From Halopiger goleimassiliensis (GTDB lineage Archaea > Halobacteriota > Halobacteria > Halobacteriales > Natrialbaceae), in contig NZ_HG315691.1 of NCBI RefSeq assembly GCF_000455345.1, positions 141,087-192,718 on the forward strand: a stretch of 51,632 nt of DNA. The letters are read 5' to 3'. The translations under genes and the position numbers were made by a program. The notes under the pieces were generated by a model that was given only the letters and a program-made list of their open reading frames with translations, ran no database searches and was not told the origin of the DNA. Shown here piece after piece: positions 1 through 51,632 of this stretch; position 1 is the stretch's first letter, and each line of letters opens with the position of its first letter.

Positions 1-120
1 GGAGCTTCTCGCACTCTCGCGGAGTAACCGCGTGAATATCGAGCGACTCGCGTAGCGTCGCTCGGACTCTCGCGGCACGGCCGCGAGAATATCGAGAAAC
101 TCGCGTAACGAGTTTCTCCA
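1..120. repeat. Tandem array of covarying hairpin units
   Basis: Two full units (13-65 and 66-118, period 53) share the skeleton ACTCTCGCGG...CCGCG.GAATATCGAG..ACTCGCGTA.CG. Each unit forms two hairpins. The first is CTCGCGG/CCGCG(T/A)G. The second has loop TCGCGTA-like sequence and a stem that is GAGCGAC/GTCGCTC in unit 1 but GAGAAAC/GTTTCTC in unit 2, so both strands changed together. Bases 1-12 (ending CTTCTC) look like the tail of a third unit cut by the window edge. No open reading frame is credible here. The function is unknown; it could be a transcribed structured RNA or a REP-type repeat. Confidence 0.75.
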
Positions 121-213
121 ACGCTCTCAGCACAGCACCGAAAGCGAGTTCGATCGGTTTTCTCTCGAGCGCGTTTCCATAGCTTTTCCTCGCGGAGCTA
201 CCTCGAGTCACGC

Positions 214-711
214 ATGGATCAGACGCTCGAGCTCGACACGCTCCGCGAACGCGACGACGTGACGGTCGAGACCGAGACGCGAACGGTGACGCGACCGGAG
301 TTCGATACGGCCCGCGACCTCGAGGATCACGTCACCCTCGGGCTGGTGAACGACCGCGACGCGGTGTTGCTGATCGCCGACGGGCCGCGGGGCTGGACGC
401 TGCCCGCAACGCCCGTCGATCCGGACGACGACTGGACGGCGGCCGCCGAGCGACTGGCCGAATCACTGACGGACGTGCGGATCACGATCGAGGAACCGGT
501 TCGGCTTCGGGAGGTGACCTTCCGGCTCGAGGACGGGGAGCGGTCGGTCACCAGTGCCGACGTCCTCGTGACGGGGACGGTCACCGGGCAACCGGTGGCC
601 GACGAGCCGACCGTCGCAGGGGAGACGGTCCAGGAGGTCGCCTGGCTCGACCGGCTCCCCGATGGAGCGGCCGACGCCCTCGAGCGGGACGTCCGGTCGC
701 TTCGCGAGTGA
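214..711 (+). CDS. Nudix-like domain protein with degenerate Nudix box
   Basis: A 165-residue acidic cytoplasmic protein. The middle (about residues 45-110) has the Nudix-fold layout seen in haloarchaeal proteins: a beta strand (GLVNDRDAVLLI), then WTLPATPV and a helix. The helix reads AAAERLAESL where an active enzyme would carry REUXEEXGU, so the metal-binding glutamates are mostly missing. The family normally hydrolyses nucleoside diphosphate derivatives; this copy may bind rather than cleave. It stands alone, with the tandem hairpin array upstream and a separately promoted gene downstream. The Nudix relationship is inferred from pattern, not from an alignment. Confidence 0.75.
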   Translation: MDQTLELDTLRERDDVTVETETRTVTRPEFDTARDLEDHVTLGLVNDRDAVLLIADGPRGWTLPATPVDPDDDWTAAAERLAESLTDVRITIEEPVRLREVTFRLEDGERSVTSADVLVTGTVTGQPVADEPTVAGETVQEVAWLDRLPDGAADALERDVRSLRE

Positions 712-818
712 ACGCCGAGCCGACTGGCGGTAGTTGCGCTCGAGGACAGTCCTAGGTCCCGGAACGGGCGTTCTCGAAACCATCAGTTATCGTTTTCGTC
801 CGGTCTGTTGGTGGTACA

Positions 819-1919
819 ATGCGTATGTCACGCGACGGCGAGCGCTCGACGGAACGGACGCCCAGACGGGCGTTTCTCGCGGGAACGGCGGGAATCGGGG
901 CGACGGCACTGAACACGACGGGCACCGTCCTGGCTGGGGACGACTACGAGGGCGGTTCCGATCACGAGTCGGGTCGCACGCTTCCAACGGACGCACCGTG
1001 GAAGCCGACGGCACACGACCTGCGGATGGACGACGGGCACCGGTTGCGGGTCTGGGAGCGCACCGCGGTCGAGGACCCCGACGAGGCAGTCATCTTCGTC
1101 CACGGGATGACCTACGGGGCCGTCTCGATGTTCGATCCGCCCGTCGACGAGGAGTTCGGCTGGCTCCAGTACGCGGCCGCACAGGGGCAGGCGGCCTTCG
1201 CGCCGGACATGCGGGGCTACGGCGAGACGGAACTACCACCGGAGTACGGCGAACCGCCCGAAGCGAATACGCCGCCGCTGTCGTTCGAACGCGAGGCCAG
1301 GGACATCCTCCAGCTGACGCAGTGGCTCCGCGAAGAACGCGGGTTCGACCGCATCCACTACGTCGGGCTGTCGGGCGGCACCTGGCGTGGGCGGGCGGTC
1401 TACGCGCTCGGCGACCCCGACTACGCGACGGTCACGCTCGCAGGCGGGTCGTTCGACACGCTCGAGGTCGGGGCCGATCCCGAGGGGCCGGCGTACCTGC
1501 CGCACACGCGCGAGGAGTTCGAGGCGGCCTGGCTCGCCGAAGTACCCGACGGCGCGACCGTCGACTGGTGGGTCGGCGGCCCCGAGTACACCGCCGAGGA
1601 GGTGGTCGGCGCGACCTGGCGAGCGATCTTCGATTCGAACCAGGCGATCGGAACCGATCCCCAGACGATCATCAACCCGCTCGTGTTGCAACGGCAGCAG
1701 TACCACCCCCGGCACATCGACGATCCGACGCTCGTCATTCGGGCCTCGAGCGACGAGACCATCTCCCGGGAGGGCGCGTTGAACCTCTACGACGCCGTCG
1801 GATCGGTCGATCACCACAAGCGCTACGTCGAGATCGCCGGCGGGACGCACTTCATCTTCCTCGAGCGCAAGCGCGAGGAGTTCTTCGACGCCGTGCGGCA
1901 CTTCCAGACGCGGTATTGA
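819..1919 (+). CDS. Tat-exported alpha/beta hydrolase
   Basis: A 366-residue protein beginning with a twin-arginine signal: TPRRAFLAG followed by a hydrophobic Ala/Gly stretch to about residue 38, so it is probably exported folded, as usual in haloarchaea. The hydrolase core follows: VIFVHGM (oxyanion region, about residue 90), nucleophile elbow VGLSGG (Ser near 185), a candidate acid in ASSDET, and catalytic His in GGTHF near the C-terminus. The substrate cannot be read from sequence; esterase or peptidase-like activity is possible. Another Met lies two codons inside the chosen start. The gene runs in the same direction as serS but 117 bp separates them. Confidence 0.85.
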   Translation: MRMSRDGERSTERTPRRAFLAGTAGIGATALNTTGTVLAGDDYEGGSDHESGRTLPTDAPWKPTAHDLRMDDGHRLRVWERTAVEDPDEAVIFVHGMTYGAVSMFDPPVDEEFGWLQYAAAQGQAAFAPDMRGYGETELPPEYGEPPEANTPPLSFEREARDILQLTQWLREERGFDRIHYVGLSGGTWRGRAVYALGDPDYATVTLAGGSFDTLEVGADPEGPAYLPHTREEFEAAWLAEVPDGATVDWWVGGPEYTAEEVVGATWRAIFDSNQAIGTDPQTIINPLVLQRQQYHPRHIDDPTLVIRASSDETISREGALNLYDAVGSVDHHKRYVEIAGGTHFIFLERKREEFFDAVRHFQTRY

Positions 1920-2036
1920 GGGGTCCCACGGCGACGCAGTCCGTCGTCCGACAGCGCCGTTCGGCCGACGTTCGGGCGGTTCGCTCGACGACGTTTTCCG
2001 ACACGGTTTTGGACGGCCGCAAAGAACCCACGGCCG

Positions 2037-3416
2037 ATGATCGACCGGAGCTACCTGCGCGAGAACCCCGAGGAGGTACGCGACGCCGTCGAGAATCGGG
2101 GGGCCGACGTCGACGTCGACGAACTCCTCGAACTCGACGAACGCTGGCGGGAGCTGAAAGCGAAAGGCGACGAACTCCGCCACGAGCGCAACCAGGTGTC
2201 GAAGCGGATCGGGAAGTTGACCGGCAAGGAAAACGAGGAGGAACGCGAGGCGGCCATCGAGGAGTCGAAAGCGCTCAAGGCCGAACTCGAGGAGGTCGAG
2301 GCCGAGGCGGCCGACCTCAAGGACGAACTCGACGAGCGGATGCTCGAGGTTCCCAACGTCCCCCACGAGACCGTCCCGCTGGGGCTCGAGGAACGCCACA
2401 ACGTCGAGGATCGCCGCTGGGGCTTCGACGACCTGCGGGTCGACGCCGACGAGGTGGTTCCCCACTACGAACTCGGCGAGGAACTGGACATCATCGACGA
2501 GGGCCGCGGAGCCAAGACGACTGGCTCGGGCTTTTACTTCCTCAAGGGCGACGGCGCACGCTTGGAACACGCGTTGATTCAGTTCATGCTCGATATCCAC
2601 CGCGAGCAGGGCTACGTCGACGTCTTCCCGCCGGTGCCCGTCACGAGCGAGGCCATGCGTGGGACCGGCCAGTTCCCCAAGTTCGTCGACGACGCCTACC
2701 GCCTAGGCGGGAGCAACGACGAGGAATACGCGGACGACGACCTCTGGCTCTGTCCCACCGCGGAGGTCCCGGTCACCAACATGTACGCCGACGACATCCT
2801 CCTCAAGGAGGACCTCCCGCTCAAGCATCAGGCCTACTCGCCGAACTTCCGCCGGGAGGCCGGCGAACACGGGACCGAGACCCGCGGCATCGTCCGGGTC
2901 CACCAGTTCAACAAGGTCGAACTCGTCAACTTCGTCGAACCCGAGGAGAGCTACGACCGCCTCGAGGGCCTGCTCGAGGAAGCCGAGGAAGTGCTCCGAC
3001 GCCTCGAGCTTCCCTACCGCATCCTCGAACTCTGTACCGGCGATCTGACGTTCGCGAGCGCCAAGACCTACGACATCGAGGTCTGGGCCCCCGCCGACGA
3101 CATGGACGACGGCCCCGAAGAGGGCGGCCGCTGGCTCGAGGTCTCGAGCGCGTCGAACTTCGAGGACTTCCAGGCCCGCCGCGCCGGCCTCCGATATCGG
3201 CCCGAGCGCCACGAGTCGGCCGAGTACCTCCACACGCTGAACGCCTCGGGGCTGGCGCTTCCCCGCGTGATGGTGGCCATCCTCGAGTACTACCAGAACG
3301 AGGACGGCACCGTCACCGTGCCGGAGGCGCTGCGGCCCTATATGGACGGCCAGGAGGTCATCGAGGGCCACGAGAAGGTCGGCGAAGCCGCGTTAGGGGC
3401 CGGCGAACGGGAGTAG
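2037..3416 (+). CDS. serS: Seryl-tRNA synthetase
   Basis: A 459-residue class II synthetase charging tRNA-Ser. Residues 1-110 form the long antiparallel coiled-coil arm (rich in Glu, Lys and Leu heptads) that grips the tRNA extra arm. Motif 2 is visible as FRREAGEHG with downstream RVHQFNKVE, and motif 3 as GLALPRVMVAILE. Length and order match the ordinary bacterial-type SerRS, not the rare methanogen form. Start MIDRSYLRENPEEVR is the family's conserved N-terminus. A hairpin followed by T-rich sequence closes the gene. Confidence 0.97.
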   Translation: MIDRSYLRENPEEVRDAVENRGADVDVDELLELDERWRELKAKGDELRHERNQVSKRIGKLTGKENEEEREAAIEESKALKAELEEVEAEAADLKDELDERMLEVPNVPHETVPLGLEERHNVEDRRWGFDDLRVDADEVVPHYELGEELDIIDEGRGAKTTGSGFYFLKGDGARLEHALIQFMLDIHREQGYVDVFPPVPVTSEAMRGTGQFPKFVDDAYRLGGSNDEEYADDDLWLCPTAEVPVTNMYADDILLKEDLPLKHQAYSPNFRREAGEHGTETRGIVRVHQFNKVELVNFVEPEESYDRLEGLLEEAEEVLRRLELPYRILELCTGDLTFASAKTYDIEVWAPADDMDDGPEEGGRWLEVSSASNFEDFQARRAGLRYRPERHESAEYLHTLNASGLALPRVMVAILEYYQNEDGTVTVPEALRPYMDGQEVIEGHEKVGEAALGAGERE

Positions 3417-3442
3417 CGCGTCCAGCGACGGCGGGTCGTACG

Positions 3443-3464
3443 GTCGGTTTTCCGACGTATTTTT
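3443..3464 (+). terminator. Probable terminator after serS
   Basis: GTCGG-TTTT-CCGAC forms a five-pair hairpin, followed three bases later by a run of five T. T-runs are the main archaeal termination signal; the hairpin may be incidental. It lies 27 bp after the serS stop and before the next small gene. Confidence 0.5.
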
Positions 3465-3490
3465 GTAACTGATTCGTGAAGTTTCGTTTA

Positions 3491-3637
3491 ATGTACGTTT
3501 CACTGTTTCAAAAGGTCGTCGCGTCCGTCATCGGCGTGCTATTCGTACTTCTGCTGCTAGTGATCGGATCCTGGTGGTTCGCGATACTCGGCCTCGTCGC
3601 GATAGCTCCGTTTTTCACGAAAATTCTCACTGCGTGA
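3491..3637 (+). CDS. Small two-segment membrane protein
   Basis: A 48-residue open frame from ATG (MYVSLFQKVV) to TGA. Residues about 9-43 are almost entirely hydrophobic with a WWF break in the middle, suggesting two short transmembrane helices or one hairpin; the end is TKILTA. An AT-rich GTATTTTTGTAA box about 30 bp upstream of the ATG could be its promoter. Function unknown. It closes the normal-composition segment just before the AT-rich block. Confidence 0.55.
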   Translation: MYVSLFQKVVASVIGVLFVLLLLVIGSWWFAILGLVAIAPFFTKILTA

Positions 3638-3639
3638 GC

Positions 3640-4560
3640 GACGCGTCTCCTCGGGATAGTCATCCTATGCGTGACGACGACAGCGTACGTTCTGGATCGG
3701 AAAACGCGGTAGGGACTCTTTTCAGATTCTTCGCACGCTTTACAAGCGACCCACGAAAGTGCTGGCTTCTATGCGCTGCAATAATTCCTGAAATCCCTCT
3801 GCGACCGAAGCCAGATTAGAACTGCAGTTAATCTTTCCAGCCAAATTTCCACAACCGTTGTAGGAGTCTACTCCAAACTGCATTAAAACATCTGCTGTTC
3901 GACGTTTGGAATACGCTGTACCGAATTGTTCGTGAAGTACTGAAGTCAAGTAGTCAAGGACCATCAGTTTATATGTACCAGTAAATTTATTGAACTTACC
4001 ACACATAGTTAAAATAAAATGGAAGGTAAAGAGAGTCAGCGGAACTCCATAACAGACCTCCCGGAAGACGAAGCGTCGCGTTTAAAAGATCAAGTATTCG
4101 AATCAACGCAGTTTAACAAGATAGATGAGTATTTCCGTGACTATGGGCTCGAACCACACGAGACAGTGGCACAAAGTACCACTAGAGACGGACTAATTAT
4201 ATATCAATTGAATATCTCCTACAGTGATACAGAAAATCCAGCACATACAGCCTTCGGCCATTGGGTCGGTGCCCATCCTGAGACGATTAAAAATGGTGTT
4301 GTTGATGCAACCGCATATGGAGAGCAGTTGGCGAAAAAGTATTTTCAGGGTACGGATGAGTTAGATACGATGGTCGTTGTCGAACCAGGGACCCATGCAT
4401 CAATTATGTATGGTTTAGGCCCTGAGAAGACTATCGTCGTCTCAAAAGACGGGATCGAAACCAGCGATGTCGATTACGGCCCACTCACAAAAGCCATAGA
4501 AAATTCGGATGGGGACATTTCGGAACTGTTCGGAAACTCATAATTTTGATTGTGTATCTC
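3640..4560. other. AT-rich, compositionally foreign block
   Basis: Base composition drops sharply compared with both sides: runs such as TTTATATG and TAAAATAAAATGG, and A/T-ending codons in the enclosed gene. The first 380 bases hold no convincing gene. A minus frame at 3740-4006 has a short stretch (HEQFGTAYSKRRTADVL) faintly like the winged helix of IS630-type transposases, but it is too weak to call. The block fits a small laterally acquired insertion between serS and cofG; no terminal repeats or integrase were seen. Confidence 0.6.
4019..4543 (+). CDS. Orphan hypothetical protein in AT-rich block
   Basis: A 174-residue soluble acidic protein that I do not recognise. It has no signal peptide or membrane segment. 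The N-terminal third is charged and helical (DLPEDEASRLKDQVFE). The middle contains aromatic and His-rich stretches (HTAFGHWVGAHPE), and the rest alternates predicted strands and helices (DTMVVVEPGTHASIMYG). Codon use favours A/T in third positions, unlike its neighbours, which supports recent transfer or a defence or cargo gene. Haloarchaeal-type promoter boxes (AATTTATTG) lie about 30 bp upstream. Start MEGKESQRN is the first in-frame ATG. Confidence 0.75.
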   Translation: MEGKESQRNSITDLPEDEASRLKDQVFESTQFNKIDEYFRDYGLEPHETVAQSTTRDGLIIYQLNISYSDTENPAHTAFGHWVGAHPETIKNGVVDATAYGEQLAKKYFQGTDELDTMVVVEPGTHASIMYGLGPEKTIVVSKDGIETSDVDYGPLTKAIENSDGDISELFGNS

Positions 4561-4732
4561 GTGAGACAGAAGCAGAGAAGTTGCTTTACGACAGTAGATT
4601 GGGGTCGGTACGAGTTCCTCCGCGGCTGTTCCTCTCCATGGAACTTTCTGCGACAGGAGAGACGCGAAGCGGAGGACGGTACGGGGACGGCGATCGACAG
4701 CCCCGACAGCGACGTGACGGTCGCCGGTTCCG

Positions 4733-5896
4733 TTAGGTCAGATCGCCCTCGAGAACGCGACGGTGCCGCTGTCCGGCCTCGTCGTCGGCGGTGAGCGCCT
4801 CGCGGATCGTGGGCGAAATCCACTCGCGTTCGGTCGCGTGATCGGGGTCGGTCCCCGCGGCGGGAACGCCGTCGAAGTCGTCGGGTCGCAGGTCGGCGGG
4901 CAGGAACCGCTCGTAGACTGGCAGCCGCTCCCCCAGCGGCAGGTCGGCGTGGGCGGCGATCTCCTCGAGTTCGCGCAGCGCGGGCCACGCGTAGTCGGGG
5001 TTGATGTGATCGTCGGTGACCGGTGAGACGCCGCCCAGATCGTCGACCCCGCAGTCGATCAGCTCCCGGGCGGGCGCGAGGTTCGGCGGCACCTGCACTG
5101 AGATCTCCTCGGGGAGCGCGGCGCGGGCCATCGCCGTCACGCGGCGCATCGTCTCGAGGTCCGGGGAGCCGTCGGACCAGCGCTCGTTGTTGACGACCGG
5201 CTGGACGATCACCTCCTGGACGTGGTCGTAGCGCTCGTGCATCTCGCGGATGGCCAGCAGGCTCTCCGCGCGGTCGCGCCACTCCTCGCCGATGCCGACG
5301 AGGATGCCCGTCGTGAACGCGACGTCGAGTTCGCCCGCGTTCTCGATCGTGCGCAGGCGCTGGCCCGGTTCCTTCTGCCGCGGGCCGGCGTGAGCGCCGA
5401 CGTCGGCGGTCGTCTCGAGCATCACGCCCATGCTGGCGTTGACGTCCGCGACCGTGGCCATCTGTTCGCGAGTCTGGTCGCCCGGATTCGCGTGGGGGAG
5501 CAACCCCTCCTCCAAAGCGACCTCGCAGGCCGCGCGCAGGTACGTGTGGATCGAGTCGTGACCCCACTCCTCGAGTTGCGCGTGGATCTCGGTGTAGCGG
5601 TCGTCGGGATCGTCGCCGAACGTAAAGAGCGCCTCCGTACAGCCGGCGTCCGCGCCGCGACGGCAGATCTCGCGGACCTCCTCGAGCGAGAGCAGCGAGG
5701 CCTGGCCGGGCGGATCGAAGTAGGTGCAGTAGGTGCAGGTGTACCGGCAGGCCGTCGTCAGCGGCACGAAGACGTTGCGGGCGAACGTCAGTTCGGAGGG
5801 AGCCGCGACGTCGTCCGGACCGACGCCCAGCAGGTCGTCGATCGCGGCCTCGTCGATCTCGATCTCGACGCCGTACTCGTCCGCCCCGGGGATCAT
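4733..5896 (-). CDS. cofG: FO synthase subunit 1 (7,8-didemethyl-8-hydroxy-5-deazariboflavin synthase, CofG)
   Basis: A 387-residue radical SAM enzyme. With CofH it builds the deazaflavin chromophore of coenzyme F420 from tyrosine and 5-amino-6-ribitylamino-uracil. The CxxxCxxC cluster motif is seen as CRYTCTYC near residue 48, with the FDPPGQASLLSLEEV and HANPG segments characteristic of CofG. The frame is open well upstream, but MIPGADEYG at 5896 is chosen because it begins the family-like sequence and a TATA-like box lies 28 bp before it (leaderless). No cofH is in the window, so the pathway is split elsewhere. Confidence 0.93.
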   Translation of the reverse strand: MIPGADEYGVEIEIDEAAIDDLLGVGPDDVAAPSELTFARNVFVPLTTACRYTCTYCTYFDPPGQASLLSLEEVREICRRGADAGCTEALFTFGDDPDDRYTEIHAQLEEWGHDSIHTYLRAACEVALEEGLLPHANPGDQTREQMATVADVNASMGVMLETTADVGAHAGPRQKEPGQRLRTIENAGELDVAFTTGILVGIGEEWRDRAESLLAIREMHERYDHVQEVIVQPVVNNERWSDGSPDLETMRRVTAMARAALPEEISVQVPPNLAPARELIDCGVDDLGGVSPVTDDHINPDYAWPALRELEEIAAHADLPLGERLPVYERFLPADLRPDDFDGVPAAGTDPDHATEREWISPTIREALTADDEAGQRHRRVLEGDLT

Positions 5897-5921
5897 TACC
5901 TCGGTGTGTCGTCGCGCCGAA

Positions 5922-5927
5922 CATAAG
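5922..5927 (-). promoter_or_regulatory. TATA-like box of cofG
   Basis: On the minus strand the box CTTATG is centred 28 bp upstream of the cofG ATG at 5896, the spacing expected for a haloarchaeal leaderless mRNA. It supports the chosen start. Confidence 0.5.
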
Positions 5928-6010
5928 GGCTTCACTTCGTCGGAGACGGAGTCATCGCACAGTTCGCGTCTCCGCTCACCCGTTCTCCCACGAACGATAC
6001 GTACAGGGGG

Positions 6011-6211
6011 TGTAGTTACCGTTCCGTATCTGGCCAACCACGTGCGGTGGCGCGCGCTGTCGAGCGGCCGACCGAAAGGGAGGGCGCTCGACCGACACCG
6101 TGCGAGGGATGAGCGACCAGCGGGAGCGAATCGGTTGGGGAGGGTGTGGCTACCCCTCGTGTCCACGATAGCAGGACGCTTCGATTCGTCATCCTCCGTT
6201 CGAACTCACCG
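6011..6211. repeat. Modular dispersed repeat, copy 1
   Basis: The shortest copy of a repeat found four times. Left boundary TGTAGTTACCG, then TATCTGGCCAAC and TGGCGCGCGCTGTCG. Right part GAATCGGTTGGGGAGGGTG, then GTCCACGATAGCAGGAC (stem GTCC/GGAC) and CGTTCGAACTCACCG. The core has few internal hairpins compared with the other copies. Flanks on both sides match copy 3 closely, so the element boundaries are about 200 bp apart here. It fills the gap between cofG and the aIF1 gene. Confidence 0.8.
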
Positions 6212-6243
6212 GTCAATACGCAGATTTTCCGATCGCGCGATCC

Positions 6244-6540
6244 TCACTCGCGCACGTCGAACCCGCGGTCCCGAAGCAGGTCGGGCACCCGATCCCGGTG
6301 GTCACCCTGGAGTTCGATCCGGTCGTCGGCGACGGTGCCCCCGGTGCCCATCGCGCTCTTCAGGTCGGAGGCGATCGACTCGATCTCGCTCGTCTCGAGG
6401 TCGAACCCCTCGACGATCGTCACCGGCTTGTCGTAGCGACGGCTCTCCGTCCGGATCGAGAGCCGTTGCTGGGACGTCTCGAGGTCGGTTTGCTCGTCGA
6501 GTTCCGCGAGCAGGTCGTCGATGTCGTCCTCGTCGGCCAT
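6244..6540 (-). CDS. Translation initiation factor 1-like (aIF1/SUI1) protein
   Basis: A 98-residue protein whose last 70 residues are a SUI1 domain: VTIVEGFD, then SDLKSAMGTGGTV and IELQGDHRDRV. The family binds the small ribosomal subunit near the P site and enforces start-codon selection. The acidic N-terminal tail (MADEDDIDDLLAEL) replaces the Cys-rich tail of other archaeal aIF1 proteins, a form common in haloarchaea. The start at MADED is chosen over longer frames because upstream sequence lacks family similarity. Confidence 0.92.
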   Translation of the reverse strand: MADEDDIDDLLAELDEQTDLETSQQRLSIRTESRRYDKPVTIVEGFDLETSEIESIASDLKSAMGTGGTVADDRIELQGDHRDRVPDLLRDRGFDVRE

Positions 6541-6718
6541 AGCCTGGCGTCGGTCCGCAGCGGAAGGAAACCCTGGCCTTGCCCTCGCAGACACCGCAAG
6601 TGTCCGCCGGCGGGAACTGACGCAGGCGGTCCCCGCGCCGAAACCCGGCAACGGGCGGGCGTCTGTATTATCACGGGTGCGATTCATCCCTGCGAGCGTC
6701 CTCTACGCGAGGAGGACG

Positions 6719-7309
6719 ATGGGGCTCACCATCCAGCTCGACGAACACGAACACGCCCGCCTCTCCGACGCCGTCGTCGAGACGCGTCCCCCGGACCGGA
6801 TCGACTTCGTCGCCGAGGGCGTGCTCACGGTCTCCGAGGCGTTACTCGGCGAGTTCGAGGGCACGACCCTGCAGCCGACCGAAGTCGCGTTTACCGTCGA
6901 CGGCTCGACGCCGGTGACCGTCGACCTCACGGGCGAGCCGACGCTTCGACTCGAGAGCGTGGACGTCGGCGTGACGACGACCGATGCGGACGAGCTGTCG
7001 CCGGACGTGACCGCGCTCGATCCGACGAGCGACGGGAGCGGCGATCCGTTCGGGACGACCCCCGGTGCGATCGCGTTCACCGTCGAGGGGACGATTCGCG
7101 ACGTGCCGGCCGACGCGTTCGCGTCGCTCTCGGCGGGCGAGGCGACGCCGACGGCGATCACGTTCGCCCTGCAGGAGACGACCAAAAGCGACGGTGGCGC
7201 GGACGCTACCCTGCTGGAGATCACGCTACTGGGCTACGGCGTCGTGGTGTATCGCAGCGGGATCATCGAGATCGGCACCGGAGGCGTCCCGGGCGTCGCA
7301 CTCGGCTGA
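6719..7309 (+). CDS. Haloarchaeal hypothetical protein
   Basis: A 196-residue acidic protein of unknown function. It is Thr/Val/Asp-rich and looks mostly beta (repeated AFTVDGSTPVTV, AFTVEGTIRDV and AITFALQET), ending in GYGVVVYRSGIIEIGTGG. The two similar TVDG/TVEG segments suggest an internal duplication of a beta domain. No signal peptide or membrane helix. The ATG at 6719 is chosen because GGAGG lies seven bases upstream; the frame stays open further but with poor sequence. Confidence 0.75.
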   Translation: MGLTIQLDEHEHARLSDAVVETRPPDRIDFVAEGVLTVSEALLGEFEGTTLQPTEVAFTVDGSTPVTVDLTGEPTLRLESVDVGVTTTDADELSPDVTALDPTSDGSGDPFGTTPGAIAFTVEGTIRDVPADAFASLSAGEATPTAITFALQETTKSDGGADATLLEITLLGYGVVVYRSGIIEIGTGGVPGVALG

Positions 7310-7418
7310 ACGAGCGACTCCGGGACCAGTCGCTGGCCGGTCGAGGAAACGCGAGAGGGATGGAGTACCGACGCGGTGACGAGAACGCGAGAAGAGGGAG
7401 AGGACAGCGACGACCGCG

Positions 7419-7820
7419 TTACTCGAGACTGATATCGGAGGACTGTTCGGCGGGATCGAAGACGACCTCGAGGACGCCGTTGTTGTACGTCGCGGAGGCG
7501 GTGTGTTCGTTGACGCGGGTCGGCAGGGAGACGCGTTCGTCGTACTGGCGGTGCTCCGTTCCGGCCGAGATGGTCAACACCTTGCCGTCGCACTCGAGTT
7601 CGATGTTGTCCTTCTCGACGCCGGGGAGGTCGGCGACGACGCGGACCTCGTCGTCGGTTTCGTGGATGTCGACGTGGGTGTCCATGCCGAAGCCGTTGTC
7701 GGTGGGACCCTGGGAGTCGAAACTGACGTTCCCGTCGGCACCGTTCATCATCTCGTTCATCATCCGCTCGATTTCCCGAAACAGGTCGTCGAAGGGCTCG
7801 TCGCGGTCGTCTCGTCGCAT
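7419..7820 (-). CDS. Hsp20 / alpha-crystallin small heat shock protein
   Basis: A 133-residue ATP-independent holdase chaperone. The alpha-crystallin domain spans about residues 45-125: DIHETDDEVRVVADLPGVEKD, the ISAGTEHRQYDERVSLP loop, and TYNNGVLEVVF. The N-terminal arm is short and Met-rich (REIERMMNEMMNG), which in this family mediates oligomerisation. The tail ends DISLE, a weak version of the IXI/V anchor. It is transcribed alone. Related haloarchaeal proteins include GvpH, but no gas-vesicle genes are near, so a general stress role is more likely. Confidence 0.92.
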   Translation of the reverse strand: MRRDDRDEPFDDLFREIERMMNEMMNGADGNVSFDSQGPTDNGFGMDTHVDIHETDDEVRVVADLPGVEKDNIELECDGKVLTISAGTEHRQYDERVSLPTRVNEHTASATYNNGVLEVVFDPAEQSSDISLE

Positions 7821-7968
7821 GGGAGTGTGTTAGGGAGGGGCTGGGAAAAACTTTCTGTCGGACTCACCTGTCGAACCGGTTTGGCGGACTGTCGCCGCTT
7901 CTCGTCGGCCTCGACGGCCAGTCCGTATGGTCGTCCGGCAGCGTCCGAATGACCCGTGCAGGTTCGGT

Positions 7969-8982
7969 CTACAGCCCGATGCCGAGCGTCTCGTCGGTCG
8001 TCTCGATGCTCTCCTCGGCGTCGGCCGCGCCCAGCACGGCGCGGATCGCGTCGACGTTCTCGGGGACGACGTCGGACTCCTGGTGGATGCCCTGGAACAG
8101 ATAGAGGTCCCTGCCGACCGTCGAGATCGACTCCTCCCAGATACAGTTCTCCCAGATGTCCCCTCGCGGACGGCCGACGTCCATGGCGTACTCCTTGAGT
8201 TTCCCGCTGCCGTCGATCGACAGCTCTTCGGGGATCAGGAACAGGCGCGATTCGTCGGCGAACAGGTCGCGGACCTCGGCGGCCTCGACCGCCTCCTCGA
8301 GGGTGACGTTGAGGCTGTGCATGTGCATCAGCGTCGCGGGCACCTTCATGCCCAGCGTATCGATGTCCAGGTCGTCGAAGATGGTCTCGACGTCGGGGCC
8401 GTGGTGCGAGGGGATGGTGACCGGGTTCGGCAGGATGTCGTTGATCGGGCCGCGACCGGTCTGGGCGGGGTCGCCGCCGCGGCGGACGAGCGTCGCGCGG
8501 ACCTTCTCGATGCCGTATGCCTCGCGCAGCGGGGCGATCACGCGCGAGAGGCCGGTCGTGTTACAGGAGACGACCCGGACGTGGTCGGCTCCCGTGGCGT
8601 CCTCGAAGTTCGACCGGGCGTTGAAGCTGGTGTCGACGAGGTCTGCGTCCTCGCCGCCCTGATAGAGCGCCGGCGTGTCGTAGGTCTCGTACATCGACTT
8701 GTTCTCCGCGCCGATTCCCGAGGGCGTGGCGTCGACGACGACGTCGGCCGCGTCCACGAGGTCCTCGACGGGACCGGCGATCTCGAGGCCCGCCTCGGCG
8801 AACCGGTCGGCGCGCTCTTCGACGGCGGCGTAGAGGTCGAACCCCTTGTCGACGGCCGTCTCGGCCTCGAAGTTCGGGCGCGTTTTGGCGACGCCCAGTA
8901 CCTCCATGTCGGGCTGGGCACGGACGGCGTCCGCGACGCGTTTGCCGATCGTGCCGTAGCCGTTGATCGCGACCTGAATCAT
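7969..8982 (-). CDS. gap: Type II glyceraldehyde-3-phosphate dehydrogenase
   Basis: A 337-residue archaeal-type GAPDH, oxidising glyceraldehyde 3-phosphate (or running in reverse in gluconeogenesis) with NAD(P). The N-terminal Rossmann motif is [14 protein letters not shown]. The catalytic cysteine lies in [10 protein letters not shown] near residue 140. Length and the absence of the bacterial SCTTNC signature fix it as type II. In haloarchaea this form is usually tied to gluconeogenesis (general knowledge, not visible here). No other glycolytic gene is adjacent. Confidence 0.96.
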
Positions 8983-9130
8983 GTGTCCGGCAGTCCACTA
9001 CCGAGCGGGATAACCGTTTCGAGCCTTCTCGCCGGACTAGTACTCGGTTTCGAGTTCTCGTCTCGCGCTCGAGCCCCCGCGGTTTACGGGGCTTTCGCTC
9101 TGCGCCCCAAACGTCGTAAGCGGTCGCGGG

Positions 9131-10138
9131 ATGAGTGACCGCATGGATATCCAGCCGGGACGCGACGTCGACACGGGGTACGACACCCTGATTCGGTGGG
9201 TCGTTCTCGAGGGGAACCGGCTCCTCATCACGGCGGGGATCACGGTCGCCTTCTTCGCGCTCGCGTGGGCGCTCGTCGCGGCCGGCGAGCTCTCGGTCGG
9301 CCCCAGGAGTCCGATCCAGTCGATACTGGGAAGCGGCGTCGTCGCCGGGCTCTTCTCGCTGATCTCGGTGACGCTGGCGATCAACCAGCTGATCTCCTCG
9401 CGGGTCTTCGGGACGCTCGATCGGCTCCAGGAGAAACACGAGGGCGGGACGGAGCTGCGCGAGAGCGTCGGCGACATCGCCGACCACCCCTCGCCGCCGA
9501 TCCGGATCGCGTCGTTCATCTCCTTCATCGGCGGGATCGTCGCGGAGCAGGCCGACCGGTTGCCGGACGAGTACGCCCGCCGGGACGAGGCGGTCGCCGA
9601 CGAGATCGAGACCTACGCCGACAACGTCGACGAGTACGCCGGAATCGTCCAGGAGGTCTCGAGCGAGATGCCGCCCGAGAAGGTCATCTCGACGCTGGCG
9701 GGTCCGGACTTCGCCCACCACTTCGACCGCACCGACGAACTCCTGACCGAGCGGTACGAGCACCTCACCGCCGACGAGCGGGACGCGCTCGAGACGATCG
9801 CCGAACTGCTCGGCGCGGTCACCGTCTTCCGCCAGTACTTCAAGACCGTCGCCCTCCACCAGGAGCTCGCCCAGCTGTCGCGGCAGTTCATCGTCGTCGG
9901 CTTTCCGGCCCTCGTCGCCGCGTTGCTCGTCCCGCTGGCCTACGAGACGAACCCGCCGACGGTACTCACCTCGGCCCCGCTCGAGCCGGTCGTCTGCGCC
10001 ACGCTCGCGCTCGTCGCCGCGCCGCTGGTGCTGGTGATGGTCTACGTGCTCCGCATCGCGACCATCTTCCGGTACACGGTCACGGTCGCGCCGTTCGTGC
10101 CGCCCGTCGAGTGGCCGTGGTCGGAGGAGCCCGACTGA
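9131..10138 (+). CDS. Four-helix membrane protein, function unknown
   Basis: A 335-residue haloarchaeal protein. Hydrophobic helices are near residues 33-57 (LLITAGITVAFFALAWALVAAG) and 66-88, then a 140-residue acidic soluble region rich in Glu and helix (TYADNVDEYAGIVQEVSSEMP), then two helices near 255-275 and 290-315. The arrangement of two helices, cytoplasmic-like domain and two helices is common in haloarchaeal integral proteins of unknown role. MSDRMDIQ has a second possible start four codons in. Gene 10217 follows after 78 bp in the same direction. Confidence 0.8.
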   Translation: MSDRMDIQPGRDVDTGYDTLIRWVVLEGNRLLITAGITVAFFALAWALVAAGELSVGPRSPIQSILGSGVVAGLFSLISVTLAINQLISSRVFGTLDRLQEKHEGGTELRESVGDIADHPSPPIRIASFISFIGGIVAEQADRLPDEYARRDEAVADEIETYADNVDEYAGIVQEVSSEMPPEKVISTLAGPDFAHHFDRTDELLTERYEHLTADERDALETIAELLGAVTVFRQYFKTVALHQELAQLSRQFIVVGFPALVAALLVPLAYETNPPTVLTSAPLEPVVCATLALVAAPLVLVMVYVLRIATIFRYTVTVAPFVPPVEWPWSEEPD

Positions 10139-10216
10139 GCCGAGCGCGCGACGCGCGTCGCGAGCCGGACCCGCGGATGGCAAAACATTTCGGCCCGCTC
10201 GCGCGACAGTACGCGT

Positions 10217-11170
10217 ATGTCAGAACTCCGCGCGGCCGCCGAGACGGCCGTCGAACAGTGTCTGGAACTCCGGGGCGACGAGTCCTGCGTCGTCGTCACC
10301 GACGACGAGCGCGAATCGGTCGGCGAGGCCCTCTACGCCGTGGCCAGCGAGATCACCGACGACGCGGCCATCGTTCGCTACTCGCCGGGCGAGCAACACG
10401 GCGAGGAGCCGCCCGAACCCGTCGCGGCCGCCCTGGCCGGAGCCGACGCCTTCCTCGCGCCGACGACCAAGAGCCTGAGTCACACCCGCGCCCGGTCCGA
10501 GGCCACCGCGGCGGGCGGCCGCGGATCGACGCTGCCTGGCATCACCGAGGACGTCTTCGTCGCCGGCCTCGACGCCGACTACGACCGCATCCGGGAGGCC
10601 TGCGAGGAGACCCTCGAGCAGGTCGTCGACGCCGACGAGGTGCGCGTGACCACCGAGCGGGGTACCGACATTGCGTTCGCGATCGGCGACCGCGAGTGGC
10701 ACGAGGACACCGGCGACGTGAGCGACCCCGGCTCGTTCTCCAATCTCCCCGCCGGCGAGGTGTTCGTCAGCCCCGAATCGGCCGACGGCACCTACGTCGT
10801 CGACGGGACGATGCGCCCCCACGGCCTGCTCGAGGACGGCCAGGAACTCGAGTTCGTCGTCGAGGACGGCCTCGTCACCGACATCTCGGACGACGAGATC
10901 CGCCGACAGGTCGAGGACGCCGCAGACGAGGTCGGCGACGCGGCGTACAACCTCGCCGAACTCGGTATCGGGACGAACGTCGGCGTCGAGGAACTCGTCG
11001 GCTCCGTGCTGTTAGACGAGAAGGCCGCCGGAACCGTCCACATCGCCATCGGCGACAACGCCAGCATCGGCGGCGAGACGGAGGCTCCGCTGCACCTCGA
11101 CGGTATCCTCCGCGACCCGACGGTCTACGCCGACGGCGAACCGATCGACCTCCCGACGACGGAGAACTGA
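10217..11170 (+). CDS. M29-like aminopeptidase family protein (short form)
   Basis: A 317-residue member of the leucyl aminopeptidase (M29/AmpS-like) group. Candidate metal ligands are visible in order: Glu in NLPAGEVF, Glu in LAELGIGTN, His in TVHIAIGD and His-x-Asp in PLHLDGIL. The N-terminal half is shorter than in the 359-residue paralogue at 35897-36976, so peptidase activity is inferred from the ligands only. Start MSELRAAAE follows a normal spacing from the upstream membrane protein. A perfect 8-bp hairpin lies 57 bp after the stop. Confidence 0.82.
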   Translation: MSELRAAAETAVEQCLELRGDESCVVVTDDERESVGEALYAVASEITDDAAIVRYSPGEQHGEEPPEPVAAALAGADAFLAPTTKSLSHTRARSEATAAGGRGSTLPGITEDVFVAGLDADYDRIREACEETLEQVVDADEVRVTTERGTDIAFAIGDREWHEDTGDVSDPGSFSNLPAGEVFVSPESADGTYVVDGTMRPHGLLEDGQELEFVVEDGLVTDISDDEIRRQVEDAADEVGDAAYNLAELGIGTNVGVEELVGSVLLDEKAAGTVHIAIGDNASIGGETEAPLHLDGILRDPTVYADGEPIDLPTTEN

Positions 11171-11227
11171 CGCCGATCGATTTGGTAGCGACGCTCACCG
11201 ACGTTCGGGGTCATAGCCGACTCGAGA

Positions 11228-11247
11228 CCGGACGGCTCGCCGTCCGG
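11228..11247 (+). terminator. Perfect 8-bp hairpin between M29-like gene and purS
   Basis: CCGGACGG-CTCG-CCGTCCGG is a perfect inverted repeat with a four-base loop. No T-run follows directly, so it may be a processing or attenuation structure rather than a terminator. Confidence 0.35.
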
Positions 11248-11379
11248 AGAGACGCTCCGTTACGCCGGGTTTCGGTCCGGTCGGTGGACGGAGCCCGTCG
11301 ACGCCGACGAGTATCCACGAACGTGGAATACGACGGCGAGGCGAAAGCGTTTTTGAGCACGGATGCGGGGTTTCGGGTG

Positions 11380-11631
11380 ATGACCGCCTACACCGCGACG
11401 GTGACGGTTCGACTCAAACGCGGCGTCCTCGATCCGGAGGCTGAGACGACGAAGCAGGCCCTGGAACGGCTGGGCTTCGAACTCGAGGCCCTTCGCTCGG
11501 CCGACCGCTTCGAGGTCGACCTCGAGGCCGCCTCGGCGGACGAGGCCCGCGAGCGCGCCGACGAGATGGCCGAACGGCTGCTGGCGAACCCGACCATCCA
11601 CGACTACGACGTGGAGGTCGCCGAACGCTAA
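11380..11631 (+). CDS. purS: Phosphoribosylformylglycinamidine synthase subunit PurS
   Basis: An 83-residue protein, the usual PurS size. It is the small structural subunit that, with PurQ and PurL, converts FGAR to FGAM in purine synthesis. Family features: TATVTVRLKRGVLDPEAETT at the start, ALERLGFE in the middle and the AERLLANPTIHDYDVEV ending. The frame is open upstream, but MTAYTATVTV is the conserved N-terminus. It is followed by purQ after an unusual 59-nt spacer; no purL is in the window. Confidence 0.96.
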   Translation: MTAYTATVTVRLKRGVLDPEAETTKQALERLGFELEALRSADRFEVDLEAASADEARERADEMAERLLANPTIHDYDVEVAER

Positions 11632-11694
11632 ATGACGGTTTCGATCACGACGACCGACACTGTCGGTCGACACACCGAGGGGTGTCGACTGTGA
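11632..11694 (+). other. Mini-ORF and inverted repeats between purS and purQ
   Basis: Directly after the purS TAA an ATG opens a 20-codon frame, MTVSITTTDTVGRHTEGCRL, whose TGA overlaps the purQ GTG as GTGA. Its first five codons encode the same MTVSI that begins purQ, as if the purQ start were duplicated and then shifted out of frame. Between them lies the palindrome GACCGACA-C-TGTCGGTC. This may couple translation of the two subunits, or be a scar of a small insertion. Confidence 0.55.
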
Positions 11695-12380
11695 CAGTGT
11701 CGATCGTCCGCTTCGGCGGCTCGAACTGCGACCGCGACGCCGCGCGCGCCCTCGAACACCTCGGCATCGACGCCGAGATCGTCTGGCACGAGGACGGTCT
11801 CCCCGCCGACACCTCAGGAATCGTCCTGCCGGGCGGGTTCTCCTACGGGGACTACCTCCGGGCCGGTGCGATGGCCGCCCGGTCGCCGATCATGGAAGCG
11901 GTCCGTGAGGCCGCGGCCGACGGCGTGCCCGTGCTCGGCGTCTGTAACGGGGCCCAGATCGGCTGCGAGTCCGGGCTGACCGAGGGAGCCTTTACCACGA
12001 ACGAGAGCGCCCGGTTCCAGTGCGAGCACGTCTACCTGCGGGTCGAACGTGCGGACACGCCCTGGACCGCCGCCTACGAGGAAGGCGAGGTCATCGAGGT
12101 TCCCATCGCCCACGGCGAGGGCCGGTACGAGATCGACGACGACCGCCTCGCCGAGCTCGAGGCCGAGGACCGAATCCTCTTCCGCTACTGCGACGAGGAC
12201 GGCGAGACCGGCCCCGACGTGAACCCGAACGGCTCGAAGCACGACGTCGCGGGCGTGCTCGGCGACCGCGAGACCGTCGCCGTGTTGATGCCCCACCCCG
12301 AACGCGCCACGCTGCCCGAGATCGGACCGACCGACGGCCAGGGGATCCTCCGGGGCTTCGAGACGGCCAGCGACGCCTGA
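11691..12380 (+). CDS. purQ: Phosphoribosylformylglycinamidine synthase subunit PurQ
   Basis: A 229-residue class I glutamine amidotransferase supplying ammonia to PurL. The nucleophile cysteine is in VLGVCNGAQIG near residue 85, and the His-Glu pair is in HPERATLPE near the C-terminus. GTG at 11691 gives MTVSIVRFGGSNCDRD, the conserved family start; a GTG at 11682 would add three residues. It is the second gene of a purS-purQ unit with a mini-ORF between. Confidence 0.96.
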   Translation: MTVSIVRFGGSNCDRDAARALEHLGIDAEIVWHEDGLPADTSGIVLPGGFSYGDYLRAGAMAARSPIMEAVREAAADGVPVLGVCNGAQIGCESGLTEGAFTTNESARFQCEHVYLRVERADTPWTAAYEEGEVIEVPIAHGEGRYEIDDDRLAELEAEDRILFRYCDEDGETGPDVNPNGSKHDVAGVLGDRETVAVLMPHPERATLPEIGPTDGQGILRGFETASDA

Positions 12381-12464
12381 TCGAGGCTCGAGTCGAGCAC
12401 CCACCTTCTACCGGATCCGTCACTCAGGAAAGAAAAGTATGCCTTCGGTACGAAGAGGATCGAT

Positions 12465-12704
12465 ATGAGCTACGGCAGACCGATCGCTGCAGCCGTTTCC
12501 GGTGGGATCCTCGCGTCCGTCGGCTACGCGCTGTTTCCCGACTGGACGGAACTCGAGTGGCAAGGGTTGGTCCTCGCTACCATCACGGTCGGTCTGGTGA
12601 TCGTCATCGGTCTCTCCCTGTGTCTGTACGGACTGTTCACCGGAATCGAAACCGCAGTCGCCGCTGGAACCGAACGAACGCCCGACGACGGGTCGGCTGA
12701 CTGA
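12465..12704 (+). CDS. Small two-helix membrane protein
   Basis: A 79-residue protein with hydrophobic helices near residues 8-24 (AAAVSGGILASVGYALF) and 33-58 (GLVLATITVGLVIVIGLSL), then a short acidic tail. No recognised domain. The ATG at 12465 gives a compact protein with its first helix near the N-terminus, as expected. It stands alone and converges with the next gene. Confidence 0.65.
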   Translation: MSYGRPIAAAVSGGILASVGYALFPDWTELEWQGLVLATITVGLVIVIGLSLCLYGLFTGIETAVAAGTERTPDDGSAD

Positions 12705-12759
12705 CCGGACACGCATACCGATCGAACGGGAATTCGCCGCTATCGACGACGACCGGCGA

Positions 12760-13053
12760 TCAGGTAACGTACAGCGAGTAGGCGATCACCAGGAAGCCGG
12801 CGAGCATCAACAGGCTCTCGAGGAGGATGCCGGTCTGGAGGGCGACGTCCAGCAGTTCGTAGAGGGTCCCCGCGAGGACGAGTCCGAGCGTCACGAGCCC
12901 GAACCCGAGCGCCAGCAGTCCCAGCGCCCGCTGTCGCGTGCGGCGGTAGGCGCGGTAGGCCAGCAACGTGATCAGCCCGCCGACGACCAGACTGAGCGTC
13001 TTCACGACGGCGAGCGCGATGGAGCTCGGCACTCCGGCGACGTCCGGACTCAT
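12760..13053 (-). CDS. Three-helix membrane protein (haloarchaeal DUF7521-like)
   Basis: A 97-residue protein with helices near residues 12-32, 43-63 and 75-95 and a conserved-looking Arg-rich loop, AYRAYRRTRQRALG. The layout matches a small haloarchaeal family that I tentatively place as DUF7521. Function unknown. It lies 67 bp downstream of the copper ATPase on the same strand and could be co-transcribed with it. Confidence 0.7.
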   Translation of the reverse strand: MSPDVAGVPSSIALAVVKTLSLVVGGLITLLAYRAYRRTRQRALGLLALGFGLVTLGLVLAGTLYELLDVALQTGILLESLLMLAGFLVIAYSLYVT

Positions 13054-13120
13054 AGCTGCTACGTGTCGAATTTCGAGACGACGACCAAGTAATTTGTCGT
13101 TTTCGGGAGCCGACGGCCCG

Positions 13121-15544
13121 TCAGATCGACCGGGCGGAGTTGAGCACGACGAGGAGGCTGCTCGAGCCCATCGCGAGGGCGGCCAGCAGCGGGTTCAACA
13201 GGCCGGTGATCGCGAGCGGGATGGCGACGGCGTTGTAGACGAACGCCCAGCCGAGGTTCTGGCGGATCCGACGGTTCGTGCGGCGGGCGATCGCGAGCGT
13301 CTCGCTGACGGCCGAAAGGTCGTCGCCGACGATCACCGCGTCCGCGGCGTCGGTCGCGAGTTTCGTCCCGCTGCCCATCGCGATGCCGACGTCTGCCGCC
13401 GCGAGCGCCGGCGCGTCGTTGCTCCCGTCGCCGACCATCGCGACCGTCCCGCGGGAGCGAAGTCGCCGGACAGTCTCGGCTTTCCCCTCCGGCGGCACGC
13501 CGGCGAACACCTCGTCGACGCCCGCGACGGCGCGGAACCGGTCGGCGGCCGCCCCCTCGTCGCCGGTGAGAACGATCACCTCCCGTCCCTCGCCGAGGGT
13601 CGCGACCGCCTCGCGCCAGGACTCCCGCGGGGTATCGCCGACGACGATCACGCCGCGTGCGCGGCCGTCCCAGCCGACCACGACGGGGACGTCCCCGGCC
13701 GCTCGAGCCGTCTCGACGCGGGACTCGAGTTCAGCGGGAAGCTTCAGCCCTCGTTCGCGGAGGTAGTCCGGGTGGCCCACGACCACACGGTCGCCGTCGA
13801 CGACGCCGCTGACGCCGCGACGGTCCCGTTCGAACGCCTCGACCGAGACGTTCGTCGGGGCGTCGTCGCTCGAGTCGCCGTCCCTCGAGCCGTCGTCGGG
13901 AAGCGCCTCGACGATGGCGTCGCCGATCGGGTGCGCCGAGAGCGCCTCGACGGCCGCCGCGCGGCGGTGGAGTCGGGCGGCGTCGCTCCTGGGGGCGTGG
14001 ACGTCGGTGACGGTCATCGCGCCCGTCGTTAGCGTGCCGGTCTTGTCGAGGACGACGACGTCGACGTCCGGCGCATCCTCGAACAGCGTCTCCGCGGCGA
14101 CGACGATGCCGCGTTTCGCCGCGGCCTGGATCCCGGCGGCAACCGCCAGCGGCGTCGCCAGCCCCAGCGCGCAGGGACAGGAGACGATGACGGCGGTCAA
14201 CCCGACCAGAAGCGCCGCAGAGAGGGTCGAGCCCGTCGCCAGCAACCCGAGGGTCGCGAGCGCCGCCAGCGAGAGGACGAGCGGCACGAAGACCGTCGCG
14301 AGTTTGTCGGCCAGCCGCTGGACGCCCGGCCGCGCGCTCTGGATCGACCAGAGGACGGAGACGAGCCGATCGAGCGTGCTCTCGGCCTCCTCGCCCACCG
14401 CGACGACGAGCGGGGCGTCCGTCACCACGGTCCCGCCCCGGACGGGGTCGCCGGGTTCCGTCTCGACCGGTACCGACTCGCCGGTCACGAGCGACTCGTC
14501 GACCGCCGCCTGGCCCTCGCACACCTCGCCGTCCAGCGGGACGCGCTCGCCGGGTTTGACGAGCAGGCGGTCACCGGGCGAGACCTCCTCGAGCGGGACG
14601 GTCTCGCCGTTCTCGAGGCGCGCTTCGTCGACCTGCTGTTCGGTCAGTTCCGAAAGCAGGCCCGTGGCGCGGCGTTTGATCCGGTCCTCGTAGTAGGCAC
14701 CGCCGGTGACGACGAGGACGACCGCGACGGTGACGTCGAAGTAGAAGTCGGTCCGTCCGAGGACCATCGCGAGCGTGCTGTAGGCGTAGGCCCCCACTGC
14801 GGCGGTCGCGACGAGCAAGTCCATGTTGGGTACGCCCGCCCGCAGGCTAACGACGGCACCCCGAAGAATCGGCCACCCCGTGTAGAAGAGGACGAACGAG
14901 GTCATGAGCCAGATGTGGACCGCGACGTAGTAGCCGTCGTACGAACCGAAGTCGGCGACGGGGTCGTACCCGAAGTAGGTCGGATAGAGGAAGACGGCGT
15001 ACCAGACCATCACCATCATCCCGAAGAGGCCGCCGCCGACCAGGAACTTCACGAGGTCCCGCTCGCCGTCGGCGTCCGCCGTCCCCTCCGTCCCGCGTTC
15101 GCTGGCTCGATAGCCATACCCCGAGATGCGTTCGGACACCGCCTCGGCCGACAGCCGGTCCGGATCGTAGACGACGCGCATCGTCTCCGTCGCGTAACTG
15201 GCCGCGGCCCCGCGGACGTCGTCGATCGACTCCGCGCGCGCCTCGAGGAACGCCTCGCAGGTCGAACAGTGCATACCGTCGACGTGAACGAACGTCTCCT
15301 CGCCGTCGAGTGCATCGAGGTCCTTCGCCTCCTCGTCCGCGCGCGATCGGACGGTCTCACGCTCGACATCGTCGACCGACTCGAGCGTCCGGGCGACCTC
15401 GAGACAGCCACGACAGCAGAACCGGCCCTCGAGGTCGCTCCCGACGAAGGGATCGTCCGGGAGCGGGAGGTCACAGAGGGCACAGCCGTCCGCGCTCGAG
15501 GAGGGGGTCGCGTCGCGGTCCGGTTCCGGTACTGGTACCGTCAT
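13121..15544 (-). CDS. Copper-translocating P-type ATPase, CcoI/FixI-like
   Basis: An 807-residue P1B-type ATPase. The N-terminus carries a Cys module, CALCDLPLP...FCCRGCLEV, as in CcoI/FixI, then a heavy-metal domain with GMHCSTC near residue 95. The core has CPCALGLATP in the transport helix (Cu(I) type), DKTGTLT (phosphorylated Asp), HPIGDAIVE and GDGSNDAPAL. CcoI-type pumps load copper into haem-copper oxidases from the membrane side. The location beside ba3 oxidase and a TauE/SafE-like protein fits that role. The specific CcoI assignment is an inference from the N-terminal Cys module plus context. Confidence 0.92.
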   Translation of the reverse strand: MTVPVPEPDRDATPSSSADGCALCDLPLPDDPFVGSDLEGRFCCRGCLEVARTLESVDDVERETVRSRADEEAKDLDALDGEETFVHVDGMHCSTCEAFLEARAESIDDVRGAAASYATETMRVVYDPDRLSAEAVSERISGYGYRASERGTEGTADADGERDLVKFLVGGGLFGMMVMVWYAVFLYPTYFGYDPVADFGSYDGYYVAVHIWLMTSFVLFYTGWPILRGAVVSLRAGVPNMDLLVATAAVGAYAYSTLAMVLGRTDFYFDVTVAVVLVVTGGAYYEDRIKRRATGLLSELTEQQVDEARLENGETVPLEEVSPGDRLLVKPGERVPLDGEVCEGQAAVDESLVTGESVPVETEPGDPVRGGTVVTDAPLVVAVGEEAESTLDRLVSVLWSIQSARPGVQRLADKLATVFVPLVLSLAALATLGLLATGSTLSAALLVGLTAVIVSCPCALGLATPLAVAAGIQAAAKRGIVVAAETLFEDAPDVDVVVLDKTGTLTTGAMTVTDVHAPRSDAARLHRRAAAVEALSAHPIGDAIVEALPDDGSRDGDSSDDAPTNVSVEAFERDRRGVSGVVDGDRVVVGHPDYLRERGLKLPAELESRVETARAAGDVPVVVGWDGRARGVIVVGDTPRESWREAVATLGEGREVIVLTGDEGAAADRFRAVAGVDEVFAGVPPEGKAETVRRLRSRGTVAMVGDGSNDAPALAAADVGIAMGSGTKLATDAADAVIVGDDLSAVSETLAIARRTNRRIRQNLGWAFVYNAVAIPLAITGLLNPLLAALAMGSSSLLVVLNSARSI

Positions 15545-15554
15545 CGCGGATCGG

Positions 15555-16403
15555 TTACAGCGGCTGGTAGAACGGCAACGGCAGGTGTGGCAGGAAGTCG
15601 ATGCCGTACAGCATCAGACCGTGCTGGAGCGGTACGTAGCCGAGCACGAGGAAGCCGACGCCGAGCGCCCGGTGGAGGCGAACGCGGGTCTCCGGTTCGA
15701 TCGAGGAGAGTACGGTGCCGTAGAGGAACAACGTCGGGATCGTCCCGAGACCGAGCGCGGCCAGCGACAGCGCCCCCCGGATCGGGTCGCCCAGCGCGAA
15801 GGCGTAGAGGTAGGCCGGATAGATGATCGGACACGGCAACAGCCCGTGGACCGCCCCGAGGGCGACGATTCCCGGTGACCTCGCCAGCCGGTCGACGCGG
15901 CTGGCCAGCAGGCCGGAGAGCCACCGGAACAGCGGGCCGACGAGGGGGAGGCCGTGGGGAAGCCCGGCCTGCCCGCGCAGGTAGTAGAGGCCGCTGGCGA
16001 TGATCGCGACGCCGACCAGGATGCCGACGGCACCGCGGACCGAATTGCCCGTCGCGACGACGGCGTCGGTCGACGTGAACGCGAGACCCCCGAGCAGGCC
16101 GAACAGGCCGCCGATCACCGCGTAGCTGGCCGTCCGACCGAGGTTGAACAGCCCGTGCTGGCGGACCTCGAACACGGAGAGGTGGCTCCCCCGACCTCGA
16201 GCGCCGTCGCGGTCGGTGGCGGTCATCCGATCGGCGTACGTCGTCACCAGCGGGCCACACATCCCGAGACAGTGGACGCCGGCGAGCAGGCCGACGAGCA
16301 GCAGTAGCAGCAGGTCGACGTTCTCGGCGGCGACCGCTGCGGTACTGTGATCGTGCCCGTGCTCGAGTACCGTCAGGGTGACCGCCGCGTCCAGTTCGAG
16401 CAT
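15555..16403 (-). CDS. Sulfite exporter TauE/SafE-family membrane protein
   Basis: A 282-residue protein with about six to seven helices. The N-terminal segment LLLLLLVGLLAGVHCLGMCGPLV carries the His and paired Cys pattern (HCLGMCGP) typical of TauE/SafE-like proteins found next to copper ATPases in oxidase assembly clusters. That suggests handling of copper or thiols rather than sulfite. It ends 10 bp before the ATPase start and is almost certainly co-transcribed with it. Confidence 0.85.
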   Translation of the reverse strand: MLELDAAVTLTVLEHGHDHSTAAVAAENVDLLLLLLVGLLAGVHCLGMCGPLVTTYADRMTATDRDGARGRGSHLSVFEVRQHGLFNLGRTASYAVIGGLFGLLGGLAFTSTDAVVATGNSVRGAVGILVGVAIIASGLYYLRGQAGLPHGLPLVGPLFRWLSGLLASRVDRLARSPGIVALGAVHGLLPCPIIYPAYLYAFALGDPIRGALSLAALGLGTIPTLFLYGTVLSSIEPETRVRLHRALGVGFLVLGYVPLQHGLMLYGIDFLPHLPLPFYQPL

Positions 16404-16409
16404 AGAGGG

Positions 16410-16616
16410 TTACGACGCCGCGCCGTTCGTGCCGTGTTCCTCGTGGCCTTCGACGGGAGAAAACGCCACGTACAGGCAGGTCAGGATCAACAGGACGTTG
16501 ACCGCGGAGACGACGCCAGCGGTCAGCGATCCCTCGAGACCGTACCACGCGAGCGGGAGAATCGCCAGGAGCCCGACCACGAGGAGCCGTCGCGGCGGGA
16601 GTTCGTGAAGGTCCAT
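16410..16616 (-). CDS. Small membrane protein of the oxidase locus
   Basis: A 68-residue protein with two helices (RLLVVGLLAILPLAWYG and AVNVLLILTCLYVAFSPV) and a His-containing tail, EGHEEHGTNG. It ends six bases before the TauE/SafE-like gene, so the three minus-strand genes form one unit. Similar short proteins are annotated as cytochrome ba3 oxidase accessory subunits in haloarchaea (recollection, not tested). Confidence 0.7.
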   Translation of the reverse strand: MDLHELPPRRLLVVGLLAILPLAWYGLEGSLTAGVVSAVNVLLILTCLYVAFSPVEGHEEHGTNGAAS

Positions 16617-16716
16617 ATTGGAACCAGAGTATAGCTGCTACTTAAACGATACAGGATTTCCCACCGTGTTGGAACAGCACCCGACGATAAGATACCGATT
16701 ATCCCTATGATCGGCT

Positions 16717-16935
16717 ATGAGTTCGACTACAGAACGACAGGTCGACGAACCAGTGGAGGACGAGCTGGTTCGTGAGATCGGCCACGACGAGTACGATCCG
16801 ATCGGGACGCTCGTGCTCATCGGGTTGTACTTCCTGATTCTGGTCGCAATGTGGTTGTTCATGTACTTCGTCGAATTCCTCGGGAACGGCCCGACGGTCG
16901 TCGGCTGGCTCGGAACGGGGGTCGGAGTGGTATGA
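16717..16935 (+). CDS. cbaD: ba3-type oxidase small subunit CbaD
   Basis: A 72-residue protein with a charged N-terminus containing EIGHDEYDPIGTL and one long helix (LIGLYFLILVAMWLFMYFVEFL). This matches the one-helix subunit preceding subunit II in haloarchaeal ba3 operons. Its TGA overlaps the next ATG (ATGA), so translation is coupled. The symbol follows Natronomonas usage and is assigned from position and shape. Confidence 0.78.
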   Translation: MSSTTERQVDEPVEDELVREIGHDEYDPIGTLVLIGLYFLILVAMWLFMYFVEFLGNGPTVVGWLGTGVGVV

Positions 16936-17729
16936 ACGTTCACAGCTACGAGAAACTCTGGCTGGTCGCCGCGATGTTGTTGATCGTCGGCTTCATCGCG
17001 ACGATCACCTACGGCTCGGTCGGCATCGGCATCGCGATGATCGACGACAGCCAGGAGACGATCGATCCGAACGAGATCTCCGATCACGAGGACTTCGGCG
17101 ATCCGGGCGTCGAACAGGTCGCCGAGAACGAGTACGAGGCACACGTCGTCGCTCGCTCGTTCGCCTTCCGGCCCGATCCCATCGAAGTGCCCGCGAACAG
17201 CGACGTGACGTTCTACGTCACCAGCGGCGACGTCATCCACAGTTTCAGCGTCGTCGGTACCAACGTCAACACGATGGTCATCCCCGGCGAGATCTCCTCG
17301 ATGACCGTCGAGTTCGACGACCCCGGCGAGTACGGCGTCATCTGCAACGAGTACTGTGGCTCCGGTCACCACGGGATGGAGAGCCAGATCCAGGTCGTCC
17401 CGGAGAACGAGTTCGACCTGACCGAACTCGCCGTCGAGGCCGACGAATCGGTCGCGGCCGACGGCGAGGTAACCCTCACCGCCACCGTGACCAACGGCCT
17501 CGTCGAGACCCACGAAACTACTCTCGAGGCCGAAATCGGTGACGAGACGCTCGAAGAAGAGGTTACCATCGACGGATCCGACAGCGAAGCGGTGACGCTC
17601 ACCGTCGACGCCGCGACCCTCGGCGAGGGCGAGCACGACTGGTCCGTGGCCGTCGACGGCGAGACGGAACGCGGCGACGTGACCGTCGGCTCCGACGCCG
17701 ACACCGACACGGAGGGAAACGATGACTAA
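16932..17729 (+). CDS. cbaB: ba3-type terminal oxidase subunit II (CuA)
   Basis: A 265-residue protein with an N-terminal membrane anchor (about residues 10-33) and an outward-facing cupredoxin domain. CuA ligands are clear: His in GDVIHSFSV and CNEYCGSGHHGM (two Cys, His, Met). CuA receives electrons from halocyanin or cytochrome and passes them to subunit I. Residues after about 160 form an extra beta-rich acidic domain (ELAVEADESVAADGEVTLTA onward) beyond the usual length of ba3 subunit II, probably a CARDB-like extension. Overlaps cbaD by 4 bp and cbaA by 8 bp. Confidence 0.94.
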   Translation: MNVHSYEKLWLVAAMLLIVGFIATITYGSVGIGIAMIDDSQETIDPNEISDHEDFGDPGVEQVAENEYEAHVVARSFAFRPDPIEVPANSDVTFYVTSGDVIHSFSVVGTNVNTMVIPGEISSMTVEFDDPGEYGVICNEYCGSGHHGMESQIQVVPENEFDLTELAVEADESVAADGEVTLTATVTNGLVETHETTLEAEIGDETLEEEVTIDGSDSEAVTLTVDAATLGEGEHDWSVAVDGETERGDVTVGSDADTDTEGNDD

Positions 17730-19533
17730 CGGAACGACCACTCCCTACGTCGACGCGTTCCCGGGCGAAGCGAAACTGATCAAGGCGGCGTTCTGGAGTT
17801 CGTTCGCCGCCCTCGCGGTCGGTGCCCTGTTCGGGCTGGTACAGGTGTTACACCGGACGAACGTCTTCCGGTTCATCGACTCGACCGACTACTACACCGT
17901 GTTGACCATCCACGGCGTGTTGCTGGCGCTGACGTTCACGATCTTCTTCCTCGTAGGCGTGTTCACGTGGGCGATCACGACTAGCCTCGACCGGCCGCTA
18001 CCCAGTCGCCGGTTCGCCTGGGGCTGGTACGCCATGATGGTGGTCGGCGTCGTGCTGGCTGCGATCCCCATGTTCGCCGGCTTCGTCGACTCGGTCGAGA
18101 TGAGCGCCGACGTCCTGTTTACCTTCTACGCGCCGCTCGAGGCCCACCCGCTGTTCTACGTCGGCCTCGCGGTCTTCGTCGTCGGCACGTGGGTCGCCGG
18201 CTTCGACTGGATCCGTACCTGGTGGCGCTGGAAGCAGGACAACCCCGACGAGCGGATCCCGCTGCCGGCGTTCATGGTGCTCACGACGACGATCATGTGG
18301 TACCTCGCGAGTCTCGGGGTCGCCGTCGCGATCATCTTCTTCATCCTGCCGTGGACGCTCGGCATCGTCGACGGGGTCAACCCGACGCTCACCAGGACGC
18401 TGTTCTGGTTCTTCGGCCACCCCGTCGTCTACTTCTGGCTGCTGCCGGCGTACATGATGTGGTACATCATGCTGCCGAAACTCGCGGGCGGCAAACTGTT
18501 CAGCGACCCGCTCGCGCGCGTCGTGTTCGTCCTGTTCCTGATCCTCTCGGTGCCGACTGGGATCCACCACCAGTACCTCGATCCCGGCATCGCGGAGGGC
18601 TTCAAGTTCATCGCGATGACGAACACGATGTTCCTGCTGCTGCCGAGCCTGCTGACCGCCTTCACCGTCGTCGCGAGCATCGAACACGGCGCTCGCCAGC
18701 GCGGCGGCACGGGCTATCTCGGCTGGCTGAAGGCCCTCCCCTGGCGCGACCCGGTCTTCACAGGGATGGCGCTCGCGGGCCTGATGTTCGCCGCCGCCGG
18801 CTTCTCCGGCATGATCAACGCCGGGATGAACATCAACTACCTCGTGCACAACACGTTCTGGATCGTCGGCCACTTCCACCTCACCGTCGGCACTGCGGTG
18901 GCGCTGACGTTCATGGCCGCCTCCTACTGGTTCATCCCGCAACTGACCGGCAAGGACATCTGGAACCGGACGCTCGGACTGATCCAGGTGCTGCTGTGGT
19001 TCGTCGGCATGACGCTGATGTCGAACGCCATGCACCGTGGCGGCCTCTTCAGCATCCCGCGCCGCACCGCCGAACCCCAGTACCAGGACGTCTCCTTCGA
19101 GGCCGGCGTCGGCTCCGTCGCCGAACTCGACGCCCAGATCGCCATCGGCGGTACCCTGCTGGCCGTCTCGGTGCTGCTGTTCCTCCTGAATATGGTCCTG
19201 ACCGTCGTCGGGAGCCGGAGCAGTGCCGTGCCCGGCAACGCCTACGCTGAAGCGCTGTCGGGTCCGGAAGACGCGCCGCTGGTCCTCGACAACCTCAAAC
19301 TCTGGACGGCCATCGCCGTCGCCCTCGTCGTCTTCGCCTACGCGTTCCCGCTGCTCTCGATCGTCGAGCGCGGCGGCCTGTTCGGCTACGAGTTCAGCGG
19401 CTTCCCCCTCAGCGTCGACCTCCTCGTCGACGCGGTGGCGACCGCCGGGAGCGACGTCGCTACGGCGGGCCTCGAGTCGATCCGGAGCGCACTCGCGACG
19501 GTACCCTCCCTCATCGCCGAGGTGATGGGCTAG
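17722..19533 (+). CDS. cbaA: ba3-type terminal oxidase subunit I
   Basis: A 603-residue integral protein with 12 or more helices holding the haem and CuB centres. Conserved ligands: His in LTIHGVLLAL (low-spin haem), FFGHPVVYFWLLPAY (CuB His and cross-linked Tyr; Val instead of the Glu of A-type oxidases marks the ba3 type), IHHQYLDPG (two CuB His), and VGHFHLTVG (haem ligands). It reduces oxygen to water and pumps protons. Start MTNGTTTPYVDAF overlaps cbaB. Confidence 0.97.
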   Translation: MTNGTTTPYVDAFPGEAKLIKAAFWSSFAALAVGALFGLVQVLHRTNVFRFIDSTDYYTVLTIHGVLLALTFTIFFLVGVFTWAITTSLDRPLPSRRFAWGWYAMMVVGVVLAAIPMFAGFVDSVEMSADVLFTFYAPLEAHPLFYVGLAVFVVGTWVAGFDWIRTWWRWKQDNPDERIPLPAFMVLTTTIMWYLASLGVAVAIIFFILPWTLGIVDGVNPTLTRTLFWFFGHPVVYFWLLPAYMMWYIMLPKLAGGKLFSDPLARVVFVLFLILSVPTGIHHQYLDPGIAEGFKFIAMTNTMFLLLPSLLTAFTVVASIEHGARQRGGTGYLGWLKALPWRDPVFTGMALAGLMFAAAGFSGMINAGMNINYLVHNTFWIVGHFHLTVGTAVALTFMAASYWFIPQLTGKDIWNRTLGLIQVLLWFVGMTLMSNAMHRGGLFSIPRRTAEPQYQDVSFEAGVGSVAELDAQIAIGGTLLAVSVLLFLLNMVLTVVGSRSSAVPGNAYAEALSGPEDAPLVLDNLKLWTAIAVALVVFAYAFPLLSIVERGGLFGYEFSGFPLSVDLLVDAVATAGSDVATAGLESIRSALATVPSLIAEVMG

Positions 19534-19727
19534 TGCGGCTCTCGCCGGCGGTGTTGCTGGTCGCCATCGCCTTCATCGTCCCCGTCGTAGTCGAGCTCCG
19601 GACGGTGCTGGCGTGGTTCGGCGTCGAGGTGACCGTCCTCGAGTCGCTCGCGCTCGGGGCCGCGTTGAGCCTCGGGCTGGTGCTGTACGCCGTCTGGCCC
19701 GAATCCGAACCGCACGGTTCGGGGTAG
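19533..19727 (+). CDS. cbaE: ba3-type oxidase small subunit CbaE
   Basis: A 64-residue protein starting with GTG that overlaps the cbaA stop (TAGTG). Two helices: PAVLLVAIAFIVPVVVELR and ESLALGAALSLGLVLYAV. Size and last position in the operon match the fourth subunit of haloarchaeal ba3 oxidases. The symbol is assigned from context. Confidence 0.7.
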   Translation: MRLSPAVLLVAIAFIVPVVVELRTVLAWFGVEVTVLESLALGAALSLGLVLYAVWPESEPHGSG

Positions 19728-19845
19728 TGGGAGTCGACGCGCTCGGGTTCTGACCCGTTCCGATGTTCCTACTTCCGGGGCAGGATGCCCGTGCTGATCG
19801 CGTATATCGGTCGAATAAATATCGGTCCGACACCACCCGTCTTGC

Positions 19846-20156
19846 TGTGGCGCGCGCTGTCGGCCAGCCGAGCGAAGCGAGGTGCGACCTCCGGGAGCAC
19901 CTCGAAACGCGAACGGGGAGCAGTGCGACCCGTGAGCGTCTGTGAGGATGGCCGACGAAGCCGTGCGAGGGATGAACGAGCGACTAGTGCGGGACCGAGG
20001 TCCCGCATACCATGCGAACGGGCAGAGCGCGGCGCTACGCGCCGCGATGTCGGGGCGGCGCAGCCGCCCCGCCGTGCCCGTGAGCAGACGACGGGAGCGA
20101 GTGAATCGGCTGGGGAGGGTGTGGTCACTCCCCGTGTCCACGATAGCAGAACGCTC
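19846..20156. repeat. Modular dispersed repeat, copy 2
   Basis: The largest interior. It begins TGTGGCGCGCGCTGTCGG and ends GAATCGGCTGGGGAGGGTG with CACTCCCCGTGTCC and ATAGCAGAACGC. Inside are successive perfect hairpins: GAGGTGC/GCACCTC, ACGGG/CCCGT, GCGGGACC/GGTCCCGC (loop GAG), GCGGCGC/GCGCCGC and GGGGCGGC/GCCGCCCC. The upstream TGTAGTTACCG flank of copies 1 and 3 is missing. The rest of 19728-20272 shows no gene. Confidence 0.82.
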
Positions 20157-20272
20157 CGGTCCGTCGCCAGATCTTTCAGCTAACGATTTAGTCAACCAAC
20201 CGACTCATTAAGGGGGAGTCGAACGCAACGCCGATCTACATCCGAAAACGGTCGTCCCACGCACCGCGAGCG

Positions 20273-20584
20273 CTACCAGGTTTCGATGCGGCCGTCGTAG
20301 GTGTCCTCGAGACAGCCCTCGCAGTCGGGGTGGTCGGCCTCGAAGCAGGCCGGCCGATACTTATCGTCGAGTCTGACGGCCCGGCGTTCGGCGTAGCGGC
20401 GGCAGACGATCTTCGCCCGGTCGTTCTCGTCGGTGGGCAGGCTGCGGGCGTGTTTCGCCGCGCGGTAAGCCTCGCGGGCCTCCTCGAGTTGGCCGTCGGC
20501 CGACCCGCGTAGCTGTTCGTAGCTCTCGCCCGCCCCCCGAAGCGTCGAACGGACGAACCGCTCGAGTCGACGCTGATCCGACAT
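20273..20584 (-). CDS. Small Cys-containing haloarchaeal protein (DUF7091-like)
   Basis: A 103-residue basic/acidic helical protein. The C-terminal half carries VCRRYAERRAV and ACFEADHPDCEGC, so four Cys and one His could form a zinc site. Haloarchaeal family of unknown function, tentatively DUF7091. Start MSDQRRLERFVRSTL is the conserved-looking N-terminus. It is divergent from the tRNA gene. Confidence 0.75.
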   Translation of the reverse strand: MSDQRRLERFVRSTLRGAGESYEQLRGSADGQLEEAREAYRAAKHARSLPTDENDRAKIVCRRYAERRAVRLDDKYRPACFEADHPDCEGCLEDTYDGRIETW

Positions 20585-20678
20585 CGGGGCGAATTTCGGC
20601 CGCCGGACACATAGTCTCGTCGCCGGAGGGGCCGGAGAGTAACTGTTAACTACAGTCCCCGTTTTTGACCCGACACGA

Positions 20679-20784
20679 GGGCCCTTAGCTCAGTCTGGTG
20701 AGAGCGCTCGGCTCATATCGGAATCCGGTCATCGGGTTTCGTGGGATACCGAGTGGTCGATGGTTCGAATCCGTCAGGGCCCAT
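20679..20784 (+). tRNA. Elongator tRNA-Met (CAU) with 30-nt intron
   Basis: The full cloverleaf can be drawn: acceptor GGGCCCT/AGGGCCC with discriminator A (20784), D stem GCTC/GAGC, anticodon stem CTCGG/CCGAG, and T arm GATGG-TTCGAAT-CCGTC. The anticodon CAT is at 20714-20716. Thirty bases at 20718-20747 interrupt the loop just after position 37, the canonical archaeal intron site; removing them restores the loop CTCATAA. CCA is not encoded. The intron and stem indicate elongator Met. It could instead be tRNA-Ile2 with a modified CAU; the Met call is favoured by the sequence and the intron. Confidence 0.9.
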
Positions 20785-20885
20785 GGAGTGCTGCGAACAA
20801 CTCGCGGGCAGCACGTAATGCTGCACTGACGATTCGAACCCGGGGAGTCGCAGCACGCGAGCGAAGCAAGCGTGACCGTCTCCAC

Positions 20886-20905
20886 AAGGTTCGAATCCTG
20901 CAGGG
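20886..20905 (+). repeat. Near-copy of tRNA-Met 3' end (possible att remnant)
   Basis: AAGGTTCGAATCCTGCAGGG repeats the T-arm and acceptor end of the tRNA-Met gene (ATGGTTCGAATCCGTCAGGG) 125 bp downstream in the same orientation. Direct repeats of a tRNA 3' end are what tyrosine-recombinase elements leave behind. The 100 bases between are not coding and are rich in GCAGCA/TGCTGC inverted repeats. Confidence 0.45.
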
Positions 20906-20945
20906 TATAGATCGTCGCGATACGTACGGCGGGTACGTCAGTGAC

Positions 20946-21818
20946 TCAGTCCCCAGCGACGCCGACCGTCAGGACGGGCACCGGTGCCGTTCGAAGCACT
21001 CGTTCCGTGGTCGAGCCGAGAAATCGGTCGTCGAGCCCGGTTCGCCCGTGCGTTCCCATCGCTATGAGGTCGGCATCGACGTCGGTCGCGACCGACCGGA
21101 CCGTCTCCGGCACCGCGCCCGTTTCGACCGTCGTCTCGACCTCGTCGACGCCCGCTTGCCGCACGATCGACGCGTCGTCGGCGACGCGTTCCCGAGCGTC
21201 GGCTTTCAGTTGCTCTCGTACCGAGGAGGAGCCGACTGCGACTCCGAGTGCGGGTTCGTCGACGATCGACAGGAGATGCAGCGTCGCGCCGTAGTAGGTC
21301 GCGATCTCCGCGGCGACTTCCAGCGCCTGTCGTGCGGTCTCGCTTCCGTCGGTCGGAACGAGAACGTCGTCGTACGGGTGCGGTTGGCTCGCGTCTTCGC
21401 CCGTACGAGCCGCCAGGACGGGGATTTCGCACGCGTTCACGACGTGTTCCGTGACGCTCCCGAGGACGTACTTCTCGAGGCTATCGCGGCCGTGGGTCCC
21501 CAGTACGACGAGATCGACGAGGTCAGGTGCTGCCGCGTCGACGATCGCCTCTCGCGGATCCCCCTGAACGATATCGTCGGTGACGGGGACGGCCTGCGAC
21601 GTCGCTCGTTCGCGCGCGTCCGCGAGGACGTCCTCGCCGTCCCGTTCGAGGACGTCGACGACGGAGCCCCCGTACTGCGTGAGACTTGGTTTGTTCGTGT
21701 CCGCCACGTACAGCAACTGTATCGTCGCCCCGTGAGTGGCCGCGATCTCGAGGGCGTAGTCGAGCGCGGTAGCCGCCGGCTCGCTGCCGTCGACGGGAAC
21801 GAGAACGAAATCAAGCAT
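20946..21818 (-). CDS. Tandem universal stress protein (two UspA domains)
   Basis: A 290-residue protein made of two UspA domains (about 1-143 and 150-290). Each ends with the ATP-binding pattern G-2x-G-9x-G-S/T: GTHGRDSLEKYVLGSVTE and GTHGRTGLDDRFLGSTTE. The N-terminus MLDFVLVPVDGSEPA is chosen over a longer in-frame start. It begins 33 bp after the antiporter gene on the same strand; UspA domains commonly accompany haloarchaeal cation transporters, suggesting a regulatory partnership. Confidence 0.93.
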   Translation of the reverse strand: MLDFVLVPVDGSEPAATALDYALEIAATHGATIQLLYVADTNKPSLTQYGGSVVDVLERDGEDVLADARERATSQAVPVTDDIVQGDPREAIVDAAAPDLVDLVVLGTHGRDSLEKYVLGSVTEHVVNACEIPVLAARTGEDASQPHPYDDVLVPTDGSETARQALEVAAEIATYYGATLHLLSIVDEPALGVAVGSSSVREQLKADARERVADDASIVRQAGVDEVETTVETGAVPETVRSVATDVDADLIAMGTHGRTGLDDRFLGSTTERVLRTAPVPVLTVGVAGD

Positions 21819-21851
21819 GTGGCACGTTCGGTCAGGAGCCACATAGTAGTA

Positions 21852-23135
21852 TCACCCGTCAGTGAAGACGGAGGAGTGGTCGGTTCCGTCCGACGAGTCC
21901 GGTTGCACGCGGTCGATCACGTTCCCGTACAGTTTCGTAGCCGGCGTGGCCATGAGCCCGTGGACGACCACCGAACTCGCGATGACGAGGCTGGCCGTCG
22001 TCCAGATGAGTTCGTCCCCGAGTATCCGGTGTGCGACCGTCGCGTAGAACAACGCGGCGATCCCGATCGGACCGAACCACCCTGCAAACAGCGCGTCGCG
22101 GTCGCCCTCGACCGACGGGACCACCTGTCGAAACACGAGCATCATCGGCAGTCGTCGCAGGAGTAACACTCCAGCAGCGAGGGCGACGCCCGCCCACCCC
22201 AGCGAAACCCACTGGTCGACGGGCAACGCGAGGCCGAAGAACACGAAGATCGGGAACGTAAACAGGCGAAGCACCGTCTCCTGGACCTTCTGCTCGTCGG
22301 CTTCGTCGCCCGCGTCCGCGAACTGATTGAACAGCAACCCGGCGACGAAGGCCGCGAGAATGCCGTCGCTTCCCAGCAACTTGACCCCGCCCAGTACGGT
22401 GAACGTGAGGGCGACGGTCACGCTCAACAGCGACGTCTCCTCGAGAAAGTCGTGGGTCCGGGACTCGCGTTCGATCCACCCGGCACCGGTGCCGACAACG
22501 GCACCGACGAAGATCGCGGCACCGACCTCCCAGAGGAGCGTCGAGAGCAGCCAATCGGTGATCGCCCGTTGGGGCGCGTGTTGGAGGACGAGAAGCGGGA
22601 GGAAGACGAGTGGATACGCCAATCCATCGTTGGCCCCCGACTCACCGGTGAGGAGATTTCGGATTGGTGCCGGGATGTACTGCTCCGCCGTGGTACCCGT
22701 AACGATCGTCCCGGCGAGAACCGGATCCGTGGGTGTGACGATCGCCCCGATGAGCAGTGCAATCCAGAGCGAAACGTCCAGGAGGAGGTAGACGAGACCG
22801 CCGCTTACGATCCACATCCCGACCATTCCGGGGCCGAGAATGGCGGCCATCGATCTCGCGTGCGTCCGAACGTAACACTGGGGGAGCCGGAGCGCAGCGC
22901 CCACGACGGCGAGTCCGACGGTCAAGCGGGCGAACTGTTCCAGAATCGTAAACGGATCGCCCCAGTCGGAGAGCCGGATCAGTCCGAGCCCAAGGGGGCC
23001 GATAACGATACCCAGTAGCACCGCTGCGAGTGGTTCCGAGAGGAAGTAGACCTTGCCTCGAATCACCCCCGCAACGAGACTCACCACGAGCGTCAATCCG
23101 CCGATCGAGAGGAGTGCGATGTTCAGTTCTTGCAT
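21852..23135 (-). CDS. CPA1-family cation:proton antiporter
   Basis: A 427-residue protein with about 12 helices. Transport-site motifs are TPTDPVLAGT and GESGANDGLAYP (the Asn-Asp pair of electroneutral NhaP-type antiporters). It most likely exchanges Na+ or K+ for H+, important for pH and salt control. MQELNIALLSIGG starts the first helix and is preferred over an upstream ATG. It is the first gene of a unit with the UspA protein. The ion cannot be deduced from sequence alone. Confidence 0.92.
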   Translation of the reverse strand: MQELNIALLSIGGLTLVVSLVAGVIRGKVYFLSEPLAAVLLGIVIGPLGLGLIRLSDWGDPFTILEQFARLTVGLAVVGAALRLPQCYVRTHARSMAAILGPGMVGMWIVSGGLVYLLLDVSLWIALLIGAIVTPTDPVLAGTIVTGTTAEQYIPAPIRNLLTGESGANDGLAYPLVFLPLLVLQHAPQRAITDWLLSTLLWEVGAAIFVGAVVGTGAGWIERESRTHDFLEETSLLSVTVALTFTVLGGVKLLGSDGILAAFVAGLLFNQFADAGDEADEQKVQETVLRLFTFPIFVFFGLALPVDQWVSLGWAGVALAAGVLLLRRLPMMLVFRQVVPSVEGDRDALFAGWFGPIGIAALFYATVAHRILGDELIWTTASLVIASSVVVHGLMATPATKLYGNVIDRVQPDSSDGTDHSSVFTDG

Positions 23136-23394
23136 GATCTCGGCTCCGGACGGCGGTCGACCAGCTTTCCCGTCCGAAACCACGGCCAGTGGGTTGGTTC
23201 CCCGGGTGCTGAGATAGGAGTTCGGCCTGCGAGCGTCGTTCGTTACCGCAGTTTCGACACCGGAGCCCGGATCCCGGCAGCGGTAAGCGGGGCAGGGAGC
23301 AAGACGGTATCCGTGCGGGTTCGGCCGGACCTGGCGGCAGCATCTCAGCAGGGTCGGTACGGCGGGTGTGCTCAGCCGAGATAGGCCCGGTCGA

Positions 23395-24414
23395 TCACCG
23401 GAGTACGCGGACGCCGAACAGCGATACCGACGTCCCCCCGATGACGATCGGCATCCAGTATACCGCCCCGCGGAAGATGAGGACGGCCGCGGTGACGGCG
23501 GAAGCCTCGATTCCTGTGGTCGGAACGAGTAGCGAAACGAACGCGGCTTCGATTCCGCCCAGTCCTCCCGGGAGCGGTGCCGCCCCCGCGACGTTGGCCA
23601 GCGGAATCACGAACAACAGGACGGACAGCGGAACGCTGTGACCGAGTGACGCGAACGCCGCGGCGAGTGCGACCGCCTGGAAGAGCCATCCCGCCAACGA
23701 GAGGGCGACCGCCGCGAGAAGTCGCCCCCGGTCCGTCCCGATCCGTTCGAGGTTCTCGACGAACCGACGAATGCGATCCGTCACCTCCCCCTCGAGGTCG
23801 CCGGTGGCGAACCGGTCGATGCCGAGTCGACTGACGCCGGGAGCGAGGAGGGCCGGAACCCGATCGACGAGGAGCCATCGGTACCGCCAGAGAATCGTGA
23901 CGACGAGAACGACGGCGCTGACGAGCGCGAACGTGACCCCGACGGTGGCCTCGAGGCGATCACCGACGGTGGCGGTCGTCGCGTAGGAGCCGAGACCGAC
24001 GAGGAGGAGCGAGAGCGACGGAATCACGTTGAGCACGTCGACGCTCGCGATGCCGGCGAGACCGGTTTCGTAGCGTGAACCGACGAGCTTCGAGACGAGC
24101 GCCGCGGCGACCGGTTCGCCCCCCGCCTGACCGAAGGGAGTCACGTTGTTGGCGAAGACAGCCCCGCTATAGACGAGAAACGCCGTACGAAAGGTGAGGG
24201 AAACGCCGAGGCCGGCGAGAATCGTCCGGAACATCGAACTCCAGGCGGTCAGCCAACACAGCGCGAACGCGAACGTCACGACGACCGGAACCGGTCGCGC
24301 CGAGGCCAGCGACGCGACGACGCGGTCGGCCCCGACGAGCGTCAGCAGGACCACGAAGACGGCGATCGCTCCGAACACGCCGAGATAGAATGCGTTCCGT
24401 TCTCTGCCGCCCAT
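23395..24414 (-). CDS. Flippase-like membrane protein (lysylphosphatidylglycerol synthase TM family)
   Basis: A 339-residue protein with about eight helices and the family's GQAGGEPVAAALVSK and PGGLGGIEAAFV motifs (GGxGxxE near the C-terminus). The family contains MprF membrane domains and archaeal AglR-type lipid-glycan flippase candidates. Neighbouring GT4, epimerase and PAP2 genes favour export of a lipid-linked sugar. MGGRERNAFY is chosen because upstream frame sequence is not membrane-like. It is last in the minus-strand glycan cluster. Confidence 0.85.
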   Translation of the reverse strand: MGGRERNAFYLGVFGAIAVFVVLLTLVGADRVVASLASARPVPVVVTFAFALCWLTAWSSMFRTILAGLGVSLTFRTAFLVYSGAVFANNVTPFGQAGGEPVAAALVSKLVGSRYETGLAGIASVDVLNVIPSLSLLLVGLGSYATTATVGDRLEATVGVTFALVSAVVLVVTILWRYRWLLVDRVPALLAPGVSRLGIDRFATGDLEGEVTDRIRRFVENLERIGTDRGRLLAAVALSLAGWLFQAVALAAAFASLGHSVPLSVLLFVIPLANVAGAAPLPGGLGGIEAAFVSLLVPTTGIEASAVTAAVLIFRGAVYWMPIVIGGTSVSLFGVRVLR

Positions 24415-24620
24415 ACAGGCGAAGACGTATCGACCGACTTGAAACGTCTGATCGTGCCTGCTCCGTCCAGTACGGGCACGGAATCCGATCGCTGGCCCGA
24501 TGCCGGCGCTCCGGGGAGCGATCCGACCGAGCCGGTCACCACAGCGAGCGTTCCGAAGCGAACCCCGTACCGACTGCCCGACGCCGCCGGAAACGAGCGG
24601 CGCTACGCCCGCGGCGTCGG

Positions 24621-25538
24621 CTATCGGTACGGTTCGCAGACGCGCTCGATACCCTCCTCGAGCGAGATCCGGGGGTTCCACCCCGTCGCAGCACGGAACT
24701 TCGAAGCGTCCGCGCACGTGTCGTGGACGTACACCGATTCGGGAATCGGATTGTCGACGTAGCTCGGATCGACGTCGGTCCCCAGTTCGCGATTCAGTAG
24801 TTCGACCACGCGATTGAACGAGTGGCGGTCACCGGTACCGACGTTGTAGACGCCGGTCAACTCGTGGTCGGCCGTCAGAATCATCGCCCGGACGACGTCG
24901 TCGACGTGGGTGAAATCCCGCGTTTGCGTACCGTCACCGTACAGTTTCGGTGACCGACCGTTCGCCACGTCGTCGGCGAACTGAGCGATGACGTTCGCGT
25001 ACTCCCCTTTGTGTGACTCGGCCCCGTCGTAGCCCTGGTAGACCGAAAAGAAGCGGAGCCCGGCCAGCGAGAGGCCGTAGTGATTCGCGAAGTACTCGGC
25101 GTATCGCTCGCGGGCGAGTTTCGACGCCTCGTAGCCGGTGCTTGCCGTCACGTCGACGTCTTCGGCCGTTGGCTCCGTACAGGTGCCGTAGACCGACGAC
25201 GTCGACGCGAAGACGATCGTCTCGCAGCCGGCCTCCCGGGCCTGCTCGACGACGTTCACGAACCCCTCGACGTTCACCCTCGCACCTCTCGCGGCATCCG
25301 CTTCGTGCATCGCGTACGACGAGAGCGCGGCGAGGTGAAACACGACGTCGACGTCGGTCGGTAAGTCGTCCTCGAGGACGCTCGCGTCGACGAACTCGAC
25401 GGCATCGGAGAGGTTCTCCGGTGTGCCGAGATAACAGTCGTCGACGACGGTCACGTCGTTCTCGTTCGCGAGCCGGTTCGCTAGGTTCGAACCGATAAAT
25501 CCCGCACCGCCGGTGATCAGGACGCGAGCGTCGTTCAT
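24621..25538 (-). CDS. NAD-dependent epimerase/dehydratase (UDP-sugar 4-epimerase-like)
   Basis: A 305-residue extended SDR. The Rossmann motif GGAGFIGSN is at residues 10-18, the catalytic Ser/Thr lies in ASTSSVYG, and the Tyr-Lys pair in GYEASK near residue 145. GLRFFSVYQGY marks the sugar-nucleotide binding region. It would supply an epimerised nucleotide sugar to the glycosyltransferases next to it. Exact sugar not predictable. Confidence 0.92.
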   Translation of the reverse strand: MNDARVLITGGAGFIGSNLANRLANENDVTVVDDCYLGTPENLSDAVEFVDASVLEDDLPTDVDVVFHLAALSSYAMHEADAARGARVNVEGFVNVVEQAREAGCETIVFASTSSVYGTCTEPTAEDVDVTASTGYEASKLARERYAEYFANHYGLSLAGLRFFSVYQGYDGAESHKGEYANVIAQFADDVANGRSPKLYGDGTQTRDFTHVDDVVRAMILTADHELTGVYNVGTGDRHSFNRVVELLNRELGTDVDPSYVDNPIPESVYVHDTCADASKFRAATGWNPRISLEEGIERVCEPYR

Positions 25539-25761
25539 CGTCGACAGAGGCCGTGATTCGCTAACGGGGGCTGTCTCTGCGGACGATACTCCATCGGATC
25601 AGTTACCGTACGGTAGTGTTCTGAGATCATACGATAGTTGGCACTGCTCGCGAACGAACGCGAGTACGATTCCGCACGCGGCCGTCGCCCCGTCCTCGCT
25701 GTGCGTCGCAGTGGGAAGCGATCGACGACGGATCGACGGCGGCCGGGTCGGGACAGCATCG

Positions 25762-26868
25762 TCAATCCGACGACTCCAGGGAGTCCGTGCCGAACCCCCA
25801 CTCGTCGTCCACTGCCGTCGGCACCGAGTCGACCGAGGACCTGACCGTCCGATAGAGGAGAGTCAGGTGCTCGAGCGTTCGCTCGACGGAGTACGGTTCG
25901 ACGGCCGCCCGCGTGTCGCGAGTCGTCTCGAGGCAGGTTTCGATGCAGTCGACCATCGCCTCGAGGTCGCCGTACGCGAAGCGTTCGCCGTTGCCGGCAC
26001 CGATCGTCTGGTCGAACGGCGGGACGTCGGCCGCGGCGACGGGCGTGCCACACGCATTGGCCTCGAGCGTCGAGAGACCGAGGGTGTCGGCGGTCGAGGC
26101 GGTGACGAAGACGTCGATGGAGGAGTAGAAGATCGGTAACTCCTCGCGCGGGAGGAACCCCCTGATCTCGACGTTCTCGGGGGCGTCCCGCTCGAGGCGG
26201 TCGCGATAGGGGCCGTCGCCGACGATGACGAAGTCGTACGCGGGCAGTTCCTCGGCCGCACGAAGGATCTCGTCGACGTTTTTCTCCATGCTGAGACGCC
26301 CGCTGTAGCCGATCACTGGCCGGTCCGGGTACCAGTCCTCCCCGGTCGGCCGGAAGAACTCCATGTCGATGCCGACCGGCAGCGGGACGTGTTCGACGTT
26401 CCGGTCGATACGGTTCGTCGATGCCGTGACGACGTCGAAACTCCGGAGGAAGGCGTTCTCCATCGGGACGTACAGTTTGCCGAGGGCGTTGGCGACCGAC
26501 TCGAACGTCACGCTCTGGTGGAAGTACTCCTCGATCGGCGTGTGGTGCGTGTACACCGCTGGCAGGTCGTGTTTCCGCGCGTAGTACCGTCCCAGGACGC
26601 CGACCGGTGCCGGTCCGTGACAGTGGACGACGTCCAGGTCCGGAAGCGTCGACGGCCGCCTGAACAACGGGATGCGATAGCCGGCGTAGAACGGGTTCGG
26701 AACCGATTTGACGGGGAGTTCCCGCTCACCCGGTTCGTAGTCGCCGTCCGGGTAGACGACGTACACCTCGTGTCCGTGGCGTTCTAACTCCTCGCGCCAG
26801 AGGTCGATCGTATACGTTACACCGTCGATTTCGGGGAAGTAACTGTCAGTGAAGAAGCCGATTTGCAT
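25762..26868 (-). CDS. Family 4 glycosyltransferase (GT-B)
   Basis: A 368-residue GT4 enzyme. The N-terminal acceptor domain opens MQIGFFTDSYFPEIDG with a conserved DG and a GHEVYVVYP strand. The donor domain has YSGRLSMEKNVDEIL and the EX7E-like TLGLSTLEANACGTPVAA. The opening resembles GDP-mannose/UDP-sugar dependent lipid glycosyltransferases. Its ATG immediately abuts the stop of the upstream GT4 gene, so the two are translated together. Confidence 0.93.
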   Translation of the reverse strand: MQIGFFTDSYFPEIDGVTYTIDLWREELERHGHEVYVVYPDGDYEPGERELPVKSVPNPFYAGYRIPLFRRPSTLPDLDVVHCHGPAPVGVLGRYYARKHDLPAVYTHHTPIEEYFHQSVTFESVANALGKLYVPMENAFLRSFDVVTASTNRIDRNVEHVPLPVGIDMEFFRPTGEDWYPDRPVIGYSGRLSMEKNVDEILRAAEELPAYDFVIVGDGPYRDRLERDAPENVEIRGFLPREELPIFYSSIDVFVTASTADTLGLSTLEANACGTPVAAADVPPFDQTIGAGNGERFAYGDLEAMVDCIETCLETTRDTRAAVEPYSVERTLEHLTLLYRTVRSSVDSVPTAVDDEWGFGTDSLESSD

Positions 26869-27867
26869 TCAGACCACCTCCTCGTACAGCGTCCGGTACT
26901 GGTTCGCGACCGCCTCGAGCGAGAACGCCTCGCTCCGTTCGGCCGCGTTCGATCCGAGTCGTCGCCGGAGGTCGGGGTCGGTCAGTCGTTCCAGGGCGTC
27001 GACGAACGCCTCGACGTCCGATCCGTCCGTCTCCGACGGGTCGACCTTCAGACAGTCCTCGCCGTCCTCGAGCCACGAGAACGTCTCGATGTCGCGGACG
27101 AGGATCGGTTTGCCGGCGGCCATCGCTTCCAGGAGCGCGATCCCTTCGTTCTCCTCGTGGGTGGGAAAGCAGAAGACGTCACCCGCCGCGTACGCACCGC
27201 GAACGTCGTCGACGTATCCGGTGAACGTACAGTTCTCGGGGGACTCCTCGATCAAGCGCGTCGTCTCCCGCCCCTTCAACGAGAGGTCCAGCGGACCGAA
27301 CCACGCGAAATCGAGGTCGGGCAATCGACGGGCCAGTTCGACGAACGTCTCCAGTCCCTTCCGCTTGATGACGTGCCCGACGAGAAAGACCGTCGGCGGC
27401 TCGAGGTCGTAGCGCTCGCGGTACTCGGCCTCGAGCGACTCCAGGCCCGCGAGTTTCTCGCAGTCGACGCCGTTCGAGATGACGGTCGTCGGCACGTCGG
27501 TGTAGGACTCGATCAGCCCGCGGTTGTACTCGGACGGACAGACCAGCGCGTCGGCCAGTCCGTAGGCCCGCTCGAGGTAGGGTCTCAGCGGTTTCGCCAG
27601 GGCGTTGGTGAACCGGAAGCTGTCCCCGAAGTCCTCCGCGGTGACGTGGGTGTGGGCGACGACGGGAACGCCGCGCGAACGGGCACGCTTCGCGTACCAG
27701 ACCGAGCGCGGCCCCATCAGGTTGCAGTGGAGAACGTCGGCCTCGAGCGACGGCTCGGTCGTGTACTCGATCCCCAGTCGGTTCAGCATCTTCCGCTGGT
27801 GAGCGACGGACTCGCGGATGCCGCCGGTGACGTGCGCCTCGAACTCGAAGTAGTGGCTGATCTTCAT
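26869..27867 (-). CDS. Family 4 glycosyltransferase (GT-B), second copy
   Basis: A 332-residue GT4 enzyme, distinct from its neighbour. N-terminus MKISHYFEFEAHVTGGI; middle VVAHTHVTAEDFG; donor site VFLVGHVIKRKGLETFVELA and the EX7E motif THEENEGIALLEAMAAGKP. No signal peptide; cytoplasmic face of the membrane expected. It sits directly upstream of the other GT4 with zero spacing. The pair probably adds consecutive sugars. Confidence 0.93.
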   Translation of the reverse strand: MKISHYFEFEAHVTGGIRESVAHQRKMLNRLGIEYTTEPSLEADVLHCNLMGPRSVWYAKRARSRGVPVVAHTHVTAEDFGDSFRFTNALAKPLRPYLERAYGLADALVCPSEYNRGLIESYTDVPTTVISNGVDCEKLAGLESLEAEYRERYDLEPPTVFLVGHVIKRKGLETFVELARRLPDLDFAWFGPLDLSLKGRETTRLIEESPENCTFTGYVDDVRGAYAAGDVFCFPTHEENEGIALLEAMAAGKPILVRDIETFSWLEDGEDCLKVDPSETDGSDVEAFVDALERLTDPDLRRRLGSNAAERSEAFSLEAVANQYRTLYEEVV

Positions 27868-27942
27868 CCCGAACCCCTTACCGCTGTATCCGATTCCGGC
27901 ACATCGACTGGACTGGACGCCGTTTCACGGCGTTCTCGAGGG

Positions 27943-28803
27943 TTACTCGACTTCGAGCCACGGCACCTCCATGAGCGGCGGAATGTACGTCTCGATGTGG
28001 TGTTCCCAGACCCCTTCCTCGCCGAAGGCTTCGCCGTGGTCTGCGGTCACGACGACCGTCCCGTCCAGTTCCGGAAGCAGGTCTGTGACTTCCTCGAGCA
28101 CGATCCGGAGGTTCTCCTCGTAAAGTTCGAGTGCAGCCTCGCGAGTGCCGTTCGTGACGAGCTCCTTGGGATCGAGTTCGAGCCAGAGTCCCGCCTTCTG
28201 GGCGAGTTCGCTCCCCTCGAGCGTGCTCTCGACTTTCGGTCTGATCGAGTCGCCGAGCGACGAGAGCCGTCCGCCATCCCCGTCGGTCGCCGTAGCGGAC
28301 TCCTCCTGGCGTCGAATCCCCTTCTGAATCTGCTTGAGCTTCTGGCCTTTCCCGCGCGCGAGATACGGTGCGTGGGGCTGCATGTAATGAAGGACCGTCC
28401 GATCGGCCCGTTCGGCCGCCTCGCGGTGTTCGCGAAACGCCTCCGCCAGGCTCTCTGGGGGAACCGTTCCGAGCTCGTCGTCCCACCCGGTCTTCCAGAC
28501 GTCGAAGACCTCACTGATGTGATCCGACGCCGCCCACTCGTAATCGCAACTGGCCCCCCACTTGAGTTCGTTCAACGGAATCCCGAGGTCGTTGATGAAG
28601 GGATTCCCCGAGAAGTACGCGATGTCGTGCTCCCCGGTGAACGTCCGGTAGGCCCACTCCGGCGTCGATGATCCGTTGGTTCGACGCTTCTCCAACGTTC
28701 CGTCGAGGTAGTCGTCGTACACGGACTCGAAGACGTCGTACCGGCACGCATCCAGTACCAGACAGTAGTCCCAGTCCGATTCGAGAAACCGGTGGTCCTC
28801 CAT
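27943..28803 (-). CDS. Alkaline-phosphatase-fold protein (sulfatase / LTA-synthase-like)
   Basis: A 286-residue soluble protein without signal peptide. Metal-site features of the superfamily: YCLVLDACRYD (first Asp), NGSSTPEW (likely Ser/Thr nucleophile), HYMQPHAPY, and VVVTADHGEAFGEEGVWEHH (Asp-His-Gly and following His). The family includes sulfatases and phosphoglycerol transferases. Lack of membrane anchor suggests an intracellular phospho-group transferase or hydrolase acting with the glycan enzymes. Specific reaction unknown. Confidence 0.85.
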   Translation of the reverse strand: MEDHRFLESDWDYCLVLDACRYDVFESVYDDYLDGTLEKRRTNGSSTPEWAYRTFTGEHDIAYFSGNPFINDLGIPLNELKWGASCDYEWAASDHISEVFDVWKTGWDDELGTVPPESLAEAFREHREAAERADRTVLHYMQPHAPYLARGKGQKLKQIQKGIRRQEESATATDGDGGRLSSLGDSIRPKVESTLEGSELAQKAGLWLELDPKELVTNGTREAALELYEENLRIVLEEVTDLLPELDGTVVVTADHGEAFGEEGVWEHHIETYIPPLMEVPWLEVE

Positions 28804-28967
28804 CGATCGGCTGATGGTAGTGATTGGATTGTTGTAGTTTTATTGGTGACTGACAGTCACGATCGCTGTCGTATCGACGATGCGACCGGCCACGGTCCGT
28901 AGCCGGTACCAGCAGTCTCGAGACGCTCGAGTTCGAACGCGGACTCCGCGTACTGCCCGGACGACGG

Positions 28968-29831
28968 TCAGTCGTCGAGATCCGTACTCGAGGAGATACC
29001 GTCTTCGGTCCCGTCGACCGCGGCATCTCTTCCCGCTGGCCGCTCGATCCAATCGACGAGTCGATGTGCAACGATGACGCTCCAGACCGCGAGGACGACG
29101 CCGGCGACGACGTCGACGGCCCAGTGGATCCCCAGGTACATCGTCGAGAAGACGACGCTGACCGCAACGAACGCCGAGATCGGAAGCCACCGGGGCAGGT
29201 GTCGTCTGGACTGCCACGCCAGCAGCACTACGACGACCGCCAGCGACGTGTGCAAGGACGGAAAGACGTCCGTGTTGGACGAGACTGCCGCCGTAAGCGA
29301 TTGCGTCTGTGGATACGCGTCGTACATCAGCCCGTCGACCGACGCCAGGTGGATCCGCGGTCCGTAGGCGATAAATAACGTGTAGCAGATCGAGCCGACC
29401 ACGTAGTTGAGGAGATACGCGACGAGCAGTTTCTTGAGGGAGTGGCGTGCGCCCACGAAAAAGTAGAGGACCGGAGCCGTCACGAGCAGGTACGGGAACC
29501 CGAACATGTACATCACGGTGAAGAACTCGAGCGTCACCTCCGGCACGACGCGCTGCACGGCCGCGACGAGCGCTCCCTCGACGGCGAAGATTTCACTCGT
29601 GATGTCCCAGTCGAGCGCGTGTGAGATCCGAAGACTGTACCCATGCGTCGCGCGTTTTGCAACGAAAAACAGCAATGCGGCGGCGACGTACGGAGCAGCG
29701 TCGAGGAAGTGAGCTTTGAAGTCAGCCACCGTTCGCTGGATATCGATTCGCTCGAGACAGATCCAACAGGTGCTAACGAGACCGATACAAACTGCAACCG
29801 ACGTGATCAGGAGGACAGGTCCAAGCGCCAT
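28968..29831 (-). CDS. PAP2-superfamily membrane protein, Aur1/inositolphosphotransferase-like
   Basis: A 287-residue protein with about six helices. The active-site motifs are VFPSLHTSLAVV and MYLGIHWAVDVVAG, the Aur1/inositolphosphoceramide-synthase variant with PSLHTS in place of PSGH. Such enzymes move a phospho-headgroup or remove phosphate from a lipid carrier. ATG at 29831 (MALGPVLLI) is chosen; a GTG at 29912 would add a less hydrophobic N-terminus that precedes the likely transcription start. It is upstream of the minus-strand glycan cluster. Confidence 0.83.
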   Translation of the reverse strand: MALGPVLLITSVAVCIGLVSTCWICLERIDIQRTVADFKAHFLDAAPYVAAALLFFVAKRATHGYSLRISHALDWDITSEIFAVEGALVAAVQRVVPEVTLEFFTVMYMFGFPYLLVTAPVLYFFVGARHSLKKLLVAYLLNYVVGSICYTLFIAYGPRIHLASVDGLMYDAYPQTQSLTAAVSSNTDVFPSLHTSLAVVVVLLAWQSRRHLPRWLPISAFVAVSVVFSTMYLGIHWAVDVVAGVVLAVWSVIVAHRLVDWIERPAGRDAAVDGTEDGISSSTDLDD

Positions 29832-30269
29832 CGGTTCACGAGGGTGATCGCAGATTTGCCGCGAGATCCATAGACGGATCGTCGCGGCGACGGTTCCGTA
29901 CGGCAACTGCACACCCGCATACTATTATGGCTGTTGATTGTCACGTAAGTCGGTACGATCGAGCAAATCGGCCCGTAAACGGATGGTATAGCGGGTCCAC
30001 CGAACGGACGACCGCTCAGAGCGAGCGCCGAGCGACCCCGAGCAAGGCCGGAGTACGAATCGGATTGGCCGTCCCGTCCGGAACCGGGCCGACGTTCGAA
30101 CTGGACTCCGATCGATCCCGGCGATCGACCGCTCCACCTTCTGGATCGTTCGAACGGTCGAGCCGGTGAACCGAATGCCGGGACGCCCACCGGTTCCGCA
30201 CCCGTTCCTCCCTTGCAGTTGCCGCGTCGGTCACTATAGCACGAGCCCTGTGTGATAAAAACGTCATTT
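29832..30269. other. Gene-free divergent region upstream of norB
   Basis: About 440 bases between the PAP2 gene and norB. Minus-strand CATAATAGT near 29925 may be the PAP2 promoter, and CTATAG near 30234 or GATAAAA near 30255 may serve norB. The middle is GC-rich with many CGAACG-type runs but no clear hairpin or gene. Confidence 0.4.
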
Positions 30270-33200
30270 ATGGCTGTCAGGAGACTGCTAGCGACGGTCG
30301 AGGAGTTCGAGGCCGGCGGCCGACGGGCGGTCGCGTCCGTCGCCGATCGGCTCGAAAGCGTCGAGGACTGCGTCGACCGCGTCCGCGAGGCCGACGGCGA
30401 CGCCCGCTCGCAACGCCTTCGAGACGCGTCAGTCGAGGCCCTCTCGAGCCGGGCACGGGCGGCCGTGACCGACCGGGCGAGCGAGACGCTCGAATCGGTG
30501 CTCGCCGACCGACTCGCGGACACCGACCTCAAGGCATCCGTCGACGAGGTGACCGACCGGGGACTCGAGGCGTTCCTGCGACGGTACCGGCTCGACGAGA
30601 CGCGACTGGACGAGCACACTCTCGAGACGATTCGCGAGGCCGTCGCCGCCGAACTCGGCACGGAGGCGGCGGACCGACTCGAGGAACTGCTCGAGGAGGG
30701 GGCGCTCGACGACGAGAACGGCTCGTACGCCGACGCGGCCGACGAACTGGCCGGGACGTCCGACGAGGGATCGGCCGCTCCGACGGAGGCCGAAAGCGAC
30801 GACCCCGCCACCAATCCCCTCGTGGACGCGGTCGCCGGGTTCCGAGCGGCCCTCGACCTCGAGTCGGAGTCGCCCACGGAACTGCTCGGGGCGATCCGCG
30901 AGCGGGACGCGGTCGCGGTCGGCCACGCGGTCGAACGTGCGCTCGAGGAGGCGAAGACGGGACTCGAGGCCGCGTCGGCGGACGACCGCGATGCGGCGCT
31001 CGAGACCGCGGATTCGCTCGAGAGGAGCGCGAGCGACGGATCGGACGCCCCTGGCGCGTCCCTGTATCGACGGGCTGGTGGACCGATCACGCCGGACGCG
31101 TCGGGCGAGACGACGCGGGCGATCGTCGCGGCCGCGGCTGTCGCCCTGCTCGCGCGCTCCGAGACGGGACCGGCCGACGGCTCGCTCGTCCGTGCGCTGC
31201 CGGCGCTGGCGTCGACGGTCGCGGGCGGCGACGCGGGGGCGACCGCGCGGACGGCCCTCGACCTCGTCGGCGAACTGCTGCTGTCGACGGAGAGTCTCGA
31301 CCTCTCGACGTTCGGTTCGAGGTCGAAAGGGTCGAAAGCGCTCGTGGCGCTGTTCGTCGCCAATCTCGTCGCGATGGGGGTCGGAGCCTGGCTCTCCCAC
31401 CGGAAGGCTCCGCCGATCCCCGACGAGATCCGCGGCCCCGACGGCGACCCCATCGTCACCGCGGAGCAGGTCCGCCTGGGCAAGAAGGCCTTCCAGGCCA
31501 ACGGACTGATGAACCACGGCTCGGTCCTCGGTAACGGCTCGTACTTCGGGGCCGACCTCACCGCCGACGCCCTCGAGCGAAAAGCCGCGTTCATGCGGGA
31601 CTACTACGCCCGCGAGCGCGGGGCGGGCGCGTTCGACGACCTCGAGGCGGGCGCGCAGGCGGCCGTCGAGGAACGGGTCGAACGGGAACTCGACGCCGAC
31701 GCGCCCGAGGGAGCGGTCGCGACCTACTCGGCGGCGGAGGCCGACGCACACCGGCGGATCCGCGAGGAGTACGTCGACCGCTACTACGGCGGCGCGCCGG
31801 AGCGAGGGGTCCCGCAGGGGTTCGTCGACTCGGCCGAGCAAGCCGCCCGGATCGCCGACTTCGCGCTGTGGACCGCGTGGATGTCCCACACCAACCGGCC
31901 CGAATCCGATCACTCCTACACGAACGACTGGCCGTACGTCCCCGCGGCGGGCAACCGGCCGACCGGCCAGGTGCTCGTCTGGAGCACGATCAGCGTCGTC
32001 CTGCTGATCGCCGGCGGCGGCGCGGGCGTCTGGGCCTACCACGCGTACGATTTCGCCGAGCCGACGACCGAACTCGTCGACGTCCCCTCGCCCGATTCGG
32101 TCTCGATCACGCCGACCCAGTACGCCGCGGCGTGGTACGTGCCCGTCGCTGGCGGACTCTTTCTCGCACAGGCACTCGTGGGCGCGTTGCTGGCCCACTA
32201 CTACGTCGAGCGCACCGGCTTCTACGGCATCGGCGACGCACTTGGGATCGACGTCGTCTCCCTGCTTCCCTTCTCCATCGGCCGCACCTGGCACGTCAAC
32301 CTCGCCGTCCTCTGGATCACGACGCTGTGGCTCGCCGGCGGGCTCTTCCTGCCGGGGCTGTTCACCGACAGCGATCCGCCCTGGCAGGCCGCGGCCGCGA
32401 CGCTCCTCCTGGGGGCGCTCGTGGTCTCGACGGTCGGCGCGTTCGCCGGCGTCTGGCTCGGCATGCAGGGGAAACTCGGCTCGCCCGACGAGAGCGACCG
32501 CTGGTGGTGGTTCGGCGCGGAGGGACTCGAGTACTTGGAGACCGGCCGGGTCTGGAAGGTCGGCCTGCTGGGCGCGCTCGTCGGCTGGACCGGGCTCGTG
32601 CTCCGGAGCGTCCGGCGACTCGACGAACCGCCGACCGGCCTCGGCCACTTCATGACCTACGCCGGCGGGTCGATCGCGCTGATGTTCGGTGCGAGCATGC
32701 TCTACACGCCGGAGACGAATATGGCGGTGACGGAGTTCTGGCGCTGGTGGGTCGTCCACATGTGGGTCGAGGGCGTCTTCGAGTTCTTCGTCACCGCCGT
32801 GGTCTCGGTCGCGCTGGTCTCGATGGACCTCCTCGAGCAGGCCGACGCCGAGCGAGCGATCCTCTTCGAAGTCTTTGCGATCATGGCCGCCGGCATCGTC
32901 GGCGTCTCCCACCACTACTGGTGGGTCGGCCTCCCGGACGTCTGGGTCCCCATCGGGACGACCTTCTCGACGCTCGAGTTCGTCCCGCTGATCTTCGTCC
33001 TCTACCGGAGTTTCGGCGAGTACCGCACGCTACAGGCCCAGGGCGAGTCGTTCCCCTACACGCTGCCGCTGCTGTTTATCGTCGGCTCGAGCGTCTGGAA
33101 CTTCGTCGGCGGCGGGGTGCTGGGCTTCTTCGTCAACCTGCCGGTGATCAACTACTTCGAACACGGCACCTACCTCACCGTCGCTCACGCGCACACGGCG

Positions 33201-33599
33201 ACGTTCGGCGCGTTCGGCCTGCTCGCCCTCGGGCTGGGGACGTACGTGCTCCGAGTCGTCACCCCCGAGGAGGCGTGGAACCCGACCTGGTTCCGCGGGG
33301 CGTTCTGGCTGACCAACGTCGGCCTCACGGTGATGACCGTCGCCTCCTTGCTCCCGATCGGCTTCCGACAGTTGCAGGCGGCCTACCAGGAGGGGTACGC
33401 GACCGCGCGGAGCCTCGCGTTCTACGAACGCGACGACATCCAGACGCTGCTGTGGGCGCGAACCCTCGGCGATACGCCGATGATCCTCGGCGCGCTCGCG
33501 TTTACCGTCGGTGCCGTGCGTCACCTCTGGACCGCCCGCGGCCGCCCGCTCGAGGGCGAGCCGAGAAGCGACGGCTGGCTCGCGCTCGGCCCGTCCTGA
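30270..33599 (+). CDS. norB: Quinol-dependent nitric oxide reductase with ~350-residue N-terminal extension
   Basis: A 1109-residue protein. Residues about 350-1109 are a complete qNOR: first helix then KAPPIPDEI, LMNHGSVLGNGSYFGADLT, low-spin haem His in RTWHVNLAVLW, FeB ligands in VHMWVEGVFEFF and VSHHYWW, and haem ligands in VAHAHTATFGAFG. It reduces NO to N2O using quinol electrons. Residues 1-350 are a soluble, Ala/Glu/Arg-rich helical region (for example EAGGRRAVASVADRLESVED) of no known domain, joined in frame with normal haloarchaeal codon use. ATG at 30270 is chosen over GTG 30252. No other denitrification genes are nearby. Confidence 0.93.
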   Translation: MAVRRLLATVEEFEAGGRRAVASVADRLESVEDCVDRVREADGDARSQRLRDASVEALSSRARAAVTDRASETLESVLADRLADTDLKASVDEVTDRGLEAFLRRYRLDETRLDEHTLETIREAVAAELGTEAADRLEELLEEGALDDENGSYADAADELAGTSDEGSAAPTEAESDDPATNPLVDAVAGFRAALDLESESPTELLGAIRERDAVAVGHAVERALEEAKTGLEAASADDRDAALETADSLERSASDGSDAPGASLYRRAGGPITPDASGETTRAIVAAAAVALLARSETGPADGSLVRALPALASTVAGGDAGATARTALDLVGELLLSTESLDLSTFGSRSKGSKALVALFVANLVAMGVGAWLSHRKAPPIPDEIRGPDGDPIVTAEQVRLGKKAFQANGLMNHGSVLGNGSYFGADLTADALERKAAFMRDYYARERGAGAFDDLEAGAQAAVEERVERELDADAPEGAVATYSAAEADAHRRIREEYVDRYYGGAPERGVPQGFVDSAEQAARIADFALWTAWMSHTNRPESDHSYTNDWPYVPAAGNRPTGQVLVWSTISVVLLIAGGGAGVWAYHAYDFAEPTTELVDVPSPDSVSITPTQYAAAWYVPVAGGLFLAQALVGALLAHYYVERTGFYGIGDALGIDVVSLLPFSIGRTWHVNLAVLWITTLWLAGGLFLPGLFTDSDPPWQAAAATLLLGALVVSTVGAFAGVWLGMQGKLGSPDESDRWWWFGAEGLEYLETGRVWKVGLLGALVGWTGLVLRSVRRLDEPPTGLGHFMTYAGGSIALMFGASMLYTPETNMAVTEFWRWWVVHMWVEGVFEFFVTAVVSVALVSMDLLEQADAERAILFEVFAIMAAGIVGVSHHYWWVGLPDVWVPIGTTFSTLEFVPLIFVLYRSFGEYRTLQAQGESFPYTLPLLFIVGSSVWNFVGGGVLGFFVNLPVINYFEHGTYLTVAHAHTATFGAFGLLALGLGTYVLRVVTPEEAWNPTWFRGAFWLTNVGLTVMTVASLLPIGFRQLQAAYQEGYATARSLAFYERDDIQTLLWARTLGDTPMILGALAFTVGAVRHLWTARGRPLEGEPRSDGWLALGPS

Positions 33600-33673
33600 C
33601 GCGGGCTTCCTCGCTTCCGGACCGCGAGAAAGAGGGCTGTATCTGGGCCGAATGAATCGATCAGTACAGGCTG

Positions 33674-33943
33674 TGTAGTTACCGGTTCGTATCTGGCCAA
33701 CTGCGTGCGGTGGCGCGCGCTGTCGGCCAGCCGAACGACCGTGAGGCTGGCCGTCAAGGCCGCGCGAGGGATGAACGAGCGACCGGAGGGAGCGAGTGAA
33801 TCGGCTGGGGAGTGCGAGGCGCGAACGGAGTGAGCGCCTCGAAATGCGAACGGGGAACGGAGTGACCCGTGAGCGGCGTGGCCACTCCCCGTGTCCACGA
33901 TAGCAGGACGCTTCGTTTCGTTGTCCTTCGTTCGAACTCACCG
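33674..33943. repeat. Modular dispersed repeat, copy 3
   Basis: Flanks match copy 1 on both sides (TGTAGTTACCGG...CGTATCTGGCCAAC and GTCCACGATAGCAGGACGC...TTCGAACTCACCG). The interior has GGCCAGCC/GGCTGGCC, GAGGCGC/GCGCCTC with loop GAACGGAGTGA and ACGGG/CCCGT with the same loop. The interior is longer than in copy 1 by insertion of hairpin modules before and after the GGGGAG block. The copy lies between norB and the padR-like gene. Confidence 0.82.
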
Positions 33944-34040
33944 TTCAGTTCGCACATCTAGTCAACGGATCAAACAGTCCGAACGGGACGAACGGGACGT
34001 CGTGCAAACTCACTCCGATACTCGTCACACCGAGAAGATC

Positions 34041-34072
34041 GATCGCGAGTGCGGCTCGCAGCACTCGCGATC
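34041..34072. repeat. Perfect 12-bp hairpin
   Basis: GATCGCGAGTGC - GGCTCGCA - GCACTCGCGATC. It lies between repeat copy 3 and the padR-like gene, downstream of both neighbouring genes, so it could be a shared 3' structure. GGGCGC-TCT-GCGCCC follows 50 bp later. Confidence 0.6.
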
Positions 34073-34183
34073 CTACCGGCTCCCATCGCGGTGCAGGACG
34101 AGCGGTCGGCTCCGGACAGACGGGGCGCTCTGCGCCCGCCAGCGGGCACGATCGAGGGTCGATCGCCTCGAGCCGGACTCGAG

Positions 34184-34459
34184 CTAGACGTCGACGTACT
34201 GGCGCTCCCACTCGCGGCGCTGTTCGATCGCCTCGAGGCCGTCGTCGGTGATGGCGTAGTAGTTCGTCCGACGGTCGAGCTGGCCCTTCTCGACGAGTTC
34301 CTTGTTGACGAGCGTATCGAGGTTTGGGTACAGCCGGCCGTGGTTGATCTCGGAGCTGTAGTAGCCTTCGATCTCCTCCTTGACGTCCTGGCCCGAGGGT
34401 TGGTCGGCTCCAGCGATCACGTACAACAGATCCCGCTGAAACCCGGTCAGATCGTCCAT
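34184..34459 (-). CDS. PadR-family transcriptional regulator
   Basis: A 91-residue winged-helix protein: FQRDLLYVIAGADQPSGQDVKEEIE, then NHGRLYPNLDTLVNKELVEKG (recognition helix) and YYAITDDGLEAIEQR. Short PadR type lacking the C-terminal dimerisation helix of longer relatives. A TGTGATCACA palindrome 11 bases upstream of its ATG may be its operator. Target unknown; no adjacent partner on the same strand. Confidence 0.92.
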   Translation of the reverse strand: MDDLTGFQRDLLYVIAGADQPSGQDVKEEIEGYYSSEINHGRLYPNLDTLVNKELVEKGQLDRRTNYYAITDDGLEAIEQRREWERQYVDV

Positions 34460-34469
34460 GTTTCACCCA

Positions 34470-34479
34470 TGTGATCACA
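34470..34479. promoter_or_regulatory. Palindrome upstream of padR-like gene
   Basis: TGTGATCACA lies just upstream of the PadR-like start codon (34459). PadR proteins often repress their own gene through such dyads; the assignment is inference. Confidence 0.35.
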
Positions 34480-34696
34480 CCAAGCGACCGACTATTTGTT
34501 ATCTATCGCGTATCACTCCCGCTGAGAGCGTTTCAGGCGTCCAATACGCTGTTGAGCCATCGGTTACTTTACGCGGAGTTCGAGCCATCCGGACTACATG
34601 ACATATCACTGACCACGGATCGACTGGCGGTTTTTCGGACGACCGTTCGTTTTTCCGACCCGCTCAGAGCGTTCCACTTCTAACCTAACCCGGTCG

Positions 34697-34825
34697 TCAG
34701 CCAGCAATCAGGCACCGATATTCGGAACCATCCCCCATTCGGTCAATAGTGTAGATGCCCCACGGTAGCTCGTTCCACGAAAGGACACCCAACGAGCGTC
34801 GGACCACGCGCCGTATCGCCCGCAT
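34697..34825 (-). CDS. Possible 42-residue protein or gene remnant
   Basis: An ATG-initiated frame of 42 codons, MRAIRRVVRRSLG...WGIYTIDRMGDGSEYRCLIAG. The C-terminal WGIYTIDRMGDGSEYRC looks protein-like, while the N-terminal half is Arg-rich and poor. It may be the 3' remnant of a longer gene or chance. No confident family. Confidence 0.25.
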   Translation of the reverse strand: MRAIRRVVRRSLGVLSWNELPWGIYTIDRMGDGSEYRCLIAG

Positions 34826-35079
34826 TGGCGCGCCAACGCCGTCAGCTCGGGGATCCGTACTGTGCTCGGTCGTCGGGCAAGCCCTCGAGTGGCGAGGACG
34901 GCCGGTCGGGTCACGCGGTTCGGTCCGGTGAAATAATCGTCGCCTACCCCGTTGCAAGGTCGCGCAAATCGACGGCCCCGGGTGCGAACGCGTTCCTTTC
35001 CGTGGGGAGGGGTCGAAGTTCCCGGCGGCGTCGATCCGTCTCGAACGGTTTACGTCGCTCGACCGGAAACGCGCGAGGT

Positions 35080-35805
35080 ATGACGACCGGATCGAACTCC
35101 CCCGGGACGCCGACGGTCGCGCAGGTCGGCCTGATCGCGCTGTTCGTGACGGCGCTGGTGACGGCCCAGTTGACCGCCGCGAAGATCCTGGCGTTCCAGT
35201 TGCCGTTCGAGATACCCCTGACCGGGTCGGAACTGTTCCTGCCGGGCGCGGCGCTGGCGTACGCACTGACGTTCCTCGCCAGCGACTGTTACACCGAACT
35301 CTACGGCCGGCGGGCCGGCCAGATCGTCGTCAACGTCGCGTTCGCGATGAACTTCGTCGTCCTCGCGCTGGTCTGGTCGACCATCGCGGCCCCTGCGGCC
35401 CCCACCGGCGTCGATCCGGACACGTTCGCGGCGGCGCTGGGTCCGTCGACGAACATCGTCCTCGGGAGTTTGCTCGCGTACGTCGTCAGCCAGAACTGGG
35501 ACGTGATCGTCTTCCACCGCATCCGGGAGTACACCGGCCGGCAGCGCCTCTGGCTCCGAAACATCGGCTCGACGGCCACCAGCCAGGCCATCGACACCGT
35601 CATCTTCGTCGGCGTCGCGTTCGCGCTCGCGCCGGCGGTCCTCGGCGTCGGGAACCTCCTCCCCCCACAGGCGCTGCTCGGGTTGATGCTCGGCCAGTAC
35701 CTGCTGAAACTCGCCATCGCCGTCCTCGACACGCCGGTCGTCTACGCGGTCGTCCACCTGGTTCGCTCGCGCGACGGCACGACGGCGACCGAAGTCGCGT
35801 CCTGA
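35080..35805 (+). CDS. Queuosine/archaeosine precursor (preQ0) transporter, YhhQ family
   Basis: A 241-residue membrane protein with six helices. ECF-like family signature ASDCYTELYGRRAGQ in the second region and VSQNWDVIVFHRIREYTG in the middle. The YhhQ/VUT family imports 7-deazaguanine precursors used to make archaeosine in archaeal tRNA. ATG at 35080 is chosen because the longer frame upstream reads as non-coding. Substrate assigned from family only. Confidence 0.88.
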   Translation: MTTGSNSPGTPTVAQVGLIALFVTALVTAQLTAAKILAFQLPFEIPLTGSELFLPGAALAYALTFLASDCYTELYGRRAGQIVVNVAFAMNFVVLALVWSTIAAPAAPTGVDPDTFAAALGPSTNIVLGSLLAYVVSQNWDVIVFHRIREYTGRQRLWLRNIGSTATSQAIDTVIFVGVAFALAPAVLGVGNLLPPQALLGLMLGQYLLKLAIAVLDTPVVYAVVHLVRSRDGTTATEVAS

Positions 35806-35896
35806 TCCCGCAACCTCGACGTCCTAATCTCGAGGCGGTCTCGAGTCGGCTGCCGAAGCCCGGACCGTTTTATCCGTCCTCTCGTACGTACCGGGC

Positions 35897-36976
35897 ATGG
35901 ACGAACGCGTCCGCGAACACGCCGAGGTACTGGTCGACTGGAGCGCCCGCGTCGAGGAAGACGACGACGTCGTGCTCTCGGTCGGGCCGGACGCCCACGA
36001 ACTCGCCGTCGCCGTCGCCGAGAAACTCGGCGAACGCGGGGCGAACTTGCTCGCAACGTACAGCGACGACGAGGTCACCCGCGCCTACCTCCGGGCCCAC
36101 GACGGCGAGTTCGCGGAAGCCACGCACGAGAAAGCGCTGCTCGAGGCGACCGACGTCGTCCTCTCGCTGGGCGGCGAGCGAAACACGAGCGCGAAGGCCG
36201 ACGTCCCCGGGGAGACCCGCCGGGCCTACCGGACCGCTCGAGCGGGCATCCGCGAGGCCCGCTACGACACGCGCTGGGTGTCGACGGTCCACCCGACCCG
36301 CTCGCTCGCCCAGCAGGCGAACATGGCCTACGAGGAGTACCAGGACTTCGCCTACGACGCCATCCTGCGGGACTGGGAGGCGCTGGCCGAGAAGATGGCC
36401 CGCGTGAAAGAGCGCCTCGACGAGGGCTCCGAGGTACGATTGGTTTCCGAGGGGACGGACCTGACGATGACCATCGAGGGCCGAACCGCGGTCAACAGCG
36501 CCGCCTCGGTCGCCTACGACTCCCACAACCTGCCCAGCGGCGAGGTCTTCACCGCGCCCTACGCCACCGCAGGCGAGGTCACCTTCGACGTCCCGATGAC
36601 GATCCGGGGCGAGGCCGTCCGGAACGTCCGCCTCGAGTTCGACGACGGCGAGGTGGTCGACTACGACGCCGAGCAGGGCGCGGACGTGATCGGCGACATT
36701 CTGGACACGGACGCGGGTGCGAAGCGCCTCGGCGAACTCGGCATCGGGATGAACCGCGGCATCGACCGCTACACGGACAACATCCTCTTCGACGAGAAGA
36801 TGGGCGACACCGTCCACCTGGCGCTGGGCCGGGCCTACGACGCCTGCCTCCCCGAGGGCGAGTCGGGCAACGAGTCGGCGGTCCACGTCGACATGATCAC
36901 CGACGTGGGCGAGAACTCCCGACTCGAGATCGACGGCGAGGTCGTCCAAGAGGACGGCACGTTCTGGTTCGAGTGA
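35897..36976 (+). CDS. M29-family aminopeptidase
   Basis: A 359-residue metalloaminopeptidase of the AmpS/PepS type, full length (unlike 10217-11170). Candidate ligands in order: Glu in NLPSGEVF, Glu in LGELGIGMN, His in DTVHLALG, and His-x-Asp in SAVHVDMITD. MDERVREHAEVLVDW begins the family N-terminal domain. Likely a cytoplasmic peptidase trimming peptides after the proteasome. Confidence 0.92.
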   Translation: MDERVREHAEVLVDWSARVEEDDDVVLSVGPDAHELAVAVAEKLGERGANLLATYSDDEVTRAYLRAHDGEFAEATHEKALLEATDVVLSLGGERNTSAKADVPGETRRAYRTARAGIREARYDTRWVSTVHPTRSLAQQANMAYEEYQDFAYDAILRDWEALAEKMARVKERLDEGSEVRLVSEGTDLTMTIEGRTAVNSAASVAYDSHNLPSGEVFTAPYATAGEVTFDVPMTIRGEAVRNVRLEFDDGEVVDYDAEQGADVIGDILDTDAGAKRLGELGIGMNRGIDRYTDNILFDEKMGDTVHLALGRAYDACLPEGESGNESAVHVDMITDVGENSRLEIDGEVVQEDGTFWFE

Positions 36977-37432
36977 GCCCGGCGCTCCCCGTGAGCGGGT
37001 GCCGAACCGGCCGTAAGGGGCACCTATCGAGGGCGTAAGCGGTTCCTTGTCCGCGAATTCGGCGCATACTAATGGCCGTCTCCGTCCTCGATTCGGCTAC
37101 CGCCCGTGACCGGTGGCGGCGAGTAACCGGTCGAGGCGTTCGCCCGACGCCTCCCCGTCTCCACAGTTGTCTGCCCGCCCCGTCGGAGGCGGTAGTATCC
37201 GACCTTCCCGCTTTTTCGAGCGGTCGTGGCTCCCTATCGTTTTCCGCTCGGTCGTTCCCTATGCGAGCAACGACGGCCGCAGAGATGACGGCCGCGGTGC
37301 TCGGGACCTGTCGGACGGTCGGGACCCTGGTACGCCCTCGAGCGATGCCAGCCGCCCCAGGTATATCACCCAAACAATCAGAATAGCGGCGAATACCACG
37401 GAGTTTTATCGTCGCTCTCGCAAGCACCGGCG
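36977..37432. other. 456-bp stretch without a confident gene
   Basis: A plus frame at 37072-37386 is Arg/Ala/Pro-rich and not protein-like. GACCGGT/ACCGGTC (about 37108-37132) forms a seven-pair hairpin. No promoter boxes typical of the next gene are obvious except AT-rich GGAGTTTTATCG about 27 bp before its start. Confidence 0.35.
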
Positions 37433-38797
37433 ATGGCAACGCAGACCGAGACGGGACCGATCGGACGCGTCGGCACGTTCATTCGACGACTCGGACCGAC
37501 CTGGCTCGCCGGGGCGATCGCGGCGGGCCCGGCGACGATGGCCAGCCTGCTGACTGCCGGGGCTGGGTACGGCTACGCGCTGCTGTGGGTGGTCGTCCTC
37601 TCGGCGGTGCTGGGCGCGGTCGGGCAGTACCTCGCGATGCGGCTGGGGCTGCTCACCGAGGCCGGCATCGTCGCCGTCGTCGAGGAGCATTTGGGATCGT
37701 TCTGGGCCTGGGTGCTCGTGATCGACGCCGTGCTCGCGGCCGGCCTGGCCCAGTTGGCGATCATGCTGACGCTCGCGGAGGTGAGCGCGACGATCGCCGC
37801 CACCGCGGGCGTCGGGAGCGCCCTGCTCACCGATCCCCGATTCTGGGGCATCGCGTGGGCGGTCATCCTGGCGCTCGGACTGGCCGGCGGCGGCTACCGA
37901 CTCGCCGAGATCGGCGCGAAACTGCTCGTCTCGCTGGTCGTCCTCGCGTTCGTCGCCTCGGTGTTCGTCGTCCCGATCGACCCCGGCGAGGCGGTGACCG
38001 GGCTCGTGCCCGAGATTCCGGGCGTCGACGGCGCGCTGGTCGCCGCCGGGGTGCTCGGTGGTGCCGTCCACATCACCCTGCTGACGATGCAGAGCTACAC
38101 GATGCGGGCCCGCGGCTGGACCGAGCGCGACCGCGATATCGCGACCTTCGACGTCGCGAGTTCGATGCTCGTCGCCTTCGGGATCTTCAGCCTCGCGGTC
38201 TTCCTCGTCGCCGGGAGCGTCCTTCCCGGGGTGGTGGCCGATCCCGGTTCGATCGACGAGATCCAGGCCGCCGAGGCGCTGGGACCGATCGCCGGCGAAC
38301 ACGCCATGTGGCTGTTCCTGCTGGGGCTCTGGGGCGCGGCCGTCTCGACGCTGGGCGGGAACACCATCGTCCCGCCGTACCTGCTCGCGGACAAACTCGG
38401 CTGGGAGCAGTCCGTCGACGACCCCCGCTACCGCGGCGCTGTCGTCGTCGTCGCGCTCGCCTCCGCGGCCGGCGCGTTCCTCGGGGCCGCCTTCTTCCAG
38501 GTACTCGTCCTCGTGCTCGCGTTCGGCCTCGTCGGGACGCCGTTCGCGCTGGCGGTGATCCTCTACCTGCTGAACGATCCCGAGGTCGTCCCCGAGACGA
38601 ACTCGCTCGCGGCCAACGTCGGCGGTCTCGCGCTGTTCGGCGTCGCCGTCGTCCTCGCCGGCGAGTTCGTCCAGGACGAACTGCAGACGGTCACCGAACC
38701 GGCCTCCGCGTTCGTCGTCGCCTTCGCGGTCGCGATGGCGCTGGCGATCCTCGGCCTCGCCGGGCGGTACGCCCGGGAACGGCTCGGCGGTCGCTGA
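37433..38797 (+). CDS. Nramp-family transporter homologue with altered metal site
   Basis: A 454-residue protein with 11-12 helices. Family landmarks: RLGPTWLAGAIAAGPATMASLLTAGAGYGYALLW in helix 1 and the GGAVHITLLTMQSYTM helix 6. Aligned on AGAxYGYxLLW, the DPGN metal motif becomes GPAT (Asp to Gly, Asn to Thr), and the MPH of helix 6 is also lost. Canonical Mn/Fe binding is therefore unlikely; it may carry another ion such as Mg, as in NRMT relatives, or something else. Confidence 0.85.
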   Translation: MATQTETGPIGRVGTFIRRLGPTWLAGAIAAGPATMASLLTAGAGYGYALLWVVVLSAVLGAVGQYLAMRLGLLTEAGIVAVVEEHLGSFWAWVLVIDAVLAAGLAQLAIMLTLAEVSATIAATAGVGSALLTDPRFWGIAWAVILALGLAGGGYRLAEIGAKLLVSLVVLAFVASVFVVPIDPGEAVTGLVPEIPGVDGALVAAGVLGGAVHITLLTMQSYTMRARGWTERDRDIATFDVASSMLVAFGIFSLAVFLVAGSVLPGVVADPGSIDEIQAAEALGPIAGEHAMWLFLLGLWGAAVSTLGGNTIVPPYLLADKLGWEQSVDDPRYRGAVVVVALASAAGAFLGAAFFQVLVLVLAFGLVGTPFALAVILYLLNDPEVVPETNSLAANVGGLALFGVAVVLAGEFVQDELQTVTEPASAFVVAFAVAMALAILGLAGRYARERLGGR

Positions 38798-38880
38798 TCG
38801 ATCGCGGAATCGTCCCCACTCGAGCCGAACCAGCCCCCTCGAGGCCAGCGTTGAAGGCCGCGGCTCGCGTTGGCGATCGT

Positions 38881-39615
38881 ATGTCGACACTCGAGGACGA
38901 CGTCATCGTCCTCACGGGCGCGAGCCGCGGGCTCGGTCGCGCGATGGTCGAACGCTTTGCCGAGGAGGGCGCGCGGGTGACCCTGACCGCCCGCGACGAG
39001 GCGCGGATGGACGAGATCGCCGACGACCTGCCGGGCGAGTCGCTGGTCGTCCCCGCGGACGTTCGCGACAGCGACGCCGTCGAGGCGGTCGTCGATCGCA
39101 CGCTCGAACAGTTCGACCGGATCGACACCCTCGTCAACAACGCCGGGGTGAGCCTGCTGGGGATGACCGACGAGCGCTCCGAACTGACCGCCGTCAGCGA
39201 CGAGGAGTGGGCCACCGTCCTCGGGGTCAACCTTACCGGTGCCTTCTACTTCACCCGGGCCGTCCTGCCGCACCTGTACGAGCAGGGTCGAGGCAACGTG
39301 CTCAACGTCTCCTCCGGGCTCGGCCGCAGCGCCGTCGCGGGCGCTGGCCCCTACGTCAGTTCGAAGTGGGGGCTCGAGGGCCTGACGCGAACAGCAGCGC
39401 TCGAGGCCGAGCCCCACGGCGTCAACGTCAACGCCCTCGATCCGGGCGGCCGGGTCGACACCGACATCTGGGCGCACCTCCCCGACGAGGAACGCGCGGA
39501 GATCCTCGAGCCCGACGTGATGAACGACGCCGCCGTCCTGCTCGCTGCGCAGGGCCCCGACGGCGTCACCGGCGAGTCCATGCCCGTCCAGGAGTGGGAG
39601 ACGTACTTCGGCTGA
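38881..39615 (+). CDS. Short-chain dehydrogenase/reductase (SDR)
   Basis: A 244-residue classical SDR. Cofactor motif TGASRGLG near the N-terminus, NNAG near residue 85, catalytic Ser in NVSSGLG and the Tyr-Lys pair in YVSSK. Oxidises or reduces an unknown alcohol/ketone with NAD(P)(H). ATG at 38881 begins MSTLEDDVIVLTG; a longer upstream frame is a shadow of the Nramp-like gene. Same direction as that gene, 83 bp apart. Confidence 0.93.
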   Translation: MSTLEDDVIVLTGASRGLGRAMVERFAEEGARVTLTARDEARMDEIADDLPGESLVVPADVRDSDAVEAVVDRTLEQFDRIDTLVNNAGVSLLGMTDERSELTAVSDEEWATVLGVNLTGAFYFTRAVLPHLYEQGRGNVLNVSSGLGRSAVAGAGPYVSSKWGLEGLTRTAALEAEPHGVNVNALDPGGRVDTDIWAHLPDEERAEILEPDVMNDAAVLLAAQGPDGVTGESMPVQEWETYFG

Positions 39616-39743
39616 TCAGCCCATCACAGTCGCGACTCAGCACCCTCCTCAGCGTTCAATTTCGGGTGTGAATTGATCACCTCTCGATCAAGTCGGTGAT
39701 GTGATTTTCGTGAGTGCAGTGGGAACTCGAACGTCGAACACTT

Positions 39744-40260
39744 CGAAAGCCCTCGCCGCTGTGGCGGTCGCTCAGCGACATATCCGCGCAAGCGCGGATA
39801 GGGGTCGCTGAAGCGACTATATGAAACGCCACAGCGGCTCGCCCTTTCAGTCCGCCAGGAGGGGCCTGCCCTTCCCCGGGTCGCGCGGCTCCACACCTAT
39901 TGTGCGGAGCCGCGCTCCCGGCCACATGGCGCGCTGGCGAACCGTCCGAGCAAAGCGAGGTGCGAAGCATCTCGGAAAGCGAACGGTGAACGGAGTGAAC
40001 CGTGAACTGATGAGAAGGACGGTTCGCTAATCCGCGAGGGGCGAGCGAACGGAGTGAGCGTTAGCGCGGAACCGAAGGTTCCGCGAACCATGCGAACGGG
40101 TGCGCAGCACCCGTGAGCAGAAGTCGGCTGGGGAGGGTGAGGCTTTGGGCGGGACTGAAAGGGGCCGACCGTCTCGAGGAAGGCGGGCGATGCAAGCACC
40201 GCAGGTCGAAGACCGAGGCGCGCAGCGAGCCCCCCGACTCGAGACGGTCGGGGGCTTTCG
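39744..40260. repeat. Compound inverted element with structured ends (contains repeat copy 4)
   Basis: The outer ends are inverted copies: CGAAAGCCC (39744) and GGGCTTTCG (40260). Each end is a structured module that starts ACTGAAAGGG and closes GGGCTTTCG around a long stem. Left: GCCGCTGTGGCG/CGCCACAGCGGC (39755-39766 with 39827-39838), enclosing hairpins GTCGC/GCGAC, TATCCGCGC/GCGCGGATA and GTCGCT/AGCGAC. Right: CCGACCGTCTCGAG/CTCGAGACGGTCGG (40165-40178 with 40238-40251). The stems differ completely yet pair perfectly. Between them are a 10-bp hairpin (39883-39915) and modular repeat copy 4. This could be a non-autonomous mobile element or two convergent structured RNAs. Confidence 0.75.
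39926..40140. repeat. Modular dispersed repeat, copy 4
   Basis: Begins TGGCGCGCTGGCGAA and ends GTCGGCTGGGGAGGGTGAGG. The interior has GAGCAAAGCGAGGTGCG as in copy 2, then hairpins ACGGT/ACCGT with loop GAACGGAGTGA-like sequence, a GCGAGCGAACGGAGTGAGCG module, GCGGAACC/GGTTCCGC and CGGGTGC/GCACCCG. Flanks of copies 1 and 3 are absent. It is embedded in the compound element at 39744-40260. Confidence 0.78.
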
Positions 40261-40365
40261 CTGTGTTCTCGATCCTGTTGTCAACAGTCGGTCCTCGATC
40301 GGCCCGTTTCCATCCGCGATATATCCACACCCGGAATCGTGCACGACGGCTCCAAGCGATGCGGG

Positions 40366-40749
40366 CTAACTGTACTCCTCGAGCGCGTCCCACTCGCGGC
40401 GCATGAGTTCGCGGACGCCGTGCTCGAGAATACCCTCACCGAGGGACGTCGCTCGATAATACGAGTAGAGGCCGTCGGAATCGGGTTCCTTGCGTTTGCG
40501 ATTCTCGACGAGTCCGACGTCGACGAGTTCGTCGAGGTGGTAGTGGAGCGCGTTCGATCGGATCTCGAGTCGCTCCCGCAGCTGGCCCGCGCTCAGGGGG
40601 CCGTCCTCGACCAGCGCGTTCAGAGCGCGAAACCGCGTCTCGTTGCCGATCGAACGCTGCATCGCGAGATACTCCTCGAGCGAGAGAACGCTGTGCCCGG
40701 GCAGTAATTCGTCACCCGATCGTCCCGCCGAGCGCTCGGACTCCACCAT
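40366..40749 (-). CDS. ArsR-type winged-helix transcriptional regulator
   Basis: A 127-residue regulator: SIGNETRFRALNALVEDGPLSAGQLRERLEIRSNALHYHLDELVDVGLVENRK is a complete HTH-20/ArsR winged helix, followed by SYYRATSLGEGILEHGVREL. Start MVESERSAGR at 40749 is chosen because a TTTATA box sits 27 bp upstream on the minus strand (leaderless); a longer frame would pass through that promoter. It is divergent from the 40845 gene with a shared 95-bp control region, suggesting control of that neighbour and itself. No Cys metal site is visible. Confidence 0.9.
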   Translation of the reverse strand: MVESERSAGRSGDELLPGHSVLSLEEYLAMQRSIGNETRFRALNALVEDGPLSAGQLRERLEIRSNALHYHLDELVDVGLVENRKRKEPDSDGLYSYYRATSLGEGILEHGVRELMRREWDALEEYS

Positions 40750-40773
40750 GTGTATCGATTGAACGACCACCAG

Positions 40774-40779
40774 TATAAA
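40774..40779 (-). promoter_or_regulatory. TATA box of the ArsR-type gene
   Basis: TTTATA on the minus strand is centred 27 bp from the ATG at 40749, the leaderless spacing. Confidence 0.6.
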
Positions 40780-40810
40780 CGTTCTCTGAGTCAAAAACCG
40801 CTGAAAACAC

Positions 40811-40829
40811 CGTTATTTATATAATAACG
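40811..40829 (+). promoter_or_regulatory. Palindromic TATA/operator of the divergent gene
   Basis: CGTTATT-TATAT-AATAACG is a perfect dyad whose centre is the TATA element TTTATATA (40816-40823). It is only about 10 bp from the first ATG (40830) but 26 bp from the next in-frame ATG (40845), so transcription likely starts there. A dyad on the TATA box is a natural repressor site for the adjacent ArsR-type protein. Confidence 0.6.
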
Positions 40830-40844
40830 ATGAGTAGCCGAAAT

Positions 40845-41465
40845 ATGCGCGACCGGATCGTCGACGAGCTAGGCGACGTCCCCCGATCACGGTTTCTCGT
40901 GTACCTGATGGGGCCGTACGAAGCGTTCGACGTCGAACGGGTGCTCGAAACCACCGATCCCGACGCGGTTCCCGAATCGATCGACTTCGGAACGCTCGTC
41001 GACGCGGACCGAGAACTCGAGCGCGACGAGGCGGCACTCGATCTCCTGCTCGAGGTTCGCGACCACCTCCGGACCGTCGCCGGCGTCAATGCGTTTCTCG
41101 CGATCGACGTCGACGTGCCGCTCGCCGAAATGGACGCAGCATCGCAAAGTATCGCCTTCGCTCGAGCGAGCAACGTGGTGGCGTACGTGGTGCCCGCGGT
41201 CGGCGACAACCTCGGTGTCGGCATCGAGGTCGGTTCGGTCCTCGAAGCGTTGTTCGACGAAGCGAACGCGGCTCACCGGCGCGAACGGGTGTTCTTCGTC
41301 CACGAATCGGGCGTCTCGAGCGCGATGATAGCCGCCGTTCGTGATCGGTGGGAGGCGCGTATCTACGCCTACGACGGCCGAGAGGATCTGTGCCGACAAC
41401 TCCGGCTGTTCGTCCGCGACGTGATCCGGAAGGAACGAACGGGCAAACTCTCTCGACTCGACTAG
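40845..41465 (+). CDS. Haloarchaeal hypothetical protein (DUF7509-like)
   Basis: A 206-residue protein (211 if started at 40830). RFLVYLMGPYEAFD at the N-terminus and NAFLAIDVDVPLAEMD, then QSIAFARASNVVAYVVP, resemble a nucleoside-deoxyribosyltransferase/TIR-like alpha/beta fold, but no catalytic assignment is safe. Tentative family DUF7509. The later start is preferred from the TATA spacing. Its TAG overlaps the stop of the convergent GNAT gene (CTAG). Confidence 0.75.
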   Translation: MRDRIVDELGDVPRSRFLVYLMGPYEAFDVERVLETTDPDAVPESIDFGTLVDADRELERDEAALDLLLEVRDHLRTVAGVNAFLAIDVDVPLAEMDAASQSIAFARASNVVAYVVPAVGDNLGVGIEVGSVLEALFDEANAAHRRERVFFVHESGVSSAMIAAVRDRWEARIYAYDGREDLCRQLRLFVRDVIRKERTGKLSRLD

Positions 41466-41917
41466 GGGTTCCGGTCCCCGACAGATACCGACTTGCGCAT
41501 CTCTACGTGCGGGATGCCGGCCTCCTCGAAGACGTCGCTCGAGCGCTCGTACCCTAACCGGTCGTAGAAGTCGGCGGCGTGGGTCTGAGAGTGGAGTGTT
41601 ACGGTCTCGAGGCCCATCGCGGCGGCCTCGCGCTCGACGGCGGCCATGAGCCGCCGGCCGATGCCCTCCCCGCGGCGGGACTCGAGGACGGCGACGCGTT
41701 CGACCGTTCCGACGGCGTCGCTCTCCTCGAGCGTGCGCAGGCGTGCGGCACCTACCGCCTGGTCGCCGTCGACGGCGACGAAGTGGGTCGCGTCGGGGTC
41801 GTGCTCGTCGATCTCGAGGTCGGGATCGACGCCCTGTTCCTCGACGAACACCGCGTGTCGAACGTCGAGCGCGGCCTCGCGGTCGGTCTCGTCGTCGGCG
41901 ACTCGTACGTCCACCAT
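41462..41917 (-). CDS. GNAT-family N-acetyltransferase
   Basis: A 151-residue acetyl-CoA dependent acetyltransferase. VAVLESRRGEGIGRRLMAAVERE contains the Q/RxxGxG/A pyrophosphate-binding motif, with VTLHSQTHAADFYDRLGY after it. The start DVRHAVFVEEQGV resembles ElaA/YjdJ-type GNATs. Substrate unknown. Confidence 0.92.
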   Translation of the reverse strand: MVDVRVADDETDREAALDVRHAVFVEEQGVDPDLEIDEHDPDATHFVAVDGDQAVGAARLRTLEESDAVGTVERVAVLESRRGEGIGRRLMAAVEREAAAMGLETVTLHSQTHAADFYDRLGYERSSDVFEEAGIPHVEMRKSVSVGDRNP

Positions 41918-42109
41918 CGGCGGGCCGTACGCAGGCGAGGAGTGAGAGCGTTTCGGGACGCGAGCACGGGACCCGACGGCGCACCGAGACGCGACCCTCG
42001 AAAACCGTCCGGGATGTCCGCGGGATGAAAAGATAGACAGCAGTCAGACGGCGAGGTCGAGACTAGGTGAATACGAGTGGCTGGCTCAGAGCCGGAGCGA
42101 ATTGCCGTC

Positions 42110-42886
42110 ATGGACCAGATACCGACGCGGGACGTTCTCGATTCGCTGATCGAGAACGGACTCCACGAGATCCGCCGCGAGACGTCTGGACTGTTGCTCT
42201 CGGGGTTCTCCGCGGGGTTGGACATCGGATTCGGGCCGCTGCTGATGGCGGTCGTACTCACGCTGTCGCAGGGTGGGTTCGGTGATCTGACGACCGAACT
42301 GGTGCTGGCGAGCGTCTACGCCGTCGGCTTTCTCTTCGTCATCCTGGGGCGCTCGGAACTGTTCACCGAGCACACCACGCTGGCCGTGATCCCGGTGCTG
42401 GATCGGCAGGCCTCGGTCGGCGAGTTGGGCCGCCTCTGGGGACTGGTGTACCTGGGTAACATCGTCGGAGGGCTGCTGTTCACGTTGCTGGCGGTTATCC
42501 TGATGCCGGACCTCGGCGTCGTCTCGCCGGCGGCGTTCGAGACTATCGCGCACAAACTCGTCAGCCACGACCTGCACTGGCTGTTCGTGGCCGGCATCTT
42601 CGCCGGCTGGTTGATGGGACTGCTGGCCTGGCTGATCACGGCCGCACAGGGGACGCTGAGTCGAATCGCCCTCATCTGGATCGTCACCGGAACGATATCG
42701 CTCCTGCACCTGCCCCACTCCATCGCGGGGAACGTGGAGGTGCTGTTCGGCCTGTTCGTCTCTTCGGCCGTCACGCCGCTCGATTACCTCGCCTTCCTCG
42801 TCCTGGCGACGCTCGGCAACGCGTGTGGCGGGGCCGTCTTCGTCGCCGTGCTAAAATACGGCCACGTCGTTCGCGGGGCGCGGTGA
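42110..42886 (+). CDS. Formate/nitrite transporter (FNT) family channel
   Basis: A 258-residue protein with six helices. FNT landmarks: GLLLSGFSAGLDIGFG (helix 1), GRSELFTEHTTLAVIPV, YLGNIVGGLLF and GNACGGAVFVAVLKYG. Closest in style to YfdC-type members. ATG at 42110 (MDQIPTRDVL) is chosen; an upstream GTG at 42077 would add 11 residues. Could pass formate, nitrite or another monovalent anion. No nitrate genes adjacent. Confidence 0.87.
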   Translation: MDQIPTRDVLDSLIENGLHEIRRETSGLLLSGFSAGLDIGFGPLLMAVVLTLSQGGFGDLTTELVLASVYAVGFLFVILGRSELFTEHTTLAVIPVLDRQASVGELGRLWGLVYLGNIVGGLLFTLLAVILMPDLGVVSPAAFETIAHKLVSHDLHWLFVAGIFAGWLMGLLAWLITAAQGTLSRIALIWIVTGTISLLHLPHSIAGNVEVLFGLFVSSAVTPLDYLAFLVLATLGNACGGAVFVAVLKYGHVVRGAR

Positions 42887-43000
42887 CCGCTTCGAGCGAG
42901 CCAGTCCCCGTCTCACGTCCGGACGATCGACCCCGACCCGACGAACGGCGGTCGTTCCGAGCGGGAAACGCTTTTTCCCCGGGGCACACTGGGTAACAGT

Positions 43001-44212
43001 ATGGATCCGCTCGAGGGGGAAGCGTCGTCGGTATCGGTCGAGTACGAGCCAATAAGCGTCAAGGACGTACTCGTCGAGATGAAAGACACCGCGGAGCTGT
43101 TGATCGACCTCTCGTACTCGGCCGTCCTCCACCGGAACGCGGAACTCGCCCAGGAGGTGCTGCGCCTCGAGGAACGGATGGACGTCCTCGAGTTGCGCGC
43201 GCGGATGAGCCTGATGATGGCGGTTCGTAACCCCGACGACGCCGAGCAACTCGCCCCCGTGCTCGGGATCGTCGGCGCGGCCGACGACATCAGCGACGCC
43301 GCCGGCGACATCGCCAAGGTCGTCTTAGAGGAGATGGGGTTGCCCGAGGCGATGCGAGCCGCACTGCCCGAGGCCGCGGAGACGCTCGTCCGGGGGGTCG
43401 TCGACGCCGATTCGCCGTACGCCGACCGAACCCTGCAGGACATCGACCTCGAGTCGGAAACGGGCGTCCGGGTGATCGCCCTGCGCCGCGGGGACGAGTG
43501 GCTGCTCAACCCCGGCCCGACGACGACCGTCGAGACCGACGACGTGGCCCTCCTCCGGGGTCCCGAACCCGCGATCGACGAGGTCTACGAGACGCTGACC
43601 GGCAGGGCCTACGAGTCGCCGGTCGTCGACGACGGGGCCGAGGTCGACGACCTCGAGCGGGCCGTCGACACCATCATCCACATGAAGAACCTCTCGGAAC
43701 TGGCGGTCGACCTCGCCTACAGCAGCGTCCTCTTCGACAGCGAGGGGCTGGCCGAGGAGGTCCGCAACCTCGAGGTCGAGGTCGACGCGATGGAGTCCCG
43801 GTTCGGAGCCTGGACGCTGCGGGCGGCCGCCGACGCCGAGGACCCCGTCGTCCTCCGGGGCCTGATCCAGCTCGGGAGCAGCACGGAGGTCATCAGCGAC
43901 GCCGCCGTCGACATCAGCGAGGGGGTCCTCCGGGACCTGGACGTCCACCCGGTCGTCCGACTGGCCGTCGAGGAGAGCGACGAGATCATCACCCGCGTCC
44001 AGGTCGACGCGGGCAGCGACCTCGACGGAACCGCCGTCTCCGCGGGCGTTCCCGACGCCGAGTCGACGATGTCGGTGATCGCGATCCGCCGGCCCGAAGA
44101 GGGATGGATCCTCGTCGGCGACAGCGACGTCGAACTGCAGGCCGGCGACGTGCTCATCTCGAAAGGGACCCGGACCGCCGCGGCCGACTTCGAGGCGCTG
44201 TCGACGGCCTGA
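43001..44212 (+). CDS. Duplicated PhoU-like / RCK_C (TrkA-C) protein
   Basis: A 403-residue soluble protein made of two related halves. Each half starts with a PhoU-like helical segment (EMKDTAELLIDLSYSAVLHRNAELAQEVL, about 26; HMKNLSELAVDLAYSSVLFDSEGLAEEV, about 227) and ends with a TrkA-C-like beta segment (VRVIALRRGDEWLLNPGPTTTV and MSVIAIRRPEEGWILVGDSDVEL). The family regulates K+ or other cation channels by ligand binding. No channel gene sits next to it. Confidence 0.85.
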   Translation: MDPLEGEASSVSVEYEPISVKDVLVEMKDTAELLIDLSYSAVLHRNAELAQEVLRLEERMDVLELRARMSLMMAVRNPDDAEQLAPVLGIVGAADDISDAAGDIAKVVLEEMGLPEAMRAALPEAAETLVRGVVDADSPYADRTLQDIDLESETGVRVIALRRGDEWLLNPGPTTTVETDDVALLRGPEPAIDEVYETLTGRAYESPVVDDGAEVDDLERAVDTIIHMKNLSELAVDLAYSSVLFDSEGLAEEVRNLEVEVDAMESRFGAWTLRAAADAEDPVVLRGLIQLGSSTEVISDAAVDISEGVLRDLDVHPVVRLAVEESDEIITRVQVDAGSDLDGTAVSAGVPDAESTMSVIAIRRPEEGWILVGDSDVELQAGDVLISKGTRTAAADFEALSTA

Positions 44213-44246
44213 CGCCGGTTTGCTCTGGTGTCGACGCTCTCGCGAG

Positions 44247-44396
44247 TCAGCCGCCGAGCCGCCAGATCGGATCGATCGGTCCCCCGTCGGTCCCCGCGGT
44301 CGCCTCGAGCAGGGCGAGCACGAGTTCGAAGTAGACGATCACGCCCACGACGAGCACCGCGGTCGCGACGGCGAAGGGAACGATCGCTCGGGTCAT
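44247..44396 (-). CDS. 49-residue single-helix membrane protein
   Basis: ATG at 44396 overlaps the stop of the HalOD1 gene (ATGA), giving MTRAIVPFAVATAVLVVGVI then VYFELVLALLEAT and GGPIDPIWRLGG. One transmembrane helix near residues 5-31 with a short outside tail. The overlap strongly implies real translation with the upstream gene. Confidence 0.6.
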   Translation of the reverse strand: MTRAIVPFAVATAVLVVGVIVYFELVLALLEATAGTDGGPIDPIWRLGG

Positions 44397-44824
44397 CGCG
44401 TGCGTTCGGCGCGGGCACCGGAACGACCGACAGACCAGTCCCCGGATCGAGTCACCGGACCGCCGACGTCGGCTCGAGCGTCACCGTCGGCTCCAGCATC
44501 GACGTCGCCGTCGCCCGAAGCCGGCGAGACGTCCACAGCACCCGTGTCATCGACCGTTACGAGGTAGCCGCAGTACTCGAACGAGAGCTGTCCCGCGAAC
44601 GTGGGCGCGTCCTCGGTGTCCTCGCCGTCCGCACCGTCGTCGGCGTCCTCGGCATCGTCAGCGTTGGTGGCGTCCTGAAGGTCGCCGGAGCGGCGCGTCA
44701 CCAGCGCCTCGAGCGCCTCGAGGTCGATCACCTCGTACAGCGGGGGCTCGAGCGCGATCGGATCGACGGCTTCGCGGGCGGCGACCTGACGGGCGATACG
44801 GACGTCGAGGGAGTCCTCGGACAT
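44393..44824 (-). CDS. HalOD1-type output-domain protein
   Basis: A 143-residue acidic protein. The HalOD1 pattern is split: EPPLYEVIDLEALEALV near residue 30 and FEYCGYLVTVDDTGAVDV near 95, with an Asp/Glu-rich linker between and another acidic tail after. HalOD1 is a haloarchaeal domain of unknown output function found in signalling proteins. MSEDSLDV is chosen; a GTG at 44839 would add five residues. It follows the MgtE pair and overlaps the next small gene. Confidence 0.8.
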   Translation of the reverse strand: MSEDSLDVRIARQVAAREAVDPIALEPPLYEVIDLEALEALVTRRSGDLQDATNADDAEDADDGADGEDTEDAPTFAGQLSFEYCGYLVTVDDTGAVDVSPASGDGDVDAGADGDARADVGGPVTRSGDWSVGRSGARAERTR

Positions 44825-44905
44825 GGAGACGACGGCCACATCGGGACACTTGAAACTCCGTCAGACGCCCGGCAGACCGGCCGACGGGCGTCTGACGCGC
44901 GGCGT

Positions 44906-45487
44906 TCAGAAGCCGAGTACCTGACTCGAGACGCCGATGAAGATGAGCATCCCGAAGACGTCGACGACGTTGGTGACGATCGGGATCGTGGTGTCGTCGG
45001 GGTCGATCCCCAGCCGGTAGGAGCCGTAGGTCGCGAGGAAGCTGAAGACGACGGCGAGGACGGCGACGGACATGCCGCTGACCAGCGAGATCGTCAACAG
45101 CGGGACGAGGCCGACCTCCGCGCCGAAAAAGAGGTAATCGATCGCCGCGGCACCGATCGCGAGGGCCGTGAAGATCGTCGCCGCGAGCGCGAGCACCGCC
45201 GCGATGGGACCCCACAGTTCCCGATCGCGTGGGTCGAGTTCCGTCGTTCCCAGGTGAAAGCGCGTCGAGAGCCGCGAACTCAGGATCGCGCCGAGGTTGC
45301 CGCCCATGTCGACCATCGTCGGCACCATCACCGCGAGCACGGCGAACCTGGCGAGTTCCTCCTCGGCCGACTCGAGCGTGATCCCGGCCCAGAGGACGAT
45401 GACTGACAGCACCACGAGCAGCGGGAACATGTTGCCGACGATCGATCGCCAGTCCCAGGTGCCGAGCGAGCCCCCCGGGACGACCAT
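44906..45487 (-). CDS. MgtE/SLC41-type integral membrane domain, second half
   Basis: A 193-residue protein with five helices and no cytoplasmic N or CBS domains. FAVLAVMVPTMVDMGGNLGAILSSRLSTRFHLG is the MgtE pore-region signature (GGNxGxxxSSRL), and SYRLGIDPDDTTIPIVTNVVDVFGML the helix-5 signature (P..T...D). Paired with the next gene upstream it would build a two-domain SLC41-like Mg2+ transporter. 28 bp after 45516. Confidence 0.9.
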   Translation of the reverse strand: MVVPGGSLGTWDWRSIVGNMFPLLVVLSVIVLWAGITLESAEEELARFAVLAVMVPTMVDMGGNLGAILSSRLSTRFHLGTTELDPRDRELWGPIAAVLALAATIFTALAIGAAAIDYLFFGAEVGLVPLLTISLVSGMSVAVLAVVFSFLATYGSYRLGIDPDDTTIPIVTNVVDVFGMLIFIGVSSQVLGF

Positions 45488-45515
45488 CAGCGACGCACCT
45501 CCGTGGATCGCGAGG

Positions 45516-46091
45516 TCACACCATCACCTCCATCAGCCCGACGGCCAGCAGCATGAACAACATGCCGAAGATGTCGCCGAGCGTGGTGACGATCGGCCCC
45601 ACGAGGTTGTCCGGGTCGAAGCCGTAGCGGTAGCCGACGAAGATCAACGCGAGCAGGCCGGCGATGAGGACGACCGAGGTCAACACGCCGGAGATCAGCA
45701 TGATCCCGACGAGTTCGTACAGCGCGGCCACCTCCTCCCAGCGCAGGACCCACTCGAGGACGGCCCAGGTGAGTGCGCCGATCACGATCGAGATGCCGAT
45801 ACCGTTGATGAACGACGCGAGCACGGCGTTGACGAGCCGTTCGTCCCACTCGAAGCGGGGTTCGATCAACCCCTGGTGGAGGCCGCTGGCGATCCGACCA
45901 CCCAGCGCCCCGTAGACGTTCCCCCGAGTCGCCAGGAAGACGGGGATCATCACGAACAGTCCGGGAAAGCGCTCGAGGCTCTCGATCAGTTGCTCGAGGA
46001 CTACTCCGGCGAACAACCCGCCGCCGAGTGCGACGATCAGGATGGGGAGCGCTTCGCGGTAGATCGACCAGAAGTCGCCCCGGACACTCAT
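45516..46091 (-). CDS. MgtE/SLC41-type integral membrane domain, first half
   Basis: A 191-residue five-helix protein. FPGLFVMIPVFLATRGNVYGALGGRIASGLHQG and YGFDPDNLVGPIVTTLGDIFGMLFM are its MgtE signatures. It lacks the N and CBS regulatory domains. It differs clearly from its partner (RGNVYGALGGRIAS versus GGNLGAILSSRLS), as expected of the two unequal halves of a heterodimer. First gene of a four-gene minus-strand run. Confidence 0.9.
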   Translation of the reverse strand: MSVRGDFWSIYREALPILIVALGGGLFAGVVLEQLIESLERFPGLFVMIPVFLATRGNVYGALGGRIASGLHQGLIEPRFEWDERLVNAVLASFINGIGISIVIGALTWAVLEWVLRWEEVAALYELVGIMLISGVLTSVVLIAGLLALIFVGYRYGFDPDNLVGPIVTTLGDIFGMLFMLLAVGLMEVMV

Positions 46092-46244
46092 ATCAGGGAA
46101 TCACCCAGTTGGCTGTTAAGTGTACCGGGAGCGAGTCGGCGAAACCGATCACGGGGAGGACACGTCCGAGCGCTGGACGGTCGCTCGAGCGGGAAACAAC
46201 TCGAACGCGATACCTCCGCGAACGTGACACGTTCGCGACGGCGC

Positions 46245-46673
46245 TCAGATCGGTCCGGCCGCGACGAGCGCCCATGCGAGGCCGACCGCCGCCAGCGAGA
46301 GCACGAGGTTGCCGACGGCGTTCGCGACGGCCAGGGCGCGGTCGCCGCGTTCGTACAGTTGGACGGTCTCGACCGAGAACGAGGAGAACGTGGTGAACGC
46401 GCCACAGATCCCGACGCCGAGTAACTGCATCGTCGACTCCCCCAGGCCGGCGAAGACCGCCGCGCCGAGGAGGAAGCTACCAACCACGTTCACCGCGAGC
46501 GTCGCGGTCGGGAAGCGGTCGCCCGAGAACCGCAGATAGACCAGGTGGCGGAGGCTCGCGCCGATCGCACCGCCAGTACCGACGAGGTGTGCCGGCTCCG
46601 GATCGAACGTGACGGCGTCGGTCAGCAACGGGACGAGCGGTACAGCGTCGACGAGCCAGCCCACGAGGGTCAC
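46245..46673 (-). CDS. crcB: Fluoride channel CrcB/Fluc, second subunit
   Basis: A 142-residue four-helix fluoride exporter subunit. GGAIGASLRHLVYL and NVVGSFLLGAAVF, then GICGAFTTFSSFSVETVQL, carry the family's Asn and Phe/Thr/Ser-rich pore features. Its start overlaps the stop of the other crcB gene by ATGA. The two may form a heterodimer. Confidence 0.94.
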   Translation of the reverse strand: MTLVGWLVDAVPLVPLLTDAVTFDPEPAHLVGTGGAIGASLRHLVYLRFSGDRFPTATLAVNVVGSFLLGAAVFAGLGESTMQLLGVGICGAFTTFSSFSVETVQLYERGDRALAVANAVGNLVLSLAAVGLAWALVAAGPI

Positions 46674-47083
46674 GCCGTCTCACCTCCGGCCGTCGCCCGG
46701 ATCCCGGTCGTGATCCAGCGTGCGAGCGCCCGACCGGCGAGCACGCCCCCGAAACCGAAGCCGTAGTTGCCGACGACGATGGCCCCGAGCAGCCACGGCT
46801 CTGCGGCCAGCGAAGCCTGGACGGCGAACGTGCTGTAGGTCGTCAGCGACGAGAGAAAGCCGGTAGTGAAGACGAGTCGCGACCGCCGGTCGAGGAGGTC
46901 GGCGTACTCGGCCTCGTAGGCCAGAAAGCCGAGTACGAAACTTCCCAGGGCGTTGACCAGCAACACGCCCGGAACCTCCGGGACGATCCCGGTCGCGAAC
47001 AGCCGGAGGTTCGCGCCGGCGAAGCCGCCGATGCCGATCAGGGCGAACGTCTCGAGGCGGACGAGTGGGTGACGGGCCGTCAT
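46670..47083 (-). CDS. crcB: Fluoride channel CrcB/Fluc, first subunit
   Basis: A 137-residue four-helix subunit. IGGFAGANLRLF, NALGSFVLGFLAYE and TGFLSSLTTYSTFAVQ are the CrcB signatures (TTYSTF). It differs from its partner in most residues, in keeping with a two-gene antiparallel dimer. The start codon follows a fluoride riboswitch-like aptamer by about 18 nt. Confidence 0.95.
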   Translation of the reverse strand: MTARHPLVRLETFALIGIGGFAGANLRLFATGIVPEVPGVLLVNALGSFVLGFLAYEAEYADLLDRRSRLVFTTGFLSSLTTYSTFAVQASLAAEPWLLGAIVVGNYGFGFGGVLAGRALARWITTGIRATAGGETA

Positions 47084-47097
47084 AGCTGTCTGTCAGG

Positions 47098-47170
47098 ACA
47101 GGGACCGTCAGCCGAACGGCGATCGACTCCACGCCGTCGGCGGTTGGGTTAGGCGGGCCCCATCGCCCGG
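47098..47170 (-). promoter_or_regulatory. Fluoride riboswitch (crcB motif)
   Basis: Upstream of the crcB pair the minus strand reads GGGCGATGGGGCC then CGCCTAACC, matching the conserved start of the crcB aptamer (GGGCGATG-AGGCC-CGCCC in Thermotoga). P1 is GGGCG/CGCCT. P3 is CCGACGGCG/CGCCGTTCGG. The pseudoknot pairs GGGGCC (47161-47156) with GGTCCC (47106-47101), and GGCTGACGG matches the conserved GGCTGATGG. Fluoride binding would derepress or permit crcB expression. The aptamer ends close to the start codon. Confidence 0.82.
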
Positions 47171-47347
47171 ATACGCCGTCGTTGTCGCAGATCCGCCATG
47201 AGCGTTGCGGAGTCGCCGTCGCTCTCGGGGCCGGTTCCCTACAGTGCGCCCGCCGGAACCGACGCGTCGTAGCCTCGAGACGGCCGGGAACCCTCGAGTC
47301 GAGCGGGAAGGAAAAGACCCAAGGTTAGACTGGCTCTAAATCGGGCA

Positions 47348-48250
47348 ATGGCTCGAGGGGGCGACGGGCGGCGGCAGTTCACGAAGGCGGCGGGGGTAAA
47401 CGTCGCCGGGAACGCCGGAAAGATCCTCGTGGAGGGGGCCGCGGGACTCGCCTTCGGCAGCGTCGCGCTGATCGCGGACGCGGCCCACTCGGTGGCGGAC
47501 CTGGCCGCGAGCCTCGTCGTCTTCGTCTGGGGCCGACGGTCGTTCGACGAACCGGACGACACCCATCCACACGGTCACGACCGGATCGAGCCCCTGACGG
47601 CGCTGTTCGTCGGGGCCGTCATCGCGTTGCTCGGTCTCCTGTTGCTCCGGGAGTCCGTCCAGGGGCTGCTCGTGCCGGACCCGCCGGAGCCCAGCCTCCT
47701 GTTGCTCGCCGCGCTGGGGTTCGCGATGGTCGACATGTACCTCGTCTACCGGTACACCGAGTTCGTCAACGCCGACCTCGACTCGACGGCGCTGACCGCG
47801 CTCGCGACGGACTGCCTGAACGACATCTACACCTCGATCGCCGCCGTCGTCGGCATCGTCGGCGTCCTCCTCGAGCAGCCGCTGCTCGACCCGCTGGCAG
47901 GCGGCCTCGTCAGTTTGCTGGTCGTCTATCAGGGGGTCGAAATCGGCCGCGAGAACGTCGACTACCTCACCGGCGCGGCCGCCTCGCCGGACCAGCGGGA
48001 GGCGATCACCCGGACGCTCCAGGACCACCCCGAGGTCGAGGGCGTCCACGACCTGGCCGTCTTCTACGACGGCACCGTCCTCGAGGTGGAGGTCCACGTC
48101 GAGGTCGACGGCGACATGCCGTTCCGTCGCGCCCACGACGTCGAATCGGAACTCGTGGACCGCCTGCGCGCGCTCGAGGAGGTCGGCGACGCGCACGTCC
48201 ACCTCGATCCCTCGGGCATCGGCGAGTGGAAGGCCCGATCCGAGGAGTGA
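47348..48250 (+). CDS. Cation diffusion facilitator (CDF) family transporter
   Basis: A 300-residue metal/H+ antiporter. ADAAHSVADLAAS (helix 2 metal residues His/Asp) and THPHGHDRIEPL loop are family features, then helices to about 210 and a C-terminal CTD domain, HDLAVFYDGTVLEVEVHVEVDGD. Likely exports Zn, Fe, Mn or Co. Start MARGGDGRRQFTKAAGVN. It diverges from the crcB locus and has no obvious partner. Confidence 0.93.
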   Translation: MARGGDGRRQFTKAAGVNVAGNAGKILVEGAAGLAFGSVALIADAAHSVADLAASLVVFVWGRRSFDEPDDTHPHGHDRIEPLTALFVGAVIALLGLLLLRESVQGLLVPDPPEPSLLLLAALGFAMVDMYLVYRYTEFVNADLDSTALTALATDCLNDIYTSIAAVVGIVGVLLEQPLLDPLAGGLVSLLVVYQGVEIGRENVDYLTGAAASPDQREAITRTLQDHPEVEGVHDLAVFYDGTVLEVEVHVEVDGDMPFRRAHDVESELVDRLRALEEVGDAHVHLDPSGIGEWKARSEE

Positions 48251-48263
48251 GTCCTGGTCGGGC

Positions 48264-49439
48264 CTACTCCGAGGAACGGACGGCGTCGAGATCCGCTCGA
48301 GAGGGATCGGCGGCGCTCGCGCGATCACCGTCGGCGTCTGCTGTCCCGTCCGAAGCCAGCGGCAACCGGACGGTAAACGTACTCCCTTCGGGTCCGGTCT
48401 CGGCGAGTTCGACGGTGCCGTCGTACCGGTTCGCGATGATGCGAGCCAGGTAGAGGCCGAGGCCGTGGTTGCGCGATTTGCGTTCGAACAGGTCCGCCCG
48501 TATCCGGGGCGGGATGCCCGGACCGTCGTCCGAGACGGTGACGACCGCCTCGTCTCCGGTCGTCTCGAGGAGGACGTCGACGCGTGGCTCCTCGTCGTTG
48601 TGTTCGACCGCGTTCTCGAGGAGGTTCGAGAACACCCACCTGAGGCCGTCGTTTCCCGTGACGGCCACCGACTCCGGGGCAGTTAGCTCGACCGTCGCGT
48701 GGGGATACGTCGATCGCACTCCCGCCACGGTGTCGGCGAGCAGGCGCGACAGATCGACCTGCGAGTCGACGCCGGTCCGGTTGGCCTCGAGCATCGCCCG
48801 GACGTCCTCGATGACGTCGCCGAGCGACTCGCTCTCGCGCTGGATCGTCTCGAGACGCTGGCGGGAGCGTTCGTCGAGGTCGTCGTCGAGCAACAGCGAG
48901 GTGTGGCCCGCGATAATCTGGGCGCTGTTGAACACCTCGTGGCGCAACAGATCGTTCAGGTAGCCGAGTACCTCGCGTTCCTCCTCGAGTTGCTCGGCCC
49001 GTGCCCGTTCGGCCGCCGCCTCGGCCGCCCGCTGGATGGCACGTGCCTCGACGTAGCCGACGGCGAATCCGCCCAGCACACCGAACACGACCGACCAGAG
49101 CCCCCAGATGAGGACGACGGACGGTTCCCAGGGGTAGGGGACTATCATCGCGAGGTTGATCAGCAGAAAGACCAGACAGACGCCGACGGTCCAGCCAGCG
49201 ATCCGTCGATACCGTTCGACTCGGACCTCGCTGCGCTCGAGGAACGCGCCCGCCCAGACGATTCCGAGCGCCGGAACGCCGGTGAGCGCGACACCGAGGA
49301 CGACGTCTACGGGACGAAGCGTCTCGGCGAACGCGACGATCCACGCGACGACGCCCAGGAACAGTCCGATCCCCGAGACGACGAGCAGCCGCGGGACGAC
49401 GGCCCAGCGGGAACCGGTCCTGGAGTCGTCGGTACTCAT
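48264..49439 (-). CDS. Membrane sensor histidine kinase
   Basis: A 391-residue kinase with about six N-terminal helices (residues 15-150, 7TM-like/HTR-free sensor), then a coiled coil and HisKA box LNDLLRHEVFNSAQIIAGH (phosphorylated His near residue 205). The HATPase_c part has NLLENAVEHN (N box), VSDDGPGIPP (G1) and NHGLGLYLARIIANRYDG (G2). Autophosphorylates in response to an unknown signal; no response regulator is adjacent, as is common in haloarchaea. ATG at 49439 (MSTDDSRTG) is preferred over an upstream extension. Confidence 0.93.
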   Translation of the reverse strand: MSTDDSRTGSRWAVVPRLLVVSGIGLFLGVVAWIVAFAETLRPVDVVLGVALTGVPALGIVWAGAFLERSEVRVERYRRIAGWTVGVCLVFLLINLAMIVPYPWEPSVVLIWGLWSVVFGVLGGFAVGYVEARAIQRAAEAAAERARAEQLEEEREVLGYLNDLLRHEVFNSAQIIAGHTSLLLDDDLDERSRQRLETIQRESESLGDVIEDVRAMLEANRTGVDSQVDLSRLLADTVAGVRSTYPHATVELTAPESVAVTGNDGLRWVFSNLLENAVEHNDEEPRVDVLLETTGDEAVVTVSDDGPGIPPRIRADLFERKSRNHGLGLYLARIIANRYDGTVELAETGPEGSTFTVRLPLASDGTADADGDRASAADPSRADLDAVRSSE

Positions 49440-49647
49440 ACGCCGCTCACCGATGGCCCTGTCGTCGCAGTGGGGCCACTCGAGTCCATACGTGGCCCGA
49501 GGGAACGAACACCAAAGGGCGTAACGGCTCCCCGCGGCGAAACGCCCAGTACTGGCGACTGCGACGAGCACCGGCGGTTGCCCCGCGAACAACTGTGCAA
49601 CGAGTTTCAGTGGCTACTATAGGACTGGGCGACGCAATTCCCGGAGT

Positions 49648-50568
49648 ATGACCCCCGGAACGGTCGAGAAGGTCACGATCGACGGCTGTGACGACTGTTA
49701 CTACGTCGACACCGGCATGTACGACACTCCCGAGTACGGTGCCGCCTACGTGCTCGACGCCGAGCGCCCCGCGATCGTCGAAACCGGGATCGGCACCAAC
49801 CACGAGTACGTCCTCGAGGCCGTAGACGAGGTCGGTATCGACCGCGAGGAGGTGGCAGTCATCGCGGTGACCCACATCCACCTCGATCACGCCGGCGGGG
49901 CCGGCTTCCTCGCGGAGGCGTGTCCGAACGCCGACGTCTGCGTCCCCGCTCCCGGCGCGGGGCTTCTGGCCGACCCCTCCCGACTGGTTGCCGGCACGAA
50001 AGCCGCCGTCGGCGACCAGTGGCAGTACTACGTCGAACCGAAACCGATCCCCGAAGCGCGCATCCGCGAACTCGAGGACGGCGAGACGATCGACCTCGGC
50101 GATCACGAACTCCGGGTCCACGCAGCGCCGGGCCACGCGTTCCACCAGGTCGTCTACCACGACCCCGCGAACGACGCGGTCTTCACCGGCGACGCCGCCG
50201 GCATCTGGGTCCCCGAGAACGAGGAGATCAAGGAAACCTCGCCGCCGTCGGACTTCGACCTCGAGGAGTGTCTCGCGGACCTCGAGACCATCAAAGCGAT
50301 CGATCCGGACGTCCTCCTCTACACACACTTCGGACCCCGTGAGGTCGGTGACGACCTCGAGCGCGCGCTCGACGAGTACGGCCGCGTCCTCGAGCGGTGG
50401 GTCGAGGCCGTCGCTCAGAAGCGCGACGAACTCGGCGACGACGACGCAGTCGTCGACTACTTCGGCGACACCGCCGCCCTCGACGGGGCCTGGACCGAAG
50501 AGAAAGTCAGCGCCGAAGCGCGGATGAACGTCCGTGGCGTACTCGGTTACCTCGACGAGCGCGACTGA
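49648..50568 (+). CDS. Metallo-beta-lactamase-fold hydrolase
   Basis: A 306-residue enzyme with the complete metal-binding set: THIHLDHAGG (HxHxDH), HAAPGHAFHQ, FTGDAAG and YTHFGPRE. The C-terminal 80 residues are helical. Likely a glyoxalase II/thioesterase-like cytosolic hydrolase; substrate unknown. MTPGTVEKVTIDG is the first in-frame start. Confidence 0.92.
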   Translation: MTPGTVEKVTIDGCDDCYYVDTGMYDTPEYGAAYVLDAERPAIVETGIGTNHEYVLEAVDEVGIDREEVAVIAVTHIHLDHAGGAGFLAEACPNADVCVPAPGAGLLADPSRLVAGTKAAVGDQWQYYVEPKPIPEARIRELEDGETIDLGDHELRVHAAPGHAFHQVVYHDPANDAVFTGDAAGIWVPENEEIKETSPPSDFDLEECLADLETIKAIDPDVLLYTHFGPREVGDDLERALDEYGRVLERWVEAVAQKRDELGDDDAVVDYFGDTAALDGAWTEEKVSAEARMNVRGVLGYLDERD

Positions 50569-50710
50569 GAGACAGAGGGGTGCCCGAGGGCACCCCCTTC
50601 ATTCGACGGGTCCAGACGGCGACCGATGGTGGACGAACGGAGATAAACGATTCGACCGCTGCAAGCGATTTCGACACGTTTTATCGCAGGGAATGCGTTC
50701 CCACACAACT

Positions 50711-51632
50711 ATGGACTGGGAGGAGGCCGAACGAGCATACGACGACGAGGTCATCGGGGAGAGCAACCTCGCACGGATGTACGAGGACGCAGCCGACCGG
50801 TACACGAATCAGGCCGCCCAGATGTACAAGGGTGGGATCTACGACCGGTCGCTGACTGACTCCGTTCTCCCCGAAGCCCCGGACGGGGAGTTCGAGGCGA
50901 TTTCCTACGCCGAGATGCGGGACGTCGTTCGAAAGCTCTCGGCAGGCTTCCGGGACCTGGGCGTCGCGAAGGGCGACCGCGTCGGCATCTTCGCCAACAC
51001 CCGCATGGAGTGGGCACAGACCGACTTCGCGCTGTTGAGCCTCGGCGCGGTCATCACGACCGTCTACACGAGTTCCTCGCCCGACCAGGTCCAGTACCTG
51101 CTCGACGACCCGGACGCCTCCGCCGTCGTCGTCGAGAACGAGGCCCTCCTGGAGCGAGTCCTCGAGGTCGAAGACGAACTCGACCTCGAGTTCATCGTCT
51201 CGATGGACGACCTCGAGGGTTACGACGACCGCGACGACGTCTACACCCTCGCGGACGTCTACCACCGCGGCGAGGAGACGTTCGATCTCGAGGCCTACGA
51301 GGAGCGGATCGACGACATCGACGGCGACGACCTGGCGAGCCTGATCTACACGAGCGGGACGACGGGCAAGCCCAAAGGGGTGAAACTCACCCACTGGAAC
51401 TTCCGCTCGAACGTCAACGGCAATCGCAAACGGTTCGGCCCGCGCCCGGACAAACCCGACGATGCGCCGACCGTCGACGAGAACTCCGTCGCGGTCGCGT
51501 ACTTGCCGCTGGCGCACGTCTTCGAACGGACCGCCGGTCACTTCCTCCGGTTTGCCAGCGGCGTGACGGTCGCCTACGCCGAAGAACCCGACACGCTCCA
51601 GGAGGATTTCGGACTGGTCGGGCCGACGGAAG
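50711..51632 (+). CDS. AMP-forming acyl-CoA synthetase (truncated by window end)
   Basis: The first 307 codons of an ANL-superfamily ligase, running off the right edge. YTSGTTGKPKG is the AMP-binding P-loop and YLPLAHVFERT the A5-like motif. GVAKGDRVGIFANTRMEW in the N-terminal domain matches long-chain fatty acyl-CoA ligases. It activates a carboxylic acid with ATP and CoA. Start MDWEEAERAYDDEV at 50711 gives a usual N-terminus. Confidence 0.93.
   Translation, partial: MDWEEAERAYDDEVIGESNLARMYEDAADRYTNQAAQMYKGGIYDRSLTDSVLPEAPDGEFEAISYAEMRDVVRKLSAGFRDLGVAKGDRVGIFANTRMEWAQTDFALLSLGAVITTVYTSSSPDQVQYLLDDPDASAVVVENEALLERVLEVEDELDLEFIVSMDDLEGYDDRDDVYTLADVYHRGEETFDLEAYEERIDDIDGDDLASLIYTSGTTGKPKGVKLTHWNFRSNVNGNRKRFGPRPDKPDDAPTVDENSVAVAYLPLAHVFERTAGHFLRFASGVTVAYAEEPDTLQEDFGLVGPTE

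Follow-up and report, generated by a model that had tools for sequence, protein, structure and literature searches.

A composite repeat of Halopiger goleimassiliensis is built on paired structured units of a family found across the Halobacteria

Within the window, the whole 51,632-nucleotide stretch of Halopiger goleimassiliensis DNA that was analysed, positions 39660-40336 were best explained as an old composite copy of about 677 bp, which belongs to a haloarchaeal non-autonomous MITE-like family and whose core is a head-to-head doublet of structured units. We give this reading a probability of about 0.6. Transposition was evident in one genus (g54), and the results from other genera suggest it there as well. 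As judged by sequence comparison, the folded strand is under structural selection and is carried by a MITE-like family.

The features of the composite copy are listed in Table 1. The original prediction described two ends with one common shell and differing perfect stems of 12 and 14 bp, all of which were found at the positions given there; the left and right units share the shell GGACTGAAAGGG...GGGCTTTC, and their stems are unrelated. The same prediction took the shells as the boundaries of the element, which had to be corrected, since the stretch repeated among the aligned compound copies runs from about 39660 to 40336. Five compound copies of this genome (L002, L003, L004, L006, and L007) aligned with the window copy and have in common with it the outer inverted repeat TTTCGGGTGTGRATTKATC, a pattern present in this genome only at compound copies. 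The paired outer repeats span roughly 560-690 bp. This outer repeat was not IS6-like, and no target duplication was found when one was looked for at the window copy and its relatives in the same genome. Parts of the central region were found again elsewhere in the genome. When the outer inverted repeat was sought in short Haloarcula doublets, no excess over shuffled sequences was observed. As a separate observation, the G-rich block TCGGCTGGGGAGG lay within 90 nt 5' of 44 of 247 units, compared with 22 for shuffled sequences, a weak count with two mismatches allowed.

Table 1 Features of the composite copy (positions of the window).
Feature	Position	Strand	Remark
Outer inverted repeat TTTCGGGTGTGAATTGATCA bounding the repeated element on the left	39660-39679	+	Conserved, as is the right repeat, in the six compound copies aligned
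Left structured unit, type A interior, shell type 2, GACTGAAAGGGCGAG...CGAGGGCTTTC	39745-39852	-	
Left unit, first arm of the perfect 12-bp stem (GCCGCTGTGGCG)	39755-39766		
Left unit, second arm of the 12-bp perfect stem (CGCCACAGCGGC)	39827-39838		
Central region (modular repeat copy 4 of the original prediction)	39854-40152		Variable among aligned compound copies
CCTGCCCTTCCCC, matching the G-rich block at 40124-40136 in inverted orientation	39866-39878	-	Compound-copy alignment
G-rich block TCGGCTGGGGAGG	40124-40136	+	Also 5' of type-1 units in many other genera
G-tract run GGGCGGGACTGAAAGGGG, 5' foot of the right unit	40147-40164	+	Tract pattern, 219 type-1 units
Right structured unit, type B interior, shell type 1, GACTGAAAGGGG...GGGGCTTTC	40153-40259	+	
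Right unit, first arm of the perfect 14-bp stem (CCGACCGTCTCGAG)	40165-40178		
Right unit, second arm of the 14-bp perfect stem (CTCGAGACGGTCGG)	40238-40251		
Outer inverted repeat GATATATCCACACCCGGAA bounding the repeated element on the right	40318-40336	-	

The structural evidence came mainly from covariation. In type B (the right-hand type), both-side compensatory changes were observed in 23 of the 30 consensus pairs, and 94.8% of the cells were paired, compared with 72.2% in shuffled alignments and 29-52% with slid partners; in type A, both-side changes affected 17 of 34 pairs. For example, the type B interior pair AAGCAC/GAGCGC is replaced by AAGGAC/GACCGC in some units (columns 50 and 88), the first shell pair shows a compensated change in genus g27 (GACTCAAAGGGG...GGGGCTTTG), and compensated changes were also found within single loci (L214/L216, and L287 vs L297). 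Three small hairpins had been proposed for the left end; these can be read in the sequence, but the covariation backs one nested rod instead, in which the ATCCGCGC..GCGCGGAT hairpin is innermost and TCGC/GCGA pairs close around it. Compared with dinucleotide shuffles, the right hairpin gave a z of -3.97 when folded as RNA and only -1.28 as DNA, and the left hairpin gave -6.67 as DNA. Furthermore, the outer stems read on the GACTGAAAGGG strand contained 43 G.T mismatches and 8 A.C mismatches, and it is therefore this strand that folds as a single strand. The asymmetry fits RNA and single-stranded DNA alike.

Each unit combines an invariant shell with a stem that varies freely but stays paired; the letters of the internal loops are conserved, and G-tracts lie at the 5' foot. 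Two shell types were distinguished, type 1 with the foot GGGNGGGACTGAAAGGGG and GGGG on the 3' side, and type 2 with GGNGGACTGAAAGGG and GGG; the corresponding tracts are GGGNGGG..GGGG..GGGG and GGNGG..GGG..GGG. Positions -6 to -4 of this tract pattern lay outside the search pattern. Because the four foot tracts change length together, the two shell types suggest, as a conjecture, that a G-quadruplex (quadruplex-duplex hybrid) may form at the foot. Nested inside many units, for example at L129:3866-4092 and L079:6666-6850, is a further element whose stems vary within a conserved shell of its own (GTTCGA..CGTGATCACG..GGACGAC).

The search for the shells in haloarchaeal genomes that accompanied the original prediction revealed a class-wide family. 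The pattern GACTGAAAGGG occurs in 23 copies in this genome (reversed control pattern, 0), and GGACTGAAAGGG was found in 187 of 292 Halobacteria genomes with up to 156 copies (controls, 0-2). The covariance model R1, built from 57 right-type units, matched 248 of the 292 genomes (~85%) and 66 of 76 genera. In a phylum-wide sample of 197 genomes, 35 matched with a best E of 2e-25, every one of them Halobacteria. None of the 69 IMG/VR contigs with the exact 14-mer held a unit, and no unit was matched in phage records. In the open-licence PubMed Central literature, no earlier description of the family was found, and the papers listed by an exact-motif search were all unrelated; the RepRanger REP survey covers archaea, and its text contains no word starting with "halo". 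This repeat family of haloarchaea, with its high copy number and very clear covariation, is apparently undescribed in that literature.

Evidence of mobility was obtained in genus g54. In one genome (G239), the hairpins of four doublets (L442-L445) were identical, and a fifth doublet (L447) was closely similar; all five occupy different loci and extend as far as the terminal repeat GGTACTGTTTAGATTAGC or one of its variants. Exact 8-bp target duplications were identified at L445 (TCGAACCG), L447 (TCAGCGAC), L449 (GTGACCGT), and L475 (CTGGCTTC), and in another record (L159) the 8-bp CAACGATC flanks the doublet on both sides. The g54 mini-elements are non-coding, about 294-432 bp long, and bear IS6-type terminal repeats. 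Elements of ~700 bp in G280 have ends matching these doublets, an IS6-family transposase (NF033587, E 1.5e-61, 207.6 bits against a cut-off of 125), and the 8-bp duplications CCGTTCAC and GCGATTTC; the terminal repeats are therefore common to mini-elements and intact IS6-family elements (G239/G280). The identical doublets L442 and L443 (G239:C7, about 1577000 and 1814300) share an inverted 8-bp flank, CTCGCGAC/GTCGCGAG, as expected from a chromosomal inversion between the copies.

Outside g54, the link to IS6 was traced through the flanks. IS6-like ends were found outside units in several genera, in 22 of 300 cases (g54 copies included) and in none of the shuffled ones, mostly 39-57 nt outside the shells; the genome under study has an end of this kind at one unit (L016). 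A weight matrix accepted 51 outer flanks, 40 of which lay at +39/40 or +51/52 from the shell. Since hits of this set had served to train the matrix, and 21 inner flanks likewise exceeded the threshold, more weight falls on how the positions cluster. The idea that the hairpins themselves are transposon ends was not supported: the IS6-type ends lie mostly beyond the shells, and a separate outer inverted repeat bounds the window copy. The prediction of a non-autonomous mobile element is supported for the family, given the g54 doublets, 8-bp duplications, and IS6 ends; the window copy has neither ends nor duplication of this kind. A helper transposase, which the original prediction had proposed to look for, was found in g54 as IS6-family elements whose ends are shared by the doublets and differ from the outer repeat in the window. 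An IS1595 helper, suggested by the 8-bp duplication, was lacking in this genome and in half of those examined. Single units, whose wide occurrence would by the original prediction speak against a compound element, gave a mixed picture: they are frequent, yet some of them derive from doublets in which the partner hairpin was deleted and remains of its shell were kept (L276, L295, and L256); in L278 both hairpins are lost.

Only an IS6 remnant was found in this genome, several of the highest-copy genomes have remnants or none, and congeners without exact-motif copies have 8-16 IS6 matches, indicating that the copy number today does not follow the helper. In genus g41, exact-motif copies numbered 141, 156, and 29 in G137, G281, and G264, respectively, and 0 in G041, G059, and G113, and the IS6 matches ran opposite to copy number, G264 excepted. 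Moreover, a MITE needs no covarying hairpins, so that the structure is not explained by transposition. As the window copy has no IS6 ends or duplication, we placed it in the structured-repeat family and did not file it as an IS6 MITE; its mobility would be either past or by way of another vehicle.

Gene predictions made with a codon-based script placed only 1 of about 240 units within a gene, the remainder being intergenic. No orientation bias relative to genes was observed (sense 50, antisense 42, p = 0.47; single units, tandem contexts). Doublets less than 600 bp apart were all minus-then-plus, that is, head-to-head, with spacers of 30-39 bp (mostly type B with type B) or about 185-520 bp. 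Enrichment among neighbouring genes yielded ordinary genes, with no transposase or recombinase among the families listed.

Comparison of orthologous sites showed both turnover and constraint. At one Haloarcula site, L210-L213 carry one hairpin, L214 and L215 another, and L220 a third, and the shell is collapsed in L217 and nearly completely lost in L218, the close flanks being kept; further sites likewise showed different hairpins in one shell, or the shell alone. Where the hairpin was the same, it was 92-100% identical with flanks ranging from 33 to 99%, and the unit was more conserved than its flanks at most compared sites. In L217 (G187, Haloarcula), two small tandem genes are inserted beside the collapsed shell, a pair that we take to resemble a toxin-antitoxin pair. 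L262 was rejected as a clean empty site since its right flank is not syntenic.

Such constraint is also what would be expected if the units were, or belonged to, a functional non-coding RNA or a protein-bound transcript element that has been multiplied, with mobility being secondary. The single-strand folding seen in the covariation and in the excess of G.T over A.C is in keeping with the paired RNA genes offered as one option by the original prediction, as are the conserved internal loops; however, neither an AT dip nor a promoter-like signal was detected when the 120 nt preceding 253 units were searched, two promoters would scarcely fit into the 30-39 bp between the units of short doublets, and RNA genes are not indicated by the unbiased orientation. 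With Rfam 15 at gathering scores, the units gave only weak sub-threshold matches, and a tRNA was the sole match in the window (20679-20783; 105 bases against a 71-position model, probably intron-containing). On these sequence-based grounds, we consider an RNA function of this kind rather unlikely to be the primary explanation. It is also favoured by several Haloarcula plasmids, where one type-A unit adjoins an OB-fold gene at a fixed place. There, as in L434:4000-4640 of Haloarcula marismortui pNG500 and its relatives, the unit forms the 3' end of a strongly conserved non-coding stretch of ~550 nt. This stretch has a TATATAAA box on the strand of the unit and 5' to it, is divergent from the OB-fold (SOSS B-like) gene, and was found again in part on the small plasmids pNB101 and pHLAJ5II. 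This arrangement keeps in play both the RNA reading and one in which the hairpins are origin-like sites of single-strand initiation or transfer that spread from plasmids. The fixed unit lies on plasmids typed MPF_T and the module next to it is common to pNB101 and pHLAJ5II, but these two hold the module without the hairpin and chromosomal copies number tens to hundreds, which makes an origin-like role very improbable.

Inverted doublets, extragenic placement, many copies, and single-strand-specific hairpins would suit a REPIN-like system, in which inverted REP doublets are moved as single-stranded DNA by a hairpin-recognising HUH (Y1) transposase. This was already weakened by the search for a Y1/RAYT helper, as no Y1_Tnp (PF01797) was matched in this genome (G000) or in the high-copy genomes G146, G161, G026, and G231. 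Taking into account also the 8-bp target duplications and IS6 ends in g54, the unit length of more than 100 nt, and the differing tags, we hold a REPIN-like origin to be highly unlikely.

We return to the composite MITE-like copy. An IS6-family transposase would act on ends outside the hairpins and so spread the doublets, and the window copy would be a relic, or a member of a second vehicle with another terminal repeat. The hairpins would function as RNA or single-stranded DNA and not as transposase ends, perhaps binding a host protein, and gene conversion or nested exchange between copies may have placed different hairpins in one shell. We further propose, tentatively and with less than even confidence, that these are class-wide single-strand-folded elements (~85% of Halobacteria genomes) under structural selection despite stem turnover, swapped within an invariant shell, possibly forming a quadruplex-duplex hybrid, and with a host-side function that outlives the transposase. 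In this family, small elements that depend on IS6 are linked with a folded strand under strong constraint. This raises the question of what a mini-transposon gains from keeping an RNA-like structure and why it has stayed in genomes from which the transposase has been lost. The family further offers natural compensatory variants that can be used directly to test the structure.

Among known systems, the SMR and PATE repeats of Haloquadratum (PMC3119063) resemble the present family as small transposase-free haloarchaeal repeats that tend to nest in each other; SMR-A measures about 110 bp, and inverted repeats or palindromes close to the ends are present. By their description, the SMRs differ in being near-identical copies without target duplications. 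IS6-family MITEs are alike in the GGTASTGTTCAGATWAGC-type terminal repeat, the 8-bp duplication, and the ends shared with an intact IS of the same genome (g54); in contrast, the present family carries two long covarying hairpins, and the window copy has no such ends or duplication. The g54 elements and the window copy, the latter by its own outer repeat, are short and non-coding with terminal inverted repeats, as MITEs are, and the 8-bp target duplication was observed in g54 and L159. Bacterial REP/REPIN/BIME sequences are likewise extragenic, of high copy number, and arranged as inverted hairpin doublets, but the units here exceed 100 nt, have variable stems in an invariant shell, show DDE-type duplication in g54, and occur in several carriers with no Y1 (HUH, RAYT) transposase. 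Integron attC sites conserve their structure, vary in stem sequence, and are recognised as single strands; the units here resemble attC sites in keeping the fold while the stem letters vary, and no cassette arrays were seen.
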